From positions 509,378 through 573,377 of the forward strand of contig NZ_FOFD01000004.1 of assembly GCF_900110865.1 (NCBI RefSeq): a DNA stretch of 64,000 nucleotides. Direction: 5' to 3'. Numbering within the stretch: the first letter of the stretch is position 1; every line of letters begins with the position of its first letter. This DNA comes from Natrinema salaciae. Its GTDB lineage: Archaea > Halobacteriota > Halobacteria > Halobacteriales > Natrialbaceae. Shown here one piece after another: positions 1 through 64,000 of this stretch. The notes beneath the pieces are model-generated. The model worked only from the letters and a program-made list of their open reading frames with translations, was not told the origin of the DNA and searched no databases. The translations under genes were made by a program, and so were the position numbers.

Positions 1-115
1 GCGGCCGCGGAAGAGCAGACGTCCGCCCTCTCGGAGGTCTCCGAGAGCGCGAGTTCGCTCGCGGATCAGGCGGCTCACCTGAGCGAGACGCTCGACCACT
101 TCGAGACCGAGGCGA
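1..115 (+). repeat. Identical copy of transducer signalling-domain block (copy 1)
   Basis: Bases 1-115 match 4063-4177 without a mismatch and in the same reading frame; the first difference is at base 116. The match begins at the window edge, so the true repeat is probably longer. Identity at synonymous positions points to recent gene conversion or duplication between tandem transducer genes. Confidence 0.92.
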
Positions 116-300
116 GAGACGACGCGGACGACGACGCTGACGAGGGCACGCTCGAGCAAACCGACGAGAGTGCCGTCGTCGAGTTCGGTGATGACGGAGA
201 CGAACAGGGCGACGCGGACGCGTCGGCGTCCGACGCCGAGACGGTAGACGAGGAATCAACGGACAACGGGTTCACCTTCAGTCAGTTCGACGACGAGTAG
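1..300 (+). CDS. Methyl-accepting transducer, C-terminal end only (partial)
   Basis: This is the last 99 codons of a chemotaxis transducer whose 5' part lies outside the window. The first ~38 codons encode the helical C-terminal end of the signalling domain (AAAEEQTSAL, then LADQAAHLSETLDHFE). The rest is a low-complexity tail rich in Asp and Glu, ending in FTFSQFDDE. The second transducer downstream ends in the same style (FTFNQLDGE), so the two are paralogues. Bases 1-115 are identical to 4063-4177. The full receptor would be membrane-bound or cytoplasmic and feed CheA/CheW; which one cannot be told from this fragment. Confidence 0.9.
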   Translation, partial: AAAEEQTSALSEVSESASSLADQAAHLSETLDHFETEARDDADDDADEGTLEQTDESAVVEFGDDGDEQGDADASASDAETVDEESTDNGFTFSQFDDE

Positions 301-682
301 GGCGGTGAACTGGGACGGACGTTTTGTTTTGTCCCGTTCTGTGCGCGTGTGATCGATGAACGAGAACGCGCGAGATAAACTGGAGATGTCGCGTAGCGAG
401 TCAGTGGTCCTCGCCGCGACAATCGTTCAAAGCAGTACACATGTATTTTCAATTACTATTGGAACACGCTGGCTATGTCATATTACAAATTAAAATAGCA
501 GTCCAAAAATTGTGATTTCCGGAAGCCATCACTACTGTCGGCTCTTTCGGGTATGATTCCACGAAGTATAGTAGAGAAATCTGTTAGATCGCACCCATAT
601 GTCAGATCAGAATATGATACCGAAAAGACTTGTTGTTGTAATTGAACAGTGAAGTTATGTGGTATGAGTTGAATGCGAAGGT
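301..682. other. AT-rich intergenic region before binding-protein gene
   Basis: No credible gene is visible. The stretch from about 430 to 670 is markedly AT-rich against a high-GC background and contains several A/T runs and TATA-like boxes. It must carry the promoter of the binding-protein/transducer pair; no single box can be assigned with confidence. Confidence 0.5.
311..336 (+). terminator. Likely terminator after first transducer
   Basis: Just after the stop codon, gggac and gtccc arms enclose a segment with two T-runs (ttttgtttt). Oligo-T is the usual archaeal termination signal. Position and composition fit, but no more than that can be said from sequence. Confidence 0.45.
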
Positions 683-1951
683 ATGCCTGTACGATCGAAC
701 CGTCGGAAATTCATTACCGGTCTCGGCGCCGCTGGTCTCGGCGGGCTCGCCGGTTGTCTCGGCTCGGTTCCCGGACTCGGATCGAGCGACGTCGAGGACG
801 GGAGCGACGTAGGTGGTACCGACAGAACGCTCAAGCTCGGCGTTATGCAGCCGCTGAGCGGCGATCTCGGCTCGGTTGGCAAACCGATCCGGGACGCGGC
901 GCTCCTCCCAGTCCAACAAGTCCAAGACAGCGTCTCGCTCGAGATCGAGTACGACGTCGTGGACACGGAGACATCGCCGTCCGCGGGCGTGCAGGGTGCC
1001 GCCGACCTCGTCGCGGCCGAGTACCCGATGGTCAACGGGCCGGCCGCGTCCGACGTCACGTTACAGGCGACCCAGCAGGTTCTCATCCCGTACCGGACCG
1101 TCTCTTGCTCACCGAGTGCGACCTCGCCGACGATCACGTCGCTCAACGACGCCGGACTCGTCTTTCGGACCGCACTTTCGGACTCGTTGCAGGCCGTCGT
1201 CCTGGCTGACAGGGCGGTGACCGATCTCGGCCACGATCGCGCAGCGACCCTCTACGTGAACAACGACTACGGCTGGCAGTTGAGCCAGGCGTTCAGCCGA
1301 TCGTTTCAGGCCCGCCACGGGGGCACGGTCACGGCTCAGGTTCCGCTCAAGGAGGGCCGAAGCTCCTACGACGACGCCATCGAGCGCGTTCGAACCGACG
1401 ATCCGGAGCTGCTCGTCATAATCGGCTACCCCAAGACGGGGAGCCAGGTGTTCACCGATCTGGGCGCGGACGCCGAGGAGGACATTCTCGTCACCGACGG
1501 CTTGCAGGACGGCGAACTACAACAGGAGGTCGACTACTCGCTCGACGGCATCCGCGGAACGGCACCGCTGGTCGGCGGGCCCGGCAACGTGACGTTTACG
1601 GAGCTGTACGAGGACGAGTACGACGCCGAACCCAGCATCTTCACGTCCCACGCGTACGATGCGACCGCCGTCCTGTTGCTCGCGAACGCCTACGCCGGCC
1701 AGAACGACGGTACCGCGATCAGAAACGCAATGCAGGCGGTCACCACCGGTAACGGACAGTCCGTCGATCCGTCGTCCCTCGCCGACGGGCTCGAGCTGGC
1801 GGCCGAAGGTGAGCCGGTCACGTACGAGGGGGCCTCGAGTTCGGTCGGGTTCGACGAGAACGGCGACGTGGTCGACGCGACCTTCGAGTACTGGGAGTTC
1901 GATCAGAGTGCTGACGGCGGAATCGCCGAAATAGACCGGGTGAACGCGTGA
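683..1951 (+). CDS. Tat-exported substrate-binding lipoprotein (LivJ/type I periplasmic-binding fold)
   Basis: The 422-residue product starts with a twin-arginine signal (RRKFI, residues 7-11), a short hydrophobic run and a lipobox LAGC with the lipid-modified Cys at about residue 25, so it should be anchored on the outer face of the membrane. The mature part, beginning after a Gly/Ser/Asp linker with TLKLGVMQPLSGDLGSVG, is typical of branched-chain amino acid/amide binding proteins of the LivJ family. Its stop codon overlaps the start of the next gene, a transducer, and no ABC permease or ATPase is adjacent. This matches the BasB-BasT and CosB-CosT arrangement known from Halobacterium, in which the binding protein presents ligand to a transducer instead of a transporter. 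The ligand cannot be named. Confidence 0.88.
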   Translation: MPVRSNRRKFITGLGAAGLGGLAGCLGSVPGLGSSDVEDGSDVGGTDRTLKLGVMQPLSGDLGSVGKPIRDAALLPVQQVQDSVSLEIEYDVVDTETSPSAGVQGAADLVAAEYPMVNGPAASDVTLQATQQVLIPYRTVSCSPSATSPTITSLNDAGLVFRTALSDSLQAVVLADRAVTDLGHDRAATLYVNNDYGWQLSQAFSRSFQARHGGTVTAQVPLKEGRSSYDDAIERVRTDDPELLVIIGYPKTGSQVFTDLGADAEEDILVTDGLQDGELQQEVDYSLDGIRGTAPLVGGPGNVTFTELYEDEYDAEPSIFTSHAYDATAVLLLANAYAGQNDGTAIRNAMQAVTTGNGQSVDPSSLADGLELAAEGEPVTYEGASSSVGFDENGDVVDATFEYWEFDQSADGGIAEIDRVNA

Positions 1952-4434
1952 TGTCGTCGCTCGCGAAACTCGTTCCGTCGTTCGTCAGGCGGCGCTACCT
2001 CGTGAAGTTCGTGATTTCGATCCTGGTCGTCGTGCTGGTGATCGGCTCCGTCGGCTTCGTCAGCTACGCCCAGATCGACCAGACGGTCCGCGCGGACTCG
2101 AACGAGCAACTCGAGTCGACCGCCGAAATGCAGGCCGACGCGATCAGCAACTGGGTCGAGTCGATGCGGGTGCAGACGCGAACGGCGTCCGCATCGCCGA
2201 CCCTCCAGGACGGTGATCCGCAAGAAGTCCAGGCGCACCTCGTCGAAGAGCAAGCCCGGATGGACGTCGACGTGCGGGCGATCCACTACGTCGATACCGA
2301 GAACGACGAGATCATCACGAGTACGAACGCGGACTACCGCGGGGAGTCGTTCTCGTCGCTCGAGGAGCCCTGGGCGGACGGCGAGTTCACCGACGAGTTC
2401 GTCCTCGACGAGTCGGTCTGGAACTCGCCGGAGGCCTACGAGTCGCCCACGCTCGACGACCAAGTGATGGCCTTCGCCAGCCCGGTCACCGAGCGAGACG
2501 ATCGCGCCGTCATCATCATCGGCACGCTCGAGTACCAGGTCGGGCAGTTACAGGACGAGAACGCGTCCACGTCGACGATCATCCTCGACGAGAACGGATC
2601 GGCCATCTTCCAGGCCGAATCGGCGACGATCGACGCCGACGCCGTCGACGACGACGCGATGGAAGCCGCCCTCGGCGGGCGACTGACGCGCGTTCAGGAC
2701 GGCGACATCGTGCGGGCGTACGTCCCGGTCGGCAACACGCAGTGGGTCGCGGTCACCAGCGTTCCGACCGAGCAGGCATACGGCGTCGCGAGCGACGTCG
2801 GGACCAACGTCATCACGATGTTGCTCACGAGCCTCGTCACACTTGGGATCGTCGGCGTCGTCCTCGGACGGCAGACCGTCGTCCCGCTCGCCCGCCTGCG
2901 CGACCGGACGACGGAGATGGAAGAGGGGAACCTCGACGTCGATCTCGAGACGGACCGCGTCGACGAGATCGGCCGGCTCTACGACGGGTTCGACAGCATG
3001 CGCAACTCGCTGCGAAACCAGATCCAGGCCGCCGAGGACGCGCGCGAGGAGGCCGAAGCGGCCCGCGCCGAGACCGAGTCGATGAACCGGCATCTCGAGG
3101 CCAAAGCCGAGGAGTTCAGTGCGGTCATGGACGAGTGTGCCGACGGCGACCTGACGCGGCGGCTCGATCCCGAGAGCGAGAGCGACGCAATGAGCGATAT
3201 CGCGGTCGCGTTCAACGAAATGGTCGAGGAACTCGAGGGGACGACCGCCGACGTCAAGTCCTTCGCCAACGAGGTCGCGGCGGCCAGCGAACAGGTGACA
3301 GCCAGCTCCGAGGAGGTCCGGTCGGCATCCCAACAGGTCTCCGAGTCGATCCAGTCGATTTCGGACGGCGCTGACCAGCAGAACCAGAACCTGCAGTCGG
3401 TCAACCAGGAGATGAGCGGCCTCTCGACGACGACCGAGGAGATCGCGGCCTCCTCGAACAACGTCGCCGACATCGCCGAGCGGACGGCCGAAACCGGTCG
3501 CCTCGGTCGCGAGGCGGCACAGGAGGCCATCGACGGGATGCACGAGATCGAAGCGGAATCGATGGAAGCGGTCGACGCGATCGAAGAACTCGAGAGGGAG
3601 ATGGAGCAGGTCGACGAACTGGTCGAGTTCATCTCCGAGGTCGCCCGCGAGACGAACATGCTCGCGCTCAACGCCAACATCGAGGCATCCCGGGGAGCCA
3701 GCGGCGAGGACGGCTCCGGCTTCGGCGCGGTCGCGAAACAGGTCAAAGAGCTGGCTGCGGACACGAAATCGACCGCCGAAGACATCGAACAGCGGTTAGA
3801 GCGAGTCAACGAACAGACGAGCGAGACGACGATCGAGGTCCAGCGGACGGCGGATCGGATCGCGGAGCACGTCGACTCCGTCGAGAACGCCGCCGAGGCG
3901 CTCGACGAGATCGCCGATTACGCCGAGCAGACCAACGACGGCGTCCAGGAGATTTCGGCGGCGACCGAGGAGCAGGCGGCCTCGACCCAGGAGGTCGTCG
4001 CGATGGTCTCGACGGCGACCAACATTTCCGAATCGACGGCGGCTGAATCCCAGCGCGTCGCGGCGGCCGCGGAAGAGCAGACGTCCGCCCTCTCGGAGGT
4101 CTCCGAGAGCGCGAGTTCGCTCGCGGATCAGGCGGCTCACCTGAGCGAGACGCTCGACCACTTCGAGACCGAGGCGAACGACGACGAGGACGGCGACCGC
4201 GAGACGTCGCTGACGTTCGACGGGGTGAACGTCGACGGCAGCGAGGACGGACGCGAGCGAACGGACGGCGCGGACGCGACCGATGAAACTGACGACGCAC
4301 CGTTCCGACCTGACTCGGACGCGACCGATGAAACTGACGACGCACCGTCCCGACCTGACTCGGACGCGAACGACGACGAGGACGGCGGGCAGTTCGACGA
4401 CTCGTTCACGTTCAACCAGCTCGACGGCGAGTAG
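1951..4434 (+). CDS. Transmembrane chemotaxis transducer (Bas/Cos-like partner of the binding lipoprotein)
   Basis: The ATG at 1951 overlaps the preceding stop (TGATG), implying translational coupling; a GTG one codon earlier is also possible. Order of parts: first membrane helix at about residues 19-42; an extracellular sensor of about 240 residues (Cache-like in size and position); a second helix near 287-307; HAMP (VVPLARLRDR onward); a long coiled-coil; and the signalling hairpin near 560-610 (ETNMLALNANIEASRG, then GFGAVAKQVKELA). The tail is very acidic and contains a 15-residue tandem repeat. It should relay ligand information from the upstream lipoprotein to CheA/CheW. A stretch inside the signalling domain is base-for-base identical to the neighbouring transducer. 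Confidence 0.93.
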   Translation: MSSLAKLVPSFVRRRYLVKFVISILVVVLVIGSVGFVSYAQIDQTVRADSNEQLESTAEMQADAISNWVESMRVQTRTASASPTLQDGDPQEVQAHLVEEQARMDVDVRAIHYVDTENDEIITSTNADYRGESFSSLEEPWADGEFTDEFVLDESVWNSPEAYESPTLDDQVMAFASPVTERDDRAVIIIGTLEYQVGQLQDENASTSTIILDENGSAIFQAESATIDADAVDDDAMEAALGGRLTRVQDGDIVRAYVPVGNTQWVAVTSVPTEQAYGVASDVGTNVITMLLTSLVTLGIVGVVLGRQTVVPLARLRDRTTEMEEGNLDVDLETDRVDEIGRLYDGFDSMRNSLRNQIQAAEDAREEAEAARAETESMNRHLEAKAEEFSAVMDECADGDLTRRLDPESESDAMSDIAVAFNEMVEELEGTTADVKSFANEVAAASEQVTASSEEVRSASQQVSESIQSISDGADQQNQNLQSVNQEMSGLSTTTEEIAASSNNVADIAERTAETGRLGREAAQEAIDGMHEIEAESMEAVDAIEELEREMEQVDELVEFISEVARETNMLALNANIEASRGASGEDGSGFGAVAKQVKELAADTKSTAEDIEQRLERVNEQTSETTIEVQRTADRIAEHVDSVENAAEALDEIADYAEQTNDGVQEISAATEEQAASTQEVVAMVSTATNISESTAAESQRVAAAAEEQTSALSEVSESASSLADQAAHLSETLDHFETEANDDEDGDRETSLTFDGVNVDGSEDGRERTDGADATDETDDAPFRPDSDATDETDDAPSRPDSDANDDEDGGQFDDSFTFNQLDGE
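4063..4177 (+). repeat. Identical copy of transducer signalling-domain block (copy 2)
   Basis: This is identical to bases 1-115 of the window and lies inside the second transducer, covering the end of the signalling helix just before the acidic tail. Confidence 0.92.
4276..4365 (+). repeat. Two tandem 45-base units in transducer tail
   Basis: Units 4276-4320 and 4321-4365 differ at one base and encode 15-residue acidic repeats (pattern ATDETDDAP, then RPDSD). A degenerate third start (gcgaacgac) follows. The repeat is in frame, so its copy number can vary without breaking the gene. Confidence 0.9.
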
Positions 4435-4744
4435 GCGGATCGCCGATCGCCCGTCCCCGCAACCAACGGCCGCTTCTCGTGGCGGTATTCTGACAAACTA
4501 TCAGTAAAATCCAAGTGGTTTCGGGTTAATTATGCTGAAGATGTTAATCGGAACCGACGGGGAGTTACCGATATTCGCCGTGGATGGGGGTGGCAGCGAT
4601 GGGCTGCGGGCGGTCGTCGCGGGTCCGTCGGGGACGACGACCACCGCGACCGGGAGCTCGCCCAGGGACGACAAGTGGGGATGCGACCGGTCGCGACCGG
4701 ACGGCGGCACCGCGGCGACGAGCGCCACTGGTTCGCGACGGGTG
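4435..4744. other. Region between transducer and coiled-coil gene
   Basis: The reading frame of the downstream gene is open from an ATG at 4532. The 71 residues it would add are Gly/Thr/Ser-rich and poor in acidic residues, unlike the rest of the protein. I treat the stretch as leader or promoter. The AT-rich segment around 4495-4545 could hold the promoter. Confidence 0.45.
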
Positions 4745-6529
4745 ATGACCGACGGGGGAACCGTCTCGGACGCCGTGGAGGACCGCCGGACCGGAGACCG
4801 GATCGACGACCTCGAAGCCGAGATCGCGAGGATCGAGCAGACGCTCGAATCGCTCGAGAATCGGGTCTCCGAACGGGCGAAGCGGGAGTACGTCGACGCC
4901 CAGTTGGACGCGCTCACGGCCGTGATCGACGACGTCGATCGCTCGGTCGCGGAGCTCGAGACGGTGATCGAGGAGACCGACGAAGCGGCGGCCGGCGTCG
5001 ACGCCGCGACCGTCGAGTCGCTCGAAGCCGACGTCGAGTCGCTATCGGCGGAGCTCGAATCGTTCGCGGCCGATTCGGCGGGGAGAGCGGCCCGGGAACC
5101 GTCGGCCGACGACGAACTGGGCCGCCTCGAGGAACGCCTCGAGACGCTGGCCGACTCGGTCGAGCGGCTCGAAGATCGGGTCGCCGAACGAGCGACGCGG
5201 GAGTCGGTCCACACCGCGCTCGACGGGCTGACGGCAGAGATCGACGCGGTCGAGGGCTCCGTCGACGAACTCGAGACCGAACTCCGATCGCTCTCCGCGA
5301 CCGTGTCGGCGATCGAGGCGTCGTCGGGCCCGCCGACCGCCGAGGGCGGACCGTCCCTCACCGACCTCGAACACGACCTCGAGTCGCTGGCGAGCGACGT
5401 CGAATCGCTATCGGACGAACTCGGCTCAGTCTCCGAGACAGCGATCGACGAATCGGACCTGGATGCGGCGACGGAAGGGCTGGCCGACGCGGACCGACTT
5501 CGGGAGCTCGAAGAGGCCGTCCCGATGATCACCAAGACGGTCGACAACCTCGAAACGGCAGTTACCGACCGCCTCGAGCGACTCGATGCGTACGACGAGC
5601 GGGCGTCGGACGAGACCCTCGTCGCGCTCGAAAACCGCGTCCAGACGCACCTCGGTGAGATCCACGCCGAGCTGTCGACGCTCGGCGCGGCGCTGGAAGA
5701 GGTTCACGGAACCGTCCCCGAGCTGGAGCGGGCGGTCGAATCGACGGACGAGACCGTCGAAACCGTGCGGACGGAGCTCCGGGAGGAAGTCGGGGCGGTC
5801 CACGACGAGTTCGAGGCGGTGCGGGACCGGATCGACGCGGTCGAAACGCAGGTCACCGAGGATCCCGACGACGCGGCGGACTCGGATCGACTGGACGACC
5901 TCGAAGCGACGATCACCGAACTCGAGACGGCTCTCGAAACGCTCGAAGGGGAGACCGTCACCGCGGAGGCGGTGACGCAGTTGCAGGCGGAGCTGGCCCG
6001 GACTCGCCGACAGGTCGACGCCGTCGAAGCGACGGTCGAGGATATCGAAGCCGCCGCCGAAGACGCCGCAGCGACGGTCGACACGCTGGAGCCGACCGTC
6101 ACCGAACTCCGGACGGACGTCGACGCCAACCACGGGCGGTTGGAAACGCTCTCGACGGATCTCGAGACGCTCGAGGCGTCGGTCGAGTCGGACACCGACC
6201 TCGAGTCGGCCGTCGACGACGTCGAATCGAGCGTCGACGAGATGGAAGCGCGAGTCGACGCGATCAACGGGAAACTCGAGTCGGACCTCAAGACCCTCCA
6301 CCTGGAGCTCGCGGAGGTCCGCGAGCGGGTCGATACCGACGAGCGGAGCCTCCTCGAGCGGATGGTGAAAGACGACGTTTTCGGACTGGTGACGGTCTCG
6401 TTCGTCGCGATCAGTGCGATCGGCGCGTCGATGGCGTTCTTCGACGGCCAGCACGCCGTTGCCGCCGTGTTCGCCGCCGTCCCGATCGTGACCGTGGTGG
6501 GCGCTCACCTGCTCTCCCAGCAATCGTAA
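4745..6529 (+). CDS. Long coiled-coil protein with C-terminal membrane anchor, unknown function
   Basis: With the ATG at 4745 the product has 594 residues. Nearly all of it, from about residue 10 to 540, is heptad-like sequence rich in Leu, Glu, Asp, Val and Thr (many repeats such as DDLEAEI, ETLEAS, VESLSAELES), predicting a very long coiled coil. Two hydrophobic stretches near 545-567 and 570-590 would anchor the C-terminus in the membrane. An in-frame ATG at 4532 would add 71 residues of non-coding character. It follows a transducer gene on the same strand about 300 bases away, so a link with receptor arrays is possible but unproved. Coiled-coil similarity to SMC or Tar-like proteins would be compositional only. 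Confidence 0.72.
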   Translation: MTDGGTVSDAVEDRRTGDRIDDLEAEIARIEQTLESLENRVSERAKREYVDAQLDALTAVIDDVDRSVAELETVIEETDEAAAGVDAATVESLEADVESLSAELESFAADSAGRAAREPSADDELGRLEERLETLADSVERLEDRVAERATRESVHTALDGLTAEIDAVEGSVDELETELRSLSATVSAIEASSGPPTAEGGPSLTDLEHDLESLASDVESLSDELGSVSETAIDESDLDAATEGLADADRLRELEEAVPMITKTVDNLETAVTDRLERLDAYDERASDETLVALENRVQTHLGEIHAELSTLGAALEEVHGTVPELERAVESTDETVETVRTELREEVGAVHDEFEAVRDRIDAVETQVTEDPDDAADSDRLDDLEATITELETALETLEGETVTAEAVTQLQAELARTRRQVDAVEATVEDIEAAAEDAAATVDTLEPTVTELRTDVDANHGRLETLSTDLETLEASVESDTDLESAVDDVESSVDEMEARVDAINGKLESDLKTLHLELAEVRERVDTDERSLLERMVKDDVFGLVTVSFVAISAIGASMAFFDGQHAVAAVFAAVPIVTVVGAHLLSQQS

Positions 6530-6651
6530 ACCAGGTTCGGGTGCGATCGAAACGGGCCGTCTCGGGCCGTCGAATACGGCCCGTCGCGCCGTCCTTTCTC
6601 GGCCGTGTTCGATCCGTTACGTACTTTTCGCCCCTCTCCTAAACGTCCCCA

Positions 6652-7494
6652 ATGGAACTGCTGGAGCGTCGACGGGCGCTGATCGAGCAACGTCTCGTCG
6701 AAGTCGTCGATGGGGTCGAACCTGAGACGCTCAGCGAAGAGGTTCGCCACGTCGCGCTCTCGGGGGGGAAGCGCGTCCGCCCGATGGTAACGCTGTTGGC
6801 CTGCGAGACGGTCGGCGGACGGGCTGAGGATGCGGTCGAGTTCGGCGTCGGCATCGAACTCGTTCACAGCGCTTCCCTGGTCGTCGACGACATCATCGAC
6901 CGCTCGGAACTGCGACGCGGGACGACCAGCGCGTGGGCCGAGTTCGGCCACGGCCCGGCGATCATCACCAGCGACGGCCTGCTGGGCGAGGCCTTCGCCC
7001 TCTTTTCGGCCGATCCGAACGCGACTCGAGTCGTCGCCGAGGCGATGGTCGAGCTCGGCATCGGCGAGGCGACCGAACTCTCGGCCGAGCCCACGAACGA
7101 AGCCGAGTACATGACCCTGGCACGCCGCAAGACCGGCGCGCTGTTCCGAGCCGCAGCCGAACTCGGCGCTATCGCCGCCGACTCGGACCCCGTCACCGTC
7201 GAGGCCCTCGGCGAGTACGCCGAACGGGTCGGCGTCGCCTTCCAGATCAGGGACGACGTGCTAGACGCCGTCGCCGACCCCGAGGCACTCGGTAAACCGA
7301 CTGGCCACGACGCCGCCCTCGAGCGCCCGTCGGTCGTCCAGGTGACCGAACTCACGCCCGACGAAGCGAACGCCCACGCCCGGCGAGAAGCCGACCGTGC
7401 GATCGACGCGCTGGATCGGGTCGACGTCGTGGACGCCGAGGCGCGGCAGTACCTGCTCGAGTTGGCGGAGTTCGTCGTCGAACGCGAACGATAA
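6652..7494 (+). CDS. idsA: Short-chain polyprenyl (geranylgeranyl) diphosphate synthase
   Basis: The 280-residue protein carries both aspartate-rich motifs of the trans-prenyltransferase family: DDIID at residues 79-83 and DDVLD at about 201-205, with GGKRVRPM near the N-terminus. The enzyme condenses isopentenyl diphosphate with allylic diphosphates in the cytosol. In haloarchaea the C20 product feeds archaeal lipids, carotenoids and, through them, retinal. The length is slightly shorter than the usual 300-350 residues. Product chain length cannot be set from sequence alone. The ATG at 6652 lies about 45 bases after an AT-rich box (tacttttcg). It appears to be a single-gene unit. Confidence 0.88.
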   Translation: MELLERRRALIEQRLVEVVDGVEPETLSEEVRHVALSGGKRVRPMVTLLACETVGGRAEDAVEFGVGIELVHSASLVVDDIIDRSELRRGTTSAWAEFGHGPAIITSDGLLGEAFALFSADPNATRVVAEAMVELGIGEATELSAEPTNEAEYMTLARRKTGALFRAAAELGAIAADSDPVTVEALGEYAERVGVAFQIRDDVLDAVADPEALGKPTGHDAALERPSVVQVTELTPDEANAHARREADRAIDALDRVDVVDAEARQYLLELAEFVVERER

Positions 7495-7523
7495 GCGAAG
7501 CGGCGATCGCGGACGGTGGCCGG

Positions 7524-8666
7524 TCAGACCCGCTCCGCCTGCCGGGTCCCCTCCTCCCGATCCGAATCGGCGAACCGCGATTCCGCGACGGCGAAGGTGA
7601 GCGTGCTCACGATTCCCAGTAGCGTGCCCGCCGTCAGCGCGGCCGCGAGGTAGGTGATCCCGACTTCGCCGAGGAAAAAGGCACTCCCGGCCTCGCCGAG
7701 GAAAAATGCGCTCACGGCGTGGAGGACGATTGCGATCGAGAGCACGTAGAACGGCGCGTTGAGGTAGCGCCACTCGAGCGTGCCGGCGATGTACTCGTCG
7801 GTGATCTGCCCGAGACTCGTCGTCAGTCCCGCGGCGGCAAACCAGAGGATCGAGCCGTTGACGAGCGCGGCGAGCATGACCGGCGCCTCGACGGGACCGG
7901 CGGTCGATTGCTGGACGGCCTCGAGCCGCTCGCTCCCACTGACGCCGCCGAGGACGAACAGCGCGGCGGCGACGACGTACGCCAGCAGGGTCGTCCGCCC
8001 GGCGTACAGCGATCGGCGGGCGCGTTCGACGGCGACGTCGAGCCGATCGCCCAGCCGCAGTCCGCGGGAGATGAGATAGAAGCCGAGGAGCGCCGACGTC
8101 ATCCCCAGGACGAATCCCGGCATGTCCAGGGCGGTCCCGATCAGGGCGAGCGGATAGATCAACAGGAGAATGCCGAGCGGGATCAGCACGGTCCCGCGCG
8201 TCTCGGGGTCGTCCAGCACTTGCTTGATCGTGTAGTACATCGACTCGAGGTCCTGTGCCTGCCGAACGACGACCCGCCGGACGCCGTCGATGGGGACGCG
8301 TGAGCGGATGATCGGAATGACGGATTCGTCCTGTGCCCCGTCCGTCACGACGAGAACGGTGACGTCTTCCGCAGTCGAGAGGCTCGCGAGGACGGTATCG
8401 ACTTCGTCGCCGACTTCGCGATTGGCGCTGACGTCGCCCTGGTCGTTCCCGGTGACGACGGCGACTTCGACGCTCTCGTCGCGCTCGTCGAGGTCGTCGT
8501 AGACGTGCAGCCCCTGAAAGATGACGTTCACGTCCGAATCCTCCGGGTCCGCGGTCGCGAGGGCGACGGCCGCCTCCTCGACGGGGTCGCGACCGATGAC
8601 CGGCGTCGAGAAGCCGGTCTTCCGGCCGAGATCGTCGTCGAGATCGACGCACAGGACCAACAGCAT
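7524..8666 (-). CDS. DUF373 family membrane protein
   Basis: The 380-residue protein has a soluble N-terminal domain of about 165 residues starting MLLVLCVDLDDDLG, with later segments VTVLVVTDGAQDE and VRRVVVRQAQDLES. It is followed by six or so hydrophobic segments (for example GTVLIPLGILLLIYPLALIG and LLAYVVAAALFVLGG). This layout is that of the DUF373 family, widespread in euryarchaea and of unknown function. It converges with the prenyl synthase gene upstream (30-base gap). Confidence 0.8.
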   Translation of the reverse strand: MLLVLCVDLDDDLGRKTGFSTPVIGRDPVEEAAVALATADPEDSDVNVIFQGLHVYDDLDERDESVEVAVVTGNDQGDVSANREVGDEVDTVLASLSTAEDVTVLVVTDGAQDESVIPIIRSRVPIDGVRRVVVRQAQDLESMYYTIKQVLDDPETRGTVLIPLGILLLIYPLALIGTALDMPGFVLGMTSALLGFYLISRGLRLGDRLDVAVERARRSLYAGRTTLLAYVVAAALFVLGGVSGSERLEAVQQSTAGPVEAPVMLAALVNGSILWFAAAGLTTSLGQITDEYIAGTLEWRYLNAPFYVLSIAIVLHAVSAFFLGEAGSAFFLGEVGITYLAAALTAGTLLGIVSTLTFAVAESRFADSDREEGTRQAERV

Positions 8667-8787
8667 CGCTCGAACGTTCGACCGCGAGGTATTTGCATCT
8701 TCTGGGGTCGACAGCCGGCCTCGAGCGCGCTCGAAGACGGCATGAGACGGAGCCGCCGCTCGGCACGTCGCCGACGGACCGCTCGTC

Positions 8788-9931
8788 TCACGCCGACCGC
8801 AGCGAGTTGGACGAATCGGCGGGAACGGTTACGTTCCGGATCTCGAATCGAGCACCGCCCTCGTCACCGTCGCGTGCGGTGACGGTCCAGTTCCAGTCGT
8901 GGGCCTCGGCGATCTGTTCGACGATCGCCAGCCCGAACCCGGTGCCGTCCGCGGCAGTCGTGTATCCGAGTTCGAACAGCGATTCGCGGTCGGCCGGCAG
9001 TCCTGGCCCCGTATCCGCGACATAAAAGCCGTCCGAACGAACCACGTCTCCGGTCGATCGGTGGTCCTAGTCCTGCGCTCGGTCGAGCGAGCCGACGGTG
9101 ACGACCAGCTGCCCGAGCCGTCTCGTACTGCGAGCATTCGCGCTCCTCGTCTCACGTCCGCTCCCGAACGACGCCGGCCGAGCCCGCGAACTCGCCGTCG
9201 CCGGTACGTAGCGGTGCGACGGTCGTCTGACTGACCCGGCGGCGACCGTCGCTCGCTTCGAACGTCCATTCGAAACACGCAGGTGCCGGCGTCTCCGCTT
9301 CGGTCATCCGTCGCAGCGCGTCGGTCGCGCACTCGACCGTGTCGTCGGTGAGAACGGTCTCGATGGCCGACCCGACGAGGCGGTCTCGGTCGTACCCGAT
9401 CCAGTCGACCATCGCGTCGTTCACCATCGTGACCGTCCCGTTCTCGTCGAGCGTGTACATCGGATCGGCGGCGTTCTCGACCAGTACTCGGTAGCGCTCG
9501 AGCTGCCGGTCGATTTCGTCTCGGGCGCGTTCTAGGCGACGTTTCTCGACGGCGTGTTCGATCCGGTTCGCGAGTACCGTACACTGGGCCGTCCCGGTGA
9601 CCGCTCCCTTTCGCAGATAGTCCGTAACGCCGGCGTCGATGGCCTCGCTCGCGATTTCCGACGGGCGAGTACCGGTGACCAGGAGAAACGGCACGTCCGG
9701 ATCGCGATCCCGGACCGCGTCGAAGAACTCGAGCCCGTCCAGTTCGAGCATCTGGTAGTCGCTGACGATACAGTCGACACCGAGACCGTCGTCGAGAAGT
9801 GCCAGCCCCTCGCGACCGGACCCGGCGGTCGTCACGTCGAACTCGTCGCTCGTTCGCTCGAGGACGGTCGCCGATAACTCGCGGATGTCCGGGTCGTCGT
9901 CGACGTACAGGACGTGGATCCCGGGTGACAT
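8788..9931 (-). pseudogene. Decayed receiver-PAS-histidine kinase (HisKA and N-box lost)
   Basis: The 5' part (9931 to 9152) reads receiver then PAS. The 3' part (about 9110 to 8788) is the back half of a HATPase domain: VVTVGSLD, then [10 protein letters not shown] and [18 protein letters not shown]. The two parts lie in different frames. The 5' frame stops at 9152-9154 and the 3' frame has a TAG at 9067-9069. In intact haloarchaeal kinases of this type, about 100-120 residues holding the phospho-accepting His and the N-box separate these parts; they are missing here. A large deletion plus frame damage is the simplest reading. Confidence 0.78.
9152..9931 (-). CDS. Receiver-PAS protein (surviving front of the broken kinase)
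   Basis: The ORF encodes 259 residues. The receiver domain covers about residues 5-120, with the DDD acidic cluster at 11-13, the phospho-acceptor Asp58 in IVSDYQM, and VTGT and K later. A coiled linker and one PAS domain (about 145-255; YRVLVENAADPMYTLDENG) follow. Translation ends just after the usual PAC segment (GVVRERT), exactly where HisKA would begin. It might still make a stable response-regulator-like protein; otherwise it is part of the pseudogene. A TATA-like element (tattatac read on the minus strand, near 9957-9964) suits a leaderless start at 9931. The frame is open further upstream, but those residues look non-coding. Confidence 0.6.
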   Translation of the reverse strand: MSPGIHVLYVDDDPDIRELSATVLERTSDEFDVTTAGSGREGLALLDDGLGVDCIVSDYQMLELDGLEFFDAVRDRDPDVPFLLVTGTRPSEIASEAIDAGVTDYLRKGAVTGTAQCTVLANRIEHAVEKRRLERARDEIDRQLERYRVLVENAADPMYTLDENGTVTMVNDAMVDWIGYDRDRLVGSAIETVLTDDTVECATDALRRMTEAETPAPACFEWTFEASDGRRRVSQTTVAPLRTGDGEFAGSAGVVRERT

Positions 9932-10057
9932 CAGATACCCTACCTTTCGACTCCACCGTATAATAGTATGCGACTTCAGCACGGACGACTGCTATCACCA
10001 CACATCCCGTATCGGTTCCGGACGGCTTTTGAGGCTCGGGTGGGTACGTACCTTCGA

Positions 10058-11053
10058 ATGATCTCGAAGGGCTGTGAGCAGTGCGCGAAAGGCGGCAAGA
10101 TGGTGCTGTTCGTCTACGGTTACTGCGACCAGCGCGACTGCTTTTACTGCCCGCTCGGCGAGAACCGCAAGAACGTCACCGACGTCTACGCCAACGAGCG
10201 CCTCGTCGAAAGCGACGACGACGTCCTCACGGAAGCCCACCGGATGGACGCCCTCGGCACGTCGATCACCGGCGGCGAACCCCAGGAGGCGTTGGGTCGA
10301 ACCTGTCACTACCTCGAGCTCCTGAAAGCGGAGTTCGGCGAGGACCACCACACCCACCTCTACACCGGTATCACCGGCGGCCGCGAGAACATGCGCCGCC
10401 TCTCGGCGGCCGGCCTCGACGAGATTCGATTCCATCCGCCATACGAACAGTGGGGCGATCTCCACGGCACCGAGTGGGAGGACATCCTCTACGTCGCCCG
10501 CGAGGAAGGCCTCACTCCCGCGTTCGAGATTCCCGGCATCCGCGCCGAACCGGAGTTCCTCGAGTTCCTCGACGAAGGTGCAGCGGAGTTCTGCAACGTC
10601 AACGAGTTCGAGATGTCACAGGGCAACTACCGCCGGATGCAAGCCGAAGGGTTCGAACTCAAGGAAGATCACATGAGCGCCGTCGACGGCTCCCGCGAGG
10701 ACATCCTCGAGACGATGGGCGACCACGAGAAGGTCTACTTCTGTACGTCCGTCTTCAAAGACGCAGCCCAGCACCGCCGCCGCCTGAAGCGCATGGCTCG
10801 TAACGTCCGCCGCGAGTTCGACGACATCACCGACGACGGGACGCTCGTCTACGGCAAGACGTACGCCGATCCCGAGCGGTTCGAGGCCCTCGGCGTCCCC
10901 GACGAGTTCTACACCGTCAAAAGCGATCACGTCGAGGTCGCCTGGTGGCTCCTCGAGGAGATGATCGAGGACGGCGACCTCGAGAAGGGCGAAATCGTCG
11001 AGCAGTATCCGACCTACGACGGACAGGTCGTCGAGCGAACGCCGCTGGCGTGA
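10058..11053 (+). CDS. Radical SAM protein with CX4CX2C cluster motif
   Basis: The 331-residue product is a cytosolic radical S-adenosylmethionine enzyme. The cluster motif YCDQRDCFYC (about residues 24-33) has four residues between the first two Cys instead of the usual three. ITGGEPQ (a SAM-binding GGE-type motif) and a TIM-barrel-like series (IRFHPPYEQW, FEIPGIRAEPEF, FCNVNEFEMSQ) follow. An extra CEQC pair stands at the N-terminus (about residues 5-8). The ATG at 10058 was preferred over 9968 because the added residues overlap the neighbour's promoter and have non-coding character. The reaction is unknown; no substrate-defining partner is adjacent. Confidence 0.8.
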   Translation: MISKGCEQCAKGGKMVLFVYGYCDQRDCFYCPLGENRKNVTDVYANERLVESDDDVLTEAHRMDALGTSITGGEPQEALGRTCHYLELLKAEFGEDHHTHLYTGITGGRENMRRLSAAGLDEIRFHPPYEQWGDLHGTEWEDILYVAREEGLTPAFEIPGIRAEPEFLEFLDEGAAEFCNVNEFEMSQGNYRRMQAEGFELKEDHMSAVDGSREDILETMGDHEKVYFCTSVFKDAAQHRRRLKRMARNVRREFDDITDDGTLVYGKTYADPERFEALGVPDEFYTVKSDHVEVAWWLLEEMIEDGDLEKGEIVEQYPTYDGQVVERTPLA

Positions 11054-11370
11054 GTCCCGCGACGGACGGGAGTGAGCGGATCGGTAGCGACAGGCGAGAC
11101 GCTTCGCGTCTCACGGTGCAGTCGGACGCGGAGCGTTCGCGCGACAACGTGTTCCAGGTGAGTGGCGACGCGGTCATCGCATGCTGGTCGGAGCGGACTG
11201 CGAGAAGCGAGCAGTTGCGCGATCTTGGATACTATTAACAATCGTTTTGCGACGGCCAACACTGCGGAAACGCCGTCCTCGGGCGCTTTCGTCCGGTCTA
11301 TCGACGAACGGACCGCAGGCGGTTTATCGAGATTGTAATAATGGGGTCTGGCTCGGTAGGAGCGGATACG
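11054..11370. other. Intergenic region upstream of lipoprotein gene
   Basis: No gene is visible. It contains the hairpin at 11096-11112, an AT-rich patch at 11228-11250 (tactattaacaatcgtttt), a TATA-like tttatcga near 11323, and a ggag ribosome-binding-like site about 10 bases before the start at 11371. Confidence 0.45.
11096..11112 (+). terminator. Hairpin after radical SAM gene
   Basis: A perfect 7-base stem (gagacgc / gcgtctc) has a ttc loop, about 45 bases after the stop. It may act in termination or RNA stability, but it lacks a following T-run. Confidence 0.3.
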
Positions 11371-12189
11371 ATGCAGGCCAGAACACTCGCTGTCGTTGCA
11401 GTTGCACTGCTCGTGGCCTTCTCGGGCTGCAGTGCTCTCGGAGGATCGCAAGCGGATACACCGTCGGACGAGACGGACGAGAACGATACCGGCGGACAGA
11501 CGGAAGATCTCGGGGACGGCGACGATCCGAACGGAACCGAGGACGGGTCGGACACGGAACCCGGAAACGAAACGGACGGCGGGGACGGGACGACGGACAA
11601 CACGGCTGACGCGGAGTGGTATCCGCCCGAAGAGCCGAACCGACCCCTGGAACGCAAAGACGAAGAGCGAATCGAGAACGTGAGCTTCGTCGACAAAGAA
11701 CTCGCCGAGAACGGCGAGGGGTATTCGAACTTCAACCTCGAGGTGGTCGCCAACACCAGCATGGAGAACGTCGATCCGCCGGAACACGGTGACGTGATCG
11801 GCGAACCGTACTTCTTCGTCAAGATCAACGAGGGGCCGGGCGAGCGAAAGATCGTCGAGCGGACGCGAGAAGTCCGCATGGAAGAAAACGGGACGTTCCA
11901 CATCGACGTTCGACCCGCCGGGATCGAGGAGTTCGGTTCCGGGCCGCTGACCGTCGAGGTGTTCTTGATGGACGAGGACAAAGACTGGGACGACGTCTAC
12001 GATGCCGTCGGACAAACGATCGAGTTCAATCCGGAGACGGGCGAAGATACCAACGACTCGGAGACGGACGGAGATACCAACGACTCGGAGACGGGCGAAG
12101 ATACCGACGACCCGGAGACGGGCGATACCGGAGCCGAAAACAAGTCGGAGACCGGCGAGACCAACGAATCGGACTCGATCGAGAACTGA
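11371..12189 (+). CDS. Secreted lipoprotein with acidic low-complexity ends, unknown function
   Basis: The 272-residue product has a signal peptide ending in a lipobox FSGC (about residues 15-18). A Asp/Glu/Gly/Thr-rich linker to about residue 90 and a folded-looking domain of about 125 residues follow (SFVDKELAENGEGYSNFNLE ... TVEVFLMDEDKDWDDVYD). The tail consists of 9-residue repeats of the type GETGEDTND. The central domain contains beta-strand-like segments and a typical start (IENVSF), suggesting an Ig-like or FxLYD-like fold, but I do not recognise the family. The ATG at 11371 is chosen because it begins the signal peptide and has ggag upstream; an ATG ten codons earlier lacks both. 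Confidence 0.78.
   Translation: MQARTLAVVAVALLVAFSGCSALGGSQADTPSDETDENDTGGQTEDLGDGDDPNGTEDGSDTEPGNETDGGDGTTDNTADAEWYPPEEPNRPLERKDEERIENVSFVDKELAENGEGYSNFNLEVVANTSMENVDPPEHGDVIGEPYFFVKINEGPGERKIVERTREVRMEENGTFHIDVRPAGIEEFGSGPLTVEVFLMDEDKDWDDVYDAVGQTIEFNPETGEDTNDSETDGDTNDSETGEDTDDPETGDTGAENKSETGETNESDSIEN
12034..12114 (+). repeat. Three tandem 27-base units plus partial fourth in lipoprotein tail
   Basis: Units start at 12034, 12061 and 12088, each beginning gagacgg, with a shortened fourth starting at 12115. They encode 9-residue acidic repeats and stay in frame. Confidence 0.88.
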
Positions 12190-12222
12190 GCGCCACGCGG
12201 ATCGGCTAACGGCCCGTGACGA

Positions 12223-13539
12223 TTAGTCGAGTTCGGTCGGATCGACGCCCGGCAGCGTAATGAGATTCTCCCGGCCGATTCGGAGCTTTTCTATCTCGTC
12301 GTCGTCGTCCATCTTCGAGAGCAGCTGCGATACTTTGGCGTTCGACCAGCCTGTCTCCGAGACGATCGACGCCTGTTTCATCCGGCCGCCGTTTCGTTTG
12401 AGCAGGCGAAGGACGCGTTCCTCGTCACTCAGTAACTCGGGATCGACGCCGTCGTACCCGGGCTCCTCGAACTCGAGTTGAGTTCCTGATTTCGTCTCGG
12501 ATGATACGGACGGATCAGTCGTCGTGGTCGGAACTGGTTCGGAGTTACTGTTCCCGTTCACTGCAACGGGTCCGCGATCGTCCTCGGTACTTCCGTGGCG
12601 CTCGAGCAGTTCGGACGCCCGAAGCGACTCACTGATCGAGAGCGATTGGAGTCGATCCAAGGAGATCGATGGGAGCGAGTCCCGTTGCGCGAGAATGTAC
12701 CCAGCAGAACCGGCAACGATTACGAGTCCGACGAGTGCGATGAGTACGACGAGCTGCCAACTCAGTCCTGAGACGGACGGGCCATTCGGCCCCGCTCCCC
12801 GGAGGATCGTGATCTGTAGGTCGTTCGGGCCGAACTCGTGAGGGCCGTCCCAAATGAGAGCACCGTCCACCGTACTCGTCGGCGTGTTAACAAAACCGTA
12901 GTTATCCGGTGATTCAATAACAAGGCGCTGCCCGTCGTTCAGTTGGCGGAAGAGGGGCGTCGCCTCGAACGTGTCACCCACGTGGATTCGATCACCGTCG
13001 ACGGTGGCGAAGTTCGTCCAGGTAAACGAGTAGGTGATAATACCGACCCGAACGTTTTCATTGGTCTCCCCGTCGGTCTCGAGTTTTTCGATTCGATAGC
13101 CGGCCCATCCCGCGTTCTCGATGGACATCTCGCGGCCGGTCGACTCACTCGCACGATCGGCGTACTCTTGAAATGTTTGCCGATCGTAGGGTTCGTCTTC
13201 TCGGTCAGTGACGACCGTTTCGGCGTAGTTCCGGAAGGATTCGGCCTCGCTCTCGTTGGTCACGAGAAATCGGCTTTCGATCATCCACTGTGTATCACCA
13301 GTATCGGTAACACGAAGCCGAATTACCTGTCTCGTCTCAGGGTCTTCGAGCGCTGGTTCAGTGATCAATTCGGACGAGACGGATTGCGACTGTGCGAAAG
13401 CCGGCGAGATGGGGGACGCTGCAGGAGATCGATCAGCAGTCGTTGATTCAGGAACAGACGGTGTAGCGGCCACCGCCCCCAACGTCGAAGTTATTAGGAG
13501 GATTGTGAGGGCGAATGTGGCGGCAGTGGGAATCCGCAT
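12223..13539 (-). CDS. Membrane-anchored winged-helix protein with extracellular N-terminal domain
   Basis: The 438-residue product begins with a signal peptide (residues 1-25). An extracytoplasmic domain of about 230 residues follows (LRVTDTGDTQWMIESRFLVT onward). One membrane helix lies near 255-280 (LVVLIALVGLVIVAGSAGYI), then a linker and a C-terminal winged helix-turn-helix (LLSDEERVLRLLKRNGGRMK, with recognition helix NAKVSQLLSKM). Haloarchaea have many such membrane-tethered regulators, which may carry an outside signal to DNA. ATG 13539 is preferred to a TTG three codons upstream. The gene is divergent from the secreted protein at 13709, its likely partner or target. Confidence 0.82.
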   Translation of the reverse strand: MRIPTAATFALTILLITSTLGAVAATPSVPESTTADRSPAASPISPAFAQSQSVSSELITEPALEDPETRQVIRLRVTDTGDTQWMIESRFLVTNESEAESFRNYAETVVTDREDEPYDRQTFQEYADRASESTGREMSIENAGWAGYRIEKLETDGETNENVRVGIITYSFTWTNFATVDGDRIHVGDTFEATPLFRQLNDGQRLVIESPDNYGFVNTPTSTVDGALIWDGPHEFGPNDLQITILRGAGPNGPSVSGLSWQLVVLIALVGLVIVAGSAGYILAQRDSLPSISLDRLQSLSISESLRASELLERHGSTEDDRGPVAVNGNSNSEPVPTTTTDPSVSSETKSGTQLEFEEPGYDGVDPELLSDEERVLRLLKRNGGRMKQASIVSETGWSNAKVSQLLSKMDDDDEIEKLRIGRENLITLPGVDPTELD

Positions 13540-13569
13540 GCGTACCAACAGGTGGTTTCTCGGGGGAAA

Positions 13570-13600
13570 AAACCCTTTCCATCGGAAAATAAAATATTAC
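13570..13600 (-). promoter_or_regulatory. Divergent promoter region, minus-strand TATA-like box
   Basis: Read on the minus strand, taatattttattttcc (about 13580-13595) is a strong TATA-like stretch upstream of the winged-helix gene. The same 170-base spacer also serves the plus-strand gene at 13709, which has tttttgtatc about 30 bases before its start. Confidence 0.45.
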
Positions 13601-13708
13601 TGGCGGCTGTGAACGGTCTAATAAGATGTGAAGCCGCCTATAACAGTCTGTTTATTCCCTCATCAGCAGCCGACCGGTTTTTGTATCAGGAGCCGGTACG
13701 TTAGTGTA

Positions 13709-14917
13709 ATGAAGAGATCGACATCAGTCTTCCTTGCGGTCCTTCTTGTCTTCTCCCTGCCCACAACAACCGGTATTGCAGCGAATCCGAGCGGTGGAAT
13801 AGACGGCGAATCCGACGCGATTCAGCAACGGCAATTCCAACCCCAGGTAACGGCACCAACAGAGCTCGAGAACACGACGAATCGCCTCACGGTCACCGGC
13901 GATGTCAGAAACGGATACAGCAAATACAAGCCGGATCTGGCGGTGGAACTCGCGAGCGGCGACGATGAGCTACGGATCGACCACGACCAGTACGCGATCG
14001 TCGACAGCAAGTTCGAAAGCGCAACGACCGAGGAGCAACGGGAGATGATTCGGGCGGCATACGACCGGCTGCAGAACCGGACCGACGCGCTCGAACAACG
14101 CGAGCGGAAGGCCGTTCGTGCGCACGCCGCTGGCGAGCTCTCGTCGGAAGCCCTCCTCCAGACGTTGTTGCGAAACCACAACGCTGCAGGGGAGCTCAGC
14201 GAGAGCCTCCGGCAGTTAGAAGCCCAAGCAAAGGGAGTCCCGGGAGCGCTGTCGAGTACGCGCGCCGATTACAAAACGTTCGACTACCATCGAACACCGC
14301 TCCGAGCGAGCCTCGAGCGGATGGCGGCGAACCCGGACAACGATTATCACAACGTGGTCGTCACGACATCACAGAACGGGTACAATATATCCGTGATGGA
14401 CGGTAACAGATACATTCTCGAGACGGCTCGATTCGACAACCGTGACACGACACAAGTGGATCAGTTCGAAGAGGGAGAAGCATATGATTACTCGAAGGAA
14501 CTCTATCCGTGGGCGAGCGATCGGCCGTACTTCCAGGATAACAGTCCGGACCACTACTGGGCAGAAATGGATCACGAACAGGGACGACTCGAGTTTTACT
14601 TCGACAGCGGAACTGGTGACGTTTACCGCGAAGTACAGGAAATCTCTGCACCGTCACTTCCCTCGACGGAACTCGGTCCCTGGAACGGCGACGGCCTGAA
14701 CATGACTATGAACAGAACGCCAACGAACGGACCCGTCAAGGTAACCATCACCGATCAGGAGACAGGCGAGCCAGTGAGTGCAACCGTCACGTACGATGGT
14801 TTCGAAGTCGGTGAGACCGGTGAAGACGGAACGCTATGGGTGGTTCCGATGCTCGGAACGAACGTTCTCGAGGCAAAAACGGAAACTGGCGTCGTCAACG
14901 GGACAGTCACGCGGTAA
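13709..14917 (+). CDS. Secreted protein with C-terminal Ig-like domain, unknown function
   Basis: The 402-residue product has a cleavable signal peptide (MKRSTSVFLAVLLVFSLPTT). A helical segment rich in Arg, Gln and Glu follows (about 95-215, e.g. ERKAVRAHAAGELSSEALL), then a mixed middle part with many Tyr and Asp (YPWASDRPYFQDNSPDHYWA). The last 65 residues look like a carboxypeptidase-regulatory/Ig-like fold (VKVTITDQETGEPVSATVTY). No membrane anchor is seen. The helical part recalls haloarchaeal families such as DUF7094/DUF7096, but I cannot confirm this. It lies between a divergent membrane-bound regulator and a type IV pilin gene. Base composition is visibly less GC-rich than in neighbouring housekeeping genes. 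The start was chosen at 13709 because it opens the signal peptide. Confidence 0.72.
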   Translation: MKRSTSVFLAVLLVFSLPTTTGIAANPSGGIDGESDAIQQRQFQPQVTAPTELENTTNRLTVTGDVRNGYSKYKPDLAVELASGDDELRIDHDQYAIVDSKFESATTEEQREMIRAAYDRLQNRTDALEQRERKAVRAHAAGELSSEALLQTLLRNHNAAGELSESLRQLEAQAKGVPGALSSTRADYKTFDYHRTPLRASLERMAANPDNDYHNVVVTTSQNGYNISVMDGNRYILETARFDNRDTTQVDQFEEGEAYDYSKELYPWASDRPYFQDNSPDHYWAEMDHEQGRLEFYFDSGTGDVYREVQEISAPSLPSTELGPWNGDGLNMTMNRTPTNGPVKVTITDQETGEPVSATVTYDGFEVGETGEDGTLWVVPMLGTNVLEAKTETGVVNGTVTR

Positions 14918-14998
14918 GAGAGGTTCAGGTCGATTTCGAAGGAGAGGGAGTGCGATACGAGACAGCTGACGGGTTTTGCGTCACGGATCATCTCTCAT

Positions 14999-15005
14999 TT
15001 TATAC
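14999..15005 (+). promoter_or_regulatory. TATA box of pilin gene
   Basis: tttatac lies 24-30 bases before the ATG at 15029, the spacing expected of a leaderless haloarchaeal transcript. Confidence 0.5.
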
Positions 15006-15028
15006 GGAAAAAAGCGGGCAGTACGGTT

Positions 15029-15535
15029 ATGACCTCGGAGGGCTACGTCCAGCAACGGAACACCCGTCTACAGGAAGCGCGAGCTATCAGTTCGATCGTT
15101 GGCGTCCTCGTTCTACTTGTCCTCACCGTCTGTTTGACAACCGTCGTTGCCATCGCCCTCGGTACGTGGTCGCTCGGAGCACCGCAGCCGACGGCGAGGT
15201 TCGAACTCGCGGCCGACAGTGCGGACTCCTCGATTACGATCGAACATACGGCCGGCGACGCGATCGACGTCGAGACGCTGTCGGTGACGATCACGGTGAA
15301 CGGGACACCGCTATCGGACCAACCGCCGGTCCCGTTCGTCGGCGCGAGCGGGTTCGAAGGGACTCCGGACGGGCCGTTCAACGCGAGAGCCGATCCGAAG
15401 TGGACGGCCGGAGAGCAAGCCGGCGTGTCCGTCGCCGAGACGAATACGCCGGCGCTTGCAGCGGGCGACGCCGTCTCCGTAACGCTCGCCGTCGACGGCC
15501 AGCGGGTGGCCGAACTCGAGACGACGGCGGTTTAG
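15029..15535 (+). CDS. Archaeal type IV pilin
   Basis: The 168-residue product has the archaeal pilin start: a short charged leader, then ARAISSIVGVLVLLVLTV at about residues 17-34, where the prepilin peptidase PibD cuts before the hydrophobic helix. A compact beta-rich domain follows (TARFELAADSADSSITIEHT, LSVTITVNG). This is the pilin N-terminal (DUF1628-like) architecture used for adhesion pili. It comes 111 bases after the secreted-protein gene on the same strand and has its own TATA box. No pilus motor genes are in the window, so it would use an assembly system encoded elsewhere. Confidence 0.88.
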   Translation: MTSEGYVQQRNTRLQEARAISSIVGVLVLLVLTVCLTTVVAIALGTWSLGAPQPTARFELAADSADSSITIEHTAGDAIDVETLSVTITVNGTPLSDQPPVPFVGASGFEGTPDGPFNARADPKWTAGEQAGVSVAETNTPALAAGDAVSVTLAVDGQRVAELETTAV

Positions 15536-15614
15536 TCGGGTGGGCCCGCTCAGTCTCGGCCCAACGGGGACCACCGGCCTCTTGCAACGAGTCTCCACTC
15601 GAATTTCCCGTCCA

Positions 15615-15632
15615 TTTCTACGATCATAGAAA
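15615..15632. promoter_or_regulatory. Small inverted repeat in intergenic region
   Basis: tttcta and tagaaa are separated by 6 bases, in the spacer between the convergent pilin and methyltransferase genes. A second pair, ttgaca / tgtcaa, lies close by. These could be terminator or binding sites; evidence is weak. Confidence 0.25.
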
Positions 15633-15769
15633 CATATTGACAGTCGAGCTCGCTCATTTCCATTGTCAATCACACCTGCGTACAAGAGGCCGCGGTAGCG
15701 TCGTTCGCTGAATGTCGGCTAGCGACTCGTGGTCCAGAAAGGAACAGCCCATGCCCCGGAAAACAGCTG

Positions 15770-16393
15770 TTACTTGGGTGCGCGTCCGATCGTCGTGATC
15801 GCAACGTCTGGATCGTACGAGGGACCCATGAACGCGTGTTTCACATCGTCGAACCCGGCGGTTTTGAACATCTTGTCGGCCTCGTACTCGTCGTAAAAGA
15901 GCATGATCGAGTCGGCCAGGAGTTGACTGACGACGTTGTCGGGATAGTTCGGACCGACGACGAGCACCTGTCCGCCGGGTTTGAGAACGCGGCGAAACTC
16001 CCGGAGCGCGAGGATCGGCTCGGGCCAGTACTCGATCGATCCGGACGACCAGACGACGTCGAACGTGTCCGTCGCGAACGGGAGGCGTTCGGCATCGCCA
16101 CGGTGGAAGTGGACCGGTGGTGCACGTTTGCCGAACTTCTCGTACGCCTGTTCGAGCTGGTGTTCGCTCTGGTCGAGGGCGTAGACCTCGTCGACGTGCT
16201 CGAGCAGTCCCTCGGTCGCGAAACCGGTGCCACAGCCGACGTCCAGCACCGTCATCTCCGCCTCGAAGTCGAGCAGGGAGAGCGCTTCGGTGCGCATTTC
16301 CTCGGTCCAGATGAAGGGGTTTACCTGGTCGTAGACCCGTGAGAGGTACTTGTAGAACAGTCGAGCACGGGCTTTGTTCTCGAGAAGTCCCAT
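15770..16393 (-). CDS. SAM-dependent methyltransferase (UbiE/MPBQ-methyltransferase-like)
   Basis: The 207-residue class I methyltransferase has motif I VLDVGCGTGFATE (about residues 50-62), an acidic residue after strand 2 (YALDQSEHQ), GDAERLPF, and a motif near FRRVLKPGGQVLVVGPN. The N-terminal KARARLFYKYLSRVYDQVNPFIW resembles quinone methyltransferases such as cyanobacterial MPBQ methyltransferase, so a role in menaquinone or another prenyl-quinone is possible, by inference only. The ATG at 16393 starts the conserved part; the frame is open further upstream but that stretch lacks family features. It diverges from the ATP synthase operon with a 156-base spacer that must hold both promoters. 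Confidence 0.8.
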   Translation of the reverse strand: MGLLENKARARLFYKYLSRVYDQVNPFIWTEEMRTEALSLLDFEAEMTVLDVGCGTGFATEGLLEHVDEVYALDQSEHQLEQAYEKFGKRAPPVHFHRGDAERLPFATDTFDVVWSSGSIEYWPEPILALREFRRVLKPGGQVLVVGPNYPDNVVSQLLADSIMLFYDEYEADKMFKTAGFDDVKHAFMGPSYDPDVAITTIGRAPK

Positions 16394-16549
16394 TGGCGAA
16401 GAGTTTCGGACCGACCGGCATATGTCTGCCGTTCCCGGCGCTATGAAAGCGAAGTAACAGCGAATTACTGACGCTTGGACACCGCTCGCGCTGAGCCACT
16501 TTCGCAACTACCATATACGCGCTCTGGCAAACGTCCGACTGCTTAGAGT

Positions 16550-16882
16550 ATGCCGAGGCCAGAGGTTCTCGAACGAATTAAGTCGGCGGAGGACGAGGCC
16601 GACGAGATCGTCGCATTGGCAGAGAACGACCGCGACGAGCGAATAGCCGAGGCCCGGAAACGTGCCGAGGAGATTCGCACGGAAGCGGAACAGGAGGCGC
16701 AGGAGGTCAGAGAGCGCCGTCTGGAGGAAGCTCGCGAAGCGGTCGATGCGGAGTGTGAGCAGGTCCTCGAAGAAGGAGAACAGGAGCGCGAGGAACTCGC
16801 CGAGCGCGCCCGAGATCGGGTCGACGAAGTGACCGCGCACGTCGTCGAACTGTTCCAGGAGGACGTCCATGCTCAGACCTGA
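16550..16882 (+). CDS. atpH: A-type ATP synthase subunit H (peripheral stalk)
   Basis: The 110-residue, almost entirely helical protein is rich in Glu, Arg and Ala (ADEIVALAENDRDERIAEAR). It fits AhaH, which pairs with subunit E to form the peripheral stalk of the archaeal ATP synthase. It is the first gene of the cluster and its last codons overlap the start of atpI by 14 bases, implying coupling. Confidence 0.88.
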   Translation: MPRPEVLERIKSAEDEADEIVALAENDRDERIAEARKRAEEIRTEAEQEAQEVRERRLEEAREAVDAECEQVLEEGEQEREELAERARDRVDEVTAHVVELFQEDVHAQT

Positions 16883-19079
16883 GAAGATGAGCAAGGTCTC
16901 GGTGACCGGTTCCAGGGGCGTCATGCCCACGGTCATCGAGACGGTTCACGAACTGAGTCTGGTACACCTCTCGGACTACGACGGCTCCTGGGAGGGGTTC
17001 GACAACGGCGACCCGATGGCGGGTGCCGACCACGCTTCCGAGCGGCTGGTGACCGTCCGCGCCCTCGAGAGTGCCCTCGAGCTGTCCGAGACCGACGTCG
17101 AGCCCGAATCGGGACGGCTCGGCGACGACTGGGAAGACCGTCTCGAGGAGATCCAGGCCCGCGTCAACGAACTCGACGACCGTCGCAGCGAGGTCACCGA
17201 CGAACTCCGGCAGGTCAAGGAGCGAATCGACCGCGTGGCCCCCTTCGCCGAACTGGGGATCGACCTCGATCTTCTGGCGGGGTACGAGACGGTCGACGTC
17301 GTCGTCGGCGAGGGGCCGGTTGACGATATCGAGGCGGCCGTCGCCGCGTCCGACGATATCCGGGCCTTCGAGACGTTTACCGGTGGCGACGTCGTGGCCG
17401 TCGTGGCCGCGCCCACCGAGGACGCCGACGAGGACCCGCTCGACGACGCGCTCGTCGGCGTCGAGTTCACCCGTCACGAGGTACCCGACACCGACAAGAG
17501 TCCGAGCGCGTACGTCACCGACCTCGAGGAGCGCGAGGAGGAACTCGAGGACGAGCGTGAGGAGATCGACACCGAACTCGAGGAGATCGCCCACGAGGAC
17601 GGCGGCTTCCTGCTGAAGGTCGAGCGGGAGCTGACCGTCGAGGTTCAGCGAGCGGAGGCACCCCTGCAGTTCGCGACGAGCGAGCACGCGTTCATCGCGG
17701 AGGGGTGGATTCCGGTTACCGAGTACGAGCGGCTCGTCGCCGCGCTGAACGACGCCGTCGGCGACAGCGTCGAGATCGAACAGCTCGAGGTGGCGGACTA
17801 CGACGAACACGAACACGGCGCGGAAGCCCACACCGGCTCCGGCGGTGACGGCCACGGTGGTGACGACCGCGAGGACGAACCCGCAGACGCGGAGCCGGCA
17901 CAGGCCAAGCAACAGCGGACCGCCACGGACGGCGGGACGACGGCCGGCCACGGCGGCGGTGCCGTCACGATGGACGAGCAGCCACCGGTCATTCTCGACA
18001 ACATCACGCCCGCGAAGCCGTTCGAGTTGCTGGTGAAGATGGTCGGCCAGCCCAAGTACAGCGAGCTCGATCCGACGGTACTCGTCTTCCTCACCTACCC
18101 GTTCGCGTTCGGGTACATGATCGGCGACATCGGCTACGGGCTACTGTACATGCTGATGGGGTACGGCGCCTGGCGGGCGTTCGACTCCGACGCCGGGAAG
18201 GCGGTCGGAACCATCGGCATCTGGGCCGGTGCGTTCACGATGATCTTCGGCTGGCTGTACGACGAGATGTTCGGCGTTCACATCGAGTACTGGATGCCCG
18301 AGGGGATCCACCACGCTTTGTCGTCGTATCTGTTCATGGATTCGCTCGACAAGGGGCTGCAGTCGACCGACTGGGCGATGCTGTGGATCGTCTTCAGCCT
18401 CGTCTTCGGCCTGATTCACCTGAATCTGGGACTTATCCTCGGATTCATCAACGAGCTGAAACACGGGCTCAAGACCGCGGTCTACGAACGGCTCTCGTGG
18501 ATCCTCACGATGAACGGACTGTTCGTCTGGATCTTCAGCGGCCACGTGGTCTCCCGGAAGCCAGGGTTCATCGCCGACTACGCTGTGGTTCCGGAGGTCG
18601 TCGGGCTCGTCGCGATCGCGGCCTTCTTCGTCGGCGCCGTAATGGTCGGCATCGGTGAGGGAGTCGCGGGCGTCTTCGAGATTCCGGCGTGGGCGTTCGG
18701 CCACGTCCTCTCGTATCTTCGATTGGTCGCCGTCCTGCTTGCGAAGGCCGGGATGGCGTTCGCGGTGAACCTGCTCGTGTTCGGGGGCTACACCGACCAC
18801 GGCCACACCGTATTCAACCTGCCAACCTACGACGTCGCCGGCTACGAGCAGAACTTCGTCGGCTTGCTCTGGATGGATCCAGTCTGGATCGGGATTCCGC
18901 TCGCGATCCTCGTCTTCGTCTTCGGGCACGTCCTGGTGCTCCTGCTGGGGATCACCGCGGCAGGGATCCAGATGCTCCGCCTCGAGTACGTGGAGTTCTT
19001 CCAGAAGTTCTACGAGGGCGGCGGCGAGGAGTACGAGCCGTTCGGACACGGGGACACCGGCGCGCAGCCCGCCGACTGA
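16869..19079 (+). CDS. atpI: A-type ATP synthase subunit I (membrane stator, a-subunit)
   Basis: The 736-residue product has a cytoplasmic N-terminal half with coiled coils (about 60-120 and 215-250). The C-terminal half has seven or eight membrane helices starting near 390 (VFLTYPFAFGYMIGDIGYG), and includes the proton-channel helix with SYLRLVAVLLAKAGMAFAVN, whose Arg is the likely essential one. Between the halves (about 310-375) lies a low-complexity insert rich in His, Asp and Gly. The subunit couples proton flow through the K-ring to the stator. A gap of 345 bases separates it from atpK. Confidence 0.94.
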   Translation: MLRPEKMSKVSVTGSRGVMPTVIETVHELSLVHLSDYDGSWEGFDNGDPMAGADHASERLVTVRALESALELSETDVEPESGRLGDDWEDRLEEIQARVNELDDRRSEVTDELRQVKERIDRVAPFAELGIDLDLLAGYETVDVVVGEGPVDDIEAAVAASDDIRAFETFTGGDVVAVVAAPTEDADEDPLDDALVGVEFTRHEVPDTDKSPSAYVTDLEEREEELEDEREEIDTELEEIAHEDGGFLLKVERELTVEVQRAEAPLQFATSEHAFIAEGWIPVTEYERLVAALNDAVGDSVEIEQLEVADYDEHEHGAEAHTGSGGDGHGGDDREDEPADAEPAQAKQQRTATDGGTTAGHGGGAVTMDEQPPVILDNITPAKPFELLVKMVGQPKYSELDPTVLVFLTYPFAFGYMIGDIGYGLLYMLMGYGAWRAFDSDAGKAVGTIGIWAGAFTMIFGWLYDEMFGVHIEYWMPEGIHHALSSYLFMDSLDKGLQSTDWAMLWIVFSLVFGLIHLNLGLILGFINELKHGLKTAVYERLSWILTMNGLFVWIFSGHVVSRKPGFIADYAVVPEVVGLVAIAAFFVGAVMVGIGEGVAGVFEIPAWAFGHVLSYLRLVAVLLAKAGMAFAVNLLVFGGYTDHGHTVFNLPTYDVAGYEQNFVGLLWMDPVWIGIPLAILVFVFGHVLVLLLGITAAGIQMLRLEYVEFFQKFYEGGGEEYEPFGHGDTGAQPAD

Positions 19080-19424
19080 CCCGCTCGTCTGCCGACTGAT
19101 CGTTCGATCCGCCGCGTGTGGCTCGCGGTGGTCTCGTTTCTCCTGCTGGTCACGGACACGATAGCGACGCCGACGGGACACCGCCGGTCGTGACTGTGTC
19201 GCCTCGGGCTCGTCGACGTCGGATTCGTACAGTCCTGTAGCCCCAGCAACTATTTACAAACAGTTGATGTATAAGGTTGTTTTATTGACTAGGCTGGAAA
19301 AGTACCGCCGTGCAGGCTACTATCGTTTATCCATACCGGAGTTTTTTCGAGAGTTTTATGGGGAGGGCAGGGCCAGATACGTCTGTTCGGAGCAATCGAA
19401 CTCACAACACAACACGTCTTAACC
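19080..19424. other. Long spacer inside the ATP synthase cluster, with likely promoter for atpK
   Basis: No credible gene is visible. The stretch from about 19245 to 19370 turns AT-rich (e.g. ttgttttattgac, agttttttcgagagtttta). T-runs could terminate atpI transcripts, and TATA-like boxes could start a separate atpK-E-C-F-A-B transcript. Confidence 0.5.
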
Positions 19425-19694
19425 ATGATCGAAGCTCTACCAGAAGTGGCCGACGTTGTACTGCAGAACGGACAAACCGTCGAAGAATCGCCCTTCCTTA
19501 CGGACATCGGTGCTGCTGCGCTGGCGGTCGGTCTTTCCGCTCTCGCCGCAGGATATGCTGAGCGGGGTATCGGTGCCGCGGCAGTCGGCGCGATCGCCGA
19601 AGACGATGACATGTTCGTTCCGGGTATCGTTATGACAGTCCTCCCGGAAACGCTCGTCATTTTCGCGATCGTCGCCATTTTCCTGGTCCAATAA
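19425..19694 (+). CDS. atpK: A-type ATP synthase subunit K (proteolipid ring)
   Basis: The 89-residue product has two membrane helices: DIGAAALAVGLSALAAGYAE and IVMTVLPETLVIFAIVAIFL. The Glu in LPETLVIF is the expected proton-carrying carboxylate of the rotor ring. The N-terminus is a short acidic segment. The gene follows a long AT-rich spacer and precedes atpE by 22 bases. Confidence 0.93.
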   Translation: MIEALPEVADVVLQNGQTVEESPFLTDIGAAALAVGLSALAAGYAERGIGAAAVGAIAEDDDMFVPGIVMTVLPETLVIFAIVAIFLVQ

Positions 19695-19716
19695 GCGACC
19701 ACCCCTTTCTCTCACA

Positions 19717-20298
19717 ATGAGTTTGGACACAGTCGTAGAAGACATTCGAGAAGAGGCCCACGCGCGTGCGGAGGACACCCGCACCGAGGGCGAAGCGCGC
19801 GCCGACGAGATCGAATCGGCCGCCGAGGAGGACGCCGACGAGATCCTCGAGAACGCCGAGCGGGACGTCGAGCGCGAGATCGAGCAGCTTCGCGAACAGC
19901 GCCTCTCCAGTGCGAAACTGGAGGCGAAACAGAAGCGCCTGGAGGCCCGTCGCGACGTGCTCGGTGAGGTCCGCGAGCAGGTCGAGGACGAACTCGCCGC
20001 CCTCGAGGGCGACACCCGCGAGGAACTCACCCGCGACCTGCTCGAGGCCGCGAGCGGCGAGTTCGACGAAGGAGACGACGTCAACGTCTACGGCCGCGCG
20101 GGCGACGAGGAACTGATCGAGTCGATCCTCGCCGACTACGACGGCTACGAGTACGCCGGCGAGCACGACTGTCTCGGCGGCGTCGTCGTCGAGAGCGACC
20201 AGTCTCGGGTTCGGGTCAACAACACGTTCGACTCGGTGCTCGAGGACGTCTGGGAAGACAACCTCCGGGAGATCAGCAACCGACTCTTCGAGCAATGA
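19717..20298 (+). CDS. atpE: A-type ATP synthase subunit E (peripheral stalk)
   Basis: The 193-residue product has a long N-terminal helix (about 1-100, e.g. AEEDADEILENAERDVEREIE) and a compact C-terminal domain ending in DNLREISNRLFEQ, the normal pattern for archaeal subunit E. It pairs with subunit H. The stop overlaps the atpC start (ATGA). Confidence 0.93.
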   Translation: MSLDTVVEDIREEAHARAEDTRTEGEARADEIESAAEEDADEILENAERDVEREIEQLREQRLSSAKLEAKQKRLEARRDVLGEVREQVEDELAALEGDTREELTRDLLEAASGEFDEGDDVNVYGRAGDEELIESILADYDGYEYAGEHDCLGGVVVESDQSRVRVNNTFDSVLEDVWEDNLREISNRLFEQ

Positions 20299-21362
20299 GC
20301 GCAGGCGCCTCGAATCCGGAATACGTGAACGCTCGCGTGCGGTCGCGCCGAGCCTCGCTGTTCTCGGACGAAGACTATCGCAAGCTGATCCGGATGGGGC
20401 CGAGCGAGATCGCGCGGTTCATGGAGGAGACGGAGTACGAACGCGAGATCAACGCGCTCGGTACGCGGTTCTCGGGCGTCGACCTGATCGAGTACGCCTT
20501 AAACCGCAACCTCGCCAAACACTTCCAGGACCTGCTCGACTGGTCGAAGGGACGCCTCTACGACCTCATCGCCCGGTATCTCCGGAAGTTCGACGTCTGG
20601 AACCTGAAGACGATCTTCCGAGGGATCTACACCGATTCCAGTCCCGAGGAGATCCGGACCGACCTGATCCAGGCCGGCGAACTCGACGACGCGACGATCG
20701 AACGTCTGTTCGAGGTCGATACCATCGACGATGCGATCGAGGTCCTGCGCCGGACAGTCTACTACGAGCCACTGACCGAGGCCTACGAGGAGTTCGAGGA
20801 GACGGGCGCGCTCGTCCCCCTCGAGAACGCCCTCGACCGGGAATTCTACGAGAACCTGCTCGCGGACGTCTCGAGGGGCCCGGGCGACGAACCCCAGGAG
20901 GGTCCGGAGGCGAAGTACATCGAGTTCCTCCAGGCCGAGATCGACTTCCGGAACGCCCGGAACGCGCTGCGACTCGCTCGCAGCGGGGCGGACCTCGATC
21001 CCGCCAGCTACTACATCGAGGGTGGCGTCCTGTTCGATCGGTCGGAGCTGAGCCGTCTCGTCGCCGACTACGACGCGCTCGTCGATCACATCGCCGACAA
21101 CAAACGCTACGGCGACCGACTCTCGGGGGCGATGGACCGGCTGCGCGATGCTGACAGCCTTATCCAGTTCGAGCACGCACTAGATGCTGCGTTGCTCGAG
21201 TACGCGGACACGCTCTCGAGCATCTACCCGACCTCCGTTTCGGCCGTGCTGTCGTACATCCTCGCGAAGGAGCGCGAGATCGAGAACATCCGTGCGATCG
21301 CGCGCGGCCGCGAGGTCGGCCTCGACGAGAACGAGATCGAAGAGGAGCTGGTGATCCTATGA
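20295..21362 (+). CDS. atpC: A-type ATP synthase subunit C (central-stalk funnel)
   Basis: The 355-residue product matches archaeal subunit C / eukaryotic V-ATPase d: start SNPEYVNARVRSRRASLFSD, internal helical repeats, and C-terminal YILAKEREIENIRAIARGRE. It links the K-ring to the D/F rotor. It overlaps both neighbours by four bases (ATGA), so translation of E, C and F is coupled. Confidence 0.94.
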   Translation: MSAGASNPEYVNARVRSRRASLFSDEDYRKLIRMGPSEIARFMEETEYEREINALGTRFSGVDLIEYALNRNLAKHFQDLLDWSKGRLYDLIARYLRKFDVWNLKTIFRGIYTDSSPEEIRTDLIQAGELDDATIERLFEVDTIDDAIEVLRRTVYYEPLTEAYEEFEETGALVPLENALDREFYENLLADVSRGPGDEPQEGPEAKYIEFLQAEIDFRNARNALRLARSGADLDPASYYIEGGVLFDRSELSRLVADYDALVDHIADNKRYGDRLSGAMDRLRDADSLIQFEHALDAALLEYADTLSSIYPTSVSAVLSYILAKEREIENIRAIARGREVGLDENEIEEELVIL

Positions 21363-21691
21363 GCCAGGAAATCGCAGTCGTCGGCAGTCCGGAGTTTACG
21401 ACCGGCTTCCGCCTCGCAGGCGTCAGTCGCTTCGAGAACGTCCCGGACGACGAAAAGGACGACCGGTTAGACGACGCGGCGACGACGGCCCTCGAGGACG
21501 AGGGCGTCGGGATCGTCATCATGCACGACGACGATCTCGAGTACCTGTCGCGCAACGTTCGGCAGGAAGTCGAGACGAGCGTCGAGCCGGTCGTCGTCAC
21601 GATCGGCAGCGGCACCGGTGGCGGCGGGCTGCGCGACCAGATCAAACGCGCGATCGGTATCGACCTGATGGACGAGGACGAAGACAGCTAA
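21359..21691 (+). CDS. atpF: A-type ATP synthase subunit F (rotor)
   Basis: The 110-residue Rossmann-like protein has EIAVVGSPEFTTGFRLAG at the start and GVGIVIMHDDD in the middle. It sits with subunit D in the central shaft. It overlaps atpC by four bases and atpA follows three bases after its stop codon. Confidence 0.93.
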   Translation: MSQEIAVVGSPEFTTGFRLAGVSRFENVPDDEKDDRLDDAATTALEDEGVGIVIMHDDDLEYLSRNVRQEVETSVEPVVVTIGSGTGGGGLRDQIKRAIGIDLMDEDEDS

Positions 21692-21694
21692 ACT

Positions 21695-23458
<1,764 letters not shown>

Positions 23459-23460
23459 CG

Positions 23461-24882
23461 ATGAAAGAGTACCAGACTATCACGGAAATCAGCGGTCCGC
23501 TGGTGTTCGCCGAGGTCGACGAGCCGGTCGGTTACGACGAGATCGTCGAGATCGAGACCGAGGACGGGCGGACGCTGCGCGGCCAGGTGCTGGAATCGAG
23601 CGAGGGTATCGTCTCGATCCAGGTGTTCGAGGGGACGGGCGGAATCGACCGCAACGCGTCCGTTCGATTCCTGGGCGAGACGATGAAGATGCCCGTCACC
23701 GAGGACCTCCTCGGGCGGGTGCTGGACGGTTCCGGAAACCCGATCGACGGCGGCCCGGAGATCGTCCCCGAGGAACGGCACAACATCGTCGGCGAAGCGA
23801 TCAACCCCTACTCTCGAGAGTACCCCGAGGAGTTCATTCAGACCGGCATTTCCGCCATCGACGGCATGAACACGCTGGTCCGGGGCCAGAAGCTTCCGAT
23901 CTTCTCCGGATCGGGGCTGCCCCACAACGAACTCGCGCTGCAGATCGCCCGCCAAGCGACGGTGCCGGAGGAAGAGGAAGGCGAAGACGACGACGGCTCC
24001 GAGTTCGCCGTCATCTTCGGTGCGATGGGGATCACCGCCGAAGAGGCAAACGAGTTCATGGACGACTTCGAGCGCACCGGCGCGCTCGAGCGCTCGGTCG
24101 TCTTCATGAACCTCGCGGACGACCCCGCGGTCGAACGGCAGGTCACGCCGCGACTCGCGCTCACCACGGCCGAGTACCTCGCCTTCGAGAAGGGGTACCA
24201 CGTGCTGGTCATCCTGACGGACATGACCAACTACTGTGAGGCGCTGCGCGAGATCGGTGCCGCACGCGAGGAGGTCCCGGGTCGACGTGGCTACCCCGGG
24301 TACATGTACACCGACCTAGCACAGCTCTACGAGCGTGCGGGTCGAATCGAAGGACAGGAGGGATCGGTCACGCAGATTCCGATCCTGACGATGCCCGGCG
24401 ACGACGACACGCACCCGATTCCGGACCTGACCGGCTACATTACCGAGGGCCAGATCATGATGGATCGGGACCTCAACAGTCAGGGGATCGAGCCGCCGGT
24501 CAACGTCCTGCCGAGCCTCTCGCGGCTGATGGACGACGGGATCGGCGAGGGGCTCACTCGCGAGGACCACGGCGACGTCTCCGACCAGATGTACGCCGCC
24601 TACGCGGAGGGTGAGGACCTGCGCGACCTCGTGAACATCGTCGGTCGCGAAGCGCTCTCCGAGCGGGACAACAAGTTCCTCGACTTCGCCGACCGCTTCG
24701 AGGCGGAGTTCGTCCAGCAGGGGTACGACACCAACCGCTCGATCGACGAAACGCTCGAGGTCGGCTGGGATCTCCTGTCGGACCTGCCGAAGGAGGCGCT
24801 CAACCGTATCGACGAGGACCTCATCGAAGAGCACTACCGCGAAGACGAGTCCGAAGCCGCCGAAGTTACGGCCGACGACTAA
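23461..24882 (+). CDS. atpB: A-type ATP synthase regulatory subunit B
   Basis: The 473-residue product from ATG 23461 starts [16 protein letters not shown]. It has the degenerate nucleotide site typical of subunit B ([20 protein letters not shown], no Walker Lys) and [21 protein letters not shown]. The ORF is open further upstream inside atpA, but only the 23461 start fits the family. In many haloarchaea atpD follows directly; here it is 2.4 kb away. Confidence 0.97.
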
Positions 24883-25054
24883 CTCGACTCCTGCTTTCGT
24901 TCGTCACGCGTTTCTCGATCGGCTATCGGCCAGCATGCGATCTCTCGGGTCACGTCGAGCGAGCCGTCTTCGGCCGTCGAGTTCGCGCCGAGAACTATCA
25001 GCAAATACGACAAATCGAAACAACCGTATGCTCCGCCAGTGAACCGCGGTATGC

Positions 25055-26668
25055 ATGCACAAACCACTACTCGTGCCGGAGTTCCTCGACCGGGCGCGAA
25101 CGCACTACGGCGACGACGAGGCGGTCGTCGCCACCACGGGGGAGCGGTTCACGTACGACGAACTGGGCGAGCGAGCCGACCGATTTTCCGCGGCACTGCA
25201 AGCGCGCGGGATCGAGAAGGGGGACCGCGTCGCCGTCCTCGACCCGAACACCCACTACCACCTCGAGGCGGCCTACGGGACCATGCAGATCGGGGCGATC
25301 CACACGCCGCTGAATTACCGGCTCACGCCCGACGACTTCGAGTACATCCTGTCGGACGCGGGCGTCGACGCAATCTACGCCGACTACGACTTCGCCGACA
25401 AGATCGAGGCGATCCGCGACGAGGTGCCGACGGAGACGTTCGTGACGAACGACGCGGACGCCGTCGATGGTGACTGGGAGGAGTTCGACGCGGTGCTCGA
25501 GGAGGCGGGCACCGAGTACGATCGCCCCGAGATGAGCGAGGACGAACTCATCACGATCAACTACACGTCGGGGACGACGGGCGATCCGAAGGGTGTCTGT
25601 CGCACCCATCGCTGCGAGACGATCCACGCGTACCTGCTGGTCGCCCATCAGGAGATCACCGACGACGACGTCTACCTGTGGACGCTGCCGATGTTCCACG
25701 CGAACGGCTGGGGACACATCTTCGCGATCACGGGGATCGGCGCGAAACACGTCTGTACGCGCGGGGTCGACGCCGGGGACATCTTCGAGGCCGTGCGATC
25801 GGAGGACGTGTCGTACATGTGCGGCGCGCCGACGGTGCTGAACATGCTGGTCGGTTACTACGAGGAGACCGACCCCGAAACGACCGGCGAGAGGGACGTT
25901 CGGCTCGCGACCGCGGGCAGCGCACCGCCGGAGGCGACCATCCGGACCGTGGAAGACGAGTTCGGCTGGTACCTGAAACACGTCTACGGCGCGACCGAGA
26001 CGGGGCCACTGATCACGACCTCCGACGCCCGCCGACACTTCGACGAGGACAGCGACGACCGGTTCCGGATCAAGAAACGGCAGGGGCTGGCCTACCTCGG
26101 GACCGAGATCCGGGTCGTCGACGAGCACGGCGAGGACGTCCCACGGGACGACGAGACCCTCGGCGAGGTCGTCGTCCGCGGCAACCAGATCATGGAGAAG
26201 TACTGGCAGAAACCCGAGGCGACCGCGGACGCGTTCACCGACCGCGTCGAGGGCTACTACCACACCGGCGACCTCGCGACGATCGACGAACACGGGATGA
26301 TCGCGATTCAGGACCGGAAGAAGGACATCATCATTTCGGGCGGCGAGAACATCTCGAGCATCGAACTCGAGGACACCCTGTTCGATCACCCGGAAGTGTC
26401 GGACGTCGCCGTGATTCCGTCACCGAGCGACGAGTGGGGCGAGACGCCGAAGGCGTTCGTCGTCCCCGCGAGCGACGATCCCGACGACCCCGGCGTGACG
26501 GCGGACGACCTCGAGACCTTTACTCGAGAGCACCTCGCGGGCTACAAGACCGTCCACCGGATCGAGTTCGTCGAAGAGCTCCCGACGACGGCGACGGGGA
26601 AGGTCCAGAAGTACGAACTCCGACAGGAGGAGTGGGGCGACGAAGATCGAATGGTCGGGCGGGGGTGA
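25055..26668 (+). CDS. AMP-forming acyl-CoA synthetase
   Basis: The 537-residue adenylate-forming enzyme has the P-loop-like YTSGTTGDPKGV near 169-180, VYGATETGPLITTSD (A5 motif) near 311, YHTGDLATIDEHG near 402, and the C-terminal TATGKVQKYELRQEE with the catalytic Lys. It activates a carboxylic acid to acyl-AMP and then acyl-CoA. The substrate is not definable; medium-chain or aryl acids are common for this subgroup. It lies between atpB and atpD on the same strand, with its own 172-base upstream spacer, so it looks like an insertion into the cluster. Confidence 0.9.
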   Translation: MHKPLLVPEFLDRARTHYGDDEAVVATTGERFTYDELGERADRFSAALQARGIEKGDRVAVLDPNTHYHLEAAYGTMQIGAIHTPLNYRLTPDDFEYILSDAGVDAIYADYDFADKIEAIRDEVPTETFVTNDADAVDGDWEEFDAVLEEAGTEYDRPEMSEDELITINYTSGTTGDPKGVCRTHRCETIHAYLLVAHQEITDDDVYLWTLPMFHANGWGHIFAITGIGAKHVCTRGVDAGDIFEAVRSEDVSYMCGAPTVLNMLVGYYEETDPETTGERDVRLATAGSAPPEATIRTVEDEFGWYLKHVYGATETGPLITTSDARRHFDEDSDDRFRIKKRQGLAYLGTEIRVVDEHGEDVPRDDETLGEVVVRGNQIMEKYWQKPEATADAFTDRVEGYYHTGDLATIDEHGMIAIQDRKKDIIISGGENISSIELEDTLFDHPEVSDVAVIPSPSDEWGETPKAFVVPASDDPDDPGVTADDLETFTREHLAGYKTVHRIEFVEELPTTATGKVQKYELRQEEWGDEDRMVGRG

Positions 26669-26695
26669 GTCGGCGACCGCCGGGCCGCTCGAGCG

Positions 26696-26965
26696 TTACG
26701 CGCGTCGATCCCCCCACTCGTCGTCCCGATCGGTGTCTTCGCGTCGATTCCGACGGCCGACGGCCGCGTGATCGTCGCTGGCGGCGGCCCGATCCGGGCC
26801 GTCCGTCGAGCGCGAGCGGTTGCGACCGCCGTGCGCTTTGGCGATTCGTTCCGCTTCCGCGCGGTCGACCACGGTCGGGTCCGCCGTCTCCTGACTGATC
26901 GCCAGCCAGAGAAGCAGCGGAATCGCGAGGGAGACTACCAGGAGGATACCGAGCACGACGGACAT
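26696..26965 (-). CDS. Small single-span membrane protein
   Basis: The 89-residue product starts at ATG 26965 with a strong membrane helix (VVLGILLVVSLAIPLLLWLAI, residues 3-23). A charged, Arg/Asp/Ser-rich cytoplasmic tail with low complexity follows (AERIAKAHGGRNRS). No family is recognised. It diverges from the zinc-ribbon gene across a spacer with a perfect 8-base inverted repeat. Confidence 0.62.
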   Translation of the reverse strand: MSVVLGILLVVSLAIPLLLWLAISQETADPTVVDRAEAERIAKAHGGRNRSRSTDGPDRAAASDDHAAVGRRNRREDTDRDDEWGDRRA

Positions 26966-26991
26966 GGCTCGGCGGATACTCGAGCGGCCGA

Positions 26992-27008
26992 ACACAAAAG
27001 TTTTGTGT
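26992..27008. promoter_or_regulatory. Perfect 8-base inverted repeat between divergent genes
   Basis: acacaaaa and ttttgtgt are separated by one base (g at 27000), between starts at 26965 and 27029. It lies 21-27 bases from each start, where TATA/BRE elements should be, so it may act as a symmetric bidirectional promoter or as an operator. Confidence 0.55.
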
Positions 27009-27028
27009 GGTGACAGGAAGTTTCGTGC

Positions 27029-27232
27029 ATGAAAGACGCCGATCGCGGCTGTCCGAAGTGCGACCACACGGAGACGGAGATCGACGAAATTTCGACGACC
27101 GGAAGCGGTCTGTCGAAGATGTTCGATATTCAGAATCGGAGCTTCATGGTAGTGAGCTGTCGAAACTGCGGCTACTCGGAACTCTATAAGGGCCAGTCGT
27201 CGGGTGACATGGTCGATCTGTTCCTCGGCTAG
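27029..27232 (+). CDS. Small zinc-ribbon protein
   Basis: The 67-residue product has two Cys pairs, CPKC (about 8-11) and CRNC (about 44-47), forming a likely zinc ribbon, and ends GDMVDLFLG. Homologous short nucleic-acid-binding zinc-ribbon proteins are common in archaea and bacteria. The spacing fits a single zinc site. It precedes atpD by about 108 bases on the same strand. Confidence 0.8.
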   Translation: MKDADRGCPKCDHTETEIDEISTTGSGLSKMFDIQNRSFMVVSCRNCGYSELYKGQSSGDMVDLFLG

Positions 27233-27339
27233 GTCGCGGCGGGGGCGAACCGACGGCGTCGATTCGCCTCGAATCGGGCGCGTGGGGAGCGCGGAAACTG
27301 TAAACAGTTATCCGACTGGGGGCGCTATCCACCCACAAG

Positions 27340-28086
27340 ATGGCCAACGACGTCAAGCCCACCCGCAAGAACTTGATGGCGATCGAGGATCGCATCGAGC
27401 TCTCCGAGCGGGGGCACGGCACGCTCGAAAAGAAACGCGACGGGCTGATCATGGAGTTCATGGACATTCTGGACAAGGCCCAGGACGTCCGCGGCGACCT
27501 CGCCGACGACTACGAGGCCGCCCAGAAGAAGATCAACATGGCCCGCGCGATGGAGGGTGACGTCGCGGTCCGCGGTGCCGCAGCGGCGCTGCAGGAACAC
27601 CCCGAGATCACCACCGAATCGAAGAACATCATGGGCGTCGTCGTCCCGCAGATCGAGTCCTCCCGGGTCTCCAAGAGCCTCGATCAGCGCGGCTACGGGA
27701 TCATGGGCACCTCCGCCCGCATCGACGAGGCCGCCGAAGCCTACGAGGACCTGCTGGAGAGCATCATCCTCGCCGCCGAGGTCGAGACGGCGATGAAGAA
27801 GATGCTCCGGGAAATCGAGACCACGAAGCGCCGCGTCAACGCACTCGAGTTCAAGCTCCTGCCGGAACTCTACGAGAACCAGGAGTACATCGAGCAGAAG
27901 CTCGAGGAACAGGAGCGCGAGGAGACGTTCCGGCTGAAGAAGATCAAGGAGAAGAAGGAGGCCGAAGAGAAGGCAGAGCGGGAGGCCGAGAAAGCGGCCG
28001 AAGCCGAGGAAGCGGAAGCGAAACAGGACGAACTCGACGACGTCCAGCCGGATACCGCCGCACAGTCCCCCGCGGCCAACCAGTAA
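27340..28086 (+). CDS. atpD: A-type ATP synthase subunit D (rotor shaft)
   Basis: The 248-residue product starts [20 protein letters not shown] and is a long antiparallel coiled coil with the conserved C-terminal part [16 protein letters not shown]. Together with F it forms the central shaft. A halophile-typical acidic/Ala tail (about 205-248) extends beyond the family core. It is separated from atpB by an acyl-CoA ligase and two small genes, so it needs its own promoter. Confidence 0.95.
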
Positions 28087-28140
28087 GACGCGGCCCCGCT
28101 CGCTGCGGGACGCGACTCGACGGCGACGCACGACATTCCG

Positions 28141-28545
28141 ATGGCCTGTTCCGAATGCGGCTCGTCCCCGATCTCGTTTTCCGTCCCGGAGGAGTACCGC
28201 TCGGACGCGCCGGCGGAGGCCGCGGTCGTCTCCCTCTGCCCGCACTGTTTGACCGTCGAGCCGGTGACGGACGAGCAGCACCGGGCCGATACGGCCCCCG
28301 ATTTCTCGCGAGTCGGCGACGGGTTCCCGACGCGGCCCGAGCGGGCGGTTCCGCTCGCGCTGGCGCTCGGCCTGTGCTCGTCGCTCGCGACGAACCGTAC
28401 TGCGATCGAGTTGCTGCTCAGAGAGGTCGAGCGAACCGGTGCCGACCCCCTCCTGATCCTCGAGCGACTCGGTACCGATCCGTCGGTCGATCCGGTGATC
28501 GACCTCGAACGGCGACGACATCAGCTGGAGCAACTGCTCTACTGA
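28141..28545 (+). CDS. Haloarchaeal zinc-ribbon protein (DUF6276-like)
   Basis: The 134-residue product has an N-terminal CSEC (about 3-6) and CPHC (about 39-42), a probable zinc ribbon. A helical C-terminal half follows (VPLALALGLCSSLATNRTAI). It resembles haloarchaeal DUF6276 proteins, though I cannot verify the family. It lies 54 bases after atpD on the same strand and could be co-transcribed. Confidence 0.7.
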   Translation: MACSECGSSPISFSVPEEYRSDAPAEAAVVSLCPHCLTVEPVTDEQHRADTAPDFSRVGDGFPTRPERAVPLALALGLCSSLATNRTAIELLLREVERTGADPLLILERLGTDPSVDPVIDLERRRHQLEQLLY

Positions 28546-28656
28546 CGCGGTCGGGCTCGCGAGATCGGCGACGAGTACGGCGTCGCGAGGAGTGGCCGCC
28601 AGTCGCGCGACCGACGGAACGGAAGCACTGTCAGATCGGACGGCAGCGGGTTCGGG

Positions 28657-29055
28657 TTACTTTCCGGTCGGCCGCACGCTGTCGCTGACGGCCTGTTTCA
28701 CCTGCAGCGCGGCGCTCGCGGCCAGCCCGCGGGCGACTTCGTCGCGTTCGTCGGCGGTGATGACCTCTTCGGCGGCCGCCGCCTCCTCGAGGTCGGGCGT
28801 GAAGCCGGCGCTGACGGCGTGTCCGACGGGGGGACGGACGGCGACGGTGACCTGCGGGCCGGTCATGCCGCTCGAGACGTCGGCGTCGACGACGTATTCG
28901 TTGGGGAGGAACTCGCGCGTGCGGGCGGCGATCCGCGAGACGTCGCGGTGAAGCAGTCGTTTTTGCGCGCTCGAGAGGTCCGGAACGTCCGCCGCGGCAC
29001 GTTGCCCAGCCCCAGTCTCGCCCGGTAGCCCTGCGTACGGCGTATTTCCGTTCAT
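28657..29055 (-). CDS. Conserved haloarchaeal protein (DUF5811-like)
   Basis: The 132-residue product starts MNGNTPYAGLPGETGAGQR and has a helical segment with SSAQKRLLHRDVSRIAARTR and a beta-rich part (VVDADVSSGMTGPQVTVAVR). No membrane helix or metal motif is visible. It resembles the DUF5811 family confined to haloarchaea. The function is unknown. It lies in a minus-strand block with the arginine decarboxylase upstream. Confidence 0.72.
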   Translation of the reverse strand: MNGNTPYAGLPGETGAGQRAAADVPDLSSAQKRLLHRDVSRIAARTREFLPNEYVVDADVSSGMTGPQVTVAVRPPVGHAVSAGFTPDLEEAAAAEEVITADERDEVARGLAASAALQVKQAVSDSVRPTGK

Positions 29056-29115
29056 GAGAAGTGTGTGCCCGTAGCAATGCGCTGCCCGGTGAAAAGGGTT
29101 CGCTTTGAGACAATC

Positions 29116-29595
29116 CTAGATGATCGGCTCGCTCTCGCCGTAGACGGCGAGGACGAGTGCCGTCGTGTACGCCCCTGCCTCGGCCTGGCGGCTCTCGACG
29201 GCGACCCGCGGGTCGGTGAACTCCCAGTCGCGGAGCCCCTGTCCCGCGGCCAGTCCCTCGCGGACCCGGCGTTCGACGCCCTCACGGTCCGCCTCGCCCG
29301 CGGCCTCGTAGAACAGTCCCGGTCCGTCGTCGACGGACTGCGCCCACGCGAGGGCGGCGCTCGCGCGGCCGGGACCGGCAGTCGTCGCTCGCGCTTCGAC
29401 GACGGTCAGTCGCTCGCCGGCGGGGCCGAGGTCGGGTGCGGTGCCGACGGCTTCGACGGTCGTCTCCGCCGGGATCACGGAGGAGACCGAGACGAGATTA
29501 TAGTTCTCGACGCCGGCCTCGGCGAGGGCGGCGTCGTAGGAGGCCATCGCCGTGGGTGCCGACGCCGACCCCCAGACGACTCGAATCGTTCGCAT
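29116..29595 (-). CDS. pdaD: Pyruvoyl-dependent arginine decarboxylase
   Basis: The 159-residue proenzyme contains NLVSVSSVIPAET near residues 35-47. In this family it cleaves itself between the two Ser of SS, creating the pyruvoyl cofactor. Later motifs include VEARATTAGPGRASAALAWA and the C-terminal AYTTALVLAVYG. It converts arginine to agmatine, the first step toward agmatine used for tRNA-Ile2 modification (agmatidine) and polyamines in archaea. ATG 29595 is chosen because it starts the conserved strand. Confidence 0.87.
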   Translation of the reverse strand: MRTIRVVWGSASAPTAMASYDAALAEAGVENYNLVSVSSVIPAETTVEAVGTAPDLGPAGERLTVVEARATTAGPGRASAALAWAQSVDDGPGLFYEAAGEADREGVERRVREGLAAGQGLRDWEFTDPRVAVESRQAEAGAYTTALVLAVYGESEPII

Positions 29596-29780
29596 AGTCG
29601 CTCTCGGGGACGAGCGGCGTAAGGGCTTGCGATCCGGAATCAAGTGGAGAGACGGAACTGTTCGATGGCCGTGAGCGGGGCTCGAAGAGCTGAGGGCTCC
29701 GCGAGCCGGGGGAGGGCAGGCTGTTCACCGTCACTCACCGCGAGCGAGCGGGCCGACGACCGACTCGGAGTGAGAGGTTG

Positions 29781-29799
29781 CGCGGCGCTTCGCGCCGCG
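29781..29799. terminator. GC hairpin between arginine decarboxylase and PAN regions
   Basis: cgcggcgc / gcgccgcg form an 8-base stem with a ttc loop, about 50 bases after the PAN stop (PAN reads on the minus strand). It may end PAN transcription. It has no T-run, so this is uncertain. Confidence 0.35.
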
Positions 29800-29847
29800 A
29801 ATAGACGAGCAGTGAAACCGCGAGCAGCGAACGGAGAGGAACGTTCG

Positions 29848-31080
29848 TTACTGGTAGAAGTAGCCGGCCGACGAGATCACGTCGCTCGAGTCGTCCTCTT
29901 CGATCTTCTCTAAGGCGTCGGCGAAGTCCTGGTGGGAAACCTCGTCGCGGTCGTTGCGGATAGCGAACATCCCGGCCTCGGTGGCGAGGCTCTCGATTTC
30001 GGCACCGGAGTAGCCGTCGGTGTCGTCGGCGAGCGCCGCGAAGTCGACACCGTCGGCGATGTTCATGTTCCGGGTGTGGATCTCGAGGATCTGTTCGCGG
30101 CCCGCCGTGTCGGGTTCGGGGACTTCGATCAGGCGGTCGAACCGGCCGGGACGGAGGATGGCGCGGTCGAGCATGTCGAAGCGGTTGGTGGCGGCGATAA
30201 TGCGGACTTCGCCGCGGGCCTCGAAGCCGTCCATCTCGGAGAGCAGCTGCATCATCGTCCGCTGGACCTCGGCGTCGCCGGAGGTCTTGGATTCGGTGCG
30301 GCGGGTGGCGATGGCGTCGATCTCGTCGATGAAGATGATCGCGGGCTGGCGCTCGCGAGCCATCTCGAAGAGGTCGCGGACGAGCCGCGAGCCCTCGCCG
30401 ATGAACTTGCGGACGAGCTCCGAGCCGGCCATCTTGATGAAGGTGGCGTCGGTCTCGTTGGCGACGGCCTTGGCGAGCATCGTCTTCCCCGTCCCCGGCG
30501 GCCCGTACAGCAGGACGCCGCTCGGCGGATCGATACCGACCTCGGCGAAGAGTTCGGGCTCGGCGAGGGGCTGCTCGACGGCCTCGCGGACCTCGCGGAC
30601 CTGCTCGTCGATGCCGCCGATATCGGCGTAGCTGACCTCGGGCTTCTCGGTGATCTCCATCGACTGCGCGCGCGCGTCGGTCTCGGCGTCCAGCACCGAC
30701 TGGATCGCGAACGAATCGTTGACCGCGACCCGGTCGCCGGGCTCGACGCGGTCGACGATCCGCGAGGAGACGTCCGTGAGCACTTCCTGGTTGTTCCCGT
30801 GTTGCTTGACGATGACCTGCTCGTCGTCGAGGACGTCCTCGACGGTGGCGATGTACAGCGACGAGCTCTTGAGCGTCTCGTTTTCGCGTTCGACGCGATC
30901 GACTTTCTCCCGGAGGCGCTGGCGGCGGTCCTCGGCGTCGTCCAGCTGGGCGGACAGCTGCTCGTTGACGTCGACGAGATCCTCGTAGTGCCCGCGGAGC
31001 GCCTCGAGCCGTTCGTCGTCGGGGAGATCTGAGTCGATATCGCGGTGAGGTCGGTCGGGAATAGACGGGCTTCGAGACAT
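29848..31080 (-). CDS. pan: Proteasome-activating nucleotidase (PAN)
   Basis: The 410-residue AAA ATPase has an N-terminal coiled coil (about 20-75), an OB-fold, Walker A GPPGTGKT near 190, Walker B IIFIDEID near 246, and arginine-finger GRFDR. The C-terminal end FYQ is a HbYX motif that opens the 20S proteasome gate. It unfolds proteins for the proteasome. The start at 31080 was chosen because upstream codons lack family features and agga lies just before it. Haloarchaea often have two PAN paralogues; this could be either. Confidence 0.94.
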   Translation of the reverse strand: MSRSPSIPDRPHRDIDSDLPDDERLEALRGHYEDLVDVNEQLSAQLDDAEDRRQRLREKVDRVERENETLKSSSLYIATVEDVLDDEQVIVKQHGNNQEVLTDVSSRIVDRVEPGDRVAVNDSFAIQSVLDAETDARAQSMEITEKPEVSYADIGGIDEQVREVREAVEQPLAEPELFAEVGIDPPSGVLLYGPPGTGKTMLAKAVANETDATFIKMAGSELVRKFIGEGSRLVRDLFEMARERQPAIIFIDEIDAIATRRTESKTSGDAEVQRTMMQLLSEMDGFEARGEVRIIAATNRFDMLDRAILRPGRFDRLIEVPEPDTAGREQILEIHTRNMNIADGVDFAALADDTDGYSGAEIESLATEAGMFAIRNDRDEVSHQDFADALEKIEEDDSSDVISSAGYFYQ

Positions 31081-31239
31081 CCTGATGTACGCCGATAGGA
31101 TTCCGACAGTAAATGTGCCTTTGGGTCCCGGAGGGATTTCTCGACGATTCAACTACACTCCCCTTGCACAGACAGGGTCGATCGGCCGGGGACGGCGACC
31201 CCGGCCGAGCCGGCCGAGCGGGGCGTCGCTCGGTGACGG

Positions 31240-33033
31240 TTAGTCGAGCAGCGATTCGAACTCGTCGAGGCGCTGTCCGTAGGTCTCGAGCGCGCGGTCG
31301 ATCGGCTCCGAGGAGTTCATGTCGACGCCGGCGATCCGCAGCAGTTCGAGGGGGTACTCGCGGGAGCCGTGGCGGAGGAACTCGAGGTAGTCGTCGGCGG
31401 CGGGTTGGCCGCGTTCCAGCACGTCGTCGACGATGGCGAGCGCGGCGGAGATACCGGTCGCGTACTGGTAGACGTAGAAGGCCCGGTAGAAGTGGGGGAT
31501 GCGCATCCACTCGCGGGCGATGCGGTCGTCGATCGCGGCGGGTGCGTAGTAGTCCGCTTTGAGCCCGCGGTAGAGGTCGTCCAGCCGATCGGCGGTGAGC
31601 GGTTCGCCGTCCTCCTCGAGTCGGTGGGCCTCGTGTTCGAACTCCGCGAACAGCGTCTGTCGGTACAGCGTCGATCGGACGCGCTCCAGGAACTCGTTGA
31701 GGACGTGTCGCCGGAACTCGGTGTCGTCGACGGTCTCGAGCAGGTGGTTGGTCAGCAGGGCCTCGTTGACCGTGCTGGCGACCTCGGCGACGAAGATCTC
31801 GTAGCTCGAGTAGATGAAGGGCTGTTCGTCCTTCGTGAGCTGGGAGTGCATCGAGTGGCCGAGTTCGTGGGCCAGCGTGTACATCGAGGAGATGTCGTGC
31901 TGGTAGTTCAGGAGGATGAAGGGCTGGGTGTCGTAGGTCCCGCCGGAGTAGGCACCGGACTGTTTCCCCTCGTTCTCGTAGACGTCGATCCACCGGGAGT
32001 CGAGTCCCTCGGCGACGCGGGACTGGTACTCCTCGCCCAGCGGTTCGAGCGCGTCGACGACGTACTCGGTCGCCTGCTCGTACTCGAGGTCGGGCCCCTC
32101 GTCGCCGGTCAGTGGCATGTAGAGGTCCCACATCTGCAGCTCGTCGACATCCAGCGCCCGCTGTTTGAGCGCAGCGTGGTGGTGGAGCTTGTCGATGTTG
32201 TCGTGGACGGTATCGACGAGGGTGTCGTAGACAGCGACGGGAACGTTCGGCCCGTCGAGCGCGGCCTCGCGCGCGGTGTCGTAGTTGCGCGCTCGAGCGG
32301 TTTTCACGTCGGCTTTGACGCTGTTCTTGTAGCTCGCCGCGACCGTGTTGCGGACCGACTCCCACTCGTCGAAGTACGACTCGTAGACGCGCTGCCGAAA
32401 GTCGCGATCGGGTCGCTTGAGCAGGTTCGTGAAGTTGCTCTGGGTGATCTCGACCGCGTCACCGTCCGGGTCCTCGACGGTCGGGAACGACATGTCCGCG
32501 TTCGAGAGCATGTTGTACACTTCGCCCGTCGCGCCGGTCACCTCGCTCAGATCCGCGAGCAGGGCTTCGACCTCGGTCGAGCGCGTGTGCGGTTTCATCC
32601 GGAGCACGTCGTCGACGTAGTGGTCGTAGGTCTCGAGGGCCGGCTCCTCGTCGACCATCGCGTCGAACTCCTCGCGGGTCAGCTCCTGCAGCTCGGGTTC
32701 GATGAAGGAGGCTTCGGACTGGGCATCGGCCGCCAGCGACTGCGATCGAGCCGTCAGCGCCTGATACTCCTGGTTCGTCGTGTCCTCGTCGCGGCGCATC
32801 CGGGCGTAGGCCGCGACCGTCGACACCTCGCGCATGATCTCGTCGCGCAGCTCGAGCACCGCGAGGAGGGTCTCGGCGTCCTCGATCGCGCGGCCCTCGT
32901 AGGCGGCGAGTTCGTCCACGCGCTCGGCGACGGCCTCGTAGGCGTCCTCCCAGTCGTCGTCGGTCGCGTAGATGCTCTCGAGGTCCCACTTGTACTCGGT
33001 GTCTATCTCCGAGCGCTCGGATACCGAACTCAT
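31240..33033 (-). CDS. pepF: Oligoendopeptidase F (M3 zinc peptidase)
   Basis: The 597-residue product has the zinc site LAHELGHSMHSQ (HELGH near 389-393) and a third ligand Glu in VAEVASTVNEALL. The N-terminus is the family's WDLESIYATDDDWE. It degrades medium peptides in the cytosol, after the proteasome, which fits the adjacent PAN and M28 peptidase genes. ATG 33033 starts at the family N-terminus; the open frame upstream of it belongs to the antisense of the next gene. Confidence 0.95.
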   Translation of the reverse strand: MSSVSERSEIDTEYKWDLESIYATDDDWEDAYEAVAERVDELAAYEGRAIEDAETLLAVLELRDEIMREVSTVAAYARMRRDEDTTNQEYQALTARSQSLAADAQSEASFIEPELQELTREEFDAMVDEEPALETYDHYVDDVLRMKPHTRSTEVEALLADLSEVTGATGEVYNMLSNADMSFPTVEDPDGDAVEITQSNFTNLLKRPDRDFRQRVYESYFDEWESVRNTVAASYKNSVKADVKTARARNYDTAREAALDGPNVPVAVYDTLVDTVHDNIDKLHHHAALKQRALDVDELQMWDLYMPLTGDEGPDLEYEQATEYVVDALEPLGEEYQSRVAEGLDSRWIDVYENEGKQSGAYSGGTYDTQPFILLNYQHDISSMYTLAHELGHSMHSQLTKDEQPFIYSSYEIFVAEVASTVNEALLTNHLLETVDDTEFRRHVLNEFLERVRSTLYRQTLFAEFEHEAHRLEEDGEPLTADRLDDLYRGLKADYYAPAAIDDRIAREWMRIPHFYRAFYVYQYATGISAALAIVDDVLERGQPAADDYLEFLRHGSREYPLELLRIAGVDMNSSEPIDRALETYGQRLDEFESLLD

Positions 33034-33208
33034 ACTCCGTATGAGTCGATCCCCGGAGGTAAGGTTTATCTTTGTCGCCGGTTCCGACCGCCGGTTCGGC
33101 GGTGACGCAGGTCGCTCCTCGTCCGACGGACGAGCGGAAGCGCGAGTCGGCCCTCGTACCCCTGATCGCGCCCCGACCGCTTTTTTCGATCGACGCGGAA
33201 GGACGGGT

Positions 33209-34579
33209 ATGGACGACAGCGATCCCGATCCGGCCCTCGAGCGGGCGATCGGTCGGGCCTGGATCGACGATCGACCCTGGGACCTGCTGACTCGACTGGC
33301 CGAGCTGCCCGACCGGATGGGCGGCTCCGGCGGCGAGCGCCGGGCGGCCGAACTCGTCCGCGACGCGCTTGCCGACGCCGGACTCGCGGACGTTCGGTTC
33401 GACGAGTTTCCGATGCAGCACTGGGAGCGGGGGACGACCGAGTTCGCCGTCTTCGGCGGCGACGGCGCGACCGACGCAGAACGGATCGAGCGGTCGTTCG
33501 AGGCGATCGCGCTGCCGTACTCGCCGGCGGACGACATCGAGGGGCCGCTGGTCGACGTCGGATACGGCACCCCAGACGAGATCGACGACGCCAACGTGCG
33601 GGACGGCATCGCCGTCGCGAGCACGACGACGCCGCCGAACGAGCGGTTCGTTCACCGGATGGAGACGTTCGGGCACGCCGTGACGGCGGGAGCGGCGGCG
33701 TTCGTCTTCGGCAACCACGTACCCGGCCAGTTGCCGCCGACGGGGGCGCTCAAATTCGACACCGAGGCCGCGGTGCCCGGAGTCGGCGTCAGCGCCGAAA
33801 CCCGCGACTGGCTCACCGACTACGCCGACCGCGGCGCGCGGGCGCGACTTCGCGTCGACGCGACCACGCGAGGCGGCTCGAGTCAGAACGTTCACGGCAC
33901 GCTCGGCCCGAAGACGGACGAGGAGGTGCTCGTCCTCGCTCACTACGACGCCCACGACATCGGCGAGGGCGCACTGGACAACGGCTGTGGAATGGCGACC
34001 GTCGTCGGCGCGACCGCGGTCCTCGCGGCGATCGAAGACCAGCTCGAGCGGTCGGTCCGGATCGCCGGCGTCGGCTGCGAGGAACTCGGGTTGCTCGGTG
34101 CGGAGGCGCTGGCCGACGAGCTGGACCGCGAGTCGATCCATGCGGTCGTCAACGTCGACGGCGCGGGGCGCGTTCGGAACCTCCGGGCGCTGTCCCACGG
34201 ATCCGAGGCCCTCGCGGCGCTGGCCGACGACGTGACCGACGCGGTCGATCGGCCCGTGGTCCACGATTCGGAGCCGCACCCGTTCAGCGACCACTGGCCG
34301 TTTCTTCGAGCGGGCGTGCCGGCACTGCAACTCCACAGCGAGCCGCCGGCGGGCGGCGAGCGCGGCCGTGGCTGGGGGCACACGGCGGCGGACACGCGCG
34401 ACAAGGTCGATTCGCGAGTTCTGCGGGACCACGCGATACTGACGGCGCTGCTCGTCCGCGAACTCGCGGCCCGAGACGTACCGCGGATCGACGGGGAAGC
34501 GCTCCGCGAGCGGCTCCGGGACCAGGCGTACGAGCCCGGCATGCGTGCGGCGGGGATCTGGCCCGATTCCTGGCCCTGA
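33209..34579 (+). CDS. M28-family zinc aminopeptidase
   Basis: The 456-residue product carries the M28 ligands: HYDAHD (about 249-254), DNGCGMATV, GCEELGLLGAE with the catalytic Glu pair, VNVDGAG, and a late His in WGHTAADTRDKVD. A PA-like insert appears in the middle (FVFGNHVPGQLPP). No signal peptide is visible, so it is cytosolic. It probably removes N-terminal residues from peptides released by the proteasome or PepF. It diverges from pepF with a 175-base spacer; the short t-run (ttttttcgat) just before the start may be its promoter. Confidence 0.9.
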   Translation: MDDSDPDPALERAIGRAWIDDRPWDLLTRLAELPDRMGGSGGERRAAELVRDALADAGLADVRFDEFPMQHWERGTTEFAVFGGDGATDAERIERSFEAIALPYSPADDIEGPLVDVGYGTPDEIDDANVRDGIAVASTTTPPNERFVHRMETFGHAVTAGAAAFVFGNHVPGQLPPTGALKFDTEAAVPGVGVSAETRDWLTDYADRGARARLRVDATTRGGSSQNVHGTLGPKTDEEVLVLAHYDAHDIGEGALDNGCGMATVVGATAVLAAIEDQLERSVRIAGVGCEELGLLGAEALADELDRESIHAVVNVDGAGRVRNLRALSHGSEALAALADDVTDAVDRPVVHDSEPHPFSDHWPFLRAGVPALQLHSEPPAGGERGRGWGHTAADTRDKVDSRVLRDHAILTALLVRELAARDVPRIDGEALRERLRDQAYEPGMRAAGIWPDSWP

Positions 34580-34636
34580 CCGACCGATCCCCGGCGACGG
34601 TGCCGGAGCAGGCTCGAGTTACACGCTCGCCGACGG

Positions 34637-34873
34637 CTAGGTCTCGGCGTCGACGGCCGTCCGGACGACGCGAGCGACGCCCAGCATCGCGAGGAAGCTC
34701 CCGACGAAGACGAGCATGACGAGTAAAACGATGCCGAGCGCGGACGCCCCGACTTCGGGGTGGGTCCGCAACGGCGACGTGAGCCGGAGTCCGAAGAAGA
34801 TCACGAGGATTCCCGCGGCGACGCGGATCGACGCGCGCCAGTAGGTTCCGTACTCTTCGGGCGACAGTTCCAT
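34637..34873 (-). CDS. Small two-span membrane protein
   Basis: The 78-residue product has two hydrophobic helices (IRVAAGILVIFFGLRLT and ALGIVLLVMLVFVGSFLAML) joined by a short loop with charged ends. No family is recognised. It lies downstream of truA on the same strand (95-base gap). Confidence 0.6.
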   Translation of the reverse strand: MELSPEEYGTYWRASIRVAAGILVIFFGLRLTSPLRTHPEVGASALGIVLLVMLVFVGSFLAMLGVARVVRTAVDAET

Positions 34874-34968
34874 GCGCCGACGTGTGTCCGCCCTCGTGAA
34901 AAGCGCTCGGACGGGGTTCGACGGTCGCCGGCGGTTTGCCGTCGCGCTCGAGCCGGGCCGACCGGTGC

Positions 34969-35832
34969 TCAGCGCATCCCGTCGGCCACGCGCCCGGCGA
35001 CGCGCGCCCCCGTCCGTCGGTCGATCCGGCGACGATCGAACACCGCTCGAGCGCTCTCGGCCGCCACCTCGTCGATCTCGAAGCTGAGAGCCGGGTAGCG
35101 AACGTCGGTCAGGACGAGCGGCTCCGGCGGTGCAGGGGCGATCCCCTCGTGGCCGGGCAACGGATCGGGCTCGAGGACGCGGTCGACTTTCGCGAGCGGC
35201 GACTCGCCGGTCCCGATCGCGCGAGCGAGCGAGACGAGCCGGCGGACGAGTTCCCGTGCGAAGCCGCCCGCGCTGACCGTGACGACGAGATAGTCGCCGT
35301 CCCGATCCGTCGCGAGCGTCAGCGAGCGCTCGGTGTTGTGATCGTCGGGCGTCAGGTTGTGGACGTCGTGCGTTCCGGACAGCGCCTCGCAGGCCGCGCG
35401 GAACCGGTCGTCGTCGACGGCGGGGGCGATCGGCTCGCGATCCGGGTCGGCCGCCGCGTCTTCGGCCGGTGGCGCGTACAGGTAATAGGTGTACTCTCGG
35501 CTGCTCGCGTGGTGGGTCGCGTGGAACCCGTCCGGCGCGTCGGCGGCCGCCCACGCTCGGATGTCCGCGGGGAGTTCGGCGTTCAGCGCTCGCGGCGCGA
35601 GCCAGTCCGGGGCCTCGAGCGCGATCGTCTGCGCCAGCGCGGAGACCCCCGCGTCCGTGCGGCCGGCGGCGGCGTAGCCGGCGGGCTTGTCCGCGTCGCG
35701 CTCTAAAACGTCGAGCGCGCGGCAGGCGTCGAAGATCGCGTCCTCGACGGTGGGCACGTCGGGTTGGGGCTGGCGCTGGAAACCGTGGTAGTCGGTCCCG
35801 TCGTAGGCGATCCGGAACGCGCGGAGGGGCAT
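34969..35832 (-). CDS. truA: tRNA pseudouridine synthase A
   Basis: The 287-residue product has the catalytic AAGRTDAGVSALAQ (Asp about residue 60), the N-terminal RIAYDGTDYHGFQRQPQP and HHASSREYTYYLY, all TruA hallmarks. It makes pseudouridine at positions 38-40 in tRNA anticodon arms. The length is normal for the archaeal form. It is read on the minus strand next to htpX. Confidence 0.93.
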   Translation of the reverse strand: MPLRAFRIAYDGTDYHGFQRQPQPDVPTVEDAIFDACRALDVLERDADKPAGYAAAGRTDAGVSALAQTIALEAPDWLAPRALNAELPADIRAWAAADAPDGFHATHHASSREYTYYLYAPPAEDAAADPDREPIAPAVDDDRFRAACEALSGTHDVHNLTPDDHNTERSLTLATDRDGDYLVVTVSAGGFARELVRRLVSLARAIGTGESPLAKVDRVLEPDPLPGHEGIAPAPPEPLVLTDVRYPALSFEIDEVAAESARAVFDRRRIDRRTGARVAGRVADGMR

Positions 35833-35965
35833 CGTTCTCGAGTCGATCCAGCGGGGCCAGGGTGTTATACCGTTCGCTGTGCCGTGACACCGACTCGCGA
35901 CGCTCCGTTCGGCTCTCCCCGGCGCGAAGGTCGGCCGTAACGGCTCCGGTATCGGGCCGACGGGG

Positions 35966-36943
35966 CTACTGCTCGCGCTCGAGTGCCGTCAGCGATTCGA
36001 TCCGTTCGTCCGTCGGCGGGTGCGTTTCGAAGAGGAACCGCTCGAGCCGGTGGAGTCGTCTTCGAAGCGACCAGTGCGACGGTTCGACGTCGCCCTCGGG
36101 TCCAAGCATGATCTTTTCGGGTTCCGCCGGCTCGAGCGAGAGGATCGATACCGAAGAGACGCCCGACGCGTCACGGAGGTCTCGAGACGGCGTATCGGCG
36201 ATCTCCCGATCCAATCGCTGGAGCGCACTGGCGAGAGCAGCGGGTGAGCCGGTTACCTCCGCGGCCGCCCGATCCGCCGCTCGTTCCCTGACTCTGGTGA
36301 GGCGGGCCGTGATCGTCCGCCCAACGATCCAGACGCCCGTCGAGAGCAATCCCAGCGGGACGGTGACGATCGCGGCCCACCCGGGGTCGTCGATCCGATC
36401 GATCCGCGACCGCAGCCCGTCGGCGAGTACGACGGGGAGCGACACGGCCGTCACGACTATCGCGTCGCGGTTTCTGACGTGAGCGAGTTCGTGTGCGATC
36501 ACCGCCTCTAGCTCGTCTCGCTCGTCGAGCGCGTCGATCACCCCGCGCGAGAGCACCAGATGAACTGACTCCGGTCGGAATCCGACGGCCAACGCTTCGG
36601 GCGCGTCCCGCTCCGAGACGGCGATCGTCGGCACGGGGACGTCGAGTTGGGCCGCGACCCGCGTCGTCGTCTCGTACAGCACCGGAGCCGTCTCTCGGTC
36701 CACCGGCTGGGCGTCCGCGAGCCGCTCGATCGTCTCGAGGTGTCTGTACTCGAGATAGCCGATCGACAACAGCGTTACGGCGGTGCTGACGAACGCGATC
36801 CGGGATGCAAACGCGAGCCCGAAAAAGGAGAGAACGCCGTAGAAAACGGCCCAGACTCCCACGAGCAGCCCGAGTGTGACGACCGCGAGTCCGAGGAGGG
36901 CAGCAACCATTCGCGCGCGAAGACCAGTTGGTCTGGCGGTCAT
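35966..36943 (-). CDS. htpX: HtpX-like membrane zinc protease (M48)
   Basis: The 325-residue product has two N-terminal membrane helices (about 12-60), the zinc site IAHELAHVRNRD (HELAH near 151-155), two further hydrophobic segments after it, and a C-terminal cytoplasmic part ending THPPTDERIESLTALE, whose late Glu/Asp residues are usual in the family. It degrades damaged membrane proteins. ATG 36943 is chosen; an ATG 11 codons later is possible. Confidence 0.9.
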   Translation of the reverse strand: MTARPTGLRARMVAALLGLAVVTLGLLVGVWAVFYGVLSFFGLAFASRIAFVSTAVTLLSIGYLEYRHLETIERLADAQPVDRETAPVLYETTTRVAAQLDVPVPTIAVSERDAPEALAVGFRPESVHLVLSRGVIDALDERDELEAVIAHELAHVRNRDAIVVTAVSLPVVLADGLRSRIDRIDDPGWAAIVTVPLGLLSTGVWIVGRTITARLTRVRERAADRAAAEVTGSPAALASALQRLDREIADTPSRDLRDASGVSSVSILSLEPAEPEKIMLGPEGDVEPSHWSLRRRLHRLERFLFETHPPTDERIESLTALEREQ

Positions 36944-37243
36944 GGTCGTCGAATTCGGATGCGCGGATAAAGTGTTATCGAAGAGACGGGTTCGGCGGGG
37001 TTCCCGTGACCGGAATTCGATACCGAGCCCGATCACGACGGGACGAACAGCAAGGCTCCGTTGAAATCCAATTGTTCAGAGATATCGTAGCGTGAAACGC
37101 ACGCTCGCTACACGTGCGAACGCAGCGGTGACGGTTGGATACCTCCCAGAGCTGTTGACGAAGTCGTGCTGAATACGAGGCACGTATCCTGCAGCCCTCT
37201 CAAAGATACTGTTGCCTCGATTTCGCGCGCCTGCGCCGTATCG
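36944..37243. other. Spacer with an inverted-repeat end
   Basis: No gene is seen. It contains one arm of the 16-base inverted repeat (37054-37069) and is slightly richer in A/T than nearby genes, which would suit the edge of an inserted segment. Confidence 0.45.
37054..37069 (+). repeat. Left arm of 16-base inverted repeat flanking the kinase/regulator pair
   Basis: The sequence ggctccgttgaaatcc matches the reverse complement of 40277-40292 (ggctctgttgaaatcc) at 15 of 16 bases. The sequence recalls terminal repeats of haloarchaeal insertion sequences, but no transposase lies between the arms. Confidence 0.6.
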
Positions 37244-37579
37244 TTACTCGTTCGTTGATGACAGACGGACGACTGCAAGCCAGAACTCCTCGAGCGTTCG
37301 GATGCGGTCGGTGAACGCGTCGGGGCTGACCGGCCTGGTGAGGTATGCGTTCGCGTCTTCCACGTAACGGAAATCCAATGCCGCTTGCCCGTCCGTGACG
37401 GCCCGAAGGTCGTCGCTGATCCGTTCATCCTCGAACGCCTCCCGTGTTCGTCGAACGTCCCCGAGGGTATCCTCGACGAGCAGAATCTCGGCTGGTTCAC
37501 GGCGATCAGTCGTCGATTCCCTCCGCTGTCGTGGTCTGTCCGGTGGACTGATCGCCGGGATCACGTGACCGATTCGCAT
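37244..37579 (-). pseudogene. Response regulator lacking its phospho-acceptor region
   Basis: The front (AEILLVEDTLGDVRRTREAF, then DGQAALDF) and back (ANAYLTRPVSPDAFTDRIR, EEFWLAVVRL) match Rcp1-type receivers. About 55-60 residues between them, which normally hold the phospho-accepting Asp, LLDLNLP-type loop and the Thr of VLTSS, are absent. The frame stays open across the join, so a short stable protein without phosphorylation site could be made. The gene overlaps the 3' end of the kinase; the only ATG in frame before the domain is at 37579. It could be a pseudogene or a regulatory derivative. Confidence 0.72.
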
Positions 37580-39935
37580 CCGGAATGGTGAAGTAAAATG
37601 TCGATCCGTCACCCGGCTCGGACTCGACCCAGATATCACCGCCGTGTCGGTCGATGATCTCCGTACACAGCGCCAGCCCGATACCGGTTCCCGAGTGTTC
37701 CTCGGCGGTGTGAAGCCGCTCGAACACGTCGAAAATACGGTCGGTCTGCTCAGGGTCCATCCCGATGCCGTTGTCGGCTACCTGGAACACCCACTTCCCA
37801 CCGTCACGTTCGGCGCTGATCTCGATCTCCGGGGGATCGTCGCCGTGATACTTGATGGCGTTCGAGACGAGGTTCTGAAACACCTGTTCGAGCTGATTCT
37901 GATCGATCGGGACCGTCGGCAAGGATCCGATGTCGATTTTGGCGTCGTTCTCTTCGATCTGTCGCTCGAGGTTTCTGAGCGCGTTCTCGATGACCGCACC
38001 ACAATCGGTGGGTTCGAGCGGTGCGGCCTCGGTATTGATCCGCGAGTACGCGAGCAGATCCTCGATCATCTCACGCATCCGCTCGGCACCATCAACCGCG
38101 AATTCGATGAATTCCTCGGCGTCCTGATCGAGTTCGTCCGCGTATCGACCTTCGAGGAGTTGGAGGTAGCTCGACACCATCCGAAGGGGCTCCTGGAGGT
38201 CGTGGGAGGCCACGTAGGCAAACTGTTCGAGTCGCTCGTTGGACTCCTCGAGCTTTCGTTGGTACTCCTTCAGTTCGGTGATGTCGCGGGTGACGCCCAC
38301 CCGCCCCATCTCGTCATCGATTTCGAGGGGGACGAACCGGTTGTGTACGACGCGGACCTCGACATCCGGCCCGATGATTTCCGTCTCGAACTCGACTGAG
38401 TCGCGTTCACCGTCGATGAGTTCGCACCATTCCTCCTCGTCCGTGTCCACGAAACGCTCGCCGAAGAAGACCGAACCGTGAGCGCCCAGCAACTCCTCCC
38501 GGGTGTGCTGACTCATCGAGACGAAGGCGTCGTTGACGAAGACGATGTGGCCGTCGCCGTCGGTGGCGTACACCCCGTCGTTGACGGTCTCGACTATCCG
38601 CTCAAACCGCTCTAACTGCTGCTCGCGTTTCTTGCGCTCGGTGACGTCGTTCGCGTCGCCGACGATTCGATAGGCGTCGCCGTTCTGGTCGTAGATAGGG
38701 GTAGCCCGATCGTGGATCCACCGAACCTCGCCGTCGGGCCGAACGATCCGGTACTCGGCCTCGTGCCTGTCTTGCACCTGTTTGTGGAATTCCTCGAGCA
38801 CCCGCTCCCGATCGTCCGGATGGATCGTCTCGGCCCAAGCCGTGGCGTTCTCGTAGAGGTCTTCGCGGTCCACTCCCCAGACCTCCTCGTAAGCGGGGTT
38901 CACGTAAAGGAGCTCCTGCTGATCGGCAGTCGTCATCCAGACGACCTGGTCGAGGTGCTCGGCGAGCTGTCGGAATCGGCGTTCGCTCTCGCGAAGCTCC
39001 TGTTCCATCCGCTTGCGCTCGGTGATGTCGCGGACGACGCCGACACGACCCCACCCGCCCTCGACCGGAAACTGCCTGAGCCGGCTCTCGACGGTGATCG
39101 CTTCGTCCTCGGCTGTGTAGATCTCCTCCTCGAACGAGGCGACATCCGTCTCGCCGGACTCGAATTGGTGCCGCGCCTCCGCGTCGATGTCTTCGAAATT
39201 TGTCCCGAACACCGCCGAGGCGTAGGTCCCCAGAAGCTCCGAGCGGTCGAAGTGCGTCATCGAGACGAACGCGTCGTTCACCCGCTGGAACCGCCTTGCC
39301 TCGTCGAGGACGTAGACGCCGTCGTCGACTGTTTCGACGATCCGCTCGTACTCTTCGAGGTTTTCTCGGGCTCGCCCCAGTTCCGTATTGCGTCGTTCGA
39401 GTTCGCTTGCGCGCGTTCTCGCCCGGGAGTCGTGGAAGCCGATAGCGTACCCAGCGATGCCACCGAGTGAAGCCAGGTTGAGGATGACGCGAGGGGGGTC
39501 GGTCAAGTTTCCGGCGGCTGGCTGGACGTGATAGAGCCAGAGAGTCGTGGCCGTCACGACAACGCTACCGACACACCAAACACCGATAACCGGATAGTAG
39601 CGAGGATCGATGTCGGTATCCGGTAACTGGGACGAGGAGTAGATGAGGATGGCTCCTGAACCAGCGGATAAGCTGAAGGCGATAAATATGTCGAACGGCG
39701 GCGCGTTTCTCGAGGTCAACGTATACGCCAACGCGGCGGCGAGGACGATCAGCAGGCCCCCGAGGAGCACGATGGAGTATCGCCCACTAACGGCGCGCAT
39801 CCACCGATGCCTGTCAATGGCGCGGATCAATCGGCGTACGCCAGTCACCTCCTCACGAAGAGTCGCTTGCTTCCTTGAGGTGTTCTTGGTCTGAGATCGG
39901 TCGCTTGTGTCCGATCTTGTATTCTCTCTTGTCAT
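37506..39935 (-). CDS. Membrane histidine kinase with three PAS domains
   Basis: The 809-residue product has an N-terminal region with four to five membrane helices (about 50-165), a coiled segment, and PAS domains at about 190-310, 310-435 and 435-560 (each opening like YERIVETVDDGVYVLDE, FRQLAEHLDQVVWMTT). HisKA follows with phospho-accepting His in YVASHDLQEPLRM (about 582), then HATPase motifs NLVSNAIKYHG, VADNGIGMDP and HSGTGIGLAL. A ribosome-binding-like gagg precedes ATG 39935. Its expected partner, overlapping downstream, has lost its receiver Asp, so signalling would need another regulator. Confidence 0.93.
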   Translation of the reverse strand: MTRENTRSDTSDRSQTKNTSRKQATLREEVTGVRRLIRAIDRHRWMRAVSGRYSIVLLGGLLIVLAAALAYTLTSRNAPPFDIFIAFSLSAGSGAILIYSSSQLPDTDIDPRYYPVIGVWCVGSVVVTATTLWLYHVQPAAGNLTDPPRVILNLASLGGIAGYAIGFHDSRARTRASELERRNTELGRARENLEEYERIVETVDDGVYVLDEARRFQRVNDAFVSMTHFDRSELLGTYASAVFGTNFEDIDAEARHQFESGETDVASFEEEIYTAEDEAITVESRLRQFPVEGGWGRVGVVRDITERKRMEQELRESERRFRQLAEHLDQVVWMTTADQQELLYVNPAYEEVWGVDREDLYENATAWAETIHPDDRERVLEEFHKQVQDRHEAEYRIVRPDGEVRWIHDRATPIYDQNGDAYRIVGDANDVTERKKREQQLERFERIVETVNDGVYATDGDGHIVFVNDAFVSMSQHTREELLGAHGSVFFGERFVDTDEEEWCELIDGERDSVEFETEIIGPDVEVRVVHNRFVPLEIDDEMGRVGVTRDITELKEYQRKLEESNERLEQFAYVASHDLQEPLRMVSSYLQLLEGRYADELDQDAEEFIEFAVDGAERMREMIEDLLAYSRINTEAAPLEPTDCGAVIENALRNLERQIEENDAKIDIGSLPTVPIDQNQLEQVFQNLVSNAIKYHGDDPPEIEISAERDGGKWVFQVADNGIGMDPEQTDRIFDVFERLHTAEEHSGTGIGLALCTEIIDRHGGDIWVESEPGDGSTFYFTIPDANRSRDPGDQSTGQTTTAEGIDD

Positions 39936-40152
39936 TCCTCGGGAGGTCCTTTACTGCGGAACGCGTGGGGCAGCTACCGCGTTCCCCGCAATCGCCCCTT
40001 TCGTCAGTGGGGATCGACGTTGGGCGTGACCTAATTGTCCATCTGGTATCGGGGGGACGGGGATAATCCTGCTGGTTGTCCCTACCTGTTCCTGGGTAGA
40101 AACGAAGGCGGTAAGCGGCTCACCGAGTATACGCCGGCCTGTTGTTGATGCG

Positions 40153-40181
40153 CTGCTGCAGACACACTCCGTATGCAGCAG
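40153..40181. repeat. Hairpin ctgctgca / tgcagcag
   Basis: An 8-base perfect stem (40153-40160 and 40174-40181) with a 13-base loop, followed by a T-run (gtgttttt) on the plus strand. It may be a terminator or an element-end structure. Confidence 0.45.
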
Positions 40182-40276
40182 GGTGTTTTTGTCAGATATT
40201 GAATTATCGAAGGGCTGCTCTGGTACCGCCTTCGTCTGTACGTACCGCAGTGAACTCCGAAGCCAGCATCTTCTAC

Positions 40277-40292
40277 GGATTTCAACAGAGCC
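40277..40292 (-). repeat. Right arm of 16-base inverted repeat
   Basis: It reads ggctctgttgaaatcc on the minus strand, one mismatch from the left arm at 37054-37069. Together they bracket about 3.2 kb containing the kinase and defective regulator. Confidence 0.6.
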
Positions 40293-40494
40293 AACGGCAA
40301 CCAACGCGACACGATACCGCTTCCGTCCGAACGTCGCTCGAGACCCGCGCCCAGCGGCGAGCGCATCGCGAACCGTCGGAGTGCAGCACCGAAGACGGTC
40401 GAACGACCAGTGTCGTACGCGGTTACTGGCGGTCTCACGGCCCGAACCCGTACCGATCGCCGGGAGCCGCTTCGACGGCACTATCGGTGGCGAG

Positions 40495-41016
40495 TCACAG
40501 TTCGTCGCCGCTGTCGAAACCGCGGGAGTCGGATTCGTCGAACCCGAATTCGTCGCCGTCGGTGTCGCCGACTGCTGTCTCGTCGATGTCGAACTCGTCG
40601 GTCTCGAGTGCCGAGCCGTCGGCGCTGATGGCCCCGTCCTGGATCTCGATGGTGACCCCGTCCTCGCCGCCGCTCGAGCCGAGGAGCCGGGTGGTCGCCG
40701 TCTCGAGTTCCTGGTTGACCGACCAGACGAACCGCAGCACGGACTCGAGTTCGGTGCCGGCCTCGCGGACGCCGCGCTGTGGCGAGAGGTCGCCCAGGCT
40801 CCGCGCGCCCTCGGGATGGAGGTACTGGATCGGGTGGTCGGTGGGGACCTCCTGCAGGTCGACGTCGAACGACCAGAGGTACGGCAGGGCCTGAATGGCG
40901 TAGCCCTGGGGTTTCGGTGCCCGCCGACCGGCGGCGGTCAGCGCGACGTTGATCGCCGTCGACTCCGCGTCGGTGTCGAAGTAGATGCCGGGAGCGCCGG
41001 GAATGGAGACTCGCAT
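40495..41016 (-). CDS. Acidic haloarchaeal protein of unknown function
   Basis: The 173-residue product has an ordered-looking first part (VSIPGAPGIYFDTDAESTAI, FVWSVNQELETATTRLL), then a strongly acidic tail (EFDIDETAVGDTDGDEFGFD). No signal peptide, membrane helix or motif identifies it. It stands alone on the minus strand between the kinase spacer and the M32 carboxypeptidase. The codon pattern is normal for the genome. Confidence 0.65.
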   Translation of the reverse strand: MRVSIPGAPGIYFDTDAESTAINVALTAAGRRAPKPQGYAIQALPYLWSFDVDLQEVPTDHPIQYLHPEGARSLGDLSPQRGVREAGTELESVLRFVWSVNQELETATTRLLGSSGGEDGVTIEIQDGAISADGSALETDEFDIDETAVGDTDGDEFGFDESDSRGFDSGDEL

Positions 41017-41137
41017 ACTCGTGGGAGGGGGCCGGCACGGGGAGAGTCCGGCCCCTGCAGTCCCAACCTCGTTTTATACGACGGTAGGCGAAATCGCCGA
41101 CCGATCGCCGGGCCGTCCGCGGCCGATCGCGGTCCCT

Positions 41138-42670
41138 TCAGTAGTCCTCGAGGTCGTACAGCTCACCGTACTTCGACGTGACGTACTCGAGGAAGTGGTC
41201 CGCGGTCAGCTCCTCGTCGGTGGCCCGTTCGATCAGATCGGGCGTGACGTATCGTTTGCCGTGTTGATGGACGTTCTCGCGGAGCCAGCCGTTGAGTTCG
41301 TCGAACTCGCCCTCGCGGATCTCGTCGTCGAACGCACCACGGTCGGCTTCAGCGGCTGCGTACAGCTGCGCCGCGAGCACCGACCCCAGCGAGTACGTCG
41401 AGAAGTAGCCGAAGTCGCCGTGGGACCAGTGGATGTCCTGCAGGCAGCCCTCCGCGTCGGTCTCGGGGCGGACGCCGAGGTACTCCTCGTACTTGTCGTT
41501 CCAGACGTCGGGGACGTCTTCGACCGCGAGGTCGCCCCGGATCAGATCGCGCTCGATCTCGAAACGGATCACGATGTGGAGGTGGTAGGTGAGTTCGTCC
41601 GCCTCGACGCGAATGAGGTTGTCGTCGTGGACCTGGTTCGCCGCCTCGTAGGCCTCCGCGGGCGTGACGTCCGCCAGTTCGGGGAAGCGCTCGCGGGCGA
41701 TCGGGAGGAAATGCTCCCAGAAGGGGCGAGAGCGGCCGACGTGGTTCTCCCAGAGACGGGACTGGGACTCGTGAACCGAGAGGTCGCGCGCCTCGCCGAG
41801 CGGCGTCCCGTAGCCCTCGTCGGGGAGGCCGAGCGTGTAGTTGGCGTGGCCGAACTCGTGGATCGTCGAGGTGATCGATCCCAGGAGGTCGTCCTCCTCG
41901 AACCGGGTCGTCACGCGGGCGTCGAACTGCGTGCCCGACGAGAAGGGATGGGGTGCCGTGTCGAGGCGGCCCCGATCCCAGTCGTACCCCAGCGAGTCCA
42001 GCACGTCGCGGGCCAGCGCCTCCTGGTCGTCGTCGTCGAACGCGCCCGCGAACGCGTCGGTGGCGAGGTCGGCGTCACTGTCGTCGATCGCGTCGATCAG
42101 CGGGACGAGTTCCTCGCGGAGCCGCTCGAGGACCCGTTCGGCCGTCTCGAGGTCGATATATGGCTCGTAGTCCGCGAAGAGCACGGCGTAGGGGTCGGCG
42201 TCGGGATCGATGTGCTCGGCGTACTCCCGTTTGAGGTCGACCAGTTGCTCGAGCGTCGGCGCGAAGTGCTCGAAGTCGTCGTCCGCCTTGGCCTGCTTCC
42301 ACTTGGGGTGGGCGTTCGACGCCGTCGCGGAAATCTCTTCGACGAGGTCCTGCGGGACGCTCGTCTCTCGGTCGTACTGGCGGCGAACCTCGCGGACGAC
42401 GGCCGCCCGGTCGCCCTCGAGGTCGCTGGACTCGAGTTCGTCGAGCAACGCACCGGTCTCGTCGGCGGTCAGGAGCTCGTGGCTGAGCGAGGAGAGCGTC
42501 GAGAGCTGTTGCGCTCGGGCCGGCGTCCCCTCGTCGGGCATCACGACCTCCTGATCCCACCGCAGGATGCCGGCGGCGTTCCCGACGTTCGAGATGCGTC
42601 GGACGCGCGCTTCGAACTGGTCGTAGGTGTCGCCCTCGCTCGCGTCGCTCTGGGCCTGATCTGTCGCCAT
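41138..42670 (-). CDS. M32 metallo-carboxypeptidase
   Basis: The 510-residue product has the zinc motif TIHEFGHANYTLGLP (HEFGH about 271-275), the third ligand Glu in LSVHESQSRLWEN, and LRWDQEVVMPDEG near the N-terminus, all typical of thermostable carboxypeptidase 1 (Taq/Pfu type). It removes C-terminal residues from peptides in the cytosol. It fits with PepF and the M28 enzyme as part of peptide turnover. Confidence 0.94.
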   Translation of the reverse strand: MATDQAQSDASEGDTYDQFEARVRRISNVGNAAGILRWDQEVVMPDEGTPARAQQLSTLSSLSHELLTADETGALLDELESSDLEGDRAAVVREVRRQYDRETSVPQDLVEEISATASNAHPKWKQAKADDDFEHFAPTLEQLVDLKREYAEHIDPDADPYAVLFADYEPYIDLETAERVLERLREELVPLIDAIDDSDADLATDAFAGAFDDDDQEALARDVLDSLGYDWDRGRLDTAPHPFSSGTQFDARVTTRFEEDDLLGSITSTIHEFGHANYTLGLPDEGYGTPLGEARDLSVHESQSRLWENHVGRSRPFWEHFLPIARERFPELADVTPAEAYEAANQVHDDNLIRVEADELTYHLHIVIRFEIERDLIRGDLAVEDVPDVWNDKYEEYLGVRPETDAEGCLQDIHWSHGDFGYFSTYSLGSVLAAQLYAAAEADRGAFDDEIREGEFDELNGWLRENVHQHGKRYVTPDLIERATDEELTADHFLEYVTSKYGELYDLEDY

Positions 42671-42902
42671 AGACGGATCGTTCGCTCGGCAGCGGTATCA
42701 ACGTCGTGGTTCCGGACGCCTCGAGTCGGCGGCCGATCGACGGCGAAGAGCGCGTCGCGGACGTATCGGGTTTCGAGACGGTCCGTCCGCCGGCTCGTCG
42801 ACATCGAGCGTGGCCATCCCGGCGAAATTGCTCGGATATGAGAACGATGTCGAACGTGCAAGCAATGACTTATTCGGCCGATCTGACGTACGTCGGCTCG
42901 CT

Positions 42903-43271
42903 ATGGCCCTCGCTTCACCAATCGCGTCAGCCGTCGTGTTCGTCGTGAGCCTGCTCATCGGTGCGCTCGGCATCTACGCCGGAGCGCGCGTCATCGTCGG
43001 ACGGGGGGACTACGATCACGCCATCGTCACCGCGCTGATCGGGGCGATCGTCTGGGCGGTCGTCGGCTTCCTCGTCGGCTGGATTCCGCTCCTCGGACCG
43101 TTGCTCGTCCTGGCCGCGTACATCGGCGTCATCAACTGGCGGTACCCCGGCGACTGGACCGCCGCGGCGATGATCGGCCTCGTCGCGTGGGTCACCGTCC
43201 TGATCGCGCTGTACGTCCTCGCCGTGCTCGGGATTACCGGCTTCGGCGCGGTCGGCGTCCCCGGCGTCTGA
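42903..43271 (+). CDS. Small membrane protein with three or four helices
   Basis: The 122-residue product is nearly all hydrophobic: SAVVFVVSLLIGALGIYAG, AIVWAVVGFLVGWIPLLGPL, AAMIGLVAWVTVLIALYVLA. No family motif is visible. ATG 42903 begins directly at the first helix; upstream in-frame codons are polar and not conserved-looking. Confidence 0.68.
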   Translation: MALASPIASAVVFVVSLLIGALGIYAGARVIVGRGDYDHAIVTALIGAIVWAVVGFLVGWIPLLGPLLVLAAYIGVINWRYPGDWTAAAMIGLVAWVTVLIALYVLAVLGITGFGAVGVPGV

Positions 43272-43306
43272 GAGCGGTCAGTCGCGGCCGAACTGCCCCG
43301 ACGGCG

Positions 43307-44404
43307 TCACCCCGCCGTCGGCCACCGCTGTGCGACCCGCCGGTACGTCTCGCGGCACCGCTCGAGGACGCCGATCGAGACGCTCTCGTCGTCGGTGTGG
43401 GCCTCGCCGGGTTCGGAGGGGCCGTAGATCACACACTCCGTGCCGGCCGCGGAGAGCCAGCCCGCGTCGGTCGCGTGTGGTTTCGTCACGAGTTCGGGGT
43501 CCCCGTCTTGCACACCGTCGGCGGCCTCGAGAACGGCCTCGGCGAACGCCTCGTCCGTACACCGCATCGCCGGCAGGTCCTGATCGACCGTCCACTCGAT
43601 TCCGTCGAGTGCCGCCACTCGCTCGAGCGCGGCGCGCTCGCCGGGCACCGTCCGCTCGTCGACCGTGAACGTACAGCGGGCGGGGACGACGTTCATCGCG
43701 GTCCCGCCCTCGATCTCGGTGACGGTGAGTCGGCCCTCGAGGCGCTCGCCCGCCGCGTCGACCGACGGGCGCTCGAGGTCGCGAACGCGGTCGACGGCCG
43801 CGGTCGCGCGGTAGATGGCGTTCTCGCCGGCGTTGGCCTCGCTGGCGTGTGCGGCGGTGCCGTGGGCGGTTATCGTGCTTCCGCGCCGACCCTTGTGGGC
43901 GACGGCGACGTCGGTGACGTCTTGCCCCGAGTAGTTCGTCGATCCCTCGCCGACGACGGCGTAGTCCGGGGAGAATCCGCCGTCGATCGCGTACTGCGCG
44001 CCGACGCCGCCGATCTCCTCGCCGACGAAACTCGCAACGACGAGTTCGCCGGCCGGGTCGGCGTCCCGAAAGGCGAGCAGCGCGGCCGCGACTGCGCCCT
44101 TCATGTCAGCCGTTCCGCGTCCGTAGAGACGGCCGTCTCGCTCCTCGACGGCGTATTCGGTCGCATCGTCGCCGCTCCCGTCCGCCACCTGCGACGCGGC
44201 CGGCTCGACGACGTCGTGGTGGCCCACGAACGCGAGCGTCTCCTCGCCCGTCCCCTTTCGAGCGATAACGTTGCCGACCGAATCTCGAGTCACGTCGGCG
44301 TCCGTTTCGCGTCGCAGCCACGCCTCGAGGAAGTCGCCGGCTGCGGCCTCGTCCTCGTGGCTGGGGATCGAAACGAGATCGCGTGTCAAGTCGACGAGGG
44401 ACAT
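43307..44404 (-). CDS. M20-family deacylase (DapE/ArgE-like)
   Basis: The 365-residue product has GHHDVVEP (about 61), GRGTADMKGAVA (about 95-106, bridging Asp), the catalytic Glu pair in FVGEEIGGVGA, a dimerisation domain with ITAHGTAAHAS, and a last His in PGEAHTDDE. It removes an acyl group from an amino acid or diamino acid. Succinyl-diaminopimelate and acetyl-ornithine/lysine are usual substrates; I cannot choose. It converges with the small membrane gene. Confidence 0.88.
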   Translation of the reverse strand: MSLVDLTRDLVSIPSHEDEAAAGDFLEAWLRRETDADVTRDSVGNVIARKGTGEETLAFVGHHDVVEPAASQVADGSGDDATEYAVEERDGRLYGRGTADMKGAVAAALLAFRDADPAGELVVASFVGEEIGGVGAQYAIDGGFSPDYAVVGEGSTNYSGQDVTDVAVAHKGRRGSTITAHGTAAHASEANAGENAIYRATAAVDRVRDLERPSVDAAGERLEGRLTVTEIEGGTAMNVVPARCTFTVDERTVPGERAALERVAALDGIEWTVDQDLPAMRCTDEAFAEAVLEAADGVQDGDPELVTKPHATDAGWLSAAGTECVIYGPSEPGEAHTDDESVSIGVLERCRETYRRVAQRWPTAG

Positions 44405-44465
44405 AGCCGACGTATCGGGGGCCGCGATATTCAGTCCGTCGGCGGTCGGTCGGCGACGGGGCCGA

Positions 44466-46112
44466 TCAGCCGAGCCGCTCGTAGACCGGGGGGTCGTCGG
44501 TGGGCTCGTCGTCGGTCAGCCGCGCGACCGACTCGCGGACCTCGCGGAGACTGGCCGTCTGCTGTTGGCTCGCCGCCGCGACCGACTCCGCAGCGCTCGC
44601 GACCGTATCGGCCGACTGCGAGAGATCCTCGAGCGTCTCGGCCGTCACCTCGACGCCGCGGGCCTGCTGGTCGGCGGCGGTCGCCACGTCTTCCATGCCC
44701 GACGCGGTCTCTCGAGCCGAGTCGTGAATCGCCTCGAGCGAGTCGACCGTCTCCCGAACGCGGTCCGTCCCGGCATCGACGCGAGCCACCGTCTCCTCGG
44801 TCGTTTCGACCGTGGCTGCAGCGTCCTCTCGGACCGCTTCGACGGCGGTTTCGATCTCGGCGAGGTCGGCTTTCGTCTGTCTGGCGAACGAGCGCACTTC
44901 GTTCGCGATGACGCTCATCGTCTCGCTGCCGTTGCCGTCCGATCGCGAGGATTCGATCTTGGCGTTCGCTGCCAGCACCGACGTCCGCTCCGCGAGGTCG
45001 TCCAGCCGGTCGACGACGTCGTCGATTTCGTCGGTCCGATCGGCCAGGGAGTCGGCGGCGTCGGCGACGCGGTCGGTCGCCGCTTCGATCGCCTCGAGTT
45101 CGTCCAGGGCGTCGTCGGCCGCGTCGACGCCCGACGCGGCGAGTCGCTCGGTGCGGTCGCTCTCCTCGCGGACCTCGTCGGCGACGCTCGCGACCTCCTC
45201 GACGGCGGCGCTCATGTCGTTGAGTTCGCCCGCAGCCCGCGTGATTCCGGCCGCCTGCGATTCGGTGTGGTCGCTGATCGCCTCGGCGCGTCGCGCGACG
45301 ACCTCGCTCGAGTCGTGGAGTTCGGCGATCGGCCCCTGCACGTCGTCTTCGACCTCGCGAGCGAGTCGCTTCCGGCGTTCGATGGAATCCTCGAGCCGCT
45401 GCGCGTAGGAGTCGACGTACGTGTCGGTCGCGATCTGCATGTCGAGGTTGATGATCCGTAACAGCGAGAGGACGTCCATCATCCCGTCGTCGATGGTGCG
45501 GCGAACCGTGGCTTCGAACGACTCCTCGAGACCGTCCTCGTCGCTCTCGGTTCCGCCGCCGATCCCCAGTGCACCGGCGAGCCGCTCGAGGCTGCCGTCT
45601 TCCACCTCGGCGTCGCGGTCGTCGACCCACTCCTCGATGGCATCGATGACCCGTTGCTGGATCCGTTCGTTCAGCCGTGACAGGATCAGGTCGTAGTAGA
45701 CGCCGTACTGTCCGATGTACTGTTTCAGGGGCATGTCCAGTAGCTCGTGGAGCTTCCCGATCCGCGCCCGATTCTCGAAGAACTCCCGATCGTACTCCCC
45801 GGCCGCGAGCGAGACGAGATACGCCTGCTGCGTTTGTTTGAGGGCGTCGACGTCTTTCGGCGATCGGTCGACGATCGCCCGGGTCTGTTCGTAGCGCAAT
45901 ACGTTCTCGTAGAAGTCGTCGGCGATCGTCTCCGCGTTGGCCCGGACCAGCGGCTGGAGGTCCGACAGCCGTCGTTCATCCACCTCATCGAAGCCGATGA
46001 ACTCCTTTCGCCAGGCAATTTCGTCCTCGTCGAGTCCGATGCGGTCGACGAGGTCGTCGACATCGAGAAAGCCGTTGAGGCCCCCGCGACCGAACGTCTG
46101 CTGCGGTTGCAT
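44466..46112 (-). CDS. hemAT: Globin-coupled transducer (HemAT-like)
   Basis: The 548-residue soluble receptor has an N-terminal globin sensor (about 15-180) with proximal His about residue 122 in KLHELLDMPLKQYIG. A linker follows, then a transducer domain. No membrane helix is present, so it is a cytoplasmic oxygen sensor for aerotaxis. The signalling hairpin is unusual: SVLAANAKIESSRSDGNGSE, then MSVIANEVRSFARQ, instead of the common LALNAxIEAAR pattern. The length is about 50 residues longer than Halobacterium HemAT. Confidence 0.9.
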   Translation of the reverse strand: MQPQQTFGRGGLNGFLDVDDLVDRIGLDEDEIAWRKEFIGFDEVDERRLSDLQPLVRANAETIADDFYENVLRYEQTRAIVDRSPKDVDALKQTQQAYLVSLAAGEYDREFFENRARIGKLHELLDMPLKQYIGQYGVYYDLILSRLNERIQQRVIDAIEEWVDDRDAEVEDGSLERLAGALGIGGGTESDEDGLEESFEATVRRTIDDGMMDVLSLLRIINLDMQIATDTYVDSYAQRLEDSIERRKRLAREVEDDVQGPIAELHDSSEVVARRAEAISDHTESQAAGITRAAGELNDMSAAVEEVASVADEVREESDRTERLAASGVDAADDALDELEAIEAATDRVADAADSLADRTDEIDDVVDRLDDLAERTSVLAANAKIESSRSDGNGSETMSVIANEVRSFARQTKADLAEIETAVEAVREDAAATVETTEETVARVDAGTDRVRETVDSLEAIHDSARETASGMEDVATAADQQARGVEVTAETLEDLSQSADTVASAAESVAAASQQQTASLREVRESVARLTDDEPTDDPPVYERLG

Positions 46113-46268
46113 GTGGGAAACGTGTTCGGCCGCTCAATTACCTTTCGTGAGTATTCCCGCCGAATAGGAATACAGGAGTCAACACACGGCGTGCGATGTG
46201 CGGGCTGCAAACGGCTCCCGTGGCGCTGCTGTGAACACCCTTATAGGCGTACGTGAACCAGTTTACGT

Positions 46269-48152
46269 ATGAACGTCGTGCCGGATACGAGCGTGGTCAT
46301 CGACGGCCGCGTCTCGGCGACTATCGAAGACGGGCAGTTCGAGGGAGCGACGATCTGCGTGCCCGAGGCGGTCGTCGCGGAACTCGAGGCGCAGGCGAAC
46401 GACGGGATCGACAGCGGCTGGGATGGCCTCGAAGAGCTCCAGCGGCTGGCCGACCTCGCCGACGACGGGGTCGTCGAGCTCGAGTACGTCGGGGAGCGGC
46501 CCAACGCCATCGAGCGGGGCCACGCCTCCGAGGGTGAGATCGACGCCGTGATCCGGGACCTCGCGGAGGAGCTGGACGCGACCTTCATCACCAGCGACGT
46601 CGTCCAGTCGGAGGTCGCGCAGGCGAAGGGGCTCGACGTCGAGTACGTCTCCCCGGAGGTCCGCGACATCGGCACGCTGGCCGTCGAGGAGTTCTTCGAC
46701 GATCAGACGATGAGCGTCCACCTCAAGGCCGACGCCGTGCCGAAGGCCAAACGCGGCGCACTCGGCGAGATGCGTTACGAGACGATCGCCGACGACCCCA
46801 TCGACGAGGCGACGATGGACGAGTACGCCCGCGAGATCGTCGAGGGTGCCAAGGAGGCCTCCGGCGGCTTCATCGAGCTGTCGGAGCCGGGGATGAACAT
46901 CGTCCAGTTCCGCGATTATCGGATCGCCATCGGCCGCCCGCCGTTCTCGGACGGCATCGAGATCACCGCCGTCCGGCCGATCGCCCAGACCGACATGGAG
47001 GACTACGAGCACGCCGACGAACTGAAAGAGCGGCTGCTCGAACGCCAGCGCGGCGTCCTCATTTCGGGTGCGCCCGGGGCCGGGAAGTCGACCTTCGCGC
47101 AGGCGGTCGCCCGCTACATCTCCGATCACGACTACTCGGTCAAGACCATGGAGAAACCGCGAGACCTGCAGGTCGGGCCCGACATCACCCAGTATACGGA
47201 GTTGGGCGGCGAGATGGCCAAGACGGCCGACGCCCTGCTGATGGTCCGGCCGGACTACACGATCTACGACGAGGTCCGAAAGACCGACGACTTCGAGGTC
47301 TTCGCGGACATGCGGCTGGCCGGCGTCGGCATGATCGGCGTCGTCCACGCGACGCGACCGATCGACGCCCTCCAGCGGCTCGTGGGACGGGTCGAACTCG
47401 GGATGATCCCGCAGGTCGTCGACACCGTCGTCTACATCGAAGCCGGCGAGGTCGAGACGGTCTACGACGTCAAGACCGAGGTCAAGGTCCCCGCCGGCCT
47501 CACCGAGGAGGACCTCGCTCGGCCGGTCATTCAGGTCACGAACTTCCAGACCGGCGAGCCCGAGTACGAGATCTACACTTTCAACCGACAGGTCGTCACC
47601 GTCCCGCTGAAAGACGAGGAGGGTGGCCCGGCCAACGAGTCCGGCGTCGACCGCATCGCCAAACAGGAGATCGAGCGCGAGATCCGCTCGATCGCCCGCG
47701 GCTACGTCGACGTCGAACTCAAGAGCCAGGACAAAGCCGTCGTCTACGTCGAAGACGACGACATCTCGAGCGTCATCGGGAAGGGCGGCGGCCGCATCAC
47801 CGACGTCGAGAACCGGCTGGGGATCGATATCGACGTGCGCACGCACGACGAGAACCCCAACTACGGCGCGGGCGGGGGTGCCGGCGGCGCGAGCGCGAAC
47901 GGCGGTGGCGGCGGTTCCGGCGGATCGCAAGCCGGCCAGATGGTCCAGCCCGAGATCACCTCACGACACATCGTCATTCCCGTCGACGGCAACCACGGCG
48001 AGACCGTCGAGGTCCAGGCCGCTGGCGACTACCTCTTCACCGCGACGGTAAGCCGCGGCGGCGAAATCCAGGTGTCGCGCGGGAGCGCGATCGCGGAGGA
48101 ACTCGAGCGGGCGATCGACCGCAAGGACCCGGTGACGGTCGTCCCGTCGTAA
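46269..48152 (+). CDS. PIN-ATPase-KH protein (archaeal PilT-like/VapC9 type)
   Basis: The 627-residue product has an N-terminal PIN domain (1-140; PDTSVVIDG with Asp6, EIDAVIRDLAEELDATFIT), a PilT/VirB11-like ATPase with Walker A SGAPGAGKSTFA near 270, and a KH domain near 495-530 (VIGKGGGRITDVENRLG). A Gly/Ser-rich linker and a small beta domain follow. It is conserved in archaea as a predicted RNA-binding, possibly RNA-cleaving, ATPase; its substrate is not known. Its last 23 codons and 3' flank occur again at 49918-50024. Confidence 0.9.
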   Translation: MNVVPDTSVVIDGRVSATIEDGQFEGATICVPEAVVAELEAQANDGIDSGWDGLEELQRLADLADDGVVELEYVGERPNAIERGHASEGEIDAVIRDLAEELDATFITSDVVQSEVAQAKGLDVEYVSPEVRDIGTLAVEEFFDDQTMSVHLKADAVPKAKRGALGEMRYETIADDPIDEATMDEYAREIVEGAKEASGGFIELSEPGMNIVQFRDYRIAIGRPPFSDGIEITAVRPIAQTDMEDYEHADELKERLLERQRGVLISGAPGAGKSTFAQAVARYISDHDYSVKTMEKPRDLQVGPDITQYTELGGEMAKTADALLMVRPDYTIYDEVRKTDDFEVFADMRLAGVGMIGVVHATRPIDALQRLVGRVELGMIPQVVDTVVYIEAGEVETVYDVKTEVKVPAGLTEEDLARPVIQVTNFQTGEPEYEIYTFNRQVVTVPLKDEEGGPANESGVDRIAKQEIEREIRSIARGYVDVELKSQDKAVVYVEDDDISSVIGKGGGRITDVENRLGIDIDVRTHDENPNYGAGGGAGGASANGGGGGSGGSQAGQMVQPEITSRHIVIPVDGNHGETVEVQAAGDYLFTATVSRGGEIQVSRGSAIAEELERAIDRKDPVTVVPS

Positions 48153-48189
48153 AGAATCGACCCGCGAACGAACGGAGTGAGTGAGCGGC
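48083..48189 (+). repeat. Direct repeat, copy 1: 3' end of PIN-KH gene
   Basis: It covers the last 23 codons plus 37 bases after the stop. It matches 49918-50024 with about ten mismatches in 107 bases and no gaps. Confidence 0.88.
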
Positions 48190-48202
48190 GTTTTGCGGGT
48201 CG
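48158..48202 (+). terminator. Terminator of PIN-KH gene
   Basis: Arms cgacccgc (48158-48165) and gcgggtcg (48195-48202) enclose a segment with a T-run just before the second arm, directly after the stop codon. Confidence 0.5.
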
Positions 48203-48365
48203 TTACGAGTAGTACGAGAGTAGCGGTCTCGCGGACCGGGCGAGCGGCACGGAATCCGCGTGCGCAGACGAAGTGAGTGATGACTCAGCAAGCAAAGCGT
48301 TCTCGGAGCGTATTTCGACGAGCATTTACGCAATGCTTTTACATTTAATGTGATACATTTATCGC

Positions 48366-49862
48366 ATGACGCGTTGTCGCCGTCGACGGTTGCTGACAGC
48401 AACAAGTTCCCTCCTTCCGCTCGGAATCGCGGGCTGTCTGACGAACGAGACGGACGAATCGGGTCCCGACAAGAAACCGGACAGTGATGAGGAGTCGTTG
48501 TCCTCAGCCCTCGCCGATCCCCTGTCACTGCTTCCGGAACGTATCGGCGACGTGGAGAGCGTTCACGCAGTAACACCGAGCGTATTCGATGGTGTCACAG
48601 CGGTACAGACAGCCGTGAACTACCAGTACTTCGCACCGGTTGACGAACTCTCGGCCATCGATTGGCTCGTCGAGATCACCCCGGTCGACGGTCTCCCGAT
48701 CCGAGTAGTGACCGGCGAGATCTCCACCGACTCCTATACGGACGACCAGCACGTCAGCGATCGAAACGGCCTGTCACTGTACGAACTCGACACCGCCGGA
48801 CCCGGTGTTCGGACCGCTGCATTCACTGACGGGTTCATGATACACAGCAGCAACGAACAGGCCATCGAAACGGTCGTCGACGCTGCCGGCCGTGAGGACA
48901 CGGACACCCTGCTCGCGACGCATCCCGAACTCGAGCAAGGGCTGGCAAGGCTCGGCGGATACGACAGCCGGTGGGTGGAACCCGCGACACGAGACATAGC
49001 CGAACCGCTCGGTATCGACACCGACACCGCCGTGACCATCGGCAAGGGGAAGCGACTACTGGACGACGATCGCCTCGAGCGGCATTATTTCGTGCAGGTA
49101 ACGGACGAGTCCATCATCACGACCGACTTCAAAGACCGGTTCGAATCGACGATCCGACAGAGCGATGGGATCGAGGGCCGCCCGACCGTTCGCTCCGATG
49201 GGGCAGTGGTCTCCGCTGACACCACTATCGATCTCGCTGACCGCCGGCGCGCTCGTACACACGACAGTCCGGATCTCGGTTCAGAGAGCCGATACGATGC
49301 CAGCGCCGAACGGTTCGTCATTCCGATCGTTCGCGGCGACCAAACGCCCGTCGAGGAACTCACACTCAAGGTCGACGGCGCTCCGTACGATCCGGAGATT
49401 TGGGCTGACGGTGAGGAAACGATCGAGGAAGGCGACGAAATCTTCGTTCGGAAGGCGGACTCCGAGCCGTTGATGGAGATCAGGCTCGTCCACGACCGGG
49501 ACACGAACGGCAGTCCAGAACGGACCGTGCTAAACGCTCTCACGTTCGAGTACGACTACGACGAGGAGTCACGCTCGCTGCAGATAACGTACGCCGACGA
49601 GTTCCCGTTGGACAGCGCACATGTGTACGGTGGCGTCTACATCGCACCGGAGTGGAAACAACGGGAGCGGATCGTCGACGCGGTGGGCTCGAAGCGAGAA
49701 TCCGGGCCGAAACCGGACCGGACGATACAGCCGTGGAGCGAGACGGAGATCACTGACGGTGCCACAGCGACGATCGAGAACATCAACCCGGGCGACACGG
49801 TCGCAATCGGGTGGAGCAGTGTCCAGGAGACGAGTCTCGATGCGTTCACCGTACCGGAATAA
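48366..49862 (+). CDS. Lipoprotein of unknown function on a duplicated-end insert
   Basis: The 498-residue product has a Tat-like start (RRRRLL), a hydrophobic run and a lipobox IAGC (about 19-22), then an acidic linker. The mature domain includes LSLLPERIGDVESVHAVTPS and FDGVTAVQTAVNYQYF and a C-terminal part rich in beta strands (YADEFPLDSAHVYGGVYI). I do not recognise the family. It stands between two copies of the PIN-KH gene end and appears lower in GC than its neighbours, with an AT-rich promoter (acatttaatgtgatacattta) directly upstream, all suggestive of acquisition by transfer. Confidence 0.78.
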   Translation: MTRCRRRRLLTATSSLLPLGIAGCLTNETDESGPDKKPDSDEESLSSALADPLSLLPERIGDVESVHAVTPSVFDGVTAVQTAVNYQYFAPVDELSAIDWLVEITPVDGLPIRVVTGEISTDSYTDDQHVSDRNGLSLYELDTAGPGVRTAAFTDGFMIHSSNEQAIETVVDAAGREDTDTLLATHPELEQGLARLGGYDSRWVEPATRDIAEPLGIDTDTAVTIGKGKRLLDDDRLERHYFVQVTDESIITTDFKDRFESTIRQSDGIEGRPTVRSDGAVVSADTTIDLADRRRARTHDSPDLGSESRYDASAERFVIPIVRGDQTPVEELTLKVDGAPYDPEIWADGEETIEEGDEIFVRKADSEPLMEIRLVHDRDTNGSPERTVLNALTFEYDYDEESRSLQITYADEFPLDSAHVYGGVYIAPEWKQRERIVDAVGSKRESGPKPDRTIQPWSETEITDGATATIENINPGDTVAIGWSSVQETSLDAFTVPE

Positions 49863-49917
49863 AGCGACGCGACGCCGGATTCGGTCAACTATAGTAGCCA
49901 GATCAGGTATCGCCTAA

Positions 49918-50024
49918 GAGCGCGGTCGCGGAGGAACTCGAGTGGGCGATCGACCGCAAGGACCCGGTGACGGTCGTCCCGTCGTAGACGATCGATCCGC
50001 GAGCGAACGACGTGAGCGAGCGGC
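49918..50024 (+). repeat. Direct repeat, copy 2: displaced 3' end of PIN-KH gene
   Basis: It is a partial second copy with the same reading frame (DRKDPVTVVPS then a TAG stop) but no upstream gene. The 1.73 kb between the two copies contains only the lipoprotein gene. Confidence 0.88.
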
Positions 50025-50076
50025 TTTTCCGTGCAGATTTTTCGAGGAGTGGTGCGCGAGCGGCCGCTACCACGAC

Positions 50077-51138
50077 TCAGAGCGACCAGATCCCCGCTTC
50101 CCGATCGAGCAGGGAGACCACGACGACGTGCGGAAGCGTCAGCACGGCGATCCCGACCAGATAGACCGCGAGGACGTCGGCGACGGTCGCGGGCGTCCGC
50201 GGGACGGCGATCCAGATACCGACGAGGACGACCAGCGCGGCGACGGTCAACGGCGCCGCGTCGTGGGCGAAGCGGGAAACGGCGGTCCGGATCGCCCCGC
50301 GCTCGAGGGCCGCGCTGGCGACGGGGTCCACGAGCATCGTTCTGAGGACGTGCCGGAGGGAGTGCCAGAAACAGAAGTAGAGACCGATCGCGAGAATCGG
50401 CGGCACGGTGGCGAAGTAGCAGACGAGACCCAGCGTCTCCGCGGCGTCGACGAGCCACGGCCACCGCTCGCCGGGGCTCGTTCGATGGACTCCGAGGAGG
50501 ACCGAGAGCGCGATCAGGGACCCGAACCCGATCGTCACGGCCGTCCGAACCGCCGGTTCGAAGAGCGGGTCGAGCGCGGTCGCCGCGCCGGGGTCGAACA
50601 ATCCGACGAGCGTCTCGGCGACGAACGCGTACTGCGCCGGGAAGGCGACCAACGGGACGAGCATCGGGAGGCCGCCCCTGACGAGGAGGGCGAGCAGCCG
50701 GCTGGCCCGCGTCTCGAGGTGGTCGGCACCGACGAACTCGAGGAGCGCGTAGACGTCACCCTGCCCCCAGTGGACGAGCGTGACGAGGACGAACAGGACG
50801 AACGCGGCGACGGGCGCGAGAAACCAGACGACGGCGTAGGCGCACCCGAGGAGCAGGTAGAGGACGCCGACGAACGCGAGCGATCGCGGCGTCACCGGGT
50901 CGTCTCGGACCCGCGGTAACACGAGGTGGTCGACGGCGCCGTGGGGGAGTCCGAGAACGAGGACGCTGAGCGCCAGCGGCACGTACTGGTAGACGAGCGG
51001 CGGCGAACCGAACGCGATCGTCGCCACGGCGGCGACGGCGAGCAGCGAGCCGAAGCCGAGGCTCAGCCGAGCGGCCCGCGATCGGCTCTCGGCGCTCGCT
51101 CGGCCATCGGCGCGCCGATCGGTCGTATCACCGGTCAT
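50077..51138 (-). CDS. blh: Beta-carotene 15,15'-dioxygenase (Brp/Blh family)
   Basis: The 353-residue membrane protein has about eight helices and the conserved His residues of the family: LPHGAVDHLVL, LVHWGQGDVY, FCFWHSLRH and LTLPHVVVV. It cleaves beta-carotene into two retinals, the chromophore for the opsins encoded upstream. Its ATG lies inside the end of crtY (11-base overlap), implying coupled translation. It is the last gene of the opsin/retinal cluster. Confidence 0.93.
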   Translation of the reverse strand: MTGDTTDRRADGRASAESRSRAARLSLGFGSLLAVAAVATIAFGSPPLVYQYVPLALSVLVLGLPHGAVDHLVLPRVRDDPVTPRSLAFVGVLYLLLGCAYAVVWFLAPVAAFVLFVLVTLVHWGQGDVYALLEFVGADHLETRASRLLALLVRGGLPMLVPLVAFPAQYAFVAETLVGLFDPGAATALDPLFEPAVRTAVTIGFGSLIALSVLLGVHRTSPGERWPWLVDAAETLGLVCYFATVPPILAIGLYFCFWHSLRHVLRTMLVDPVASAALERGAIRTAVSRFAHDAAPLTVAALVVLVGIWIAVPRTPATVADVLAVYLVGIAVLTLPHVVVVSLLDREAGIWSL

Positions 51139-51910
51139 CGGAACTCGTCGGGAACTGCGGAGACGCGCTCGTCCACGCCGAAACGCCGTCGATTCGATCG
51201 AGCACCCAGATGTACATGGTGATCCCCTGGACGACGAAGAGAGTGGTTACGAGGAAGAACAGCGCCTCTTCGATCGGAAGCCCGAGGAGCGCGTATCCGG
51301 TGGTGTGCGCGTCGGAGATGACCCAGACGCCGAGTTCGATCGCAATCCGATCGACCAGCCAGAGGTACAGCGTCGGGACGGCGATCGCGACCAGTAGCGA
51401 CCGGCGGGCGTCCCACAGGAACGTCGACCCGAACCCCCACTGGACGGCGAGGACCGGCCCGGCCCAGAGGAATAGCCAGCCCAGATAGTACGTCGCGGTG
51501 TCGCCGAGGAGCACCAGGCCGACGACGGCGATCGCCAGCCCGCCGGCGACGCCGAGCAGTCGGTGTGTGCGGGGAATCGCCAGCGACCGATCGGCGGTCG
51601 GTCTCACCTGAAACAGCCAGAGCGCGGTCAGTATCGGCTGGAGGACGAAGAAGAGGTACTCCTCGATCGGCGTGTGCCAGACGGTCGCGAGGACGGCACC
51701 CTCCCCGTACCACCAGACGCCGGCGGGGATGAGGCGGTTCGTAAACGGCGTCGTGTAGACGACGGCGAGGACGATCATGATGCCGAGTCCCGAGAGGGGG
51801 CGAACGCCCCACCAGGCGCGATCGCGCCGGAACGCGAGCCACCCCAGAATCAGGATTGGCGGCAGCAGGAAGGCGAGGTGGATGCCGAAGTACGTGAGCG
51901 GAACGGTCAT
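51128..51910 (-). CDS. crtY: Lycopene beta-cyclase (fused CrtYc-CrtYd type)
   Basis: The 260-residue membrane protein contains the two repeated motifs PIEEYLFFVL (about 92) and PIEEALFFLV (about 215), one per half, as in archaeal and fungal heterodimer-type cyclases fused into one chain. It turns lycopene into beta-carotene, the substrate of Blh. Start ATG 51910 is placed at the first helix (VPLTYFGIHLAFLLPPILIL); the frame is open for 56 more codons upstream, which look like leader. Confidence 0.93.
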   Translation of the reverse strand: MTVPLTYFGIHLAFLLPPILILGWLAFRRDRAWWGVRPLSGLGIMIVLAVVYTTPFTNRLIPAGVWWYGEGAVLATVWHTPIEEYLFFVLQPILTALWLFQVRPTADRSLAIPRTHRLLGVAGGLAIAVVGLVLLGDTATYYLGWLFLWAGPVLAVQWGFGSTFLWDARRSLLVAIAVPTLYLWLVDRIAIELGVWVISDAHTTGYALLGLPIEEALFFLVTTLFVVQGITMYIWVLDRIDGVSAWTSASPQFPTSSDDR

Positions 51911-52125
51911 GAGCGGGTCGACGGTCGCCGTCGGTACGCCGGCGGGAACCGGAATCGCCGTGAATGGGGGTACGAACGGGAGCCCAATAGCGCCGTGTCC
52001 ATACTGGTTAGGGATGGTCGGGACGCTCGATCGAAGCCGGACGAAGACGGCCGAGAGACGGAACCCGGACGGGGACACCCTCGTCGGTCACGGATCGCCC
52101 GTGCATCGATCGGGGGTCGGGTCGA

Positions 52126-53001
52126 TCAGTCGTCGCCCGGGACGAGTCCGGGCATGCTAGTGCCGTAGTCCGCCCCGCCGGTGATCACGTCGGGTTCGTC
52201 GGCGATGTAGAGCATGGCGACGAACGTCACGGCGTACTTCGTGATCATGTCGAGGATGCTGTATCCCCAGGAGGTGACAACGACGTCCAGAATGGCGAAG
52301 CCTTCGACGCCGAGCGCCCAGAGGATCGGGTAGCCGAACCAGCCGACGACGGTGAGGAGTTTCAGCGTCCGGAACAGATCGGCCGTTCCCGTCACCGACG
52401 CTTCGGCGGTCCAGTCGACGAGGATGATGTAGACGATCACGAAGAAAAAGATCGTTCCCAGGACGAACCACCACCACCGCAGCACCAGCGAGGACGTGGT
52501 CAGCGCGGCGGCCAGGCCGGTGACGCACATCGCGATCGTGAACGCGCAGGCCGTGAGGATCTTCGTCCAGTTCGACCCGGCGATCATCCCGAGCGCGATC
52601 AGGATGAACGGGGTCGAGAACGTCCACGTGAGGTATCGACCCCACATCGTCAGGACGCCGTCCTGGCCGGCCGTCGTCGCACCCGCGGCCGGGTGGCCCG
52701 GCGGCATCTCGACGATCCCCAGAGTCAGCCCCGACGTGAGCCCGCTGTAACTCGAGATCGAAACGACCGAGATCAGCATCAGCGTCATCGCGATCGCCTT
52801 CGACCGGGGGTCCGTCAGGTTTCGCCCGAGGTAGGCGATTCCGAGGATGGTGATCCCCGCGAGGGCGATGTTGACGACGAACGACAGCGCGAGCAGGGTG
52901 TTGTCACCACCGAAGACGTACTCGAATAGTTCCCGGTCCGTCGCGACGTTCTGCAGGACGGCGTTCTGGGCGCGGAAACCGAGGTCGTGGACTGACTGCA
53001 T
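52126..53001 (-). CDS. hop: Halorhodopsin (light-driven chloride pump)
   Basis: The 291-residue opsin has seven helices. Helix C reads GRYLTWTFSTPFILIALG, giving Thr-Ser-Ala at the positions of bacteriorhodopsin D85, T89 and D96, the halorhodopsin signature. The Schiff-base Lys is at about 255 (LDMITKYAVTF). The N-terminus and the EF region (CVTGLAAALTTSS, KLLTVVGWFGYPI) match halorhodopsins closely. A TATA-like box (53029-53036) lies 28-35 bases before ATG 53001, so it has its own promoter as well as read-through from bop. Confidence 0.96.
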   Translation of the reverse strand: MQSVHDLGFRAQNAVLQNVATDRELFEYVFGGDNTLLALSFVVNIALAGITILGIAYLGRNLTDPRSKAIAMTLMLISVVSISSYSGLTSGLTLGIVEMPPGHPAAGATTAGQDGVLTMWGRYLTWTFSTPFILIALGMIAGSNWTKILTACAFTIAMCVTGLAAALTTSSLVLRWWWFVLGTIFFFVIVYIILVDWTAEASVTGTADLFRTLKLLTVVGWFGYPILWALGVEGFAILDVVVTSWGYSILDMITKYAVTFVAMLYIADEPDVITGGADYGTSMPGLVPGDD

Positions 53002-53028
53002 GAACGGGGATCGCTTCACTACCGCGAC

Positions 53029-53036
53029 ATATAAAC
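53029..53036 (-). promoter_or_regulatory. TATA box of hop
   Basis: gtttatat on the minus strand, 28-35 bases upstream of the ATG, is consistent with a leaderless transcript. Confidence 0.6.
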
Positions 53037-53221
53037 GAGTGTCCGTCTCGTTCCAGATACTCACGAGCAGTGATCGGAATCGCGTCGGGGGCTCCGCTAG
53101 CGCGTCGATCGTGGGCGCCGTCCGTCGGGTACTCGCGTTCGGACCGGCAAACGAAATCGATCGCGGATCGGCTGCGAGACGAGCGTCGCGAAGCCGATCG
53201 ACGGGAGTCGATGCAGCGTCC

Positions 53222-53947
53222 TCAGGCCGGCGCAGCCGTCGGCGTCGCGACCCGCTCCAGGACGGAGCGGCTCTGGAGCAGGATCACTCCGAATCCGACC
53301 TTCGCCGAGAGGTCGAGCACCATGAACGCGGCGGTTTCCCAGTACAGCGGGAGGATGCCGAACGTCCCCTCCGTGCCAAGGATCCAAATCACCGGGTAGA
53401 GGAGCCACAGCAGGATGACCAGGTTGCGGAGTCTCCCGAACAGCGACGCGACTTCGGGGGACTGACTGCGCGCGTTCTCGGAGAGCGTCCCGACGAGGAC
53501 GTACAGCAGGGTGAGCAGAGCGCCGGTGCTGATCGCCCACCAGGCGATCCGGGTGCCCGTGGTGGACGCGAACGCCGCGATCGCGCCGGTCCCGATCATG
53601 AAGATGTCGAGTCCGATCAGCGTCGCGATCGTGTTTCGGTTCGCCCCGGCCAGCAGCGCGAGGTCGAGCAGCAGCAGCGGCGTCGTGAACAGCCAGTCGG
53701 CGTACCGCGCCCAGTAAACCGTGAGCGCCTCGTCGCCGACCATGACTTCGGTGACGCCGAAGCCGGTCGCCATCGCGAAGTACATCGCAGCGGCGATGGT
53801 CGTGATGAAGATCGTGATGATGTAGAACTCCTGCATCTTCTGGTCGCGAACGCCACGTCCGCGCCCGACGAAGTACAGGGTTCCGAGGGTCATGCCGATC
53901 GTGCCGATCCACAGCCATATGGATTCCGGGCCAACTGTTGCGGCCAT
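53222..53947 (-). CDS. bop: Bacteriorhodopsin-type proton pump
   Basis: The 241-residue opsin has seven helices. Helix [21 protein letters not shown] gives Asp84-Thr88-Asp95 (bacteriorhodopsin D85, T89, D96), the proton-pump triad. The Schiff-base Lys216 is in [10 protein letters not shown]. It pumps protons outward in light; the A-type ATP synthase encoded in this window can use that gradient. It heads the cluster bop-hop-crtY-blh on the minus strand. The spacer to the divergent gene has a TATA-like tgtatt at about 53969-53975. No bat-type regulator is nearby. Confidence 0.96.
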
Positions 53948-54114
53948 GGTGGTTGCTAGGGAGGGGGGAATACATACTGCTTGAGCCTAACGGAAATAAT
54001 CTCCATCGTTGCGTGTATGTCCAGTAATTTGACGCGGGGAGTGAAACCGCAGCGTATTTTGGGACGTTCTGTGTCCGGTCGGATACCCCGATCGCCAAGC
54101 GCCTCCCACAACCG
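53948..54114. promoter_or_regulatory. Divergent promoter region bop / membrane protein
   Basis: A 167-base spacer. Minus strand: TATA-like at 53969-53975, with a further A/T element (attatttccgttagg) at about 53985-54000, where an upstream activating site of bop would be expected. Plus strand: cgtattttggg at about 54052-54061 before the start at 54115. Confidence 0.45.
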
Positions 54115-54741
54115 ATGACTTCGACTGATCCGAACGATCCGATCGCGGACGCACTCCTCGGCGAATCGACGTACGAACGACTCAGAGTAGAGCGATACGC
54201 GCTGGTCAAGCGCCGAATTCCGCAAAAGCTCGTCTACCAGAGCGGCCTGCTGTTCGCGCTCGCGCTCGTCGTTCCGATCGTCGCCACGTATCCGTCGTCG
54301 GTGCAAGCGGCGTTTCCGGGCAGCGATCCGCTGTGGTCGTCACCGCTCGTCCTCTGGGTCGGAGTCTACGCCGGCGGCATTGAATTGGGGACTGCAACCT
54401 GTCTCGTCGCGGTGGCGGTCACGCGCCGGCGGTACGAACCCCGCCTATCGGAGTCGCAGGTACACGCGCTACTGAACGTCGAGGACGTCGCGTCGATGTT
54501 CGGACTGGCGACCGGCGGCTTCGCGATCCTGATCACGGTCGGGTTCTTCCTGCTCGGCCACGCCGGCGTCGAGACCCTCACCGCCGTCGTCGAATCCGCG
54601 CCGCGAAATCCCTACGAACAGACCGGCGTCTCGGTACCCGTGATCGGCGTCGGTGCCGCGGCGGCGATCAGTTCCTGCGTCGTCTACGCCGTCGGCCGAT
54701 ACCTCTCCTCGAGCGAGCGATCGATCGGACGGACCCGGTGA
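54115..54741 (+). CDS. Four-span membrane protein divergent from bop, unknown function
   Basis: The 208-residue product has a charged N-terminal segment of about 40 residues (YERLRVERYALVKRRIP) and four hydrophobic segments (e.g. LLFALALVVPIVATY, ASMFGLATGGFAILITVGFF, VIGVGAAAAISSCVVYAVG). No family is recognised. Sharing a promoter region with bop suggests, without proving, a link to the retinal-protein system. Confidence 0.72.
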   Translation: MTSTDPNDPIADALLGESTYERLRVERYALVKRRIPQKLVYQSGLLFALALVVPIVATYPSSVQAAFPGSDPLWSSPLVLWVGVYAGGIELGTATCLVAVAVTRRRYEPRLSESQVHALLNVEDVASMFGLATGGFAILITVGFFLLGHAGVETLTAVVESAPRNPYEQTGVSVPVIGVGAAAAISSCVVYAVGRYLSSSERSIGRTR

Positions 54742-54945
54742 CGATCGATCCGGCCGACGGGAAGACTGCAACCGTACGGAAGGAGAGCGCGTGAGGATCG
54801 AAAGTGGACATATGATCACTCAACGTCGCAGAGGCCAGACCGTGCGTATCTTCGACACGGATAGAGCAACTAGGTGTTTAAGGATTAGCTTCATATACGA
54901 GACAACCGTTCAGATACTACGTGAACAACGGAGTGATACCAACGT

Positions 54946-55857
54946 ATGAGCGTAGATAGGAAGACGTTCGTCTTCTCGGACGTGGCGCGCACGAACGGGG
55001 CGTTCGTCACGGATCGTCGCTCGCTCGAGGTCGTCCGCGAGCGGATCGTGGCAGCGATCCGGACCAGCGTCGCCGACGCCGGCGCGGACGGCGTCGTCGT
55101 GGCGATGAGCGGCGGCCTCGACTCGACGTTGACGACGGCGCTCGCGGTCGAAGCCGTGGGCAACGAGAACGTGCTCGGACTGGGGCTGCCCTGTCACAAG
55201 ACGGATGCGGCCCACGTCAACGACGCCCGGACGCTCGCCGAGGGAATGGGGATCGATTACGAAGAGATTCAGTTGCGGCCGCTTCTCGAGGCCTTCGAGG
55301 GGACGGTGGCGAGCGAACTCGAGTCGGAATCGACGTCGGACGCGAGCGGCCGACCCGACGAGCGTACCCACGCGGTCGGGAACGCGGTCGCGCGCCTGCG
55401 GATGGTCACCGCCTACTACGCGGCGAACCGCCAGTCGCGTCTCGTGATCGGGACCGCGAACCGTTCGGAGCGACTGCTGGGGTACTTCACCAAGTACGGG
55501 GACGGCGCGGCCGACGTCTATCCGCTCGGCGACTGCTACAAGACGGAGGTCCGGGCACTCGCGAAACACATCGGGATTCCCCGCCGCATCATCGGCAAAG
55601 AGCCGACGGCGGGATTCTGGGCGACCCAGACCGACGCCGACGAACTCGGCGCGCGATACGACGTGATCGACCCACTGTTGTACCGACTCGTGGAAAACGA
55701 CCTCCCGATCGAGGACGCGGTCGCCGATCTCCGGATCGACCGCGAGACGGCACGCGAAATCGAGTCCCTGTACGAAGCGACCACACACAAGCGATCCACA
55801 CCGCCGACGCCGGGAATCCCCGATCGGGGCGACGACGGAACGGACTCACTCCGGTGA
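54946..55857 (+). CDS. nadE: NAD synthetase (ammonia-dependent)
   Basis: The 303-residue product has the ATP pyrophosphatase P-loop AMSGGLDSTLTT (about 52-63) and GTANRSERLLGYFTKYGDGA, typical of NadE. It amidates nicotinate adenine dinucleotide to NAD. No glutaminase domain is present, so ammonia is the nitrogen donor. A TATA-like ttcatata lies about 55 bases before the start. The C-terminal 20 residues are a Pro/Asp-rich tail. Confidence 0.93.
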   Translation: MSVDRKTFVFSDVARTNGAFVTDRRSLEVVRERIVAAIRTSVADAGADGVVVAMSGGLDSTLTTALAVEAVGNENVLGLGLPCHKTDAAHVNDARTLAEGMGIDYEEIQLRPLLEAFEGTVASELESESTSDASGRPDERTHAVGNAVARLRMVTAYYAANRQSRLVIGTANRSERLLGYFTKYGDGAADVYPLGDCYKTEVRALAKHIGIPRRIIGKEPTAGFWATQTDADELGARYDVIDPLLYRLVENDLPIEDAVADLRIDRETAREIESLYEATTHKRSTPPTPGIPDRGDDGTDSLR

Positions 55858-55908
55858 CCTCGGCGACCCACGGCCGCGACAGCTCCGGTCCCCTCGCCTA
55901 TCGACGGT

Positions 55909-56319
55909 TCAACGACCGGACTCCGCCGTGTACAGTCCCGGATTTCGCCACCAGAACACCCCCCACGACAGGAGGAAGCCGGCACCCATCGCCACCACGT
56001 CCTGTACGAAACTGGGAATTCCAAACCCGACGATCGCCACGAGCGCGATCGCCGACCCCAGCGCAGCCCCCGTCGCGACGAACAGGACATCGCCGACGAT
56101 TCGCGCCCGCGAGTGGGTCCAGTACTGCTGTCGGTCCTCGTCGTACCAGACGCCGACGTAGATCAGCACCGGTGCCATCGTCGTGATGACCGTGATCGAT
56201 CGGTACGCGTCGGGAAAGACGGCCGGCACCAGAAACAGGTTGAGTATGTTCGCAGTCAGGGCCGCCAGAAACAGGCCGACCAGCAGCCAGCCCCATCGCG
56301 GTAACCGCGTTTTATCCAT
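55909..56319 (-). CDS. Small four-span membrane protein
   Basis: The 136-residue product has hydrophobic segments WGWLLVGLFLAALTANILNL, SITVITTMAPVLIYVGVWY, LFVATGAALGSAIALVAIV and VVAMGAGFLLSWGVFWW. No family is identified. ATG 56319 is chosen over one six codons earlier because it lies at a leaderless distance from the AT-rich patch near 56340-56352. It is convergent with nadE. Confidence 0.68.
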   Translation of the reverse strand: MDKTRLPRWGWLLVGLFLAALTANILNLFLVPAVFPDAYRSITVITTMAPVLIYVGVWYDEDRQQYWTHSRARIVGDVLFVATGAALGSAIALVAIVGFGIPSFVQDVVAMGAGFLLSWGVFWWRNPGLYTAESGR

Positions 56320-56364
56320 ACCGGAGACGGCCTCCACTGGAAAATAATACTGCCGCTTGTTCGG

Positions 56365-56661
56365 TTACTCCGCGCAGCAGGCGTCTTTCTTCGGGGACTC
56401 CTCGACGCCGCCGTTTCCGTCGGCCGCGACCGGTTCCTCGAGTCGATAGAGGCTCTGCCGAGCGTCCGCAAAGTAGATGTCCTCGTCGACGATCCCGATC
56501 TCCTCGAGCCGCTCGAGCGCGTATCGTACCGTCCGGGCCGAGAGCATCGATTCCTCGACGATCTGTTTCTGCGTCAGCGGCCCGTCGTACTCGAGAACCT
56601 TGAAGACGAGTTTCGCGCTCGGTGGCAAGTCTTCGATCTCCTCCCCGTCGGTCTCTGCCAT
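56365..56661 (-). CDS. Winged helix-turn-helix regulator (MarR/TrmB-like)
   Basis: The 98-residue product has a DNA-binding domain (LPPSAKLVFKVLEYDGPLTQ, recognition helix ARTVRYALERLEEIG) and a wing with DARQSLYRLEEP. It ends in a vicinal Cys pair (ACCAE), possibly redox- or metal-sensitive. A TATA-like cttttata on the minus strand (56687-56694) lies 26-33 bases before ATG 56661, fitting a leaderless transcript. Similar small regulators occur in many haloarchaea; the target is unknown. Confidence 0.85.
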   Translation of the reverse strand: MAETDGEEIEDLPPSAKLVFKVLEYDGPLTQKQIVEESMLSARTVRYALERLEEIGIVDEDIYFADARQSLYRLEEPVAADGNGGVEESPKKDACCAE

Positions 56662-57038
56662 ATTACGAATCGAAAGGCCCCAGCAGTATAAAAGTTGAGC
56701 CTTACCCGGAGTATAATCGTGATAGATTGCGAGCTTATACGGTCGGAAAAGTGGTTGCTGGACCTGCAAACGGAGGCGGTTCGAGTGATTCGGCCGACCG
56801 AGGACGACCAGTCGGAACCGACGATAGTCGAGTCGTCGAATCTATTCGGTCACACGAGTTCGAATCGGGGCCGAATTCACGGGCAGCGGACAGGTTCGGG
56901 GAGTACTCCTCCCGGCCGTCCGGTGCCGTCGGCACGCACTCACTGACCCAGTTCGTACCGCTGTCCCTTCCTGGTCGCGAACGGGTATCGGCTGCGAGAA
57001 GGGTTCCGCGCGGCGACCGCACACTCGGGACGACGAGC
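56662..57038. other. Spacer between winged-helix gene and DUF5305 gene
   Basis: Besides the promoter at 56687-56694, no gene can be supported; the short reading frames here are Ser/Thr/Arg-rich and show no domain. Confidence 0.45.
56687..56694 (-). promoter_or_regulatory. TATA box of winged-helix regulator
   Basis: cttttata at leaderless distance from the ATG at 56661. Confidence 0.6.
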
Positions 57039-58223
57039 CTACAGCTGTTCCCAGACCGCTTCGTCGTCCTCGAACCCGTCCGGATCGTCGGGGGACGCGA
57101 ACTCGTCGCTCGGATCGAGTCCGGAGAGCTCGTCGGCCGACAGCTCCCCGTCGCCGTCGATGACGGCCGACTGCTCCTCCAGGTCCATCTCCGGCCAGGC
57201 GGTCTCCTCCCAGAGGCCGCGATCGCTGTAGTAGTAGACGACGCCGTCGTTGACGACCGCGAACAGCCCCCGTTGGTCGTCGTGGACGACGCGCTCGTTG
57301 GTGTCGATCGCGACGTCGACGACGTCCTCGAGCGTATCGAGCGAGACGTGGTAGTCGCCGATCCACATCGGGATCGAGCCCCGCGAGATCCACTCGGCGT
57401 ACCGCTGTTCGTGGACGGCCCGGCGAGCGGCTTCGATGTCGGTGGGCGACCGGCGAGCGACGAGCGCCGCTCCGGCCAGCGAGAGCGTCCCGAGCACCGA
57501 CAGTCCGCCGACGAGCGCCGGACTCCGGGACTCCGTCGTCCGCTCGGTCCCGCTCCGATGGCTGTCCGAGGCCGAATTGGACAGCGAGCCGTCCAGCCAG
57601 TAGGCCTCCTCCGTGATCTCTACCGGCGCCGAACTCGTGAGCGTCCCCTGATGGCGTCCGGTGTCGTACTCGACGCGAAGCACCATCGTGAGCGTGACCG
57701 ACCCGATTCCGCTCACCTCCCGCTCGAGGTGGCGCTGTCGCTGCCGGTAGGATTCCATATCGATCGTCGCCTCCGAGGTCGCGACGCCATTCTCGACCGA
57801 CGGCGTGTCGCGAAGCACCCGGTGGGTCTCGTTCCAGAACGAGGCGTCGTCGCGAGTCGCTTCGAAGCGGAGCAGGAGTTCGTGGCTGACGTTTCCTTCC
57901 TCGATCGGCGTCCCACCGGTTTCGTTTCGCAGCCTCGTCACGGGCGCGACCGTCAGTTCCGGCGAGGCGTTCAGCACGTAGACGGAGCTGTCGGTGAGCC
58001 GCTCGCCCTCGGTCCAGAGCGTCCCGTTTTCGGTGACGAGGGCGCTCGTGTGTGTGTCGGTCGTGACGCGCTCCTCGCCGAACCGAGGCGTGGTCGTCGT
58101 CTCGGGGTTCGCGACGGCCCAGCCGGTCGCGGCGATCGCGAGCACGCCGACGACGACGAGCGCGATCGCGATCGCCCGCCCCTGCTTCGCGAGCAGTAAC
58201 TCGAGACGCGGACTATCGATCAT
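57039..58223 (-). CDS. DUF5305 membrane protein
   Basis: The 394-residue product has an N-terminal membrane helix (AIAIALVVVGVLAIAATGWAV), an extracellular domain of about 215 residues (VLNASPELTVAPVTRLRNET, GSVTLTMVLRVEYDTG), a second helix (GGLSVLGTLSLAGAALVA) and a cytoplasmic part with WIGDYHVSLDTLEDVVDVAI and an acidic end. This matches haloarchaeal DUF5305, often found near SipW-type signal peptidases. ATG 58223 is preferred; 58301 would add a Gly-rich leader. It is the last gene of a four-gene minus-strand cluster with the signal peptidase, CARDB protein and DUF1102 protein. Confidence 0.8.
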   Translation of the reverse strand: MIDSPRLELLLAKQGRAIAIALVVVGVLAIAATGWAVANPETTTTPRFGEERVTTDTHTSALVTENGTLWTEGERLTDSSVYVLNASPELTVAPVTRLRNETGGTPIEEGNVSHELLLRFEATRDDASFWNETHRVLRDTPSVENGVATSEATIDMESYRQRQRHLEREVSGIGSVTLTMVLRVEYDTGRHQGTLTSSAPVEITEEAYWLDGSLSNSASDSHRSGTERTTESRSPALVGGLSVLGTLSLAGAALVARRSPTDIEAARRAVHEQRYAEWISRGSIPMWIGDYHVSLDTLEDVVDVAIDTNERVVHDDQRGLFAVVNDGVVYYYSDRGLWEETAWPEMDLEEQSAVIDGDGELSADELSGLDPSDEFASPDDPDGFEDDEAVWEQL

Positions 58224-58388
58224 CCGGTATCCCCCGAACCCTGCTCCCCCACCCGAACGCACCCGCTGGCCGAACCATTCGTTTCCGAACGAGTCGGTCA
58301 TCGGGACAATTCATGTGCGACTGGACGAAATCGACCACAATAAGGGTAGTGGCCCGATCGATACCGTTCGGGTCGAGACCGGCGACGA

Positions 58389-59570
58389 TTACTCTCGGTT
58401 TCGAAACCAGTTCCGAAGCTTCCGCTCGAGTCGGGTCGAGAACGGGACGTGTGCACCCGCGGACCGAAACCGGATATCCCCGCTGCCGAAGATCGCGAGA
58501 ACGATCGCGACGGCCACACCGACGATGACGCCGTTCACCGCCGCGATGGCGGCGAGCGGGTGGACGCCATGCAGCCAGACCAGGACCGACGGCGGCAACA
58601 CGGCGAGATAGCGATACTCGCCGAGGTGGCGCGTGTAACTGCCCGTCTCCTCGGGTGCCGACAGCGTCACCGTCGTCTCGCCGCGGTCGCGTATCCCGAC
58701 CGTCTGTCGGTCGGGATCGGTCTCAATGCCACCGCTCTCGGGTTCGTGAACGACGACGATGGGGAGGTAGCCGGCGTTATCGACGGTCCGGGTCAGTTCG
58801 GTCGTCGCTCCGGGCGCGACGATCTGGGGGTTGTCGTCGGGCGTTTCCGTGCTGACGAGTTCGTACTCGGATGTCCCCGACGGAACGACCATCGCCGCGG
58901 TCGCGAACGTGACGAATACGAGCAAGACGAGCGCGAGTGCGGTCCAGAACGCGATCACGTTGTCGCGCGACCGCGACCGGGTCACGTCGCGCCGCGCGGG
59001 GCCGAGCCGCTCGACCAGCGTTCCGAACCCGAGCATGGCGACGCCGACCGCGACCAACATGGAGCCGAGGCCGTTCGAGGACGCGGTGGACGTCAACCCG
59101 AACGCCGACGCGATCGTCCCGTACGCTCGCGCTGTGAACTGCTGTACACCCATAATGGCGGTTCCGAGATGAGGAACGGTGACGACCTCGCCGTGTATCT
59201 GCAGGGCTTCGGCGACGATCTGCCCGTCCGTGACGTGGGGCTCGCCGCCGTCCTGATCGGTAAACGGATTCGCGTCGCCTTTCGTCACGTACCCTTCATC
59301 CGTCTCGTCGACCACGCGGTGTGTCGTCAGTCCGCCGCCGTGGAGGTCCCGCGCCTGAAACACGACGACGTCACCCTCCTCGACCGGTCCCGTAACCGCG
59401 CTGGGAATCGCGACGAACCCGTCTCCGGCGTCCATCGTCGGCTCCATACTCCCGGTCGCGACGTACCCAAGCAGAATCGGCTGGCCGAGGAGTTGCCCGA
59501 CGAGCAGGAGGATCACGACCAGGGCAACGACGAGCGCGACACTCCGCTTGACGAGCGCGGTCGCGGTCAT
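58389..59570 (-). CDS. SipW-like signal peptidase I with long C-terminal extension
   Basis: The first ~150 residues are a signal peptidase of the S26B/SipW type: membrane helix (LVVALVVILLLVGQLLG), catalytic Ser41 in GYVATGSMEPTMDAGD, His84 in THRVVDE (Ser-His instead of Ser-Lys), and KGDANPF. About 240 further residues follow: two more helices (DNVIAFWTALALVLLVFVTF and VNGVIVGVAVAIVLAIFG) and between them a beta-rich domain (VAPGATTELTRTVDNAGYLP). Ordinary SipW is about 190 residues. The extension probably positions or binds a special substrate, likely the neighbouring DUF1102 proteins. Confidence 0.9.
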   Translation of the reverse strand: MTATALVKRSVALVVALVVILLLVGQLLGQPILLGYVATGSMEPTMDAGDGFVAIPSAVTGPVEEGDVVVFQARDLHGGGLTTHRVVDETDEGYVTKGDANPFTDQDGGEPHVTDGQIVAEALQIHGEVVTVPHLGTAIMGVQQFTARAYGTIASAFGLTSTASSNGLGSMLVAVGVAMLGFGTLVERLGPARRDVTRSRSRDNVIAFWTALALVLLVFVTFATAAMVVPSGTSEYELVSTETPDDNPQIVAPGATTELTRTVDNAGYLPIVVVHEPESGGIETDPDRQTVGIRDRGETTVTLSAPEETGSYTRHLGEYRYLAVLPPSVLVWLHGVHPLAAIAAVNGVIVGVAVAIVLAIFGSGDIRFRSAGAHVPFSTRLERKLRNWFRNRE

Positions 59571-59701
59571 CGGTCGATTGAAAGGACGATCATGGCTGAC
59601 TGACAGTTCGACTGGGATACGTTTCGTTTGCAGGCGTATAAAGCTCGCGAGGGAACACACCGCGAGTCGGTCGCCCGACCCGACGGGGGCACCACTCCGT
59701 C

Positions 59702-60865
59702 CTATCGAACGAACGCCCACCGGCGGTTCGCGGCCACCGCGAGGAACAACAGTCCCGCCGTCGCCGGCGGCGCGAGCGCCGCCGTCGTCGCCGCCGAGAG
59801 CTCGCGGTTCCGGATCGAGATGCCGGCTCGCTCGTCGACGGTCACCGTCCCTGCAGGGACGCCGCTGACTCCGACCTCGTAGCGGCCCGACTCGTCGAAT
59901 CGACGCTCGACGGTCACCGTCCGCGCGCCGTTCGCCGGAATCGAGACCGCACGGCTGTCGACGACGATGCCGTCGACCGCGAACTCGAGCGTGCGGTCGA
60001 CCCGCGTATCGGTGGGGTTCCGAACGGTCGCACGAACGCGCGCCGCGTCACCAGCGGTGACGGACGGGTCGTCGACGGACGCGTTGACGACGTGAATCGG
60101 CGGTCCGTCGACCGTGACCGGTCGCGTCTCCGCCCCGTCGACCCCGACCTCGTACGTCCCCGGCCAATCCATCGCCCGGACGAAGCGGACCGATTTCGTC
60201 TCGTTCGGCTCGAGCGCGAACGATCGCCGGTCGACGACGGTGCCATCGACGGTCAACCGGGAGGTCACGTTCCCGCTGTCGCGCCCCTCGTTCCGGTACG
60301 TCGCGTTGACCGTGACGGTTTCGCCGGTCGCGAGCGTCGTCGGCGAGACGTCGAGCGACGTGAGGTTGACAGCCGGGGACGGAGGCACCGTCTCGGGCGG
60401 TCCCCCCACGGACGACCCCTCGTCTCGGTAGCGCACGTTCACTGTGAACGTCTCCGTCCCGCTCCGGGCGACGTGCGTGTCGACCGCGACACCGACGCTC
60501 GTGGTCTCGCCGGCTGCGGGCTCGAGCGGGTTCGAGTCGGTGATCGTCGCACTGGGATCGCCGCGCTCGTAGAAGGAGAGCCCGGGAACGTCGTGGTCGA
60601 TCCAGATCCGTTCGACGGCGTCGTCGGTGACGGTGATCGTAAATACGTCGTCCGCGGTCGTCACCGCGCGGTCGTTGAGCGCCTCGAGATCGAGTCTGAT
60701 TTCGCCGTCTTCGACCGTCGCGTACTTTCCGTTGGAACTCGGTGCCGGCTCGAGAACGACGTCCTCGGTTGGCGTATCAGTCTGGATCGTGACTGCTGCC
60801 GTCGGCACTACAAATGCGAGGATGAGTACCGAGAGTAGTAGATACGATATGTTGGGGAGGTGCAT
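59702..60865 (-). CDS. Secreted protein with CARDB-like repeats and C-terminal anchor
   Basis: The 387-residue product has a signal peptide (about 1-24), a first domain (DVVLEPAPSSNGKYATVEDG, then VFTITVTDDAVERIWI) reminiscent of DUF1102, then two or three CARDB-like Ig repeats (NLTSLDVSPTTLATGETVTV, HVVNASVDDPSVTAGD). A C-terminal membrane helix (TAALAPPATAGLLFLAVA) follows. It should be displayed on the cell surface. It lies between the DUF1102 gene and the signal peptidase gene and probably belongs to the same export module. Confidence 0.82.
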   Translation of the reverse strand: MHLPNISYLLLSVLILAFVVPTAAVTIQTDTPTEDVVLEPAPSSNGKYATVEDGEIRLDLEALNDRAVTTADDVFTITVTDDAVERIWIDHDVPGLSFYERGDPSATITDSNPLEPAAGETTSVGVAVDTHVARSGTETFTVNVRYRDEGSSVGGPPETVPPSPAVNLTSLDVSPTTLATGETVTVNATYRNEGRDSGNVTSRLTVDGTVVDRRSFALEPNETKSVRFVRAMDWPGTYEVGVDGAETRPVTVDGPPIHVVNASVDDPSVTAGDAARVRATVRNPTDTRVDRTLEFAVDGIVVDSRAVSIPANGARTVTVERRFDESGRYEVGVSGVPAGTVTVDERAGISIRNRELSAATTAALAPPATAGLLFLAVAANRRWAFVR

Positions 60866-60920
60866 TTGGCGAAGCGACAGCCACGAGCAGTCAATAGGTT
60901 GTGGTGACTCGTTCGGTCAC

Positions 60921-61556
60921 TTACACGGCAGCCAGGATACTGATACTGGTGATATAGCCACTGGCGGTGCTGAGGTCGAAGCTCGTTCCAGGGTCACCGA
61001 CGCCGATAACGAGAGAGATCTCCTGGGTTGGATCCGTCCCGCTCTCTTCAGTGAGAGTAACCGACGATCCGGTCGAGCCGTCCCCGACGATCGAACTACT
61101 GCCGTCGGTGAACGCGTATTCGATCGTGAGGGAGTTTCCGTTGCCGTCGTTGAGGGTGTTTTCGATAACGACGGAATAATCGGTCAGAATGGACGGGCTC
61201 GTCTGAATATTCCCATCAGCCGAGTAAATGCTCAGGTTGATGCTGTTCGATCCGTTGTTTATCGCACGAAAGAGGGGGTTGAACTCCGTCTCCGCATCGA
61301 CGTTGAGCCCCGAGCTCGATCCGAGCGAATCGAACGACAGCTCGAGCGTCCCGTTGCTTATCGTCGATGCTTCCGTGTATGCAGTATTACCGTCAGTGTC
61401 GTCGAGGCTGAGCGCACCAGATCCGTCTCCGGCGACGGAAACGGTCACGTCTCGTGTCGCTTCCACGCTACTAAACGCACCCGTTCCGAGCGCGGCTCCG
61501 CCGCCCGCGACGATCGTTCCCAGTCCGACTAACACATTGCGTCGATTCATTCTCAT
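60921..61556 (-). CDS. DUF1102 secreted protein (candidate fibre subunit)
   Basis: The 211-residue product has an N-terminal signal RRNVLVGLGTIVAGGGAALG followed by TGAFSSVEATRDVTVSVAG. The Gly-rich stretch ending in an Ala-Phe-x-x-Val/Glu segment resembles signal peptides of bacterial TasA/camelysin proteins cut by SipW. The mature part is beta-rich, with many Ser, Thr, Asn and Gly. It heads a cluster with a SipW-like peptidase. ATG 61556 is chosen; ATG 61550 is equally possible. A fibre-forming role is inference from context. Confidence 0.85.
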   Translation of the reverse strand: MRMNRRNVLVGLGTIVAGGGAALGTGAFSSVEATRDVTVSVAGDGSGALSLDDTDGNTAYTEASTISNGTLELSFDSLGSSSGLNVDAETEFNPLFRAINNGSNSINLSIYSADGNIQTSPSILTDYSVVIENTLNDGNGNSLTIEYAFTDGSSSIVGDGSTGSSVTLTEESGTDPTQEISLVIGVGDPGTSFDLSTASGYITSISILAAV

Positions 61557-62004
61557 TGGTATGATCTCCGTTCCACGCCCCGGCACCCATCTACCGCCAG
61601 TGCCAGAACGCAGTTCTTACTCGCTACCACGAACGTCACCCACTTTGTATTGAGTATCCAGAACGGGCGAAAGATCGGCCATACGGCCGTTCAAGGCGTC
61701 CCTGAACGCTCGAGAGCGGTCGTCGAGCGCCCGCGGGTTCCCTGCGGGCCCCCTCGACCCACTCGATGGCTCGGACGATCGCAGCGCGAGCGTGCGTCGA
61801 TCAGGTACGGGCGTCGGACCACAGCTACCCGCCAGTCGGAGCGTGGATGAAGCGACGGCAGGCCGAGGCTGCCACACGGTAGCACGGAATCGCCGTCAGC
61901 AGGTCGCAGAAGCTGCTCAAGAAGCTCTTGAGCGTCCGCCAGTCGTTACAGCAGTCTGAATAATCATACATGTTTTTATGATACGTCTCGAGTGTATACG
62001 GGTA
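61557..62004. other. Divergent spacer between DUF1102 and vWA genes
   Basis: No gene with support. The minus strand from about 61620 to 61880 has an open frame of Arg/Ser-rich, low-information sequence. Close to 61960-61985 the sequence turns AT-rich (tacatgtttttatgatac), giving a TATA-like box about 25-35 bases before the ATG at 62005. Confidence 0.45.
61969..61981 (+). promoter_or_regulatory. TATA-like box of the large surface gene
   Basis: tgtttttatgata lies 24-36 bases before the start at 62005, the expected distance for a leaderless transcript. Confidence 0.55.
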
Positions 62005-64000
62005 ATGGGTGAAAGAAACGGGGGCGATGGGAGTACCGCTCGGACGCAAGACCGAGCAGCGAGCCCCATTGTCGGTATCGTCTTGCTGTTCGGTTTCGTT
62101 ATTGTCGGCGCACTGCTGGTGTTCGTCGCCGGATCGGCGATGTTCGACGCGCTCGAGTCGCAGGCGCACGGGGAACAGAGCGAACAGACGCTGAAACAGT
62201 TCGACAAGGACCTCACGACGGCCGGGATACAAAACGACACCTCGGGATCCGTCTATTTCGACGAACAGACGGAGAACAAGATCGTGAGCGATGGGGAGCT
62301 CAGGGTGACGGTCTCGGACGGGTACGTGAGTAACACGAGTCGGCCGATCGAGTTACGCACTCTCGTGACGACGGACGGGGGCGGAAACGAGTTTGCGTAC
62401 CAGGCCGGCGGCATCTGGCGGGTGAACGACGATCGAGCGACGGCCGTCTCGGACCCGGATCTCCGGTACTACACGGAGAGCGTCAACGACGAACAGGTGG
62501 GACGGGTCGACATTTCACCGGTCACGGTCGACGGGACCGTCGGTACCGGCGAGCACGCGATCCAACAGGCCAGTTCGGAGACGTTCCACTCGTTCGGAAA
62601 AGACATCGAGTACGTGAACTACGTGACCGTCGAGGTTTCCGACACGGCCTACCATCACGGCTGGTACGACTTCCTGAAAGACGAGTTCAATGCGACCGAC
62701 GAGAGCGAGGTTTCGGCGGACTGCACCAGCCCTGGGAACGTCGACGAGAACGTCATCTGTCACGACGAAGCGGGAGAGACGGTTACGGTCGTCGCGACCG
62801 TCGACGGGCAGACGCCGCTCGCGAACCTCGTGGACATCGAGCCGACGGTGTACGGCGGCCTGTATCTCGAGGGGACGTCGGACAGCCTCGACTCGACACT
62901 CGAGGTGAACGGATACGACGATAACGTGATCGGAACCAACGAGACCGAGGACCTCTTCCTCGCGAATTACAACACGTACAAGCTCGAGAACAACGCAGAG
63001 GTAACCGGGATACCGGTCGTCAACGGCGAACTCGGTTCCAGGGGGAATCCGGATATTTCCGCGATCGGATACGGTCTCACCGTCAACCCGGTGCACAACA
63101 GGGGACCGTTCGACGCGAACAACAGCGCGTACTGGTTAGGTGCGAGTGTAAACGACAGGGATGCACTCGCGACCGAGTTGTCCAGTTCGTACAGCGATAT
63201 CGCCGACATCAACGGCGAGATCGACGACGTCCGGACGAACTATCTCGACGGGAATCCGACGGCCAGCGGGACCGTCACCGCGGGGATGTACGACGGAGCC
63301 GGCTCGATCGGGACTGTCGATTCCTCCGACGGAAACGTTCACATCGGCGTCGACGGAAACCTCAATCTCGCGGGCGTCACCGTGAAAGGGGACAACCAGA
63401 CGAGTATCTACGTCGACGGCAACGTCGAACTCTCGGACGTCGAGATCCAACCCGACGACCGGGCGAACGCCCTCTGGGTGTACGCCTCGAACGACTCGAC
63501 GATCACGATCAACGACGACTTCCAGGGCGTCGTCTACGCGCCGGGTGCCGACATCGAAATCGCCGATGGAACGACGATCGACGGCGCGATCGTCGCCGGA
63601 AACGACGTGGGAATCGGCGACAACGTCGAGATCAACTTCGATCGGTCGCTACGGTCGGACACGCCGCTTTCGCCCGCCGACGAAAACAAGATGTTCGAGT
63701 ACGGGGAGACGAGACCGCCGCTCGACGCGACGTTCGTGCTCGACCGGTCCGGGTCGATGGGGCCGCACAAGTCCGTAATCGACAGGGAACGGATAGAGGG
63801 CGACGACTGGGAACCGATTCCCGTCGACCAGCCCTTCCGGAACGAGAATTACGGTCTCGATATCGAAGTTCGAAACACCACCACCGGGGACGTCAAACGC
63901 CTCGGATCCAACGACTACGCCGACCCCGATAACTGGCAGGAGATCCGCGTCATAGAGCATTGTGGCTGGTACTATTGCTACGATACCACCACCATCGAGG
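62005..64000 (+). CDS. Large pilin-anchored von Willebrand A surface protein (partial, runs past window end)
   Basis: The frame from ATG 62005 stays open to the last base (665 codons) with no stop, so at least 665 residues are encoded. The N-terminus has the archaeal pilin pattern: charged leader then RAASPIVGIVLLFGFVIVGA (about 17-36). An extracellular domain (DUF7289-like) extends to about 400. The middle (about 430-550) is a series of short beta-helix turns (VHIGVDGNLNLAGVTVKGDN, YVDGNVELSDVEIQ) like bactofilin-type polymers. A vWA domain starts near 574 with the metal motif DRSGSMG (about 580-586), and the protein continues. It probably assembles on, or anchors like, type IV pili as an adhesin. 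It is divergent from the DUF1102 cluster. Confidence 0.86.
   Translation, partial: MGERNGGDGSTARTQDRAASPIVGIVLLFGFVIVGALLVFVAGSAMFDALESQAHGEQSEQTLKQFDKDLTTAGIQNDTSGSVYFDEQTENKIVSDGELRVTVSDGYVSNTSRPIELRTLVTTDGGGNEFAYQAGGIWRVNDDRATAVSDPDLRYYTESVNDEQVGRVDISPVTVDGTVGTGEHAIQQASSETFHSFGKDIEYVNYVTVEVSDTAYHHGWYDFLKDEFNATDESEVSADCTSPGNVDENVICHDEAGETVTVVATVDGQTPLANLVDIEPTVYGGLYLEGTSDSLDSTLEVNGYDDNVIGTNETEDLFLANYNTYKLENNAEVTGIPVVNGELGSRGNPDISAIGYGLTVNPVHNRGPFDANNSAYWLGASVNDRDALATELSSSYSDIADINGEIDDVRTNYLDGNPTASGTVTAGMYDGAGSIGTVDSSDGNVHIGVDGNLNLAGVTVKGDNQTSIYVDGNVELSDVEIQPDDRANALWVYASNDSTITINDDFQGVVYAPGADIEIADGTTIDGAIVAGNDVGIGDNVEINFDRSLRSDTPLSPADENKMFEYGETRPPLDATFVLDRSGSMGPHKSVIDRERIEGDDWEPIPVDQPFRNENYGLDIEVRNTTTGDVKRLGSNDYADPDNWQEIRVIEHCGWYYCYDTTTIE

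Follow-up and report, generated by a model that had tools for sequence, protein, structure and literature searches.

A sensor kinase between IS5-type ends in Natrinema salaciae, probably a decayed mobile insertion cassette

A sensor histidine kinase gene of Natrinema salaciae lies between two short inverted repeats that face each other across about 3.2 kb, which raises the question of whether it is an ordinary chromosomal gene or was carried to this place between the ends of a mobile element. We analysed the surrounding window (the whole stretch of DNA, 64 kb) from the host genome (G000; 4.86 Mb, 11 contigs). G and L numbers denote genomes and loci, respectively. The features at issue are as follows.

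35966..37036, minus strand: left flanking gene, M48 peptidase (Pfam), outside the unit
37046..37053, strand not applicable: target duplication, left copy, 8 bp, AACAGCAA, 7/8 against the right copy
37054..37069, plus strand: left arm GGCTCCGTTGAAATCC (inverted-repeat comparison of the window)
37054..37171, plus strand: left end module, B type, transposase-distal (profile match 37054-37122, E 2.1e-8)
37166..37184, plus strand: inner motif GTGCTGAATACGAGGCACG, 112 bp from the left arm
37244..37500, minus strand: response-regulator (receiver) remnant (alignment with Natrinema gelatinilyticum)
37506..39935, minus strand: sensor histidine kinase, 809 aa, intact ORF (ORF list, Pfam)
40153..40181, strand not applicable: hairpin at the inner border of the right end (stem 40153-40160/40174-40181)
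40172..40292, minus strand: right end module, A type without transposase (profile match 40292-40272, E 0.005)
40277..40292, minus strand: right arm GGCTCTGTTGAAATCC (inverted-repeat comparison of the window)
40293..40300, strand not applicable: target duplication, right copy, AACGGCAA, 7/8 against the left copy
40495..41016, minus strand: right flanking gene, 173 aa, no Pfam match, outside the unit (ORF list, Pfam)

We consider the segment 37054-40292 (3239 bp; hereafter the unit) to be, probably, a decayed mobile insertion cassette (MIC), which an IS5-type transposase would have moved in trans.

A sequence-only reading of the window had placed near-perfectly inverse 16-base arms at 37054 and 40277. 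They are present there and agree at 15/16 positions, a single base differing. As proof by themselves the arms were rejected, since such pairs are frequent in this window: 42 inverted 16-bp pairs (<=1 mismatch, <=4 kb apart) were counted in the 64 kb, against 6-24 (mean 14.9) in 12 dinucleotide shuffles. Allowing <=3 mismatches, chance alone would give about 0.74 matches to the 16-mer. A search for a target-site duplication outside the arms, as that reading had proposed, yielded the 8-mers AACAGCAA and AACGGCAA immediately adjacent to them. These are 7/8 identical, and agreement of >=7/8 has P = 0.0013 among random 8-mers of the window. We read this match as a worn target duplication, its imperfection being a point against the cassette reading. 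The arms are taken as element ends because the flanking duplication, an extended match to IS ends and an empty site all coincide with them.

The extended match was established with profiles of the two kinds of end that intact elements possess, A adjoining the start of the transposase and B on the far side; the terminal 75 bp of 11 units with a transposase were used, and the window was excluded. Across the 64-kb window, the B profile matched best at 37054-37122 (E 2.1e-8), then at the right arm (0.0045) and then at 0.29, and the best match of the A profile, a weak one, was at 40292-40272 (E 0.005). Both ends of the unit therefore match an identifiable IS, the B end strongly and the A end weakly. 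They form part of end modules of about 115-120 bp each, which recur in two other transposase-less units, L104 and L218; the left module is 86% identical to that of L104 and 83% to that of L218 (each over 64 bp), and the right module 79% (63 bp) and 72% (about 121 bp), respectively. The unit thus has one B-type and one A-type end, oriented as in an intact element, with no transposase following the right end. There is no IS body on either side, as a composite transposon with an IS copy at each end would have. The arm consensus GGCTCTGTTGAAATCC (<=1 mismatch) occurred in 33/41 genomes (the host and 40 relatives), compared with 0/41 for a reversed control pattern. When 331 bp around the left end were searched against the host genome, the sole match was itself.

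That no transposase lies inside the unit, as first read from the sequence, was borne out by tblastn at E 1e-4, for which the queries were two complete transposases of the cognate group. The proposal to look for the 16-mer beside transposase genes also proved productive; it was found in elements of related haloarchaea with perfect 8-bp duplications. Two intact elements on annotated plasmids (L066, L067) have arms as in the window, an IS5-family transposase and 8/8 duplications, one in Halomarina sp. BCD28 (1266 bp, duplication GCCGGGTT) and the other, L067, in Haladaptatus halobius (1733 bp, AAATTTTT), where it carries a RibD_C-domain gene as passenger. In Natrinema caseinilyticum (L068) the transposase end is present and the partner arm was not recognised. 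The L067 transposase scored 206 bits against NCBIfam transpos_IS5_2 (NF033579; cut-off 140) and matched DDE_Tnp_1; this IS5-type DDE character belongs to the cognate element, not to the window unit, and the cognate IS is assigned to family level only. It may resemble an ISH element. A search of the host genome for an intact transposase of this IS5 group returned only eight partial matches.

We compared the insertion site across relatives, as the sequence-only reading had suggested. Relatives of the 173-aa gene occur in 24/24 same-genus genomes and 0/16 others. The M48 gene adjoins it in 6/24 (G001, G004, G005, G009, G013, G014), truA is reached without M48 beside the 173-aa gene at 13/24 loci, and neither M48 nor truA lies within the stretch at 5/24. 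No kinase was matched at this locus at E 1e-6 in longer stretches from ten loci, including those five. In G014 the joined window flanks align through the junction, and the uninterrupted site reads GGCGGCAA where the window holds two target copies. Read most simply, this alignment points to an insertion acquired by the window lineage once it had diverged from G014; the alternative for this single comparison is a clean loss from G014. Flanks conserved without the kinase and regulator had been named as evidence against a mobile unit. They do occur, but insertion itself predicts them, and the proposal is not refuted. Separately, at L069 (G010), L073 (G003) and L074 (G017), the interval from the 173-aa gene to truA contains, in place of M48, different DNA of ~3 to 5.5 kb; this gap looks variable within the genus.

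The lower GC content and the hairpin reported from the sequence were both confirmed. GC is 60.1% in the unit against 64.8% in the window, and the terminal 118 bp are more AT-rich still (55.1% GC left, 50.8% right). The hairpin at 40153-40181 has a DNA fold of -11.5 kcal/mol (z -2.6; 1/200 shuffles equally good), compared with a weak one at the inner motif on the left (z -1.0), and an Rfam search returned nothing at E 0.1. The inner motif has equal spacing in L155 and L169 and a matching position in L218. As a shared structure it was rejected, the hairpin being strong on the right only and other units pairing the motif with different outer sequences. Its form GTGCTGAATACAGAGCGC recurs ~112 bp inward of the arms in L155, L169 and the window, and also behind very different outer sequences, some of the form GTGTCATAGAA; loci with the motif are the window (37166-37184 and 40153-40181), L144, L151, L154, L160, L163 and L166-L171. 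It may lie where end modules and cargo are joined, or be the mark of a related element family.

The cargo had been described as a kinase/regulator pair. The kinase is intact and comprises a weak 4TM region, three PAS stretches, HisKA and HATPase_c (Pfam), but the regulator is a broken remnant that has lost, in frame and internally, about 59 codons of the receiver core relative to N. gelatinilyticum and has no Pfam match. The idea that the kinase is a widely distributed gene was rejected, as 41 genomes contained one close relative only (87% over aa 1-311; next best 38%); a named genome collection had four loci, one of them close. The N. gelatinilyticum relative is on a plasmid, with 92% DNA identity over 2722 bp. 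Homology spans unit positions of about 119 to 3121, starting within the left end module near the inner motif and stopping near the right hairpin. No recognisable arms flank this kinase block, and ends and cargo are therefore separable. The window kinase was not found between arms at a second site in the 41 genomes or the named collection; with its single close relative armless, movement of this cargo as a unit is seen once only. The N. gelatinilyticum receiver keeps the ~177-bp core missing from the window, but an insertion and a stop interrupt it, and it has N at the position where a phospho-accepting D would be expected. This regulator (L140 7700-8320) is thus also decayed, with lesions that differ from those in the window. 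With the receiver beside it broken, the window kinase would be predicted to work through a different regulator or to have no action.

A second kinase-bearing unit, L218 (G021:C4:148624; 3501 bp), is flanked by TCTCGATT on both sides (8/8) and gave no transposase match. Its single gene encodes a protein of 1053 aa that combines PAS domains with HisKA and HATPase_c and is 42% identical to the window kinase over the best-matching part; at other sites, the best match to the L218 kinase reached 74% DNA identity across part of the query. In L218 the gene is read from the B end toward the A end, the window kinase in the opposite direction. Judged by these comparisons, L218 is an independent second transposase-less unit with the window's end modules and a different kinase. 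Different kinases in opposite orientation between common ends imply that the ends took up distinct kinases.

We further surveyed the family to which these units belong. Pairs of consensus arms in the genomes, plasmid records and the host genome gave a first set of 24 units, including the window, with a 7/8 or 8/8 duplication; pairs with poorer duplications (L079, L088, L090, L091, L093, L094, L099, L101, L102, L107) were left out. Among 40 new B-end places examined in 29 genomes of the genus, a partner arm with a 7/8 or 8/8 duplication was present in 11 and none in 29. Of the resulting 35 units, 17 had a transposase match (some partial) and 18 (124 to 3501 bp) had none. Pfam was run on 29 cargo ORFs (three from uncounted pairs) and on the ORFs of L066-L068 and L001, short ORFs being partly covered. 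PAS histidine kinases were found in L218 and the window, HalOD1 in L108, L193 and L216, an AsnC-type HTH with DUF7344 in L104, HTH_10/BAT with DUF7344 in L086, and BAT/HTH_10 with Amphi-Trp in L097. Other cargo included RibD_C (L067), cupin (L217) and weak Amino_oxidase matches (L092, L095); most remaining ORFs searched had no Pfam match. The host genome itself holds a second transposase-less unit (G000:C1:205226-205924, L108 227-925; 699 bp) with a HalOD1 gene and the duplication GCACAGAT/GCGCAGAT (7/8). L092 (G016) and L095 (G006), each with an 8/8 duplication, have the same passenger gene beside a transposase, a passenger that seems to have travelled along with its element.

Three other histories were weighed against one-piece movement. 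Unlikely, in our view, is a sequence of events in which a MITE-like element of arms and end modules inserted first and the kinase block recombined into it later, perhaps at the inner motif. Transposase-less units of 124-521 bp that share the arms do exist, several with 8/8 duplications, and the borders of the N. gelatinilyticum homology near the inner motif and the hairpin agree with such a step; L218, however, is a kinase unit of like design with an 8/8 duplication, and the two-step history would have to have happened again there before the duplication showed any wear. Less probable again is entry as a transporter IS, with its own transposase and the kinase, followed by loss of the transposase. 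Passenger-carrying transposase units are common in the family (L067, L086, L097 and others), but no transposase trace is left in the unit at E 1e-4 and its right module resembles those of L104 and L218 rather than a short transposase end. That the kinase gene is an ordinary chromosomal one with inverted repeats around it by chance, for which the many inverted pairs in this GC-rich window and the expected 16-mer matches might speak, is scarcely credible given the empty site, the extended end match and the 8-bp duplication coinciding with the arms.

The decayed-cassette reading would run as follows. A haloarchaeal IS5-family element would have given rise to a derivative that lacks a transposase, in which one end of each type encloses the kinase and the now decayed regulator. 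An IS5-type DDE transposase from another element would have recognised both ends in trans and inserted the unit between the genes for the M48 peptidase and the 173-aa protein with an 8-bp stagger, giving the 8-bp duplication. We infer movement in one piece, a helper of this IS5 group and present immobility. The window copy is probably immobile now because no intact cognate transposase was found in the genome, and the worn duplication agrees with this. Against the cassette reading count the imperfect duplication, the failure to find such a transposase, the single observed movement of this cargo, the weak profile match of the right end and the 29/40 B ends without a partner arm and duplication. 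The ends, the 7/8 duplication, the empty site in G014, the cognate elements and L218 together support the earlier suggestion of a non-autonomous mobile unit carrying a sensor kinase. Its alternative, relics of IS ends, holds insofar as the copy is decayed and no intact cognate transposase was found in its genome, but not otherwise.

More tentatively, and with the balance of our judgement against it, the genus might run a cassette system in which IS5-type ends pick up regulatory genes time after time and move them without a transposase (kinases twice, HalOD1 three times, an AsnC-type/DUF7344 pair, and BAT/HTH_10 in transposase-bearing forms), the inner motif ~112 bp inside the arms serving as the joint where ends and cargo are swapped. 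If true, haloarchaea would owe part of their large, lineage-specific sensory repertoires to such a system. The unit itself indicates that whole multi-domain sensor kinases can ride simple IS ends in archaea without a transposase of their own, and it offers a concrete and testable way for haloarchaea to acquire signalling genes and shuffle them. Searches for mobile elements that rely on transposases miss such units, and we found no report in the open-licence literature of a sensor kinase carried between IS ends in archaea.

Classical examples of MICs come from Bacillus. Both MICs, which are IS-related units without a transposase, and transporter ISs, which are ISs with passenger genes, are established concepts in the relevant sections of PMC3129680. 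In common with MICs as outlined there, the unit has IS ends around a gene unneeded for transposition (the histidine kinase), no transposase, a target duplication (7/8) with an empty site (G014), and presumed movement in trans. The cognate elements L067 (RibD_C), L086 and L097 have the form of transporter ISs as those sections define them (PMC3129680), whereas the window unit has no transposase of its own. The MITEs of Haloquadratum, including the ISH2-type HqIRS32, likewise lack a transposase and have the terminal repeats and duplication length of a transposon; one contains a non-transposase ORF, and mobility was noted even with all transposase copies broken (PMC3119063, sections on MITEs). 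The longest MITE in those sections is about 520 bp, whereas the window unit, at 3239 bp and with an 809-aa ORF, exceeds the few hundred bp without large-protein coding of a MITE. With the IS5 family the unit shares its arms, the cognate transposase being the NF033579 match, but it consists of the ends only. In form, we class it as a mobile insertion cassette, and we infer that it was mobilised in trans. It differs from known MICs in its long conserved end modules, which are common to other cassettes of the genus, and is new relative to them in its haloarchaeal host, its IS5-family ends and its cargo, a multi-domain sensor kinase.
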